The position numbers and the translations under genes are program-made. Positions 1 through 35,548 of a stretch of 35,548 bases of DNA are shown piece by piece (positions within the stretch are counted from its first letter, which is position 1; each line of letters opens with the position of its first letter). The stretch lies in NCBI GenBank assembly GCA_030606215.1, contig JAUWGW010000015.1:1-35548 (forward strand). Reading direction: 5' to 3'. The notes beneath the pieces are model-generated. The model searched no databases. It had not been told where the DNA came from and saw only the letters and a program-made list of their open reading frames with translations. This DNA is from a bacterium. GTDB taxonomy: Bacteria > NPL-UPA2 > JAUVJM01.

Positions 1-1
1 T

Positions 2-1042
2 ACACGTAACCCCTGGAATCTTCAGATGATTCCAGGAGGCTCAAGTGGTGGTTCTGCGGCTTCAGTAATAAGTAATGAGACAGTGGTCTCAATCGGTTCA
101 GATACCGGAGGTTCAATCCGCCAGCCAGCCGCTCTATGTGGCGTGGTTGGTTTAAAACCAACTTACGGGAGAGTTTCCCGTTTTGGTCTTGTGGCTTTTG
201 CTTCTTCTCTTGACCAGATAGGACCTCTTACCAAAGATGTCAAGGATTGTGCGCTCCTGATGAATGTTATCTCAGGGTATGATACCAAGGACAGCACATC
301 AGTCAATATCCGGGTTCCTGATTACACGTCTTCCTTGACCTGTGATATCAAAGGGATTGTTGCGGGTATCCCTGATGAGTATTTTGTAAGCGGGATTGAT
401 AGTGAGGTGGAAACTGCAGTGCGCGAGGCAATTAATGGACTTGAGAAACTCGGTATTAAATTAGAGAGAATCTCATTGCCGCACACTGATTTTGCCATAG
501 CCGCATATTATATAATTGCCACCGCTGAGGCAAGTTCAAACCTTGCGCGCTACGATGGGGTAAAGTATGGTTATAGGTTCAAGGGCAAGGATTTAATGGA
601 GATGTATGAGAAGACACGCAGTGAAGGTTTTGGTCCTGAGGTTAAGAGAAGAATAATGCTTGGAACCTACACGCTGAGTGCAGGATACTATGACGCTTAT
701 TATCTAAAGGCGCAGCGCGTGCGAACTCTCATCAAACAGGATTTTGAAAGAGCATTTGAGAAATGTGACTGTATCATTACTCCCACATCTCCAACGCCTG
801 CCTTCCGGATTGGTGAGAAAATTGAAGACCCCTTGCAGATGTATCTGTCCGATATTTTTACGATACCCGCTAATCTTGCAGGGATACCGGGTATATCCAT
901 GCCCTGTGGTTTCAGTAAAGCGGGGCTTCCGATAGGATTGCAGATAATGGGTAAAGCTTTTGATGAGCAGACAATTCTGAAGGTCGCTCATGCTTATGAA
1001 CAGGAGACTGACTGGCACCGCATGGCTCCAGGTGGAAAATAA
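2..1042 (+). CDS. gatA: Asp-tRNA(Asn)/Glu-tRNA(Gln) amidotransferase subunit A, 5' end outside window
   Basis: This is the glutaminase subunit of GatCAB, which releases ammonia from glutamine so that Glu-tRNA(Gln) or Asp-tRNA(Asn) can be amidated. The reading frame is open from base 2 (T-R-N-P-W-N-L-Q before the first in-window Met), so the ATG at 26 is internal. The amidase signature is visible: the glycine/serine loop [11 protein letters not shown] carries the cis-Ser, and [12 protein letters not shown] carries the nucleophilic Ser. The catalytic Lys lies upstream of the window, and roughly the first 130 residues are missing compared with the usual length of about 485. gatB follows 72 bp downstream, which supports the assignment. 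gatC is not in the window. Confidence 0.96.
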
Positions 1043-1114
1043 CGAAAGTCGCTTCCAAAATGCAAATGTTCAGTGTAAACGCGTTGTCTGGTAGATATTT
1101 ATGGGAAGAGTTAT

Positions 1115-2572
1115 ATGGAAAAGTATGAGGTTGTGATTGGTCTTGAAGTTCATGCAGGCTTATCCACAAAAACGAAAATTTTCTGTGGTTGTGGAACAAA
1201 GTTTGGCGCTGAACCAAATTCAGAAGTCTGCCCGGTCTGCCTTGGTCTGCCGGGAGTTTTACCTGTATTGAATAAAGAGGTGGTAAAATATGCTGTCCGC
1301 GCAGCTATTGCGTTTAATTGTCACATCAACCTTTATAACAAATTTGACAGGAAAAATTACTATTATCCGGATTTGCCAAAGAATTACCAGATCTCACAGA
1401 ACTATTTTCCAATCGCAGTTGATGGGTATGTAGAAATATTCATAGATGGAGAGAAGAAGCGGCTCCGTATCAATAATATTCATATGGAGGAAGATGCGGG
1501 GAAAAATTTACATAGTGAAGATACCGGATTACATGACGCAAGCCTTGTTGATTTTAACCGCACAGGGGTTCCACTTCTTGAGATTGTCACAGAGCCTGAT
1601 ATGAGAAGTCTACAAGAAGTTGAAAAGTTTATGACTGCTCTTAGGAACGTTCTCCTCTATATAGATGTGTGTGACTGCAGGATGGAAGAAGGCAGCCTCA
1701 GGTTTGAAGCTAATGTTTCTCTCAGACCAATTGGAGAGCATCAGCTCAGACAGAGAGTGGAAATGAAGAACCTCAATTCGTTCAAAATGGTTCTGAAAGC
1801 GCTGAAATATGAAATAGAGAGGCAGGGGAAATTGCTTATGGAAGGCGGAGAGGTTGCCCAGGAGACAAGGTTATGGGATGATAAAGAGGGAAAGACATAT
1901 CTTATGCGCAGTAAAGAAGAAGCGCACGATTATAGATACTTTCCTGAACCTGACCTTGTGCCGGTCATTATTGATGAGGGATTTATAGACAGGATTCGTT
2001 CCTCTCTGCCGGAACTTCCGTCAGCAAAACTTGAACGTTTCTGCGGGGAATATGGATTACCTCCTTATGACGCAGAGGTGTTGACATCAGACCGTTTACT
2101 TTCCGGCTTTTATGAGGGGGTAGTTAATATCTTTCCTGATGCAAAAACTGTTAGTAATTGGGTGATGGGTGAACTGCTTGCAATTTTAAATGAAGAAGGG
2201 GTGGATATTGAAAATTGCAGGATTAGCCCGGGACGGTTTGCAGAATTACTTGAATTTTTGAAAGGGGGGAAGATAAATGCACTTTCTGCAAAGAATGTCC
2301 TAAGAGAGATGTTCCATTCAGGAAAGGATGCAAGGGAGATAATTGAGGAAAAAGGGATTTCACAGATCAGTGACGAGGAGAGTATCAAAGAAATAATCCT
2401 GAAAGTTATTTCTGAAAACCCGGGTCCTGTTGCAGATTTCCGGAAAGGCAAGAAGAAAACTCTTGGGTATCTTGTGGGACAGGTGATGAAAGCTACCGGG
2501 GGCAGGGCTAACCCTGAGGTTACAAACAAGTTACTTGTAAAAGCATTGGAAGATAGTGGAGGTGAGGTATGA
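1115..2572 (+). CDS. gatB: Asp-tRNA(Asn)/Glu-tRNA(Gln) amidotransferase subunit B
   Basis: GatB binds the misacylated tRNA, activates its carboxylate with ATP and receives ammonia through a channel from GatA. At 485 residues it has the family length. The N-terminus (EVVIGLEVHAGLSTKTKIFC) and the Cys residues at 24, 26, 39 and 42 match the GatB zinc site. The C-terminal 130 residues form the helical tail/YqeY-like domain ending in GGRANPEVTNKLL. The ATG at 1115 follows a purine-rich GGGAAGAG. The gene directly follows gatA and its stop overlaps the next start by 4 bp (ATGA), so it should be translationally coupled to the GlmU-like gene. Confidence 0.97.
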   Translation: MEKYEVVIGLEVHAGLSTKTKIFCGCGTKFGAEPNSEVCPVCLGLPGVLPVLNKEVVKYAVRAAIAFNCHINLYNKFDRKNYYYPDLPKNYQISQNYFPIAVDGYVEIFIDGEKKRLRINNIHMEEDAGKNLHSEDTGLHDASLVDFNRTGVPLLEIVTEPDMRSLQEVEKFMTALRNVLLYIDVCDCRMEEGSLRFEANVSLRPIGEHQLRQRVEMKNLNSFKMVLKALKYEIERQGKLLMEGGEVAQETRLWDDKEGKTYLMRSKEEAHDYRYFPEPDLVPVIIDEGFIDRIRSSLPELPSAKLERFCGEYGLPPYDAEVLTSDRLLSGFYEGVVNIFPDAKTVSNWVMGELLAILNEEGVDIENCRISPGRFAELLEFLKGGKINALSAKNVLREMFHSGKDAREIIEEKGISQISDEESIKEIILKVISENPGPVADFRKGKKKTLGYLVGQVMKATGGRANPEVTNKLLVKALEDSGGEV

Positions 2573-3585
2573 AAAATGTAGTGACTGTTATTCTTGCGGC
2601 GGGCAAAGGTACAAGAATGGTATCCAATATGGGAAAACTCATACATGACCTCTGTGGTCAGCCGCTTGTGAAATATGTAGTTGGCGCAAGTGTTGACTGC
2701 GGAATTAAACGGAACATTGTTATAATCGGTCGTGATGCAGAAGAGGTAAAAGAAGTGCTGGGAGATAAGTTTGAGTATGTGTTTCAGAAAGAGCAAGCGG
2801 GGACAGGTCACGCTTTGATGCAGGCATCTCGTGTTCTCAAAGATTTTAAGGGGGATCTATTGGTGCTTCCAGGCGATGCGCCTTTTCTGACCCCGGATAT
2901 TCTGAAATCGCTTGTCAATCAGCATAAAGAAACTCATGCGTCTGTTACAATTCTAACTGCTGTTCTGCCCGACCCGGGAAGCTATGGTAGAATGGTCCGT
3001 GGACATAATGGAGAAGTGACAAAGATTGTAGAGAGAAAAGATGCGCATCTCAGGGAGATTGAAGTAAGAGAAGTAAATAGCGGTGTTTATTGTTTTGATT
3101 ATCAGATATTGCAGGAACTTCTTCCGGAGGTGGAGCGTCGTAATGCGCAGGGAGAGTATTATCTAACAGATGTCATCGGGCTTATGTTCGGGAAAAATCT
3201 GCGCGTTGAAACAGTAGTTGCAGATGACCCTACTGTTGTTCTCGGAGTGAATAATCGTTGTGAGTTAGCACAGGCTCTGAGGATTTTCAGGGAAAGGATC
3301 CTTGAGAGGTTGATGCTTTCCGGCGTAACGATAATGGACCCCGCTAACACATTCATTGATTTAACTGTTGAAGTTGGACAGGATACTGTCATTTATCCCT
3401 ATACAGTAATTGAAAGAAATACTGTCGTTGGCAAAAATTGCACGATTGGACCACATGCCCATTTGATAAAAACAAAAGTTGGGGATGGAGTCCGGATAGA
3501 ATCTTCAGTTATTGAGGGGAGTGTCATTCCTGATAATACAAGACTTGACCCTTACTCACATGTAAAAGGCAAAAGCAGACAATGA
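2569..3585 (+). CDS. glmU: GlmU-like nucleotidyltransferase with shortened C-terminal beta-helix
   Basis: Probable N-acetylglucosamine-1-phosphate uridylyltransferase, the step that makes UDP-GlcNAc for peptidoglycan and lipopolysaccharide. The nucleotide-binding loop LAAGKGTRM (residues 9-17), Lys23 and the GDAPF metal/sugar region (about 102-106) are intact. After residue 245 only a few left-handed beta-helix turns remain (TVEVGQDTVIYPYTVIERNTVV) and the protein stops at 338. Bifunctional GlmU is about 450-460 residues, so the acetyltransferase domain with its catalytic His and Lys is absent. The usual Pro before Lys23 is Gly here. The gene overlaps gatB and xseA by 4 bp each, so the short length is not a window artefact. 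Another sugar-phosphate nucleotidyltransferase role remains possible. Confidence 0.82.
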   Translation: MKNVVTVILAAGKGTRMVSNMGKLIHDLCGQPLVKYVVGASVDCGIKRNIVIIGRDAEEVKEVLGDKFEYVFQKEQAGTGHALMQASRVLKDFKGDLLVLPGDAPFLTPDILKSLVNQHKETHASVTILTAVLPDPGSYGRMVRGHNGEVTKIVERKDAHLREIEVREVNSGVYCFDYQILQELLPEVERRNAQGEYYLTDVIGLMFGKNLRVETVVADDPTVVLGVNNRCELAQALRIFRERILERLMLSGVTIMDPANTFIDLTVEVGQDTVIYPYTVIERNTVVGKNCTIGPHAHLIKTKVGDGVRIESSVIEGSVIPDNTRLDPYSHVKGKSRQ

Positions 3586-4790
3586 ACTCTGAACGCAGAA
3601 CTATTTTAACTGTAAGCGAGTTAACCAGAAGTATAAAGGAAAGTCTGGAAAGTAATTTCCCGGATTTATGGGTTGAGGGAGAAGTTTCAAATGTCAGAGT
3701 TCCATCTTCAGGACATCTGTATTTCACATTAAAAGATGCGGAATCACAGTTGAAATGTGTGATGTTCAGACATAGGAACCAATCTCTGAAATTTGAGTTA
3801 AGAGACGGCACGCTTGTTATTGCCCGTGGAGGGATAACTGTCTATGGGAAAAGAGGAGATTACCAGCTGCTGGTTGAAATGCTGGAGCCAAAAGGGCGGG
3901 GAGCACTACAACTGGCGTTTGAACAACTGAAAGAAAAACTTGAGAAAGAGGGGCTTTTCCGCGATGAGCACAAGAAAACAGTACCACTTCTTCCGATGCG
4001 AATAGGGATTGTAACTTCGCCAACAGGAGCGGCTATTCAGGATATTTTGAATGTGATTGGCAGGAGGTTTTCTCGTGTTGAGATTATTATAAATCCTGTC
4101 CGGGTTCAGGGAGAGGGCGCCGCGGAAGAAATTGCAATGGCAATACAGGAGTTTGACGGTATGGGAGATGTGGATGTCCTTATTGTGGCGCGAGGTGGAG
4201 GTTCAATTGAAGACCTGTGGGCATTCAACGAAGAAGTTGTCGCAAGGAGTATTTTTAATTGCAGAATTCCTGTTATTTCTGCTGTTGGACATGAGATAGA
4301 TTACACAATAGCGGATTTTGTTGCCGACCTGCGCGCTCCGACTCCGTCTGCGGCAGCTGAACTTGTTGTAGCTGAAGGGAGCAAATTGCTGGAGAGAGTT
4401 TCAACTGCGAGGGAAAGGATAACATTCACTATTGAAGCATATCTCTCCAGGTTGATGGATAGAGTGAAGACTTTACAGGAAGGGTATGGATTTCGCAGTT
4501 TTGAGGATAGGTTGAGACAGTATGTTCAGCAAGCTGATGATCTGGGAGAGAATTTGAGATTGAGAATGGAAACAGTGCTTCGGTTACAGAAAAGTTACCT
4601 TGAGAACATAGCTGGTAGACTCATAACGCTTGGCCCAGAATCTGTGTTGGGGCGTGGATATAGCCTTGCTTTCAAACTACCTGAGAGAAAAATTATAAGG
4701 GATGCTGCTATTATTGAGAAAGGTGACAGGGTTGAGGTGAAGGTTCAACACGGGTCATTTATATCAAGAGTTGAAAAAATAGAAAAATAG
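3582..4790 (+). CDS. xseA: Exodeoxyribonuclease VII large subunit
   Basis: Catalytic subunit of exonuclease VII, which degrades single-stranded DNA from both ends in the cytoplasm. The 402 residues show the N-terminal OB-fold domain (about 1-100, with LWVEGEVSN and GHLYFTLKD). The catalytic core follows, with the segments IGIVTSPTGAAIQDI, RGGGSIEDLWAFNEE and VGHEIDYTIADFVADLRAPTPSAAAE. A coiled-coil region and the C-terminal segment VLGRGYSLAF complete it. It starts in a 4-bp overlap with the GlmU-like gene and is followed after 39 bp by xseB, its obligate partner. Confidence 0.97.
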   Translation: MNSERRTILTVSELTRSIKESLESNFPDLWVEGEVSNVRVPSSGHLYFTLKDAESQLKCVMFRHRNQSLKFELRDGTLVIARGGITVYGKRGDYQLLVEMLEPKGRGALQLAFEQLKEKLEKEGLFRDEHKKTVPLLPMRIGIVTSPTGAAIQDILNVIGRRFSRVEIIINPVRVQGEGAAEEIAMAIQEFDGMGDVDVLIVARGGGSIEDLWAFNEEVVARSIFNCRIPVISAVGHEIDYTIADFVADLRAPTPSAAAELVVAEGSKLLERVSTARERITFTIEAYLSRLMDRVKTLQEGYGFRSFEDRLRQYVQQADDLGENLRLRMETVLRLQKSYLENIAGRLITLGPESVLGRGYSLAFKLPERKIIRDAAIIEKGDRVEVKVQHGSFISRVEKIEK

Positions 4791-4829
4791 GGACAGCGGC
4801 TATTTTTAGGGCAAATCAGGAGAACGGTT

Positions 4830-5114
4830 ATGGCAAAGAAGATGAAGTTTGAAGATGCGCTTAAAAGGCTGGAAGAACTTTTGACTCTTCTTGAAGAAGG
4901 TGATAAACCTCTGGATGAATCTTTGAAACTGTTTGAAGAGGGAACGAAACTTGCCAGGTTCTGCTCAAAGAGGCTTGAGGAGGCTGAGAGAAAAATAGAA
5001 ATTTTAAAGCGTGGAGAAAATGGCAAACTCAAACCAGAACCATTCCATCTGGAGGAGAGAAAAACCGAGCAGTCCCAGACTAAACGAGATGAAGACGAAC
5101 AGTTTCTCCTGTGA
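4830..5114 (+). CDS. xseB: Exodeoxyribonuclease VII small subunit
   Basis: Small helical partner of XseA; several copies bind each large subunit. The sequence begins with the family pattern FEDALKRLEELLTLLEEGDKPLDESLKLFEEG and continues as a two-helix hairpin. It is 94 residues long, with a longer, charged, low-complexity tail after residue 65 than the compact 70-80 residue members. The ATG at 4830 follows AGGAGAACGG. The stop codon lies inside the first bases of a dispersed palindromic repeat (5112-5145), so the last residues may have been altered when that repeat arrived. Confidence 0.93.
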   Translation: MAKKMKFEDALKRLEELLTLLEEGDKPLDESLKLFEEGTKLARFCSKRLEEAERKIEILKRGENGKLKPEPFHLEERKTEQSQTKRDEDEQFLL

Positions 5115-5145
5115 TTGCTTCGGGATTTCATCCCTCGCAATGACA
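5112..5145 (-). repeat. Dispersed palindromic repeat, TGTCATTGCGAG family
   Basis: Read on the minus strand, this begins TGTCATTGCGAG and ends GCAATCAC. The 12-bp start is identical to the start of a repeat inside the methyltransferase gene at 31074-31110. It folds as a hairpin: ATTGC (5114-5118) pairs with GCAAT (5137-5141), and GGGAT (5122-5126) with ATCCC (5130-5134) around a TTC loop. It lies immediately after xseB and could act as a weak terminator or mRNA-end stabiliser, but there is no T-run. Confidence 0.7.
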
Positions 5146-5158
5146 TAGCAATATGAAT

Positions 5159-5273
5159 GTAAATATTCGGTCAACTGTGTCCGCGCACGTCATTCTGAGG
5201 AGCACAGCGACGAAGAATCCCTATTAGATTCTTCACTTCGTTCAGAATGACACACGGTTCACCGAATATTTAC
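5159..5273. mobile_element. MITE copy 1 (115 bp) with 8-bp target-site duplication
   Basis: The element begins GTAAATATTCGGT and ends with the reverse complement, ACCGAATATTTAC. The terminal inverted repeats extend to about 22 bp (5159-5180 and 5252-5273) with two mismatches. The 8 bp ATATGAAT occurs on both sides (5151-5158 and 5274-5281), a classic target-site duplication. Inside is a second palindrome (5189-5251, GTCATTCTGAG...CAGAATGAC, with GAAGAATC/GATTCTTC) that also occurs alone at 6171-6232. There is no coding capacity, so movement would need a transposase acting in trans. The right-hand duplication contains the start codon of the next gene. Confidence 0.9.
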
Positions 5274-5275
5274 AT

Positions 5276-6130
5276 ATGAATATAGCAAAATATCTAACAA
5301 GTAGAAAGGGGATGATTGATAGAGCGCTGGATAAGTATATACCGTGTGAATCCACTTACCCGCCTGAAATTCACCGCGCAATGCGATACAGCCTTTTCCC
5401 GGGCGGTAAAAGGTTTAGAGCAATTCTTACAGTTGCATCAAGTGAAGCTGTTGGCGGCAAGCTGCAGCAGGTTTTGCCATCTGCGTGCGCAATGGAACTC
5501 ATTCATACATATTCACTAATTCATGATGACCTTCCTGCAATTGACAATGATGATTATCGTAGAGGAAAGCTCAGCACACATCGTAAGTTTGGTGAGGCAA
5601 TTGCAATACTTGCAGGAGACGCTCTCCTATCCCGGGCGTTTTCTCTCCTTGTACAAAATTGTAAAAAATCCGGAATTTCCGAAGGAAGAGTGTTCAAAAT
5701 TGTACGCGAAGTAGCAGAAGCAATTGGAAGTCTTGGTATGATTGGCGGTCAGACTGTTGATATTCGCAGAAAGAAAAGATATACCAAAGAAGAAATTGAA
5801 TACATTCATACCCATAAAACAGGGGCCCTTATCAAAGTTTCGGTGAGAGTCGGGGCAATTCTTGCTGGAGCAAAACCTGCTGAATTGAGGAATCTCACTG
5901 AATATGGAGAAAACATTGGGCTGGCTTTTCAGATAGTGGATGACATCCTTGATGCAAGTTGTGAAAAGGAAGTACCAAACTATGTTGCTATTTTCGGAGA
6001 GGAAGCTTCACGGGAAAAAGTCCGGGAACTTGTGCGTGAGGCAAAGAAAAAATTGCGGACATTTGGAGAAAAAGCAAAGGTTTTATCTGGGATTGCAGAT
6101 TACCTGGCTTCTATTGTAGTGTTTCATTAA
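5276..6130 (+). CDS. ispA: Polyprenyl (farnesyl/geranylgeranyl-type) diphosphate synthase
   Basis: Condenses isopentenyl diphosphate with an allylic diphosphate to make C15-C20 prenyl chains. Visible motifs are GGKRFR (43-48), the first aspartate-rich motif in LIHDDLPAIDNDDYRRGK (Asp84, 85, 90), and the second in FQIVDDILD (about 222). The usual Gly/Lys-rich stretch with KxTYP after the second motif is shortened to a few residues (SCEKEVPNYVAIFG), which may affect activity. The ATG at 5276 fits family N-termini, but it lies in the target duplication of the MITE and no Shine-Dalgarno sequence precedes it. The last codons overlap the arm of a palindrome at 6116. Length is 284, slightly short. 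Exact chain length of the product cannot be read from the sequence. Confidence 0.88.
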   Translation: MNIAKYLTSRKGMIDRALDKYIPCESTYPPEIHRAMRYSLFPGGKRFRAILTVASSEAVGGKLQQVLPSACAMELIHTYSLIHDDLPAIDNDDYRRGKLSTHRKFGEAIAILAGDALLSRAFSLLVQNCKKSGISEGRVFKIVREVAEAIGSLGMIGGQTVDIRRKKRYTKEEIEYIHTHKTGALIKVSVRVGAILAGAKPAELRNLTEYGENIGLAFQIVDDILDASCEKEVPNYVAIFGEEASREKVRELVREAKKKLRTFGEKAKVLSGIADYLASIVVFH

Positions 6131-6269
6131 AATGTTAACTTATAGTGGCTTTCTACAACAAATGTTACATGTCATTCTGAGCGTAGCGAAGAATCTCTAT
6201 GGATTCTTCGTCGCTTCGCTCCTCAGAATGACAAGTTCACTATAAAGCGAGCTAATTGTGAAACACTAC
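6116..6269. repeat. Nested palindrome between convergent genes
   Basis: Three concentric pairs of perfect arms are visible. GTAGTGTTTCA (6116-6126) pairs with TGAAACACTAC (6259-6269). TTATAGTG (6140-6147) pairs with CACTATAA (6238-6245). GTCATTCTGAG (6171-6181) pairs with CTCAGAATGAC (6222-6232), around a GAAGAATC/GATTCTTC core. The inner part is the palindrome found inside MITE copies 1 and 2. The structure covers the 3' end of the prenyl synthase and the whole 145-bp gap to the convergent alcohol dehydrogenase. It may serve as a bidirectional terminator, or be an older composite mobile repeat. Confidence 0.85.
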
Positions 6270-6275
6270 ACTAGA

Positions 6276-7292
6276 TTAGATCTCGATCATGATCTTGAGG
6301 GAGCTACGAACCTCCATGGCAAGCGCCAGGGCTTCTGACAGTTTATTTAGTTTGAAACGATGAGTTATCAATTCTTTCACTTTTATCTTCCCCTTTTCTA
6401 TCAATTCTAAAGCTGCTCTCTGTTCCGAAGGGGTTGAAGAATAGCTTCCAAGAAGAGTAACTTCTGAATGATACACAAGGTTTGGGGCAAGTTTCAAAAC
6501 TGAATTATGCGGGCATTCAGCAAAAAACATTATTTTTCCACCCCTTGAGACAAAATTTAGACTTTGCGCCAGGGCATTTATATTTCCAACTGCAACGATG
6601 ACGATATCTGCTTCATTCACCTCTCTTGCAATCTTCTCAACACTATCCTTGCCGGGGTTTACAGCCATCTCTGCTCCAAGTTTCAGTGCAAAATTCAGAC
6701 GAGAATCTACTAAATCACTTATAACTACACGGGATGCTCCTGAGAGTAAAGCAAGTTGAAGATGCAGTAGTCCTACAGAACCTGCTCCAACTATCATAAC
6801 AGTATCTCCTAACTGTATTTTGCACCTCTTAATTGCGCGCAGACAACAAGCAACTGTTTCAGTGAAAGATGCCTCTTCGTATGATAAGTTATCAGGGATT
6901 TTAAAAGTGGATTTCTCAACACCGGGTGGCAGAACTCTGATATATTCGGCGAATCCACCAGGGATTATATTTGTCTTTTTAAAACTTTCACATTGACTGT
7001 AACTTCCATGCCGGCAGTATCGGCATGTGAAACATGGCAAATGATGGCTGACAACTACTCTTTCTCCTACCTCAAGTCCTTCTACTCCCTCACCTAACTC
7101 TGCTATGTCCCCTGCTACTTCATGACCGAGAACTGCCGGAGTAGCAACTGTCTTTTCCCTCATCTTGCTGACATCTGTGCCGCACAACCCGCATACTTTT
7201 ACCCTGATGAGGATTTCTCTCTCTTTTATACGGGGTTTCTCAACATCTTCATACCTTATATCATCAATGTCATAAAATGAGGCAACTTTCAT
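6276..7292 (-). CDS. Zinc-dependent medium-chain alcohol/polyol dehydrogenase
   Basis: Oxidises an alcohol with NAD(P)+ using a catalytic zinc; the substrate cannot be fixed from sequence. The catalytic zinc ligands are visible as Cys37 (CGLCGTD) and His57-Glu58 (LGHEVAG). The structural zinc lobe has Cys87, 90, 93 and 101 (CFTCRYC...C). The Rossmann fold shows VGAGSVG around 168-174. Length (338) is normal. It resembles the threonine/sorbitol dehydrogenase branch. Last gene of the minus-strand operon; its start overlaps the stop of the zinc-ribbon gene by 4 bp, so the two are probably translated together. Confidence 0.9.
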   Translation of the reverse strand: MKVASFYDIDDIRYEDVEKPRIKEREILIRVKVCGLCGTDVSKMREKTVATPAVLGHEVAGDIAELGEGVEGLEVGERVVVSHHLPCFTCRYCRHGSYSQCESFKKTNIIPGGFAEYIRVLPPGVEKSTFKIPDNLSYEEASFTETVACCLRAIKRCKIQLGDTVMIVGAGSVGLLHLQLALLSGASRVVISDLVDSRLNFALKLGAEMAVNPGKDSVEKIAREVNEADIVIVAVGNINALAQSLNFVSRGGKIMFFAECPHNSVLKLAPNLVYHSEVTLLGSYSSTPSEQRAALELIEKGKIKVKELITHRFKLNKLSEALALAMEVRSSLKIMIEI

Positions 7293-7600
7293 TCTTTTAC
7301 GGTATCTATGAACTCTTTTGCCAGGCGAATTGGTTTTGTGATAATTCTTAGTGGGAGAGAAGTGATAAGGGACGTTAAATCTTTTCGCATTTCTTCAGTT
7401 AAACGATGCGGTTTTGTAAGAATCCTGTCCAGAGTATCAGCAGTGTAGGTTTCAAGGATTCTTCTCCTGTCCAGGGCGATTTCTGTCCCGCATTTTTCAC
7501 ACTTTATTCTGTGAAGGTATTTTCCACTATATGTGATTGTATGAAGTGTTTCCTTATCACAGTGAAGACAGAAAAGTTCAGTTTCTATTTTATTTGACAT
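7289..7600 (-). CDS. Small zinc-ribbon protein of unknown function
   Basis: A 103-residue protein with an N-terminal zinc ribbon (Cys11-x2-Cys14 and Cys34-x2-Cys37) followed by a helical, basic tail (RRRILETYTADTLDRILTKPHRL...). It resembles small zinc-ribbon proteins seen in clostridia-like genomes, but I do not know a function. Placed 11 bp after the HPS-RraA fusion and overlapping the dehydrogenase by 4 bp, so it is co-transcribed and probably co-translated with metabolic enzymes. A regulatory or scaffold role is only a guess. Confidence 0.82.
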   Translation of the reverse strand: MSNKIETELFCLHCDKETLHTITYSGKYLHRIKCEKCGTEIALDRRRILETYTADTLDRILTKPHRLTEEMRKDLTSLITSLPLRIITKPIRLAKEFIDTVKE

Positions 7601-7611
7601 CTTCTTCCCCC

Positions 7612-8904
7612 CTATCCCTTCTTCTCCCAGCGCAGGAGATGGGTAACTTCCGCTAATGTCCCACCATCCTGAATTTCTTTCCTGATACGGTTTTCTCTTT
7701 CAAGGACATCCATTGCACGATTAGTAATTTCTGCGGCTTCTTTCTTCGGAATTACAACAACTCCATCGTCGTCTCCAGCTATCCAGTCCCCGGGATGGAT
7801 AACCGCTCCACCAGCTCGCACAGGCACATTTATTTCCCCGAACCCTTTTGGTTCACCCGCAACAGGAGTTATGATTTTTGAAAAAGCGGGAAATTTAAGC
7901 TTTTTCACTTCCTCAACGTCTCTAATTGCTCCATCAATGACAACACCCGCTATTCCTTTTTGAATTGAACTGTGAGTTGCGAGCTCGCCCCATACTGCGG
8001 GTTCAACTCCCCCTGCATCAATGACAATGACATCTCCGGGCTCCGCCTTATCAATTGCTTCAACCGGTTTAGCCCAGTCTCCCGGATATGTCCTCACAGT
8101 TACTGCAGGACCAACCATTTTCGCCCCGGTTAAAACAGGTTTTATTCCGGATAATTCTCCATGCCTGTGCATGGCATCAGACAGATTTGCAGTAGAGACT
8201 TTTTCAAGGACTTCTCTGATTTTCTCTGCAGTTACCCTCTTGTAAAGTGTTGTCTTAATTCCCTTCCCTGTTTTCATTGCTTTTTTTATCTGCTCTGTTG
8301 CGAGATGCGCATCAGTAGATTTCGTTATTGCCCCCCCGACAATTATAATGCTTGCTCCGGCTTTTATAGCCTGAGGCGCAGTCTCGGAATTTATCCCTCC
8401 TGCAACGCCAACGGGAATGTTAACCGCTGAGACTATCTCCCTCAAACTTTCAAATGACACAACCCCTTCCATCTGTTCATCTATAGCAATATGCACAGTT
8501 ATGTAATCAGCGCCCATCTTTTCTGCCTGCACTGCTCTTTCTCTGGCGTTTTTTATTCCAATTGTATCAACGACAATTTTTGCTCCATAATTTCTCGCCG
8601 CTTTTATACATTCTCTGATTGTGGCGTCAGGAGCTGCACCAAGACAATCAACCACATCTGCCCCTGCTTTTGCAGCGCATTCAACTTCTATCCGTCCTGC
8701 GTCCATGATTTTCATATCGGCAACAATTACCTTATCCGGAAATTTTGCTTTTATTTTTCTGACAGCGGTAAGCCCCTCACTTTTGATGAGGGGGGTTCCT
8801 GCTTCCAGCCAGTCCACTCCTCCTTTGACTGATTCTTCGGCAGCCCTGATGGCTCTATCAAGGTCAACAAAGTCAAGCGCAAGTTGTAAGATAGGTTCTT
8901 TCAT
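7612..8904 (-). CDS. Fused 3-hexulose-6-phosphate synthase - RraA-like protein
   Basis: Residues 1-210 form an OMP-decarboxylase-like barrel of the hexulose-6-phosphate synthase type, with the DxKxxD signature as Asp63, Lys65 and Asp68 (VADMKIMDAG). HPS condenses formaldehyde with ribulose 5-phosphate, or runs in reverse to make ribulose 5-phosphate from fructose 6-phosphate. Residues 225-430 form an RraA/HMG-aldolase-like domain with WGELAT (305-310) and DGAIRD (324-329), the metal/substrate motif of the aldolase branch. This fusion is best known from archaea and some anaerobic bacteria. No separate hexulose-phosphate isomerase is in the window. It overlaps lpd by 4 bp. The function of the RraA half in such fusions is uncertain. 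Confidence 0.9.
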   Translation of the reverse strand: MKEPILQLALDFVDLDRAIRAAEESVKGGVDWLEAGTPLIKSEGLTAVRKIKAKFPDKVIVADMKIMDAGRIEVECAAKAGADVVDCLGAAPDATIRECIKAARNYGAKIVVDTIGIKNARERAVQAEKMGADYITVHIAIDEQMEGVVSFESLREIVSAVNIPVGVAGGINSETAPQAIKAGASIIIVGGAITKSTDAHLATEQIKKAMKTGKGIKTTLYKRVTAEKIREVLEKVSTANLSDAMHRHGELSGIKPVLTGAKMVGPAVTVRTYPGDWAKPVEAIDKAEPGDVIVIDAGGVEPAVWGELATHSSIQKGIAGVVIDGAIRDVEEVKKLKFPAFSKIITPVAGEPKGFGEINVPVRAGGAVIHPGDWIAGDDDGVVVIPKKEAAEITNRAMDVLERENRIRKEIQDGGTLAEVTHLLRWEKKG

Positions 8905-10283
8905 ATATGAATTGCCTTTCCTAATACAGAATGGCTTGCTTCCATTATCGCTTCGGTAAGTGTTGGATGTGCATGTATTGTCTCAGCTATATCTTCTGCG
9001 GTTGCTTCCATTTTCATTGCAACTGCCGCCTCTCCTATTAAATCGGAAGCCTTCGGACCAATGATATGTATCCCGAGAATTTCCCCTGAAGATGCATCAG
9101 TAATAATTTTCACCATACCTTCCGTATCGTCTATTGCCCATGCTTTGCCGAGAGCGCTGAATGGGAACTTGCCAACTTTAATTTCTCTTCCGCCTTCCTT
9201 TGCTGCCTCCTGAGAAACTCCGACAGCAGCCACCTCAGGCTGTGTAAAAATACAGCGTGGGACTACATCATACTGCATCTCGGAATTTAGTCCAGCAATA
9301 TTTTCTGCCGCTACTATCCCCTCACGAGAGGCCTTATGCGCAAGCAGCATTCTGCCTACCGCATCACCTATTGCATAAATACCCGGCACTGCTGTTTCCA
9401 TCTTCTCATTAACTTTAATGAACTCTTTCTCATTCAGTAGATTTAATTTTTCAAGACCAATTCCTTTTGTATTTGGGACTCTGCCGATAGCAACAAGAGC
9501 TTTACTTGTTTCCAGTATATTTCCTGACGAAAGTTTAGCGATGATGCCTTCTTCTCTTATCTCTATACCATCAACTCTTACTCCTGTATATACATTTATC
9601 TTCCGGCGTTTCAGACTTTTCTCAAGAAGATTTGCAATTTCACTATCCTCACCGGGAAGTAACTGCTTCATCTCTTCCACGATACTGACATTAGTTCCAA
9701 GTGCGGAGAAGATATATGCAAATTCAAGTCCAATTGCTCCTGCCCCTACAACTAAAAGTTTCTCCGGAATCTGCTTCAGTTGAAGAGCTTCTGTGCTTGT
9801 AATTACTTTCTCCCCATCAAACTGAAAAATGGCGGGTTTCGCAGGCAGAGAACCGGTTGCAACAATGATATTTTCAGCAGTTAACTCTTCCTCCACCCCA
9901 TTTTCTCTCATTACCTTCACTCTACCGGGGTTAATATCTACCACTCTTCCATTTACCAGTGTAATTCCATTTTTTTTGAAGAGAAATTTTACTCCTTTAG
10001 TCAGCTGATTTACAATTCTATCCTTTCTTGCGACCATTCGGGAGAAGTCAGTAGTAAACTCTTTAACATTTATCCCGAATTTCCCAGCATTCTGTATATG
10101 CAGAAGAACTTCAACAGATGAAAGTAGAGCTTTTGTAGGTATGCATCCCACATTGAGACACACCCCGCCAGGTGAATTTTTCTCTACGACAGTTACATCG
10201 GCACCAAGCTGGGAAGCCCGAATAGCGGAAACATACCCCCCGGGCCCCGCCCCGATAACTATAACCTTCTTACCACCTGCCAT
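8901..10283 (-). CDS. lpdA: Dihydrolipoyl dehydrogenase
   Basis: Flavoprotein that reoxidises dihydrolipoamide with NAD+ for 2-oxoacid dehydrogenase complexes or the glycine cleavage system. Motifs seen: FAD-binding GAGPGG (11-16), the redox-active Cys42-x4-Cys47 in GGVCLNVGCIPTK, the NAD-binding VVGAGAIGLEFA near the middle, a second FAD motif (GIYAIGDAVG), and the C-terminal HAHPTLTEA with the catalytic His. The 460-residue length is normal. The start follows AAAGGATGGAG. No lipoyl-bearing partner is in the window, so the complex it serves is unknown. Confidence 0.95.
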   Translation of the reverse strand: MAGGKKVIVIGAGPGGYVSAIRASQLGADVTVVEKNSPGGVCLNVGCIPTKALLSSVEVLLHIQNAGKFGINVKEFTTDFSRMVARKDRIVNQLTKGVKFLFKKNGITLVNGRVVDINPGRVKVMRENGVEEELTAENIIVATGSLPAKPAIFQFDGEKVITSTEALQLKQIPEKLLVVGAGAIGLEFAYIFSALGTNVSIVEEMKQLLPGEDSEIANLLEKSLKRRKINVYTGVRVDGIEIREEGIIAKLSSGNILETSKALVAIGRVPNTKGIGLEKLNLLNEKEFIKVNEKMETAVPGIYAIGDAVGRMLLAHKASREGIVAAENIAGLNSEMQYDVVPRCIFTQPEVAAVGVSQEAAKEGGREIKVGKFPFSALGKAWAIDDTEGMVKIITDASSGEILGIHIIGPKASDLIGEAAVAMKMEATAEDIAETIHAHPTLTEAIMEASHSVLGKAIHI

Positions 10284-10321
10284 TTTTTCTCCATCCTTTG
10301 CAATTCAAGAATTGAGGGATT

Positions 10322-10963
10322 TTATAAATAATCAGAACTCTTTGCAATTTTTCCACCATTAGCCTGAAATTCAGATAATTTCTCCTGCATTGAACCGGGT
10401 GGTATATCTATACCTCTTGTTGCGTCCAGAATTATCGTAACTTCGTACCCACCATCAATACCATCCATTGCACTGTAATACACACAGTAGTCAGTGGCAA
10501 GACCTACAAGGTAAATTCTTTTTATTCCGATTTCTTTCAGATACCCGTCAAGTCCCGTAACAGATTCTTTTATATTGTCTTTAAACACTGAATATGAATC
10601 AATTTCGGGATTCATGCCTTTTCTGATGACCGCACTGAATCTTGTTGTATCGAGCTCCTTATGTAAATCGGCGCCGTGAGTTCCCTGAATACAGTGATCC
10701 GGCCATAGAACCTGTTCAATTCCACGAAGTCTTATCACATCGTACAGTTTCTTCCCTGGATGCATTGATGCAAAAGATTTATGGTTCTGGGGATGCCAAT
10801 CCTGTGTTGCTACAATGACACTGAAGTGTTTTGTTAATCTGTTAATAACGGGCACAACCAAATCCCCTCTTTTGACGGGAAGTGTCCCACCCGGACAAAA
10901 ATCATTCTGCACATCCGTTACAAGAAGTGTATCCTGCTCATTCATGTTATGTTTTTGTCGCAT
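10322..10963 (-). CDS. pncA: Nicotinamidase
   Basis: Hydrolyses nicotinamide to nicotinate, the first step of NAD salvage. The isochorismatase-fold triad is visible as Asp17 (VTDVQNDF), Lys115 (VIRKG) and Cys160 (GLATDYC). The metal ligands are in QDWHPQNHKSF (Asp55, His57, His61). Length (213) matches the family. The Met at 10963 overlaps the preceding gene by 17 bp. The Met codon at 10945, one base after that gene's stop, gives a more family-like N-terminus; neither has a strong ribosome-binding site. The direct neighbour, nicotinate phosphoribosyltransferase, uses its product. Confidence 0.94.
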   Translation of the reverse strand: MRQKHNMNEQDTLLVTDVQNDFCPGGTLPVKRGDLVVPVINRLTKHFSVIVATQDWHPQNHKSFASMHPGKKLYDVIRLRGIEQVLWPDHCIQGTHGADLHKELDTTRFSAVIRKGMNPEIDSYSVFKDNIKESVTGLDGYLKEIGIKRIYLVGLATDYCVYYSAMDGIDGGYEVTIILDATRGIDIPPGSMQEKLSEFQANGGKIAKSSDYL

Positions 10964-12200
10964 CTATTTTCCAGCTTATAGGTGCAGGAACTTTGCAGGT
11001 GAGATTGCGGTAATTTTCTGGGAGACGGTTTAGTTTCTGCAGGACTGATTCCCGTATCTCCTTTACATCTTTGAATTTCTCAATGAGCTTGCCGTTCTGA
11101 ATAATAGGTTTCAGTAATGGAATATACGCCTCTGGAGCATTATCGCCAGCAAGCGTTACAATATCCTTCATTTCATTCCAGTTTCTGTAGACCTGTTTAG
11201 CTCCGCTTATATCCCCCTTCTTGGCGCAGAATTTGTTTCCTTCTTCCTTCTCAACTATTTTCATACTGAAATCCACAGCAGGCGCGTCTGCAATGGAGGT
11301 TCCTACGCCAAATGAGTCAACAAGGCCGCGGACTTCATACACGCTGAACTCATCAAGCCCGCCGCTCAGGACAATTTTTACTTTATGCGCGCCATGAGCA
11401 CTTAGTTCCCATCTCACCTCTTCCAAAATTTTCCGAAGGTTCCCCCGTCTGCTTGATACAGTATCAATTCTCACACCGGATAATTTGTCACCGAGTATAC
11501 GCCAGGCCTTCAGTGCAGAGCTCTTTTCATCACCGTATGTATCAACTAAGGCAATGCGCGGTATTGCAGGGTCCAGCACCTCATCAAATGCTTTCCAGCA
11601 TGTAATCTCATCCTCAAAACAAATTATGAGGGAATGAGGCATTGTGCCGACAGCTACCTCACTGAGAAGTTCTGCTCCAAGAACATTTGAGACTTTATCC
11701 AGCCCGCCAATAAATGCGGCTCTCTCAACTGTTGGAGCAAGGGCAGGATGAGCTCGCCGTGTGCCAAAAGAAAGAACTTTCTTCCCGCCTGCCGCAAGCC
11801 TGACACGAGCAGATTTTGATGAGATACCTGTAGATTTGCACAGAAAACCAAGTATTGAATTTTCATGTTCGCACATAACCTGGTATTTACCACGGACCTG
11901 AAGGACAGGTTCATAAATTGCACCGGCGGAGGAAAAAAATAACTCACCTTCATCCATTGCCATAACGTCAAGAGGTAATCCCTCAAGCTTCTTTGCTATT
12001 TCATATGTGCCTGTTAATATTCCCCAGTTCCATGGCTCAGGCAGAGAGCGGGCATAAACCTCCATCACGACAACAGGGTCTATTCCTTTTGCCTGAAGCA
12101 CCTCCTTAGCGTATCTGAGATATACATCGGTTGTCTTGCAGCTTTTTATCTCATCTTCAGTAGCAATCCAGAATAGTCTATCCTTCAAATCTCTCATCAC
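10947..12200 (-). CDS. pncB: Nicotinate phosphoribosyltransferase
   Basis: Joins nicotinate to PRPP to make nicotinate mononucleotide. Recognisable segments are RVRLAAGGKKVLSFGTRRAH and the substrate region VGTMPHSLIICF. The phosphoribosyl segment LVDTYGDEKSSALKAW and the C-terminal barrel strands IVLSGGLDE and GVGTSIADAPAVDFSMKIVE follow. At 417 residues it fits the shorter NaPRTase branch. Co-operonic with nicotinamidase, whose product it consumes, and 12 bp after the TlpA-like gene. Confidence 0.94.
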   Translation of the reverse strand: MMRDLKDRLFWIATEDEIKSCKTTDVYLRYAKEVLQAKGIDPVVVMEVYARSLPEPWNWGILTGTYEIAKKLEGLPLDVMAMDEGELFFSSAGAIYEPVLQVRGKYQVMCEHENSILGFLCKSTGISSKSARVRLAAGGKKVLSFGTRRAHPALAPTVERAAFIGGLDKVSNVLGAELLSEVAVGTMPHSLIICFEDEITCWKAFDEVLDPAIPRIALVDTYGDEKSSALKAWRILGDKLSGVRIDTVSSRRGNLRKILEEVRWELSAHGAHKVKIVLSGGLDEFSVYEVRGLVDSFGVGTSIADAPAVDFSMKIVEKEEGNKFCAKKGDISGAKQVYRNWNEMKDIVTLAGDNAPEAYIPLLKPIIQNGKLIEKFKDVKEIRESVLQKLNRLPENYRNLTCKVPAPISWKIDATKT

Positions 12201-12212
12201 AACAGCTCCTAA

Positions 12213-12725
12213 TTACCTCACCAATTTTTTGAGCACATTTTCCATTCTGTATGGGCTATGACCATTGAAACGAACAATACCGTCTTTATCAATTAGGATA
12301 AGGTTAGGTATTCCCCTGATGCGATAATCCTTCGCAACAGTCCCTTTCATATCCAGCAGGATTGGATATTTCATCATATATCTTCTCTTGATGGAAATTA
12401 CTTTCGCAGGACTTTCCTGGATGTTTATGCCGAGAACTTGAACATCCTTTTCAGCGTAGTTTTTCTGAAGTCTATTTAATTCAGGTATGGCTCTTAGGCA
12501 GGGACTGCACCATGAAGCCCAGAAATCAAGAATGACTATTTTCTCCCCGCTGAAATCCTTAAGACTTACTAATTTCCCTTTTATATCTTTCAGAGAAAAA
12601 TTAGGAGCTTCCTGCCCTACGTCTACTCCCACGGATATTTTGGTTGCCTCCACAGGAACTTGCCCGCACGAGCCAAGGAATATAATAGAAACACAGAGAA
12701 TTGTTCTGACTAAATTCTGGAACAT
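12213..12725 (-). CDS. TlpA-like thioredoxin-fold lipoprotein
   Basis: Extracytoplasmic thiol-disulfide protein. The chosen ATG at 12725 has a textbook AGGAGGG (12734-12740) 8 bp upstream, better than the upstream Met at 12749. From that start the protein has a hydrophobic signal sequence and a lipobox LGSC with Cys20 as the lipid-attachment residue. It continues as a TlpA/ResA domain with the redox pair Cys73-x2-Cys76 (WASWCSPC) and the cis-Pro segment IRGIPNLILID. Total about 170 residues. The preceding gene encodes a CcdA-like membrane electron carrier, the usual electron donor for such proteins, so the two probably form one reducing pathway. Confidence 0.93.
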   Translation of the reverse strand: MFQNLVRTILCVSIIFLGSCGQVPVEATKISVGVDVGQEAPNFSLKDIKGKLVSLKDFSGEKIVILDFWASWCSPCLRAIPELNRLQKNYAEKDVQVLGINIQESPAKVISIKRRYMMKYPILLDMKGTVAKDYRIRGIPNLILIDKDGIVRFNGHSPYRMENVLKKLVR

Positions 12726-12750
12726 TTTCTCATCCCTCCTGTTGGACATT

Positions 12751-13479
12751 TTAAAATAGGAGTCTTCCCGCGCGGATCAGGAAGTATTCTCCAAGAAGAA
12801 TCATAAAGTATCCAAAACCTTTCTCAACCCTTTTCATCCACACACCTGATTTTGGCAGGGAGGTTAACAACCCGACGAATGTGCCAACAAGCACGAGAAG
12901 AACTCCCATGCCAAGTGCAAATGTGAAAAGCAGACTGATGCCAAAAAAGATATTCTGTCTGGCTGCTACATATGCTAAAATTGCTCCTGCTACCGGAGCG
13001 GCGCATGGCGCTGTGATAAAACCGGAAGCAAGACCCATTCCAATTGCGCCAAATGCTCCCCCCTTTTTTCCTTTGGGACCCTTTGAAAAAGACGGAATTG
13101 GAAGAATAAATACGCCGAGCATTGAAAGACCAAACAGGATGATTATGTTTGCCACTATAATATGTGCTACAGGACTGCTCTGCACCTCTCCGAAAAGCCT
13201 GCCGGTGAGGGCGGCAAATGCACCAAGAATAGCGTATGTTACAGCCATGCCAAGCACATAGAATATTGAAAGCGAAAAGCTTTTGCGTCTGGACCGTTTC
13301 GCCTTGCCTCCAATGTAGCCGGCAATTATCGGTATCACAGGATATACACAGGGTGTCAAGGAAACAAAAAGTCCTGCAACAAAACTTACAGGGTAAGCAA
13401 GAAGCGGCGCTCCATGCAGGCTATCTCTTAAGGAGCCTGTTAGGCTTTGCGAAAACCAAGCTAACCATTCCATCCCCAT
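12751..13479 (-). CDS. ccdA: CcdA/DsbD-type membrane thiol-disulfide transporter
   Basis: Carries reducing equivalents across the membrane to extracytoplasmic thioredoxin-like proteins. Six or so transmembrane segments are evident. The two conserved redox Cys lie in FVSLTPCVYPVIP (Cys44) and FITAPCAAPVAG (Cys159). I place the start at the ATG at 13479 (or 13473). A longer reading frame opens with GTG at 13500, but that would put the -10 hexamer of the operon promoter inside the coding region. First gene of the eight-gene minus-strand operon, 25 bp before its likely partner, the TlpA-like lipoprotein. Confidence 0.9.
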   Translation of the reverse strand: MGMEWLAWFSQSLTGSLRDSLHGAPLLAYPVSFVAGLFVSLTPCVYPVIPIIAGYIGGKAKRSRRKSFSLSIFYVLGMAVTYAILGAFAALTGRLFGEVQSSPVAHIIVANIIILFGLSMLGVFILPIPSFSKGPKGKKGGAFGAIGMGLASGFITAPCAAPVAGAILAYVAARQNIFFGISLLFTFALGMGVLLVLVGTFVGLLTSLPKSGVWMKRVEKGFGYFMILLGEYFLIRAGRLLF

Positions 13480-13488
13480 AGTATAGAT

Positions 13489-13516
13489 ATTATACAGCAC
13501 TCTATCACAAGGTCAA
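13489..13516 (-). promoter_or_regulatory. Sigma-70-type promoter of the ccdA operon
   Basis: Minus strand: TTGACC at 13511-13516, a 16-bp spacer, and a perfect TATAAT at 13489-13494. Transcription would begin near 13482, only a few bases before the ATG at 13479, with no room for a Shine-Dalgarno sequence. The mRNA is thus predicted to be leaderless or nearly so. Confidence 0.7.
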
Positions 13517-13522
13517 GAAAAC

Positions 13523-13552
13523 TTGAATTCTTATAATTCTGTGTTATTATAT
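13523..13552 (+). promoter_or_regulatory. Possible promoter for the purE operon
   Basis: TTGAAT at 13523-13528, an 18-bp spacer and TTATAT at 13547-13552, in the AT-rich stretch between the divergent operons. Only a moderate match to consensus; offered because no better candidate precedes purE. Confidence 0.35.
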
Positions 13553-13586
13553 TAGAATCGGGATTAAGTAGTAAGGGTTCAGTATG

Positions 13587-13651
13587 TCCCCCCTTCCTTA
13601 ATCCTCTCCCCTGGAGGGAGAGGGTAAGGGTAAGGGTAAGGGTGAGGGGGT
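13587..13651 (+). repeat. Dispersed GAGAGGGTAAGG repeat with GGGTAA tandem expansion
   Basis: A short repeat with inverted arms (CCTCTCCCCTGG/GGAGGGAGAGG) followed by about three tandem GGGTAA units and GTGAGGGGG. A related 38-bp copy lies in frame in the methyltransferase gene (31468-31505), sharing GGGAGAGGGTAAGG and GAGGGGG. It sits in the purE leader, so its hairpin would be transcribed ahead of the ribosome-binding site. Confidence 0.75.
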
Positions 13652-13672
13652 ATCTTGCCGGAGGTTAAAAGA

Positions 13673-14188
13673 ATGGGTAAGAAGATTCTTGTGGGAATTG
13701 TTATGGGGAGCACCTCTGATTTGCCGTTGATGAAGGAGACAGCTCAAATTTTAAATAAGTTCGGCGTTGGCAATGAGATAAAGGTTATGTCAGCTCACCG
13801 CACGCCTGATATGACCCACGAGTATGCGTTGAAGGCTGAAGACCGTGGTTTGGAGGTAATCATTGCTGGTGCGGGAGGTGCAGCGCATCTGGCAGGAGTG
13901 ATTGCTTCATTAACATCCCTGCCGGTGATAGGTGTGCCTGTAGAAACTAAGAGTCTGGGAGGGATGGATTCACTTCTTTCCACAGTTCAGATGCCGTCGG
14001 GTGTCCCTGTGGCTGCAATGGCTGTTGGTAAAGCCGGTGCTAAGAATGCTGGTATCCTTGCGGCGCAGATTCTCGGGGTGAAATATCCGGAAATCAGGCG
14101 AAAAATTAAAGCTTATAAGAAAGAGATGGCAGAAGAAGTGAGGAGGAAAGGAAAAGATGTCCATATCAAAAAGGGTAAGTCTCGTTAG
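13673..14188 (+). CDS. purE: N5-carboxyaminoimidazole ribonucleotide mutase
   Basis: Converts N5-CAIR to CAIR in purine synthesis (class I), or uses CO2 directly in class II enzymes. Family motifs: VGIVMGSTSDLP with GSTSD at 12-16, SAHRTPD with His42, the glycine-rich GAGGAAHLAGV and the QMPSGVPVAAMAVG loop. The ATG at 13673 has GGAGG (13660-13664) 8 bp upstream; an in-frame TTG at 13655 is less likely. The protein has a basic C-terminal tail after residue 155, and its coding end overlaps the aminotransferase start by 32 bp. No purK is in view. Confidence 0.95.
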   Translation: MGKKILVGIVMGSTSDLPLMKETAQILNKFGVGNEIKVMSAHRTPDMTHEYALKAEDRGLEVIIAGAGGAAHLAGVIASLTSLPVIGVPVETKSLGGMDSLLSTVQMPSGVPVAAMAVGKAGAKNAGILAAQILGVKYPEIRRKIKAYKKEMAEEVRRKGKDVHIKKGKSR

Positions 14189-15338
14189 TTCTTCCCCTAC
14201 TCTTAAGATAAGTGCTAAGGCAAAACAGATGAAGCAGAAGGGGATTGATGTGGTTAGTTTTGGCGCCGGTGAGCCGGATTTTGACACGCCAGCCCATATT
14301 AAGGAATCAGCCAAGAAGGCATTGGATGAGGGTTTTACCAAATACACCCCGGCCTCAGGAATAAAAGAATTAAAAGAGGCAATCTGTAAGAAATTTAGGG
14401 AGGATAATAATCTCATCTTTTCTCCTGAAGAAATTCTCGTATCCTGCGGGGCGAAACATTCCATCTTCAACGCAATTTTTGCCTTATGTGATGAGGGTGA
14501 TGAGGTAGTCTTACCATCTCCTTACTGGGTGAGTTTTCCTGAAATGATTAAAGTTGCAGGTGGCAAACCTGTAATTTTAAAGACAACTCAAGAGGATAGT
14601 TTCAGAATCAAACCTGAGCAATTGCAGAAAGCAATTACTCCCAGGACAAAACTATTTATTCTGAATTCTCCCTGCAACCCGACAGGGATGGTTTATACAA
14701 AAGATGAATTGCAACTCCTCAGCAATGTTTTAATTGCCTCCAATGTATATTGCATCTCAGATGAGATCTATGAAAAGATCATCTATGATGGAGAAGAACA
14801 TGTAAGTATCGCTTCTCTTGGAGAGAGAATAAAAGAGTTGACGGTTGTCGTAAACGGGGTTTCTAAATCCTATTCCATGACCGGCTGGCGTATAGGTTAT
14901 GCAGGCGGTCCTGAGGAAATAATCTCCGCTATGTCTAATCTCCAGAGCCATTCAACCTCCAACCCGGTATCCTTCGCCCAGACGGCAGCTCTTGAAGCCC
15001 TATCCGGGCCGCAGGACCAGGTTATGGAGATGGTAGATGAGTTTAGAAGGCGAAGGGACTATATTATAGATAGATTAAATGAAACCCCTGGTATTTCCTG
15101 CCTTAAGCCAAAGGGCGCTTTCTACGCCTTTGCGAATGTATCCGAGATACTAAAAAAGGGAGCGCTAAAGGATTCAGTTTCCCTTGCAGAGAAGTTATTA
15201 GCAGAAGCTAATGTAGCTGTAGTGCCCGGGTCTGCTTTTGGAGATGACCGTTACATCAGGCTCTCTTATGCCACATCCCTGGAGAACATAAAGGAAGGGA
15301 TGGAAAGAATTAAAGGGTTCATAGAGAAAGTTCTGTGA
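14157..15338 (+). CDS. aspB: Class I aspartate aminotransferase
   Basis: PLP enzyme exchanging aspartate and 2-oxoglutarate for oxaloacetate and glutamate. The 393 residues contain the family N-terminus (SFGAGEPDFDTPAHIK), the NPTG segment (LNSPCNPTGMVY) and the cofactor Lys237 in NGVSKSYSMTGWRIGYAGG. The substrate-binding Arg lies near the C-terminus (DRYIRLSYA). It starts inside the end of purE, with GAGGAGG upstream of the ATG. Transamination supplies aspartate, which is used twice in purine synthesis, a plausible reason for the pairing. Related prephenate aminotransferases look similar, so substrate specificity is inferred. Confidence 0.92.
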   Translation: MSISKRVSLVSSSPTLKISAKAKQMKQKGIDVVSFGAGEPDFDTPAHIKESAKKALDEGFTKYTPASGIKELKEAICKKFREDNNLIFSPEEILVSCGAKHSIFNAIFALCDEGDEVVLPSPYWVSFPEMIKVAGGKPVILKTTQEDSFRIKPEQLQKAITPRTKLFILNSPCNPTGMVYTKDELQLLSNVLIASNVYCISDEIYEKIIYDGEEHVSIASLGERIKELTVVVNGVSKSYSMTGWRIGYAGGPEEIISAMSNLQSHSTSNPVSFAQTAALEALSGPQDQVMEMVDEFRRRRDYIIDRLNETPGISCLKPKGAFYAFANVSEILKKGALKDSVSLAEKLLAEANVAVVPGSAFGDDRYIRLSYATSLENIKEGMERIKGFIEKVL

Positions 15339-16438
15339 AAGATTTCCGGAAGATAGTTCTCATAGTTGTTTTAATCTACCTTTTTTTGTTAAGTATAAAC
15401 TTAGTTGGTACCTCAGCTAAAATGCTGGGGACAGGATTCAGCGAGAGGTTACTTCAGGCAACTACCAAACCCTTGGTTGGAGTTTTTATCGGTATTCTGG
15501 TTACATCCCTTGTGCAAAGTTCTTCAATGACTACTTCATTAACTGTAGGTCTTGTAGGAAGCGGGGTTCTGGATATCTCCTCGGGCATTTTCATAATCAT
15601 GGGAGCTAATATCGGAACGACAGTTACAAATACCCTTGTTGCACTGGGTCAGATTACGTGGCGGCAGGAGTTCAAAAAAGCCTTTTCTGCTGCTATTGTG
15701 CATGACCTTTTTAATGTATTGACTGTTCTGGTTCTGTTTCCCCTGGAGATAGCCTTTGGTTATCTAAGCAAACTTTCTCTATTCTTAACCAGGCTCTTTT
15801 CACAGTGCGGGGGAGCTCAGATTGGGAATCCGGTAAAGATAATCATTTCCCCTGTAGTCGCTTTTCTAAAGAAACTGGTCTTTGAAATCTTACTCTTCCC
15901 CAGGACAATTGGCATAATTGCTCTTCTAACTTTAGCTTTAATACTGTTGTTTATCTCTTTATTATTTCTTGTGAAAATATTAAAGTCAGTTATGACAGGG
16001 AGATTGAAAATTCTGGTTGATAAATACCTGTTTAAGACAGCTCTTACGAGCATGCTTTTGGGCTTTGTGGTTACCGCCACTGTGCAGTCCAGTTCTATCA
16101 CCACATCTCTTATCATTCCTCTTGCAGGAGCAGGCATTCTAACTTTAGAGAAAGTGTTTCCATATACTTTAGGGGCGAATGCAGGCACCACCGTGACTGC
16201 CCTTCTTGCCTCCCTGGCTATAATGGGGCATGGGACAGCCGGGTTGACTGTGGCATTTGCCCATCTTCTTTTCAACTTAAGCGGCATCGTTTTCCTCTAT
16301 CCTTTGAGAAGAATTCCCATCGGCGCCGCTAAATGGATTGGGGAAAAGATTGGCGAGAGGAGAATCCTTGCCCCCTTGTGGATATTGGCAGTATTTTTTC
16401 TTCTACCACTTTTGATAATCTTCGTTTCCGGGAGGTGA
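15335..16438 (+). CDS. Na/Pi cotransporter family protein
   Basis: Membrane protein of the NptA/SLC34-like family, taking up phosphate with sodium. It has the internal duplication typical of the fold: VQSSSMTTSL with IIMGANIGTTVTNTL in the first half (from about residue 61), and VQSSSITTSL with TLGANAGTTVTALL in the second (from about 250). The QSSS motifs line the transport site. It starts with GTG overlapping the aminotransferase stop (4 bp) and is followed after 3 bp by a PhoU-like gene, a common pairing in this family. Confidence 0.92.
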   Translation: MKDFRKIVLIVVLIYLFLLSINLVGTSAKMLGTGFSERLLQATTKPLVGVFIGILVTSLVQSSSMTTSLTVGLVGSGVLDISSGIFIIMGANIGTTVTNTLVALGQITWRQEFKKAFSAAIVHDLFNVLTVLVLFPLEIAFGYLSKLSLFLTRLFSQCGGAQIGNPVKIIISPVVAFLKKLVFEILLFPRTIGIIALLTLALILLFISLLFLVKILKSVMTGRLKILVDKYLFKTALTSMLLGFVVTATVQSSSITTSLIIPLAGAGILTLEKVFPYTLGANAGTTVTALLASLAIMGHGTAGLTVAFAHLLFNLSGIVFLYPLRRIPIGAAKWIGEKIGERRILAPLWILAVFFLLPLLIIFVSGR

Positions 16439-16441
16439 ATC

Positions 16442-17110
16442 ATGTTTAAAAAGTTGATGGCTGTATGGCGCGGTAAAACTTTTCTCAGTAAAATTGTGAG
16501 GGACTTTGAAAAGATGCTTATTCTTGGAGAGGAAACTTTTAAGAATGCTTGTCGTGTCTGGCGGGGAGAACTTGCCCCTGAGAAAATTGAGGGTAATATC
16601 TACTCTGTTGACCAGAAAATAAACGAGGCGGAGCAAAGGATCAGGCGGAGATTAGTAGAACATTTGGCAATTGAACCTGAGGTTGATGTTGCCGCGTGTC
16701 TTGTCTTTATGAGCGTGGTTAAGGACGCTGAGCGAATTGGTGACTACAGTAAAAATATATTTGAGGTAGCCCTTCTCAGAGAGAAAGAGTTTGAAGAAGA
16801 TGAGTGGACTAAAGCTTTGAAGGAGATTCAGGAAGGAGTGATGGAAATTTTTGTTCAAACTCACAATGCTTTTGCAGAAGCTGAACTTGAAGGAGCAAAA
16901 GCAGTTATGGAAAAGCACCGTAAGATAGCTCTGAGATGTGAGGAGTTAATCCGTGAAATGGCTAAGAAAGAAATTCCTTCAAATAAAGCCGTTTGCTATA
17001 CCCTGCTTACCAGATATTTCAAAAGAGTTAGCGCGCATTTAGCTAATATTGCCTCAGCCATTATCAATCCTGTTGAGAAGATTGATTTTGTCGGTGAAGG
17101 CTTACTCTAA
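16442..17110 (+). CDS. PhoU-domain protein
   Basis: A 222-residue helical protein with PhoU-type pattern. A helix pair contains KINEAEQRIRRRLVEHLA, then comes the conserved VFMSVVKDAERIGDYSKNI, with a second bundle toward the C-terminus (RYFKRVSAHLANIASAI). PhoU proteins bind metal ions and modulate phosphate uptake; here it should control the adjacent Na/Pi transporter. Start has GGGAGGTG upstream. Last gene of the purE operon. Confidence 0.9.
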   Translation: MFKKLMAVWRGKTFLSKIVRDFEKMLILGEETFKNACRVWRGELAPEKIEGNIYSVDQKINEAEQRIRRRLVEHLAIEPEVDVAACLVFMSVVKDAERIGDYSKNIFEVALLREKEFEEDEWTKALKEIQEGVMEIFVQTHNAFAEAELEGAKAVMEKHRKIALRCEELIREMAKKEIPSNKAVCYTLLTRYFKRVSAHLANIASAIINPVEKIDFVGEGLL

Positions 17111-17150
17111 TTTTAGATATTTACCTAACCACGTCCTTCTTTAAATATAC

Positions 17151-17185
17151 TTGACTAAATCATTGGTATGATATATAGTAATACC
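17151..17185 (+). promoter_or_regulatory. Promoter and possible operator of the toxin-antitoxin pair
   Basis: TTGACT (17151-17156), a 17-bp spacer and TATAGT (17174-17179). The inverted arms GGTAT (17165-17169) and ATACC (17181-17185) straddle the -10 hexamer, where a ribbon-helix-helix antitoxin could bind and repress its own operon. The antitoxin Shine-Dalgarno AGGAGGTG (17186-17193) begins right after, so the leader is very short. Confidence 0.6.
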
Positions 17186-17201
17186 AGGAGGTGAGCTTAA
17201 A

Positions 17202-17441
17202 ATGAAAGATAAAATAGCAATCACTTTGGAACACGACATCGTTGAAGATTTGGACAGGCTAATACAAAAACATATATTTTTAAACCGAAGTAAAGTAATT
17301 CAAGAGGCTGTCCATGAGAAACTAGAACGAATGAAGGGTAGCCGTTTAGCGAAAGAGTGCGGCAAACTTGACCCTGTTTTCGAAAAGACAATGGCAGAAG
17401 AAGGATTTTCTGAGGAATTAAGTAAATGGCCCGAATATTGA
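17202..17441 (+). CDS. Ribbon-helix-helix antitoxin
   Basis: A 79-residue protein starting KIAITLEHDIVEDLDRLIQKHIFLNRSKVIQEAVHEKLERM, the beta-strand plus two helices of RHH DNA-binding antitoxins. The C-terminal half (KECGKLDPVFEKTMAEEG) would wrap the toxin. Strong AGGAGGTG 8 bp upstream of the ATG. Its end overlaps the MazF start by 16 bp. It probably neutralises the toxin and represses the shared promoter. Confidence 0.9.
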   Translation: MKDKIAITLEHDIVEDLDRLIQKHIFLNRSKVIQEAVHEKLERMKGSRLAKECGKLDPVFEKTMAEEGFSEELSKWPEY

Positions 17442-17764
17442 GAGGTGAAATTCGGTGGGCTGATTTAAATCCAGTGCGCGGGCGTGAGCAGGCAGGATTA
17501 AGGCCCATTTTAATTTTGAGTCAGGATATTTTTAATGAACGTTCAGGTACAGTTATAGCAGTAGCCATTACGAGTCAGCCTCAACACGCAGGTTTTCCTC
17601 TGACTCTAGAATTAAAATCAGAAAACCTACCAAAAACTTCTTGGGTGAAAATGAGCCAAATCCGAACTCTTTCTTTAGGAAGAATTGGCAAAAAATTAGG
17701 CATGGTAGATCCCGAAGAATTAACACAAGTCATCGAAGGCTTAAATGAAATAATTGGAGCCTGA
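17426..17764 (+). CDS. mazF: MazF/PemK-family mRNA endoribonuclease toxin
   Basis: A 112-residue toxin with the family N-terminus GEIRWADLNPVRGREQAGLRPILILSQD, the catalytic Arg region, the segment VIAVAITSQ, and the strand KTSWVKMSQIRTLSLGRIGKKLG with the conserved Thr/Ser. It cleaves cellular mRNA when the antitoxin is lost. Forms a type II module with the preceding RHH gene. First accessory genes after the purE operon. Confidence 0.93.
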   Translation: MARILRGEIRWADLNPVRGREQAGLRPILILSQDIFNERSGTVIAVAITSQPQHAGFPLTLELKSENLPKTSWVKMSQIRTLSLGRIGKKLGMVDPEELTQVIEGLNEIIGA

Positions 17765-18111
17765 CCAATCAATACACCCTGACTATCCCACCATGCAGTC
17801 TACAACAATCTAATTAAGGATAAGGGCAAAATGTATTCAAGCAAAGACAGAAGAGTATGTGATGGGTTGGAGGATATATCTCGTCAATTTCATAGACGGT
17901 AAAAGGTACCCACTTCTTGTGCATTCGGGGACACTTCCAAGAATCACCTTTAGAAGCAAAAGTGTTGACCGAACGGTGGCGGAGGGAATATAATACGTTA
18001 AGGCTTCATACTGCAAGATTTGCAGTGTTTGGCAATTCTATTGGGTTATAATATCTGTTGGAAGGACAAATAGTTCTCGGCACTTCACAATGAGATTCTC
18101 AAATCTGATGA
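17765..18111. other. Intergenic stretch upstream of the SIR2 gene
   Basis: About 350 bp without a complete gene. It contains a short decayed reading frame (GWRIYLVNFIDGKRYPLLVH... from about 17862 to a stop at 17993) whose later part is the left inverted segment. It also has a perfect dyad CTGCAA-GAT-TTGCAG at 18011-18025 and a TATAAT at 18047-18052 without a well-spaced -35. The dyad and hexamer may belong to the SIR2 gene's control region. Confidence 0.5.
17895..17995 (+). repeat. Left inverted homologous segment flanking the SIR2 gene
   Basis: Aligns without gaps to the minus strand of 21250-21350. The last 49 bp (17947-17995) match at 43 positions, with 13 identical bases TTGACCGAACGGT. 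The rest matches mainly at the codon level: both copies encode D-x-K-R...V-H...R...F-R-x-K-x-x-D-R-T-V-A-x-G-I. Probably remnants of one mobile or duplicated coding sequence I do not recognise. Confidence 0.75.
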
Positions 18112-18120
18112 GTGCAACTT

Positions 18121-21100
18121 ATGGAAATTCCTAAAATCTTGGTCGATTACATCAGAGACGGACAGGTTGTCTTGTTTCTAGGGTCTGGTGCATCAATCGG
18201 TGCGATTCATCCAGATAATATCAAACCGCCTGTTGGACCAGAATTAGCAAGTCTACTCGCCACAAAGTTCCTCGGTAGTGACTTTGAAGGGAGACCTCTA
18301 GAACAAGTGGCGGAACTTGCGATTTCCGAGACCGGTCTAGTTGAGGTTCAATCTTTTATGAGAGATACATTTAAGGATTTCGCTCCCGGTGCTTTTCATA
18401 AAATCATACCGACGTTTAGATGGGCTACCATAGCCACCACAAATTACGATTTGATCATCGAAAAGGCCTATGATGAAGTCGACAAGAAACTTCAAAATTT
18501 GGTTGTTTTCAAGAAGAATGGGGAACGAATAGAGGAAAAACTAAGATCAATAAATAATGTTGTTTATCTCAAGCTCCATGGCTGTATTACCAACATTATG
18601 GATGATGATACCCCTTTAATCCTAACACCAGAGCAATACATCACTCATAGGCAGGGGAGAAGCCGTCTATTTGAAAGGCTCCAAAGTTTAGCTTATGAGT
18701 TTCCGGTCCTATTTGTCGGACACACTCTGGGCGACTCAGACATAAGAGCAATCCTTCTCGAATTAAACCAACTAGGAGAGGCAAAACCAAGATCATACAT
18801 CGTTACTCCGGAGATGACTTCGGCGGAAAAAAGGTTTTGGGAAACTAGAAAGCTCACTTGCTTGAAATCCACGTTCGAGGATTTCATTCATGAGTTGAAT
18901 CAAAAAATTCCGTCACACTTTAGGCCATTGGCTAAACTTAAAATTGACAGAGAGCATCCTATCTGCAATAGGTTTGCTGTTTCGAAAGATATTCGGCTAA
19001 GTGAAAGTTTGGCGACCCTCTTATCGCGAGACCTCGAATATATTCATAAGGGATACAAAGCAACAGATGTCGACCCAAAAGCTTTTTACAAAGGCTTTTT
19101 CAGTGACCTATCCCCTATTATTCACGATTACGATGTTAGAAGAGCGATAACCGATAGCATCCTCGCGGAGGTTTTCCTAGAGTCAGAGGGATCGAGACGC
19201 GATCGAGTAGAGTTTTTTGTCATCAAAGGACATGCGGGTTCGGGGAAAAGCGTTCTGCTCAGAAGACTCGCTTGGGAAGCCTCTGTCGAGTATGAAAGGC
19301 TATGCTTATTCGCAAATGCTAACTGTCATATTGGATATGAACCACTTTACGAATTGCATGGGTTAACAAAGGAGAGATTATTTCTTTTTGTGGATCCCGT
19401 GACAGAACATAAGGATTTGATTGAGCTACTAATTGAAAAAGCTCGTAAAGATAAGATTCCATTGACTATTATATCAGCTGAACGACATAACGAATGGAAT
19501 ACTGAATGCGAGGACTTAGAACCTTACCTAACAGATAATTATGAAGTAAGATACTTGAGCACAAAGGAAATTGGATATCTCATTCAACTGCTAACTAAGT
19601 ATGATTCGCTCGGACATTTGAAGGGGCTGACATTCGAGCAGCAAATGGAGGCCTTATCGAAAAAAGCAGGCAGACAATTACTTGTGGCTCTACACGAGGC
19701 TACACTAGGCAAGCCATTTAGCGATATCGTCTTCGATGAATACCATTCCATTAGGTCCCCCGAGTCTCAGTCTCTATACCTCACCGTCTGCATCCTGCAT
19801 CGACTTGGGGTTCATACAAGAGCTGGTCTGATTTCAAGAGTTCACGGAATTCCATTTAGTATGTTTAAGGAAAAACTGTTCAAACCTTTAGAATTCATCG
19901 TTTTTACTTTCGAGGACAAGGTAATCAAAGATTACTATTATCGATCGCGTCATTCGCATATTGCGGAAATTGTATTTGAGCGTGTTTTAGTAGGACAACA
20001 AGAGCGATTCGATGAATATGTGAGACTCATTGGCAATTTAGATATTGATTATAAGTCAGATCATGAAGGCTTTAAAGGACTTTTGAATGCGAAACAATTG
20101 CTTCGCCTTTTTCGAGATCCGCAAATGATTCGGAAACTGTATGTCGTGGCTAATGAACGCGTAGGAAATGATCCAAAGCTGATCCAACAAGAAGCTATTT
20201 TCGAAATGAATAGTCCAGATGGTAAATTGAATAGAGCCACGGATTTGCTTGAAACTGCACAGAGCCTGGCCCCTTACGACAAAGCAATAGCACACTCATT
20301 GTCCGTCCTAGCCCTGAATAAAGCCAATAGAGCACCTACAGAATTGGAGAAGAATAGGCTGAGAAAAGAATCCAAAAGAATTGCAAGTCAACTGATTTCA
20401 CAAGGTAGTATTACTAGTCATCCATATCACACTCTCATAGAAACTGGCCTGGGTGAACTTTCAGATTTAATGAAGCAAGTCGAGGACCGAACAGTGATTG
20501 AAAGAAAAATAAAGGAACTGGAAGAAACAATTTCCAAAGCGGTGCAAGCTTTTCCTGATAGCTTTATATTAGATTGTGAGGCTAAGTTCTCTGAGTTGGT
20601 TAAGAAACATCCCAAAGCCATCGAATCTCTAGAACGGGCGTTCAAAACAAACAAAGGGAGCCCATATATTGCTTCCAGACTTGCAAAAACATATGAGGAC
20701 GATGGCAAAACTGACAAAGCCGTTGAAGTTTTGCAAGACTGTCTCGATGCTAATCCGTCAAATAGATATCTCAATTATGGGTTGGCGATGCTACTTATGA
20801 AAATCCCTGGTGCCAACAGAGCGAAGATAAAACATCATTTAAGGAGGTCATTCACTGAAGGTGACAGCAATTACGCAGCTCAATTTTGGTTTGCAAGAGA
20901 ACTTTATCTAGAAGGAGAGCGCGGCGAATCCCTGGAGCAGTTTAAAAGACTGTCTGATGCAAGAACCGATATCAGAATAAAAAAGGAACCACGGGGAGTA
21001 CTAACCGATGCCGGAAAGCCCATAAGATTTTCAGGTGTAATTAGCCAAATGGAAAGCACCTATGGATTTCTGGTCAGAGATGGTGAAAATGACCGTCTTT

Positions 21101-21225
21101 TTACTTATTTCACAAACAGCGATGGATCGGTCTGGAAAAATTTAAATACACAAGACAGAGTAACTTTTGCAATTGGATTCAATTATCGCGGGCCATTAGC
21201 CTTAGATATAAGGCCAGTGACCTGA
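18121..21225 (+). CDS. SIR2 - P-loop NTPase (STAND-like) - TPR-like - cold-shock-like fusion, putative antiphage effector
   Basis: Numbering here is from the in-frame GTG at 18112, which gives 1037 residues; the chosen ATG at 18121 gives 1035. The N-terminus is a SIR2 domain with LFLGSGAS (21-28), TTNYD (109-113) and LHG (155-157), the catalytic pattern of NAD-cleaving defence proteins. A P-loop GHAGSGKS (about 372-380) with following LFLFVD opens an NTPase module of STAND appearance. Residues about 690-965 are helical repeats of TPR type (AIESLERAFKTNKGSPYIASRLAKTYEDDGKTDKAVEVL). The last 63 residues look like a cold-shock OB fold: GVISQMESTYGFLVRD, LFTYF, then VTFAIG...RGPLALDIRP. The likely model is phage sensing by the repeats, NTP-driven assembly and NAD depletion, as in Avs-like SIR2-STAND systems. 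No partner gene is seen. Neither start has a clear Shine-Dalgarno. Inverted segments flank it. Confidence 0.85.
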   Translation: MEIPKILVDYIRDGQVVLFLGSGASIGAIHPDNIKPPVGPELASLLATKFLGSDFEGRPLEQVAELAISETGLVEVQSFMRDTFKDFAPGAFHKIIPTFRWATIATTNYDLIIEKAYDEVDKKLQNLVVFKKNGERIEEKLRSINNVVYLKLHGCITNIMDDDTPLILTPEQYITHRQGRSRLFERLQSLAYEFPVLFVGHTLGDSDIRAILLELNQLGEAKPRSYIVTPEMTSAEKRFWETRKLTCLKSTFEDFIHELNQKIPSHFRPLAKLKIDREHPICNRFAVSKDIRLSESLATLLSRDLEYIHKGYKATDVDPKAFYKGFFSDLSPIIHDYDVRRAITDSILAEVFLESEGSRRDRVEFFVIKGHAGSGKSVLLRRLAWEASVEYERLCLFANANCHIGYEPLYELHGLTKERLFLFVDPVTEHKDLIELLIEKARKDKIPLTIISAERHNEWNTECEDLEPYLTDNYEVRYLSTKEIGYLIQLLTKYDSLGHLKGLTFEQQMEALSKKAGRQLLVALHEATLGKPFSDIVFDEYHSIRSPESQSLYLTVCILHRLGVHTRAGLISRVHGIPFSMFKEKLFKPLEFIVFTFEDKVIKDYYYRSRHSHIAEIVFERVLVGQQERFDEYVRLIGNLDIDYKSDHEGFKGLLNAKQLLRLFRDPQMIRKLYVVANERVGNDPKLIQQEAIFEMNSPDGKLNRATDLLETAQSLAPYDKAIAHSLSVLALNKANRAPTELEKNRLRKESKRIASQLISQGSITSHPYHTLIETGLGELSDLMKQVEDRTVIERKIKELEETISKAVQAFPDSFILDCEAKFSELVKKHPKAIESLERAFKTNKGSPYIASRLAKTYEDDGKTDKAVEVLQDCLDANPSNRYLNYGLAMLLMKIPGANRAKIKHHLRRSFTEGDSNYAAQFWFARELYLEGERGESLEQFKRLSDARTDIRIKKEPRGVLTDAGKPIRFSGVISQMESTYGFLVRDGENDRLFTYFTNSDGSVWKNLNTQDRVTFAIGFNYRGPLALDIRPVT

Positions 21226-21249
21226 GGCAGAAGAATTCGCGATACCTTA

Positions 21250-21350
21250 TATTGTATTCCCTGCGCTACCGTTCGGTCAATACCTTTGCCTCTAAAGGCC
21301 ATTCTTTGAAACGCCCGAAAATGCACAAAAAATAGACCTCTTTTATCGTC
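21250..21350 (-). repeat. Right inverted homologous segment flanking the SIR2 gene
   Basis: Counterpart of 17895-17995, in opposite orientation and the same 101-bp length. On the minus strand it reads DDKRGLFFVHF...FRGKGIDRTVAQGI and remains open, whereas the left copy stops at the position of the final Gln. It begins 25 bp after the SIR2 stop codon. Confidence 0.75.
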
Positions 21351-21444
21351 TCTAAAATTGCCCCAAATATACCGTTCAGCCCAACATAAACTCTTTTGTG
21401 GTTTATTGCCAAGCAGTGTTAACCATTCTGGCGGCGGTGCGCTG

Positions 21445-21684
21445 GAGTTTATAGAGTGGCTCACTTCCCTACTATCGAACTGCACGTTTATTGACGGAAG
21501 TGTTCATCCTATCTATAGAAAGCCCTTTGATTTGCTTGCAGAAGGTGTGGAAATTAACAACTGGCGGGGCTTCTGGGAGGATTTCCGCAATTGGTGTTTG
21601 ACTCCGGAGGCTTCCGCTCTCATGGTGGAAGTAGCAAGAAATACAAAAAGTGCCGAAAGAGTGAGTCACAGATTCTTCTTGTAG
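21445..21684 (+). pseudogene. Relic of a serine recombinase C-terminus
   Basis: The frame reads FIEWLTSLLSNCTFIDGSV then HPIYRKPFDLLAEGVEINNW. The LLSNC plus YRKPFDLLAEG pattern is how many large serine recombinases end. The catalytic, zinc-ribbon and coiled-coil regions are missing, and the upstream frame runs into the right inverted segment. I read it as the last trace of an integrase that once moved this block. The assignment rests on a short C-terminal motif. Confidence 0.55.
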
Positions 21685-21702
21685 CTGTGTTAAACCTCAA
21701 CC

Positions 21703-22341
21703 TTACGGTAGGTCAGAAATCTTCAATTCAGGCCAGTAGCAAGACTTGGGAAATTCCTCTGGTTTCTTGGATGAAATCAGGGCTAATCGTTTATCAGATG
21801 TCAGGAGATGAATTTCTTCGCCGGTTATTTTCCTCAATTCCATACCCATTGCAATAATCAGAATGTCGAGGGTACTCAGGTAGTAACGTCCTATGTGGTC
21901 ATATTCATTTTTCTTGCGCAGCTGTTCGTTAATTGACTTACTATCTGTTCCAACAGGCAGACCTGTTGCGTTAAACTCGGTGTCAGTAATGTGTTCTACA
22001 TCAGTAACTGCGCTTGTGTTAAGATTATGGTACCTATTCAGGTTATAGGAATAAAAGAACTTACGGTCATGGACAGCTGCAATGAACTGCCCAAAAGTGG
22101 TATCATAATGCTGTTTTGAGCGGAAAACATTTTTGTGCCGGAAATACCACTTTGCCAAAGTATTACGTACTTCCGCTATGCAGAATGATGGAATAAGAAT
22201 AATCGCTTTATTGGTAAGTTTCTGCCGGGTAATGTGCTTACGCAAAACTAAACTATGTTTGTACTCTTTCAGCGTGCGAAATGCAGCTCTTGGCTTATAG
22301 AATTCTGCTGCTACAGAGGCATCTATTAAGTAGAAGATCAT
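21703..22341 (-). CDS. PIN-domain protein, probable toxin-like ribonuclease
   Basis: A 212-residue protein with the four acidic positions of PIN nucleases: Asp7 (YLIDASVAAEF), Glu57 (SFCIAEVRNTL), Asp159 (STLDILIIAMG) and Asp183 (LLTSDKRL). It is much longer than VapC toxins (about 130 residues), with a roughly 75-residue insertion rich in Tyr, Asn and His between Glu57 and Asp159. The start lies 9 bp after the stop of a small upstream gene, so the pair is organised like a toxin-antitoxin operon, transcribed toward the recombinase relic. RNA target unknown. Confidence 0.8.
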   Translation of the reverse strand: MIFYLIDASVAAEFYKPRAAFRTLKEYKHSLVLRKHITRQKLTNKAIILIPSFCIAEVRNTLAKWYFRHKNVFRSKQHYDTTFGQFIAAVHDRKFFYSYNLNRYHNLNTSAVTDVEHITDTEFNATGLPVGTDSKSINEQLRKKNEYDHIGRYYLSTLDILIIAMGMELRKITGEEIHLLTSDKRLALISSKKPEEFPKSCYWPELKISDLP

Positions 22342-22350
22342 AGAGTTTAC

Positions 22351-22533
22351 TTACTCCCGTTCATCCTCAATTACTGCGGAACCTACAGGCCCCCCTTCTT
22401 TCTGACACTCACTCATTTGATGAATAATCTCCCTATACTCTTTTGAGACTTTCTTCCATTTTGCTCCCATAGAAGCTTTAAGACTCTGCTCAAAAGAAAC
22501 TACTTTCTCTGTTGCTATCTTTCCTTGTGCCAT
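22351..22533 (-). CDS. Small protein, possible antitoxin partner of the PIN protein
   Basis: Sixty residues: MAQGKIATEKVVSFEQSLKA followed by a helical stretch with KKVSKEYREIIHQMSEC and an acidic tail. A very good ribosome-binding site (GAAGGAGGG, 9 bp from the ATG) supports real translation. I recognise no DNA-binding fold in it. Position directly ahead of the PIN gene suggests an antitoxin, but this is inferred only from layout. Confidence 0.7.
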   Translation of the reverse strand: MAQGKIATEKVVSFEQSLKASMGAKWKKVSKEYREIIHQMSECQKEGGPVGSAVIEDERE

Positions 22534-22605
22534 GACTCGTACCCTCCTTCGTTTTTTCTGCTTTAGTTTAACAACTTTTCTGCAGCGGACTTATCATATT
22601 GAAAC

Positions 22606-22681
22606 TGGCGGGGCTGACGGGAGTCGAACCCGCGATCACCTGATCGACAGTCAGGGATGTTAACCACTACACCACAGCCCC
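22606..22681 (-). tRNA. tRNA-Asp (anticodon GTC), CCA encoded
   Basis: On the minus strand the acceptor GGGGCTG pairs with CAGCCCC. The anticodon stem CCTGA/TCAGG encloses the loop CTGTCGA with anticodon GTC. The T arm is GCGGG-TTCGACT-CCCGT. The discriminator is G, as expected for tRNA-Asp, and the 3' CCA is encoded (22606-22608). Its 3' end faces the accessory block, a common integration side, but I found no second copy of the 3' end to mark an attachment site. Confidence 0.96.
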
Positions 22682-22831
22682 TAATACAGTTACCAATACG
22701 AGTAGTTTTTAAAGTATCCTTAGCTTGATAAATCAAGCGACTACAGTTGGATTGCTAAAGTGTAGTTGCCTAATTCATTAGGCTTTCTTATAACATGTGA
22801 TTGCTGGAGGAGCAAGAATAATTTTACCGTT

Positions 22832-24247
22832 TTACAATCCAACTCTAACCCTGTATTTTACCTTTACTTCCTTATCCTTTGGAACTCTAACATCAAACCT
22901 TATTGTAAAAGCATCAACCTTCTTGTAGGGATGACTGTTACTTATTACTTTCCAACTGCCAAATAACGGTTCTACAATTCCTACTGTCACATTTTCCTCT
23001 TTGTGATTTCTCAGTGTAATCTCCCACTCTGACTCATGAAGTCTTGTGGTGATTTGCCTGTAATCTGTCTGGATTCTCTCTGCTGCTATGTCAAAAGCCT
23101 CACCGACTTTAAGTCTGACTTCTTCATCTTTCGGAGCGTGTTCTATCCTGTCCTCGCCTATAAACTGAAGACTCGCATCATCATCCTGTTTATACAACCG
23201 CATAATCCCTGCCGGGAGAGGCATACCGAGATTGTTATCTTTAGAGTTTTTAAATTTGATATATACATTTACCGGTTGTTTCGGATTTCTCTCCCTGTAA
23301 CGCCTTGTAAAATAGCTCCTGATACCATAGACAATGAGTTCTTTCTGAGTTCCCACCCCAACAGCTTCAAGTAAGCTCACCTGTTTTGTCTGTTTGTCTT
23401 TTATTGTAGTTTTTCTCTGTAAATCATATATGTGATATTCAAAGAAGGCTTTTTCTTCAAATTGCGGAGCCCGGGCTTCTTTCACTCCCAGCGCATAAAG
23501 CCTGCCTTTAATTCTTTCCTCAACTCTGTGGATTTCACCTGCTACCAGTTTTAAGCCGGCATTTTTATAAGCTGCGCCGCTTTTATTATCCAGAGTAACC
23601 CAGCCGGATATATCGCTGGAGGTGTCATCTTTATTTAAAACCACAACATAATCTGCCTTCCAGGTAATATTGTTGGTAAGATAAGAGACTTCTAAGTTAT
23701 GAGCCTTCTTACTTCTATTCTCATAAAGCCACGTAAGAGTTGGCTTTGCTATAAGGTTCTCAGGTATTTCCGGAAGAACTTTTATCCCCGGATGGCCAAG
23801 ATATATCTCCTCGCCTATCTTATAAATCTGTCCCTGATTATTACTCAATAAAATTGCTTCTATCACATCTTTCCTGTCCTGGAACTTGTTCCAATCTATT
23901 ATCTTTATCTTTTTCCCTACATATTTATCAAGAAGTTTATTAGCATTCATAAGGTCATACTCGTAATTCTGTTCAAGCACAGTAAAACCCTCTGACTGAT
24001 TCAATGACTTTACATGAACTGTAACAGGCATGATATGCGAAGCAACATCCATGAATCTCAATTCACCTTCACCCACAGGAAGTTTAATTTCCCTGATATC
24101 TTTTACAAGGCCGAGATTGTTATTATACACCGTAACTTCAATCGCCACCTGGTCATCAGATGTGCTTTCTGAGACCATTTCGCCTGCTGATAATCCGGAT
24201 GAAATTAACAAAACAGTCAGAGAAAAAATGCAGTATCTAATCCACAT
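22832..24247 (-). CDS. Secreted DUF4139-domain protein
   Basis: About 471 residues from the ATG at 24247, which has GGGGAGGG 7 bp upstream; an in-frame ATG at 24274 is less likely. Residues 1-20 are a signal peptide (IFSLTVLLISSGLSAGE). The body begins IEVTVYNNNLGLVKDIREI and contains LTWLYENRSKKAHNLEVSYLTNNITWKADYVVVL, the core of DUF4139 proteins, with a beta-rich C-terminus (EWEITLRNHKEENVTVGIVEP). Located outside the cytoplasm; molecular role unknown. Confidence 0.87.
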   Translation of the reverse strand: MWIRYCIFSLTVLLISSGLSAGEMVSESTSDDQVAIEVTVYNNNLGLVKDIREIKLPVGEGELRFMDVASHIMPVTVHVKSLNQSEGFTVLEQNYEYDLMNANKLLDKYVGKKIKIIDWNKFQDRKDVIEAILLSNNQGQIYKIGEEIYLGHPGIKVLPEIPENLIAKPTLTWLYENRSKKAHNLEVSYLTNNITWKADYVVVLNKDDTSSDISGWVTLDNKSGAAYKNAGLKLVAGEIHRVEERIKGRLYALGVKEARAPQFEEKAFFEYHIYDLQRKTTIKDKQTKQVSLLEAVGVGTQKELIVYGIRSYFTRRYRERNPKQPVNVYIKFKNSKDNNLGMPLPAGIMRLYKQDDDASLQFIGEDRIEHAPKDEEVRLKVGEAFDIAAERIQTDYRQITTRLHESEWEITLRNHKEENVTVGIVEPLFGSWKVISNSHPYKKVDAFTIRFDVRVPKDKEVKVKYRVRVGL

Positions 24248-24276
24248 AGCTTTTCCCTCCCCTATCTTTCTCATAT

Positions 24277-24305
24277 CTCATATAAATTATCACTAATTTT
24301 ATCAA
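24277..24305 (-). promoter_or_regulatory. Possible promoter of the DUF4139 gene
   Basis: Minus strand TTGATA (24300-24305), a 17-bp spacer and TATGAG (24277-24282), about 30 bp ahead of the start at 24247, in the short gap after the MFS gene. Modest match only. Confidence 0.33.
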
Positions 24306-24321
24306 AAAACAAGTAGAATAT

Positions 24322-25479
24322 TCACTGGGGATTTGAGCCTGCTCTAATATAATGGTAGAAGACCAATGTGCCCAGGAAGCTTACTATTGCGGCAACATAG
24401 AAAACGGATTCTAACCCTAAAACATCCATAACTACGCCCGACAGCAGTGGCGCCACTACCATACCAATGCTCATTGCGGTGCTAAATATACCCATCGCAA
24501 TCCCCATTCCTATTTTTTGACCTATTTCTACTGTTATAGCTGTTGCAGGAGGCAGTGCTACTGCGCCGCCAATGCCCATGATAGAACTAATAATGAATAA
24601 CTCGCGAAAATTACTGCTGAGAGGCACCAGCACCAATGCAAACGTGCCAATAATTGAGCCGATTATGAGCAAATAGAATCTGTTGTATCTGTCTGCCAAT
24701 CTGCCAAAGGGTTTTTGCAATAAGGCGGTGAGAAATATATTGACAGAAAGCAGCACTCCTACCTGAGATGAAGCTATGTTTATTCTTGAAGCAAAAATTG
24801 GTAGAAATGACATCAGTCCTCCTCTTCCAATTGCATTGATAATCCTGAAAAGAATGAGCCCTTTCAGGACATTATTTTGGATGATTTTCTTAAATGGAAT
24901 GAGCTTATTGGCTTTTGCTTCCTCTGAGGACCTTATGTCTGGTAAGAAGAGGAGGGCTATCAAAAACGCAATTGCTGTCAAACCTGCCATTGCATAGAAT
25001 GCTGAGGCAAGTCCTAAAACATCGTTCAGAAAACCACCTAAGAAAGGTCCCGCTCCCATCCCCAAAAAGAGTGCCATGGAGAAAATTCCCATGACACTGC
25101 CTTCTTTCCCCTTCTCTGTAGTCTCTCCAATATAAGCCATTGCAATTGGAACGACCAATGCTGAGGCAAACCCATGGATGAATCTGATACCTGTTAAACA
25201 GTAAACATTACCGGCAAAGGAATAGAGTAAAGAAACTATAGAGTATAGCAGCAACCCTGATATTATAAATTTCTTTCTCCCACTTCTATCGGAGATTCTC
25301 CCGATTATCGGCGTAAAGATTGCGCGGGAGAGAGAAAAGGCTGAAAATATTATGCCCAGCCATATACCAGTTGCTCCGAGACTTTCTGCGTAAACTGGCA
25401 TTAAGGGAGCAATGATTCCCAATCCGAGCATTGCGGCGAATATACAAACAAATAAAACGTTAAATATTCTTTTTCTCAT
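24322..25479 (-). CDS. Major facilitator superfamily transporter
   Basis: A 385-residue protein with about 12 membrane segments. Family signatures are the loop 2-3 motif GRISDRSGRKKF and its second-half counterpart FGRLADRYNRF. The first half also shows the GMGAGPFLGGFLND type motif of drug/proton antiporters. Substrate unknown; a multidrug or small-molecule exporter is likely. No clear Shine-Dalgarno precedes the ATG. Same strand as the DUF4139 gene, which lies 74 bp downstream. Confidence 0.9.
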   Translation of the reverse strand: MRKRIFNVLFVCIFAAMLGLGIIAPLMPVYAESLGATGIWLGIIFSAFSLSRAIFTPIIGRISDRSGRKKFIISGLLLYSIVSLLYSFAGNVYCLTGIRFIHGFASALVVPIAMAYIGETTEKGKEGSVMGIFSMALFLGMGAGPFLGGFLNDVLGLASAFYAMAGLTAIAFLIALLFLPDIRSSEEAKANKLIPFKKIIQNNVLKGLILFRIINAIGRGGLMSFLPIFASRINIASSQVGVLLSVNIFLTALLQKPFGRLADRYNRFYLLIIGSIIGTFALVLVPLSSNFRELFIISSIMGIGGAVALPPATAITVEIGQKIGMGIAMGIFSTAMSIGMVVAPLLSGVVMDVLGLESVFYVAAIVSFLGTLVFYHYIRAGSNPQ

Positions 25480-25558
25480 ATGAAAAAAAGTTTAACATGA
25501 GCTATGCCGGATGGCAAGCTCTCATCTATCTGTTGTGGACGATATTATGGGTAAGGAC

Positions 25559-25803
25559 TTAGGTTAGAACCTTATCTATTGCAGTGGCGGATTTTCTACC
25601 AGCTCCCATAGCTGATATTACTGTAGCGGTTCCTGTAACAATATCTCCGCCGGCATAAAGTTTTTCTTTATTGGTCTTCCCTGTCTCCTCATCAGCAATT
25701 ATGTAACCCCATTTATTGATTTTGAGGTCAGGGGTTGTTGAGGAAATTTGGGAAAGTAATTTCAGGCTCTTTCTGCACCAATCTGTGGTATAATTGGTTC
25801 GTA
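25559..25803 (-). pseudogene. gltA: 3' remnant of an NADPH-glutamate synthase small-subunit-like gene
   Basis: About 80 codons corresponding to the C-terminal end of GltA/GltD-like flavoproteins: NKWGYIIADEETGKTNKEKLYAGGDIVTGTATVISAMGAGRKSATAIDKVL, where AGGD is the FAD motif near the C-terminus. All upstream domains are absent, and homology ends at the MITE terminus that begins at 25804. The gene has thus lost its 5' part at this junction. Confidence 0.85.
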
Positions 25804-25825
25804 GTAAATATTCGGCCAACGGTGT
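25804..25825 (+). mobile_element. Solitary MITE terminal repeat
   Basis: Begins GTAAATATTCGG and matches 20 of 22 bases of the left end of MITE copy 1. No matching right end follows within the next few hundred bases, and the 8 bp to its left (GGTTCGTA) are not repeated. It marks the junction between the broken gltA-like gene and the defence block, consistent with a deletion or rearrangement between copies. Confidence 0.7.
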
Positions 25826-25903
25826 TCCAGTTTGTCATCTTTATTAACTACTTTCTTGCAAACGAGCTTGGTGCGGTAACAGGAAAAATGAATTAAGATT
25901 GAT

Positions 25904-28900
25904 ATGAAAAATTTTATTACAAACAGCGGAACTGCGCATTTAAAGAAGCGTTTAATGGAATTAATTCAAAAAAGCGACGAGCTAAAATTCCTGGTCGGTT
26001 TCTTCTATTTTTCAGGCATCAGAGAACTTTATGAAGGATTAAAGAAGAACCCTAATACCAAAATTAATGTATTAGTCGGTCTGAGTGTCGATAAGACAAA
26101 TAAGGGCATTCTTGAATTAGCCGAGCCGGATAATCAACTACCTGATGATGAAAGGATTGATAAATTTTTGCAATCCGTAAAAAAATCGATTAATACAGAA
26201 GAATTCGACACTAAAGAATTCTACGAACAAGTTAAGTTTTTCATAAGTTTGATAAAAGAGGATAAATTAAGAATCCGAAAAACCTACAATCCTAACCATG
26301 CTAAAATTTATATTTTTAAGCTTGAAGAAGAACAGGTTGGAAGAAAAAAATTGTTTATTACCGGCAGCAGCAATTTAACTAAGGCCGGTTTAACTACACA
26401 GGAAGAGTTTAACGTCGAAATAAGTGATTACGGAGTTGAAGACGCGGAAAGCTACTTTGATAGTTTGTGGGGTGAAGCAGTAAAAATAACCGAGGATGAT
26501 GCGGTTAAGAAAAAGTTGATTGAGGTAGTTGAAAAAGAAACCTTAATCAAAGATATCACTCCTTTCGAAGCATTTGCCTTCATTCTTAAAACTTATCTCG
26601 ATTCGTTTGAGCAAAAAGAAGTTGGCCAATCGCTAATCAAAACATTGGAAGAAAACGGCTACATTCCATATCAATACCAGTTAGACGCTGTAGGGCAAGC
26701 GTTGGCAATTATTGAAAAAAATAATGGAGTAATTATTGCTGATGTAGTGGGTCTGGGTAAAACGGTTATAGCCTGCGCGATAGCAAAAGAATTAAAAAAA
26801 CGGGGTATCGTTATTTGTCCGCCACATCTTGTCGGCGATAAAAACAAAAACTCCGGATGGAAAAAATATGCTGAAGAGTTTGGTCTTTATGATTGGGAAA
26901 TACGGTCACTTGGGAATCTGGAGAGCTTAACCCATTTCGTAAAAAAAGTTAAAGATATTGATGTTGTAATAGTTGATGAAGCCCACCGCTTTAGAAATCA
27001 GGACACAAAAGATTATGAGTATTTGAAGAATATCTGTCGTGGTAAAATTGTAATTTTGCTAACAGCCACTCCCTTTAATAATAGGCCGGGTGATATTTTA
27101 TCTTTATTAAAGCTATTCATTACACCAAAGAAGTCATCAATTACGCTGGAGCACAATCTTGTAGACAGATTTAAGGCTTTTAAAGGCACTTTTGACCGTC
27201 TTGGGTATATTAACAAATATTGGAACTCTTATAATGAAGCTAAAAGAAAAAAAGCAGAGAGTTATTACGAGAGTCTTTTTGAAGAAAGAAGTATAAAATT
27301 AGAAAAAGTAAAGGAAAGGTCGCATTATTTAGCAAAGCAGATCCGGGATGTGATAGAGCCGGTTACTATTCGCCGCAACCGGTTAGATTTACAAAGCAAT
27401 CCGTTTTATAAAGATCAAGTTGAACACCTATCAAAAGTTACGGATCCAAAGGAATGGTTTTTCGAATTAACAAAAAGGCAGTCAGAATTTTACGATAAAA
27501 TTATTAGCAATTATTTCGGTGACCCGGATGATGGCGGTCAGTTTAAAGGGGCTATTTACCGGCCTTTTGAATACGAGATAGATCGGGGGAAAATTGCTAA
27601 TGACAAATTAACCGAAAAAGAAAATTTTCAGTATATCCAGCAGAGAAACTTGTATGATTTTATGCGGAGATTGGTCGTTAAAAGATTTGAAAGTTCTTTT
27701 GGGTCTTTTGAACAAAGCATAAAAAACTTTAAAACAATTACCGAGTCTGCATTGAAGTTTATTGAAAAAACAAAAAAATATATACTTGACCGCTCTCTTT
27801 TGGAAAAAATATATGATTTGGATTTAGAACAGATTGAAGAATATTTAAAAGATTATTCTGAAAAAATAAGAAACGGAGATTATCCCAAAAACCACAGAAT
27901 TTACGAAGTGAATAAATTAAAATATAAAGATGACTTCATCGCTCACATGAAAGCTGATTTGGTTCTTTTTGATGATATTTTAAAGGAATTATCAGCATTA
28001 GGATTAGTAAATAATGACCCCAAGACAGCTTGCTTATTAAAAAATATCAAAAGCGTTTTGAAACAAAAACCTAACAAAGGCGAACCAAAAAGAAAGATAC
28101 TTATCTTTTCCGAATATCTTGATACGGTGAAATATCTTAATCCAATATTAGAAAAGCACTTTGGCAGGAAATTGTTGGTGGTAGCAGGAGATCTGTCATC
28201 TAAAAAAATCTTTCAGATAAACAAGAATTTTGATGCTTCACATAGTAATCAAGAAGACGAATACGACATTTTACTTACTTCTGACAGGATTTCTGAGGGC
28301 TTTAACCTAAACCGTGCCGGAATGGTGATTAATTATGATATCCCGTGGAATCCTGTGAGAGTTATTCAACGTGTTGGCCGCACAAATCGTATTAGTAAAA
28401 AGGTTTTTGATGAACTTTATATAGTAAATTTCTTTCCTACAGAAAAAGGCGCTGAATTGGTTAAATCGCGGGAAATTGCCGGCAACAAGATGTTTTTAAT
28501 CCACAATACATTGGGCGAGGACGCAAAGATTTTCGATATTGATGAGGAGCCAACCCCGGCAGGCTTATTCAAAAGGATTCAACAAAATCCTGATAAACTG
28601 GAAGAAGAAGGCTTTTACTCTAAAGCTGTAAAACAGTTTTTGGAAATACAAAAAGAAAATCCGGACTTGGTAAATAAGCTAAACAATTTCCCGCCGCGGG
28701 TAAAGGTCGCCAAGCAATTCAGCGATAATGAGCTTTTGATTTTCTTTAAAAAGGGCAGGATATATATTTATGGTTTAAAGTATAATGGCGATAGCAAGGT
28801 TCAACCTTATCAAGCCACTTTTGAAGATATTTTTGACAAAATCGCTTGTGACAAGAATGAAAAGGCAGTTTCTCTAACCAGCTCTTTTTGGAATTCGTAT

Positions 28901-29260
28901 GAACAAATAAAGAAATTCAAAGAATACCGGCATGGCTCCGTCAGCGAGCAAAGTCTTGAACAAAAAGCATTGAACAATCTTAAAAGCTTTATTTCTAAGC
29001 CATGGGAGAAACTCCTGCCGTATTTAGATTTTTTGAAGACACTGCGGGAAGATATCATTGATTACGGCACGCTTCCTGATTATACTCTGCGCAGAATAGC
29101 CAATTTAGAGACTGCGGACGAAAATAAACAAAAGAAAGCAGTCTCGGAAATTATCTCTTTGAAACAAGAGCTTGGGGAAGATTATTTGATAAAAGAAGAA
29201 GAGAGACAAAAAGACCTCGCGAAAGAAGTAATTATTGCCATTGAGAACCAAAAGCTATGA
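25904..29260 (+). CDS. PLD-nuclease/SF2 helicase fusion of a restriction-like defence system
   Basis: A 1118-residue protein. The N-terminal 200 residues form a phospholipase D-type nuclease half-site: NHAKIYIF (His132, Lys134) and FITGSSNLTKAGL (151-163). A SNF2/DEAD-type helicase follows, with DVVGLGKT (Walker A, 280-287), VDEAHRF (357-363), LLTATPFNN (385-393), FSEYLDTVK (about 735), and LLTSDRISEGFNLNRAG with QRVGRTNRI (about 790-830). Such PLD-helicases accompany adenine methyltransferases in restriction-like systems, tracking along and cutting unmodified DNA. It overlaps the methyltransferase start by 4 bp (ATGA), so the two are translated together. The start is typical of the family, though no good Shine-Dalgarno is seen. 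Confidence 0.9.
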   Translation: MKNFITNSGTAHLKKRLMELIQKSDELKFLVGFFYFSGIRELYEGLKKNPNTKINVLVGLSVDKTNKGILELAEPDNQLPDDERIDKFLQSVKKSINTEEFDTKEFYEQVKFFISLIKEDKLRIRKTYNPNHAKIYIFKLEEEQVGRKKLFITGSSNLTKAGLTTQEEFNVEISDYGVEDAESYFDSLWGEAVKITEDDAVKKKLIEVVEKETLIKDITPFEAFAFILKTYLDSFEQKEVGQSLIKTLEENGYIPYQYQLDAVGQALAIIEKNNGVIIADVVGLGKTVIACAIAKELKKRGIVICPPHLVGDKNKNSGWKKYAEEFGLYDWEIRSLGNLESLTHFVKKVKDIDVVIVDEAHRFRNQDTKDYEYLKNICRGKIVILLTATPFNNRPGDILSLLKLFITPKKSSITLEHNLVDRFKAFKGTFDRLGYINKYWNSYNEAKRKKAESYYESLFEERSIKLEKVKERSHYLAKQIRDVIEPVTIRRNRLDLQSNPFYKDQVEHLSKVTDPKEWFFELTKRQSEFYDKIISNYFGDPDDGGQFKGAIYRPFEYEIDRGKIANDKLTEKENFQYIQQRNLYDFMRRLVVKRFESSFGSFEQSIKNFKTITESALKFIEKTKKYILDRSLLEKIYDLDLEQIEEYLKDYSEKIRNGDYPKNHRIYEVNKLKYKDDFIAHMKADLVLFDDILKELSALGLVNNDPKTACLLKNIKSVLKQKPNKGEPKRKILIFSEYLDTVKYLNPILEKHFGRKLLVVAGDLSSKKIFQINKNFDASHSNQEDEYDILLTSDRISEGFNLNRAGMVINYDIPWNPVRVIQRVGRTNRISKKVFDELYIVNFFPTEKGAELVKSREIAGNKMFLIHNTLGEDAKIFDIDEEPTPAGLFKRIQQNPDKLEEEGFYSKAVKQFLEIQKENPDLVNKLNNFPPRVKVAKQFSDNELLIFFKKGRIYIYGLKYNGDSKVQPYQATFEDIFDKIACDKNEKAVSLTSSFWNSYEQIKKFKEYRHGSVSEQSLEQKALNNLKSFISKPWEKLLPYLDFLKTLREDIIDYGTLPDYTLRRIANLETADENKQKKAVSEIISLKQELGEDYLIKEEERQKDLAKEVIIAIENQKL

Positions 29261-32200
29261 GCAGAGAAATATTACAAAACATTATAAATGATTTTGAGAC
29301 GGAAAGGTTTGTTCGGTTTTTTCGTGAAAAAAACCGTTCCTTTGCACCTAAAAGAGAAGACCTGATTCAATATGAAGATAACGACTTTAAAAACGGCTTA
29401 AAACTGGGGGAGATTAAATTTAATAGCGGCGAACAAATGTTCGTTTGCGCTTTCCGAGCCAATCAGCCGCTCTCTGAACGAAGCGGCAAAAAATCCCAGT
29501 ACGAGAAAGCAAAAAAAATTCTCAAAGAAACGCAATCCGATGCCGGAATATTTATCTTTTATGACAGACAAAACAATTTCCGCTTTAGTTTAATTTACGC
29601 CAATTATCTGGGAACACGAAGGGATTGGAGTAACTTCCGCCGTTTTACCTATCTTGTCAGCAAAGAATTTACCAATAAAACATTTTTGCAAAGGATTGGC
29701 GATGGCGATTTCTCATCATTGGAAAAAATTAAAGATGCCTTTAGCGTTGAAAAGGTAACCAAGAGTTTTTATACGGATATTGCCAATTGGTATTTTTGGG
29801 CAGTGCAAAACAGCAAGTTTCCTGAAGATGCAAAAAACGAGGATAACGGACGAAATATTGCCATAATAAGAATGATAACCCGCCTTATTTTTATCTGGTT
29901 TATGCGGGAAAAGGGATTAATTGGGAAAGACTTGTTTGACTGCCAAAATATTTCCGAACTATTAAAAGATTTATCGCCTAAAAAAACCACCTATTACAAA
30001 GCAATTTTACAAAATCTTTTCTTTGCCACTCTCAATACCAGGATAAAAGACAGAAAATTCCGCTTCAAAATTACCGGCTGGAAAAACAGCAATTATATGG
30101 ACCATAGGGTATATCGTTATGAAGACCATTTCAAAAATCAGGAAGATATGCTGAAAATATTCAAAGACATCCCTTTTCTTAACGGTGGCTTGTTTGATTG
30201 TCTGGATAGGAAAATAGAGGAAGCCGGCAGAAATATTGAAATAAGGATTGATGGTTTTTCAGACAAAGAAAAGGGCCTAAATGTGCCCAATTTCCTGTTT
30301 TTCTCCGGTGAAAAAGATGTTGACCTTAATAAAGAATACGGAACGAAGAACAAAAAATACAAAGTCCGCGGACTGATTGACACTTTATTTTCCTATAATT
30401 TCACCATTGACGAAAACGAACCCAATGACCAGGAGGTAGCCCTTGATCCTGAACTCTTAGGCAAAGTGTTCGAAAACCTCCTGGCAAGCTTCAATCCCGA
30501 GACTGCTTCCACTGCGCGTAAAGCCACTGGCAGTTATTACACCCCGCGTGAAATCGTAAATTATATGGTTGAGCAATCACTTAAAGAATATTTTAAGACA
30601 AAATTATCAGACATATCTGAATTGGACAAAAAACTAAATCACCTATTTTCCTATGCTGACGAAACAAATCCATTCAATGAAGAAGAGACCAATATTTTAA
30701 TCCATGCGATAAATACGCTAAAAGTGATAGACCCGGCGGTTGGTTCTGGTGCATTCCCTATGGGTATACTTCAAAAACTTGTATTAGTACTATCCAAACT
30801 TGACCCGCATAATGAAAAATGGAAACAACAACAAATTGATGGAATTGAGAAAAATGTTTTAGACGTTACAAGTAAAAGAGATTCAATCCAAAAAATTGAA
30901 CAGAATTTCAAACAGAATGAACTTGATTATGGCCGTAAACTCTATCTTATTAAAAAGTCAATTTATGGAGTTGATATTCAGCCGATTGCAATACAGATTG
31001 CCAAACTAAGATTTTTTATCTCACTTTTAGTAGATGAAAAAGTGGATAAAAGAATCCTTGATAACCATCATTCTGTCATTGCGAGCGACCGTAGGGAGCG
31101 TGGCAATCTCGTTGGTGAGGATAATTTTGGAATAGAACCGCTACCTAATCTTGAGACAAAACTGGTTTCTGCTAATTCACTAATTGGATTGGAAGAAGAA
31201 AAACAGCTAATTTTCACAGACCCCCGTATTGATACCCTTGAAAAAGAATTAAAGGAAAATAGAGATAAATATTTTGATGCAAGTTATACAAAAGAGAAAG
31301 AAAAATTACGAAAAAAAGACAAGGAAATACGGCAAAAACTTGCGGTGTTATTAAAACAAAACAATTTTTCCACAAAAAATACTGAAAGGATAACCAATTG
31401 GGACCCGTATAATTCCAACATTTCAGCGGACTGGTTTGACTCGGAGTGGATGTTTGGGGTTAAAAATCCTTCGCCCCCTGTGGGAGAGGGTAAGGATGAG
31501 GGGGGATTTGATATTGTGATTGGTAATCCACCGTATGGTTTCCGCGATGTTTTGTCCTCTGAAGAAAAACAATTCTTTCGAAAGACGATGAAGATTGAAT
31601 TTCCAACTGGCAATATTGCTGAATTGTTCATTATCATATCGTTGTCAAAATTTGTCGGGCAAAATGGCATATTAACTTTCATCATTCCCAAAAAATCACT
31701 TTACGGTGAATCTTGGAGCAATGTTCGTAAAATTTGGCTTGAAAACAGTTTGTGTTTTCTGATTGACGCGAGCCAATCATTCGAGAATGTTTTGCTTGAA
31801 CAAAGCGTTTTTTCGGTTCAAAAGCGAAATAGTACTGATGGAAATATTACAGTCGGCGCGTTAGACCCGGATGCTGGCACAGTGCGGGTGTTTGGCGAAT
31901 TTCCACTTGCAAATGTCTTCACGCCCGATTTACGAAACGCACAGATTTACAGAGGACTTTATCCTGTTAGTCTCCTCAAAAAAATTATCGAAAAATCAAT
32001 ACCCGACACTTCATCCGTTATTAAAGCAGAAATTGGTATCTCAAATATAACTGAGCATCTAACTTTCGAGGCAGAGGATAATTGTCCTTGTGTCAAGGGA
32101 ATAGACATTGTTTGTTACGGATTGAAACCGACAATCCGATATTTGAATGGTAAGATTGCCAAACAATATATTGGCGATTACCAAGACGACAAGATTGTGA

Positions 32201-32679
32201 GCCAGGAAATAATTGCCCATATCCAGAATCCTCGTCCGCATATTCTGATAACGATGTTTTATGATAACAAGCGTAGGCTAATCAATGATACCTGTGTCGA
32301 AATAAAAGTACCGGACGGAAAATTGCGTAAGAAGTTTTTGCTTGGCTACTTGCAATCGCAATTTTCCAATTGGTATGCCTATAATTTCGTTTACAACCGT
32401 GCAGTCCGCACAATGCATTTTATCGATTACTATATCACTCAGATACCAATACCGAAGTGCACTCTTGATGAACCCGAACAGCAAACGCCCATCATCAAAC
32501 TTGTAGATAAGATTCTCGCAATCACAAAAGATGACGATTATCTTACTAATTCTACCAAGCAGGCGAAAGTCAAAGAATACCAACACCAAATCGACCAGAT
32601 GGTTTATAAATTATACGGTTTGACCAAAGAAGAAATAAAAATTGTAGAAGGAGAAGATACTTATGATAAAAAGAATTAA
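29257..32679 (+). CDS. Large Eco57I-like N6-adenine DNA methyltransferase with two in-frame repeat insertions
   Basis: An 1140-residue protein of the type IIG/PglX-like group. The AdoMet-binding motif is DPAVGSGAFPMGIL (about 492) and the catalytic motif is IVIGNPPYGF (about 755-764). The C-terminal third resembles a TaqI-like target-recognition region. The N-terminal 200 residues (with KLGEIKFNSGEQMFVCAF) are of unclear fold. Two segments look foreign: residues about 606-618 are encoded by a TGTCATTGCGAG repeat, and residues about 738-750, just before the NPPY motif, by a GAGAGGGTAAGG repeat. Both keep the frame. It marks self DNA for the preceding helicase-nuclease, and overlaps the AAA gene by 17 bp. 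Confidence 0.92.
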   Translation: MSREILQNIINDFETERFVRFFREKNRSFAPKREDLIQYEDNDFKNGLKLGEIKFNSGEQMFVCAFRANQPLSERSGKKSQYEKAKKILKETQSDAGIFIFYDRQNNFRFSLIYANYLGTRRDWSNFRRFTYLVSKEFTNKTFLQRIGDGDFSSLEKIKDAFSVEKVTKSFYTDIANWYFWAVQNSKFPEDAKNEDNGRNIAIIRMITRLIFIWFMREKGLIGKDLFDCQNISELLKDLSPKKTTYYKAILQNLFFATLNTRIKDRKFRFKITGWKNSNYMDHRVYRYEDHFKNQEDMLKIFKDIPFLNGGLFDCLDRKIEEAGRNIEIRIDGFSDKEKGLNVPNFLFFSGEKDVDLNKEYGTKNKKYKVRGLIDTLFSYNFTIDENEPNDQEVALDPELLGKVFENLLASFNPETASTARKATGSYYTPREIVNYMVEQSLKEYFKTKLSDISELDKKLNHLFSYADETNPFNEEETNILIHAINTLKVIDPAVGSGAFPMGILQKLVLVLSKLDPHNEKWKQQQIDGIEKNVLDVTSKRDSIQKIEQNFKQNELDYGRKLYLIKKSIYGVDIQPIAIQIAKLRFFISLLVDEKVDKRILDNHHSVIASDRRERGNLVGEDNFGIEPLPNLETKLVSANSLIGLEEEKQLIFTDPRIDTLEKELKENRDKYFDASYTKEKEKLRKKDKEIRQKLAVLLKQNNFSTKNTERITNWDPYNSNISADWFDSEWMFGVKNPSPPVGEGKDEGGFDIVIGNPPYGFRDVLSSEEKQFFRKTMKIEFPTGNIAELFIIISLSKFVGQNGILTFIIPKKSLYGESWSNVRKIWLENSLCFLIDASQSFENVLLEQSVFSVQKRNSTDGNITVGALDPDAGTVRVFGEFPLANVFTPDLRNAQIYRGLYPVSLLKKIIEKSIPDTSSVIKAEIGISNITEHLTFEAEDNCPCVKGIDIVCYGLKPTIRYLNGKIAKQYIGDYQDDKIVSQEIIAHIQNPRPHILITMFYDNKRRLINDTCVEIKVPDGKLRKKFLLGYLQSQFSNWYAYNFVYNRAVRTMHFIDYYITQIPIPKCTLDEPEQQTPIIKLVDKILAITKDDDYLTNSTKQAKVKEYQHQIDQMVYKLYGLTKEEIKIVEGEDTYDKKN
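31074..31110 (+). repeat. TGTCATTGCGAG-family repeat inside the methyltransferase gene
   Basis: Begins TGTCATTGCGAG and ends GCAATCTC; the 12-bp start is identical to the repeat after xseB (5134-5145, minus strand). In this frame it encodes VIASDRRERGNL, between SLLVDEKVDKRI and NFGIEPLPNLE, a place where a short surface loop is expected. Confidence 0.8.
31468..31505 (+). repeat. GAGAGGGTAAGG-family repeat inside the methyltransferase gene
   Basis: 38 bp resembling the repeat in the purE leader (13587-13651), sharing GGGAGAGGGTAAGG and GAGGGGG. It encodes PSPPVGEGKDEGG between DSEWMFGVKN and FDIVIGNPPYG, so it adds a Pro/Gly-rich loop just before the catalytic motif. Confidence 0.8.
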
Positions 32680-35071
32680 AAAAATTAAAGGGATTGGAAG
32701 ATTTTTGAATGTCGGGCATACCGAGCTTGGCCAGTTGACCTTAATTTATGGCCCTAACTGTTACGGAAAATCAACCCTCTCCGACATTTTTCGTTCCATA
32801 GCGAATCAAAATCCAGAAGTTTTATCAAATAGGCAATCAATAGTAAGAGACGGCAATCCCATTACCCAAGAGGCGTGTTTTAGCATTGAAAATGGCACAG
32901 ATGTGACGGAACAAGATATTTTTTGCCTTAACCAAAGATGGAATACGGGAAACTTTAATTGCTCAATAGAAGTTTTTGACTCTCGCTTTATCGAGGACAA
33001 TGTTTTTACAGGATTAACAATATCAAGATCTAATAAAGAAAATCTGACAAATTTACTAATAGGTGAGAAAAGTGTCGAGATTGGCAAACAAATAGATTCT
33101 TTAAAAAATAAATCGTTCCGCGAAACGACAAAAGCTATCAGCGAACTTGAGGATTTACTCAAAAGAAGTTTGGGAACTTTAGATTTAGGAATAAGCCTTG
33201 AAGACTTTATATCGGTCGAGAAACCGGATAATATTGAAGCAACTAAATCTGAATTAACTACGCTTCAAGAGAATCTGAAGAAATTTAGAAAATCCATTTC
33301 GGAAAAGAATAAAATTATCGAACTCGATGAGCCAACAATACTTTCTCTTGAAAATCCTGAACCGGCAATTAAAATTCTAAAAGATTCGCTGGGAAAAGGC
33401 TTTGAAAATATAAATGATACTGCATATAAGCGGATGCGAGAACATATAGAACAACACTTTAATTCCCACGATGGCGAAGAAGAAGAATGGATTGAAAAAG
33501 GAGTAAATGCCTATCTTAAACAAAATAAAGATGTAACTACCTTAAATTGCCCGTTTTGTAGTCAATCTTTGGTTACAGTTATTGATCTTATTGAAACATA
33601 CAAAACAGTATTTAGCGAGGCATATGAAAGCTTTTGTAACAAAACTATTAGAACACTGGACGATAAACATCAAGAATTTAATAACCTTATTAGCATCATT
33701 AAATTAGCAGAAAATTCGGTAAATAAAAATTTGGCAAGTTGCCGCCGCTGGCAGGGTTACTTTACAGACGAGACTCAAAAACTCATCGAACAAATAGATA
33801 GTTTCAGCAACAAAGTGAACGAGTCCAATAGCAATCTTGTAGAACTAATGGAAAAAGTTGCTGGTAAGATTGAAGAACTTATCACTGAAAAAAAGAAGAA
33901 ATCTTTTGTTTCTATCAAGGAATTCCCCACCAGCGATAATTTACTAATTGCTTATCAGCAGTTTGAAAAAATAATAAATCAATACAATGAATTTGTAAAA
34001 TTACTTCTTGTAGAAATAAACACCATTAAAACGAGGAGTCAGAATGATCAATTAATAAAGGAATCAGAAAAGTTGAGCAATAAAATAATAGACTTGAATA
34101 TAAAAGTAAAAAGATACGAATTAGCAACCGACATAGATAATGCACAACTTTTAAGAGGAAAAAAGGATATAATAGAACAGGAAATTAAAAAATTACAGGA
34201 AGAACTAGAGCGAGAAAATAAAGAATTCATTGAGCAATACTTCCAGGACACAACGCACATTTTAAATAGATTAGGCTCTATTGATTTTGAAATTCAAACA
34301 ACCTATCGGCGTTGGGGAGGCCAGCCAGTATATGAACCGACAATCAAATTTGCAAATGAGGAAATTACTTTTGATCGGTTGCCATTTATATTTAGTGATG
34401 CAGACAGGAGGGCTTTGGCATTTTCAATTTTTATTTCAAAACTCAAAAAGAAAAGTAAGGCTGAATTAAAAAACACCATCGTTTTTTTAGACGACCCGAT
34501 AACCAGCTTTGACGATAATAGAATTTCACAGACCTTTATAGAGATTAAGAATCTTACAACGTCTTGCTGCCAATTGATTATAGCTGCACACCACAGCAGA
34601 TTTTTACTTGACACTTACGAGAAACTGAAAAGTCTTCCGGATTTAAAATTTATTGAAATCAAAAGAGATGGTTTTGGTGCTGTCTTTGGGTTGGTTAGTG
34701 ACCCTAAAACTAGATTAGATCCACATGCTCAAGAAATAGAGAAGGTGGAAAGATTTATTAACGGCGATCCTGATGTGAACGCGTCGGATGTGCGCAGATC
34801 GTTAAGACCAATACTACAAAAAGAGTTAGAATGGAGGTTCAGAAAAAATTTAAAAGGAGTATCTATTGAGGGGCTTGGCGCTATTGTTACCAGACTGAAA
34901 GAAGAAAATTCAATAAATGATGAGATGGCAAGAAAGATTTATGACTTTAATGACGTACTTAAAGACGACCATCATGAAACAACTTTAGATATGGACGAAG
35001 ATACAAGGAATTTGTCTAAAAATATCATTGAATTTATCTTTGAAGAACTAAATCCAGTGGTAAATCTCTGA
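32663..35071 (+). CDS. RloC/PrrC-like AAA (SMC-type) ATPase
   Basis: An 802-residue ABC/SMC-like ATPase of the AAA_13 type. Walker A is GPNCYGKST (30-38). Long coiled coils flank a Cys-x2-Cys (CPFC, 296-299), like the zinc-hook region of RloC. The signature-like FSDADRRALAFSIF lies near 578-590, Walker B is VFLDDPITSFDD (607-618) and the switch His is in AAHHSRF (about 642). Such proteins accompany restriction systems and may sense DNA damage or their failure; PrrC and RloC carry a C-terminal anticodon nuclease. Here the C-terminus has RRSLRPILQKELEWRFR and DDHHET, but I cannot confirm a nuclease triad. A good GAAGGAG precedes the ATG. It lies between two homologous methyltransferase 3' ends. 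Confidence 0.85.
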   Translation: MIKRIKKIKGIGRFLNVGHTELGQLTLIYGPNCYGKSTLSDIFRSIANQNPEVLSNRQSIVRDGNPITQEACFSIENGTDVTEQDIFCLNQRWNTGNFNCSIEVFDSRFIEDNVFTGLTISRSNKENLTNLLIGEKSVEIGKQIDSLKNKSFRETTKAISELEDLLKRSLGTLDLGISLEDFISVEKPDNIEATKSELTTLQENLKKFRKSISEKNKIIELDEPTILSLENPEPAIKILKDSLGKGFENINDTAYKRMREHIEQHFNSHDGEEEEWIEKGVNAYLKQNKDVTTLNCPFCSQSLVTVIDLIETYKTVFSEAYESFCNKTIRTLDDKHQEFNNLISIIKLAENSVNKNLASCRRWQGYFTDETQKLIEQIDSFSNKVNESNSNLVELMEKVAGKIEELITEKKKKSFVSIKEFPTSDNLLIAYQQFEKIINQYNEFVKLLLVEINTIKTRSQNDQLIKESEKLSNKIIDLNIKVKRYELATDIDNAQLLRGKKDIIEQEIKKLQEELERENKEFIEQYFQDTTHILNRLGSIDFEIQTTYRRWGGQPVYEPTIKFANEEITFDRLPFIFSDADRRALAFSIFISKLKKKSKAELKNTIVFLDDPITSFDDNRISQTFIEIKNLTTSCCQLIIAAHHSRFLLDTYEKLKSLPDLKFIEIKRDGFGAVFGLVSDPKTRLDPHAQEIEKVERFINGDPDVNASDVRRSLRPILQKELEWRFRKNLKGVSIEGLGAIVTRLKEENSINDEMARKIYDFNDVLKDDHHETTLDMDEDTRNLSKNIIEFIFEELNPVVNL

Positions 35072-35144
35072 TTTTGATCTTTAAGATGACGCTACCTGAT
35101 AATTGTGACAGTATCGGAGTATGAGCCATAATACGAAATAGTCA

Positions 35145-35384
35145 AAAATAAAAGAATACCAACACCAGATTGCATAGATGGTTTGCAAATTAGCAAATAT
35201 TCGGTGAACCGTGTCATCCCTTCGCTCGGCTCAGGACGGCGTCTGAGCGTAGCGAAGAATCTACGGAGATTCTTCGTCGCTTCGCTCCTCTGAATGACAG
35301 AAAGGAGTACAGTCGACCGAATATTTACGCAAATTATATGGTTTAACGAATAAGGAAATAGGAGTTGTTGAGAATTTTATATGA
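35145..35384 (+). pseudogene. 3' relic of a second methyltransferase gene, split by a MITE
   Basis: With the MITE and one target copy removed, the sequence reads KIKEYQHQIA-stop-MVCKLYGLTNKEIGVVENFI. It parallels KVKEYQHQIDQMVYKLYGLTKEEIKIVEG at the end of the intact methyltransferase (about three quarters identical in DNA over 81 bp). A stop codon has replaced Gln. The relic's terminal TGA overlaps the next gene's ATG by 4 bp, the same coupling seen between helicase and methyltransferase. Confidence 0.85.
35193..35328. mobile_element. MITE copy 2 (136 bp) with 8-bp target-site duplication
   Basis: The left end GCAAATATTCGGT and the right end ACCGAATATTTAC form terminal inverted repeats. The left 22 bp match 21 of 22 bases of the right end of copy 1. 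GCAAATTA occurs directly on both sides (35185-35192 and 35329-35336). Removing the element and one duplicate restores the methyltransferase relic's frame (VCKLYGL). The interior carries the GAAGAATC/GATTCTTC palindrome shared with the other copies. Confidence 0.92.
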
Positions 35385-35548
35385 AAACAAAAAATGTATC
35401 AAAATTAATCAGAACCAGCGAATCGATGACGATTGAATGGAAACCGTCGCTTTCGCAGATTAATGAAATCATCGAAAGCGTTACAGCTTTTGCGAATACC
35501 GAAGGCGGCAGTCTTTTTGTGGGTGTTACGAAAAATGGAAAACTGCAA
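35381..35548 (+). CDS. Schlafen AlbA_2-domain protein, 3' end outside window
   Basis: Only the first 56 codons are present. After a short lead the sequence reads ESMTIEWKPSLSQINEIIES then VTAFANTEGGSLFVGVTKNG, the hallmark of AlbA_2/Schlafen domains (E-x-K near the start, AFANTEGG and the following GV). These domains occur in putative nucleic-acid-binding or regulatory ATP-dependent proteins, often beside restriction genes. The ATG overlaps the methyltransferase relic's stop by 4 bp; a GGAG lies about 17 bp upstream, a weak spacing. Confidence 0.85.
   Translation, partial: MKTKNVSKLIRTSESMTIEWKPSLSQINEIIESVTAFANTEGGSLFVGVTKNGKLQ

Follow-up and report, generated by a model that had tools for sequence, protein, structure and literature searches.

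Two short segments within a DNA methyltransferase gene of an NPL-UPA2 bacterium are, in all likelihood, miniature palindromes of the REP/RPE kind, each of which entered a surface loop of the enzyme by an insertion of its own. The gene, at positions 29257–32679 (+) of the window (the whole stretch of DNA analysed, contig JAUWGW010000015.1 of assembly GCA_030606215.1, 35,548 nucleotides), encodes a Type IIG-like N6-adenine DNA methyltransferase of 1140 aa that hosts both inserts. This reading is carried by the position and frame of the inserts, their absence from homologues, the dispersal of both palindrome families elsewhere and the predicted disorder of the encoded segments. In-frame and double insertions of REPs had precedents (RPEs; Di Nocera 2013). 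The new findings are how broadly the phenomenon extends across phyla, that the loop preceding motif IV has been used time and again, and that Y1 domains lie embedded in methyltransferases. Neither the motif-IV site, nor the second palindrome (R2) as a coding palindrome, nor the embedded Y1 domains were found in the literature searched.

Two extra segments in a Type IIG-like methyltransferase

The protein matches Pfam Eco57I (2.1e-24) and TaqI_C (1.2e-8), as well as PADLOC REase_MTase_IIG (7e-50), and is of the Type IIG / Eco57I-TaqI kind. Its catalytic motifs are intact, with motif I, DPAVGSGAF, at residues 492–500 and motif IV, NPPY, at residues 757–760; the motif IV strand and catalytic loop, GFDIVIGNPPY (31504–31536, +), are (nearly) invariant in 47 homologues, and the strand is modelled at residues 751–756. 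The closest homologue overall is about 57% identical, no match at E ≤ 1e-60 was found in eight other genomes of the phylum, and viral contigs held no relative of the methyltransferase and no exact R1, the first palindrome; the three motif-IV pattern matches among them are all uninserted. The gene is flanked by a PLD/HKD-SNF2 helicase gene (25904–29260, +), a gene order also found on a Parabacteroides plasmid, and by an AAA_13 ATPase gene (32663–35071, +; PADLOC PDC-S06), the third gene of a putative defence locus. Downstream of the ATPase gene, 35132–35192 and 35329–35360 are what is left of the 3′-end of this methyltransferase gene in a second copy (77% to 32553–32613), interrupted by a MITE at 35193–35328, which suggests duplication or exchange inside the defence locus. 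Elsewhere in the window, 17885–17995 and 21250–21360 form a 111-nt inverted repeat, 77% complementary, with its arms 3.25 kb apart.

Insert 1 (31054–31116, +) comprises 21 extra codons (63 nt; residues 600–620, ILDNHHSVIASDRRERGNLVG) in the loop from VDEKVDK to ENFGIEPLP. It surrounds the palindrome R1 (TCATTGCGAG..GCAATC) and is wider than the R1 core, TGTCATTGCGAGCGACCGTAGGGAGCGTGGCAATCTC, at 31074–31110 (+). The stretch spanning this site has 29 residues in the window and eight in 66 of 77 measurable sequences (window included), with 2–11 in the rest, and insert 1 is confined to a single protein among the homologues compared. Insert 2 (31465–31503, +; 39 nt; residues 737–749, NPSPPVGEGKDEG) consists of the palindrome R2, GGGAGAGGG, adds 12 net residues, and stands directly before GFDIVIGNPPY, adjoining the GGATTT that forms the GF codons of that sequence. 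From WMF to FDIVIGNPPY there are 17 residues in the window and five in 40 of the 52 sequences of the 'WMFG' subgroup. A preliminary description of this DNA had placed two repeats at 31074–31110 and 31468–31505, in frame, and had proposed that they add residues to the protein; both are there, the 1140-codon frame is unbroken, and the extra residues are borne out by the alignments of 77 (R1 site) and 52 (motif-IV site) sequences. The same description put the second insert immediately before NPPY, which is right as to its closeness to motif IV; however, the strand GFDIVIG, which leads to NPPY, stands between, and the insert does not touch NPPY itself.

The inserts also differ from their surroundings in composition (GC 0.61–0.67, versus 0.31–0.34 beside them). 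In an AlphaFold model built with 47 sequences (mean pLDDT 83, pTM 0.84), residues 600–619 of insert 1 are modelled as coil with pLDDT below 50, and insert 2 as coil with pLDDT of about 59, ahead of the strand 751–756. Both are low-confidence predicted loops, in agreement with the earlier view that the added segments are short loops.

Dispersal of R1 and R2

The exact R1 word TGTCATTGCGAG occurs in the window at 5134 (−) and 31074 (+), and the bare 12-mer has six matches with up to two mismatches where 2.5 are expected, which is marginally above chance. The whole palindrome (TCATTGCGAG-N5-35-GCAATC) has seven copies in the 1.52-Mb genome, versus none for the reversed control. Exact-match and genome-wide searches alike returned a copy outside long ORFs (5113–5145, −). 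Another copy lies in frame in the gene for valyl-tRNA synthetase (ValRS; L092, C11:35559–35590), where it falls between the catalytic and anticodon-binding domains; this second host is an essential gene. The variant inside the methyltransferase, GCGACCGTAGGGAGCGTGG, is unlike the six other copies of its own genome, and a zero-mismatch copy of its 33-bp core (TCATTGCGAG..GGCAATC) is found in a genome of another phylum, that of the Elusimicrobia genome G012; this is the genome from which the Elusimicrobia methyltransferase locus L072 (see below) comes. A near variant of the core has many copies, mostly outside genes, in one genome of the same phylum, in which a short frame (L282) encodes the same peptide, NVIASDRRERGNLVG. 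On plasmids, R1 matches were short only.

A short MITE-like element is present at 5159–5273 and 35193–35328. It is bounded by terminal inverted repeats GTAAATATTCGGTGAACCGTGT, contains a TCATTCTGAG/GAATGACA palindrome and is accompanied by apparent target duplications of 8 bp (ATATGAAT; GCAAATTA); its end is found in nine exact copies across the genome. R1-like palindromes ride inside this element.

The R2 word GAGAGGGTAAGG is exact at 13618 and 31484, and the only other exact R2 copy in the genome (13605–13641, +) is not in a long ORF. Seven matches with up to two mismatches lie in the window, versus 1.7 expected (none of 100 shuffles reached this), in part as a short tandem at 13618–13641. 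Genome-wide, the exact copies are only two and looser matches are about as frequent as the control; R2 is thus not a dispersed family there. The proposal that both repeats are dispersed therefore holds for R1, but for R2 not in its own genome; relatives of both in non-coding DNA, also proposed, are present (5113–5145 and 13605–13641). R2 is dispersed in other genomes, with about 10 copies in a Desulfuromonadales genome (G010), eight in a Nitrospirae genome (G011), about 10 in G012, about 20 in Pseudanabaena (G014) and five in a Bacteroidetes genome (G016; controls 0–4 throughout). In a Nitrospiraceae genome (G009) the sole copy is the one inside a methyltransferase, and R2-like palindromes are present in Azospirillum plasmids.

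Well over half of the R2 copies in 40 neighbourhoods of four genomes lie in long frames, and all 20 R2-bearing long ORFs that were scanned have a Pfam match. The hosts include DNA polymerase I (PolA), UvrC, CarA, HypF, MiaA, a glycine dehydrogenase subunit, a histidine kinase, an N4/N6 methyltransferase-DUF559 protein and others; two copies each are found in anthranilate synthase (TrpE), in HsdM and in an MmeI-type methyltransferase (L171 and L172, which overlap and are one gene). No report of R2-encoded peptides was found in the literature searched, and coding R2 extends the intragenic-REP picture of Di Nocera and colleagues to a family and to phyla for which we found no report.

The loop before motif IV in other methyltransferases

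Insertions exactly at the second site of the window occur in a Desulfuromonadales methyltransferase (L057, PSPSGIYTRSGRGQGEG) and in L072 (PSSSPFEKGGQG). Among 396 genomes of the phylum of G011, the pattern GGGGG-TTYGAY..NPPY was found in 15 genes, nine with a palindrome immediately upstream (L240, L241, L245, L247, L248, L250, L251, L253 and L254), although, GGGGG being required by the search, this count gives no strength for a site preference. Most of the nine are in frame, the exceptions being L250, with its palindrome out of frame, and L245, with a stop upstream. The three matches to the pattern from the phylum of G010 carried no insert. When similar hosts are counted once, and the extra residues of L022, not clearly a repeat, are left out, inserts at this site are found in at least eight host groups: the window, L057, L072, L240, L241, L254, L247/L253 and L248/L251. 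The insert of L254, KNPSLLAGESKGEGG, almost equals insert 2 in a protein just 31% identical. While no conserved residues stand in the homologues at the site of insert 1, similar repeat-encoded residues do occur at the site of insert 2 in a few distant homologues; these are isolated cases in hosts about 31–46% identical, which is more in keeping with repeated insertion than with shared ancestry.

Further loops of these enzymes also carry inserts, in particular that from 'MVDESLIAYL' to 'LRHL.AYNDEP' (L046, L057, L065, L030 and L021). At least four segments of L057 (5368–9192) derive from repeats, among them a GTAGGGGC..GCCCCTAC palindrome. In L065 (about 6889–7060) several palindromic repeats of different kinds stand in tandem within a single methyltransferase frame (LPPAGEGEGEG..CHSRTLSCHSREGGNP..), and a GTCATTCCCGCGAA repeat is one of them. 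After clustering and removal of matches that were host coding sequence, the density of palindromes found by motif was, in methyltransferase ORFs, 2-fold that of other ORFs of the same loci (p = 0.12), and therefore we claim no preference for methyltransferases. The density of hairpins found de novo did not differ between methyltransferase and other ORFs, because the palindromes are imperfect.

Y1/HUH domains embedded in methyltransferases

In L018 and L023 the motif-IV site holds about 190–225 residues with a Y1_Tnp domain (Pfam 1e-8). In a search of 396 Bacteroidota genomes (the phylum of G016) for this embedded domain, five matched, all within frames of 767–1273 aa; these are other methyltransferases, and in 5/5 the Y1 domain stops just before GGFDVV(V/I)GNPPY. 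In Cyanobacteriota, two strong matches (L227 and L256) lie at another position within Type ISP-like methyltransferases of 1270–1278 aa, the weaker matches being stand-alone RAYT-like frames. All nine strong matches are inside methyltransferases (L018, L023 and L228–L232 before motif IV; L227 and L256). At about 30% identity the HUH histidines are invariant, and so is a tyrosine aligned to a position close to the end of the solved TnpA (entry 2xm3). L227 and L230 share 39% identity in their Y1 domains, in host proteins without comparable similarity. In L227 (1571–5404) and L256, palindromes AAGGGGCTTAAGCCCCTT stand on both sides of the domain inside the ORF, and of the five in L227 one is a variant. 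No embedded Y1 domain was found on plasmids, and AlphaFold gave no confident model of the embedded region (pLDDT 37). Long TnpAY1 proteins had previously been put aside as fusions or annotation errors (Quentin 2018; PMC6006769). Tentatively, and with rather less than even confidence, we propose that the loop before motif IV of N6-adenine methyltransferases may repeatedly take up, in frame, mobile elements of the single-strand-DNA type, namely short palindromes and a distinct Y1/HUH subfamily found only inside methyltransferases, the two cyanobacterial cases with flanking palindromes being at another site of the enzyme.

Relation to RPEs, REPs and MITEs

RPEs are palindromic dispersed repeats found in frame in protein genes, in several families and sometimes two per gene (PMC3733652, PMC10969869), with a length of about 150 bp (PMC10969869) and a conserved encoded peptide. 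The inserts resemble RPE-1 and others in that a palindrome lies in a conserved protein gene with the frame kept, but the elements of the window measure about 37–39 bp (inserts of 63 and 39 nt); and whereas R1 is dispersed in its host genome, R2 is nearly absent from it. The likeness to Rickettsia palindromic elements drawn in the preliminary description is thus right as to their working, since both segments are extra, both are modelled as loops and the two families are unrelated, but it does not extend to membership. The GTAG/CGTC-tagged REPs are palindromes of 20–40 bp, some of them intragenic and many in DNA repair genes, with double insertions in uvrA/uvrB and with RPE-4 and RPE-6 as counterparts of the intragenic repeats (Di Nocera 2013; PMC3733652); the words methyltransferase, methylase and restriction are absent from the main text of that paper. 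Double insertions within ORFs and DNA-repair hosts are also seen with the repeats of the window or with R2. That two unrelated families share one gene stands, but a double insertion as such has precedent, in uvrA/uvrB and in the HsdM and MmeI-type genes above. The CGTC tag of such REPs is unpaired and stands at one end of the palindrome; R1 in the methyltransferase begins TGTC, one of the seven own copies (that of ValRS, GCGTCATTGCGAG) reads CGTC, and R2 has no such tag.

No Y1_Tnp was found in the genome of the window, nor a GTAG tag or a RAYT gene flanked by the repeat. R2 was considered as a RAYT-flanking repeat and rejected, with one case, at 313 bp, among the stand-alone Y1 genes readable in R2-rich genomes. 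The palindrome-flanked Y1 domains of L227 and L256 resemble REPtrons, in which RAYT genes are flanked by REPs, but are in frame inside a methyltransferase and not separate genes. By eye, neither terminal inverted repeats nor a target-site duplication was recognised at either insert, and no close strain with an empty allele of the gene was found; the insertion is thus inferred from distant homologues.

Origin of the inserts

Independent insertion into tolerant loops accounts for these observations as follows. Palindromes, presumably moved in trans by a transposase of the single-strand-DNA (Y1/HUH) class or of another, would insert widely, and would survive only where they fall, in frame and free of stops, in a loop that tolerates them in a useful gene. 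R1 would have entered the VDEKVDK/ENFGIEPLP loop and R2 the loop before the motif-IV strand, where other palindromes have landed repeatedly; both would owe their survival to a length divisible by three, to the lack of stops in the frame used and to the tolerance of the loops. The out-of-frame L250 and the interrupted L245 suggest that what is seen in frame is what has passed a filter of survival. R2 probably joined the gene in an earlier host, as perhaps did the exact R1 variant, and horizontal transfer would have followed, since R2 is alien to the genome and the gene has no strong match in the eight genomes of the phylum. The methyltransferase is probably still active and the inserts largely neutral, floppy loops.

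That both inserts are resident repeats which transposed inside the genome that now carries them, just as RPEs do in Rickettsia, seems unlikely: R1 is indeed resident (seven copies) and has ValRS as a second in-frame host, but outside this gene R2 is all but missing from the genome, which lacks a Y1 transposase, and the R1 variant of the methyltransferase differs from the six other copies and has its exact match in another phylum. It is a possibility of some weight, if a doubtful one, that a sequence preference makes the motif-IV loop a hot spot of insertion: microhomology would join the G-run ends of palindromes to the GGNTTTGA in the GFD codons, or the site would be recognised by a Y1 transposase. 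Inserts in several phyla do end in G runs at one and the same codon, and the 9/15 genes of the phylum of G011 point the same way; however, GGGGG was built into that search, the phylum of G010 gave inserts in 0/3 matches, these enzymes carry inserts at other loops as well, and the clustering could come from structural tolerance alone.

We consider it quite improbable that the repeat-encoded loops are functional and alter target recognition or regulation of the methyltransferase. Insert 2 adjoins the catalytic strand in the model, and other methyltransferases have kept, at the same place, a Y1 domain whose HUH and Tyr residues are conserved, but from host to host the inserts vary in length and sequence, disorder is predicted for them, and insert 1 is found in a single protein. 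There is very little likelihood that the gene is decaying and the inserts are part of its degeneration; the relic of a second 3′-end at 35132–35192 would suit such a course, but the full-length frame, the intact catalytic motifs, the in-frame state of both inserts and the confident fold would not.

On the preferred reading, that of independent insertion into tolerant loops, mobile palindromes give rise to protein segments in many phyla and not in Rickettsia alone, at the same structural place and in one enzyme class, and the recurrence at one site amounts to a replicated natural experiment on how inserted junk turns into a protein loop. The identical 33-bp R1 core across phyla, together with genes bearing a repeat nearly missing from the rest of their genome, suggests that defence genes, as they move horizontally, can take repeats from one lineage to another. 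If the proposal for the motif-IV loop is true, the proteins with embedded Y1 domains would be methyltransferase-HUH fusions and, as such, domesticated nucleases or else transposons residing in frame, and may represent an undescribed class of restriction or mobile proteins.
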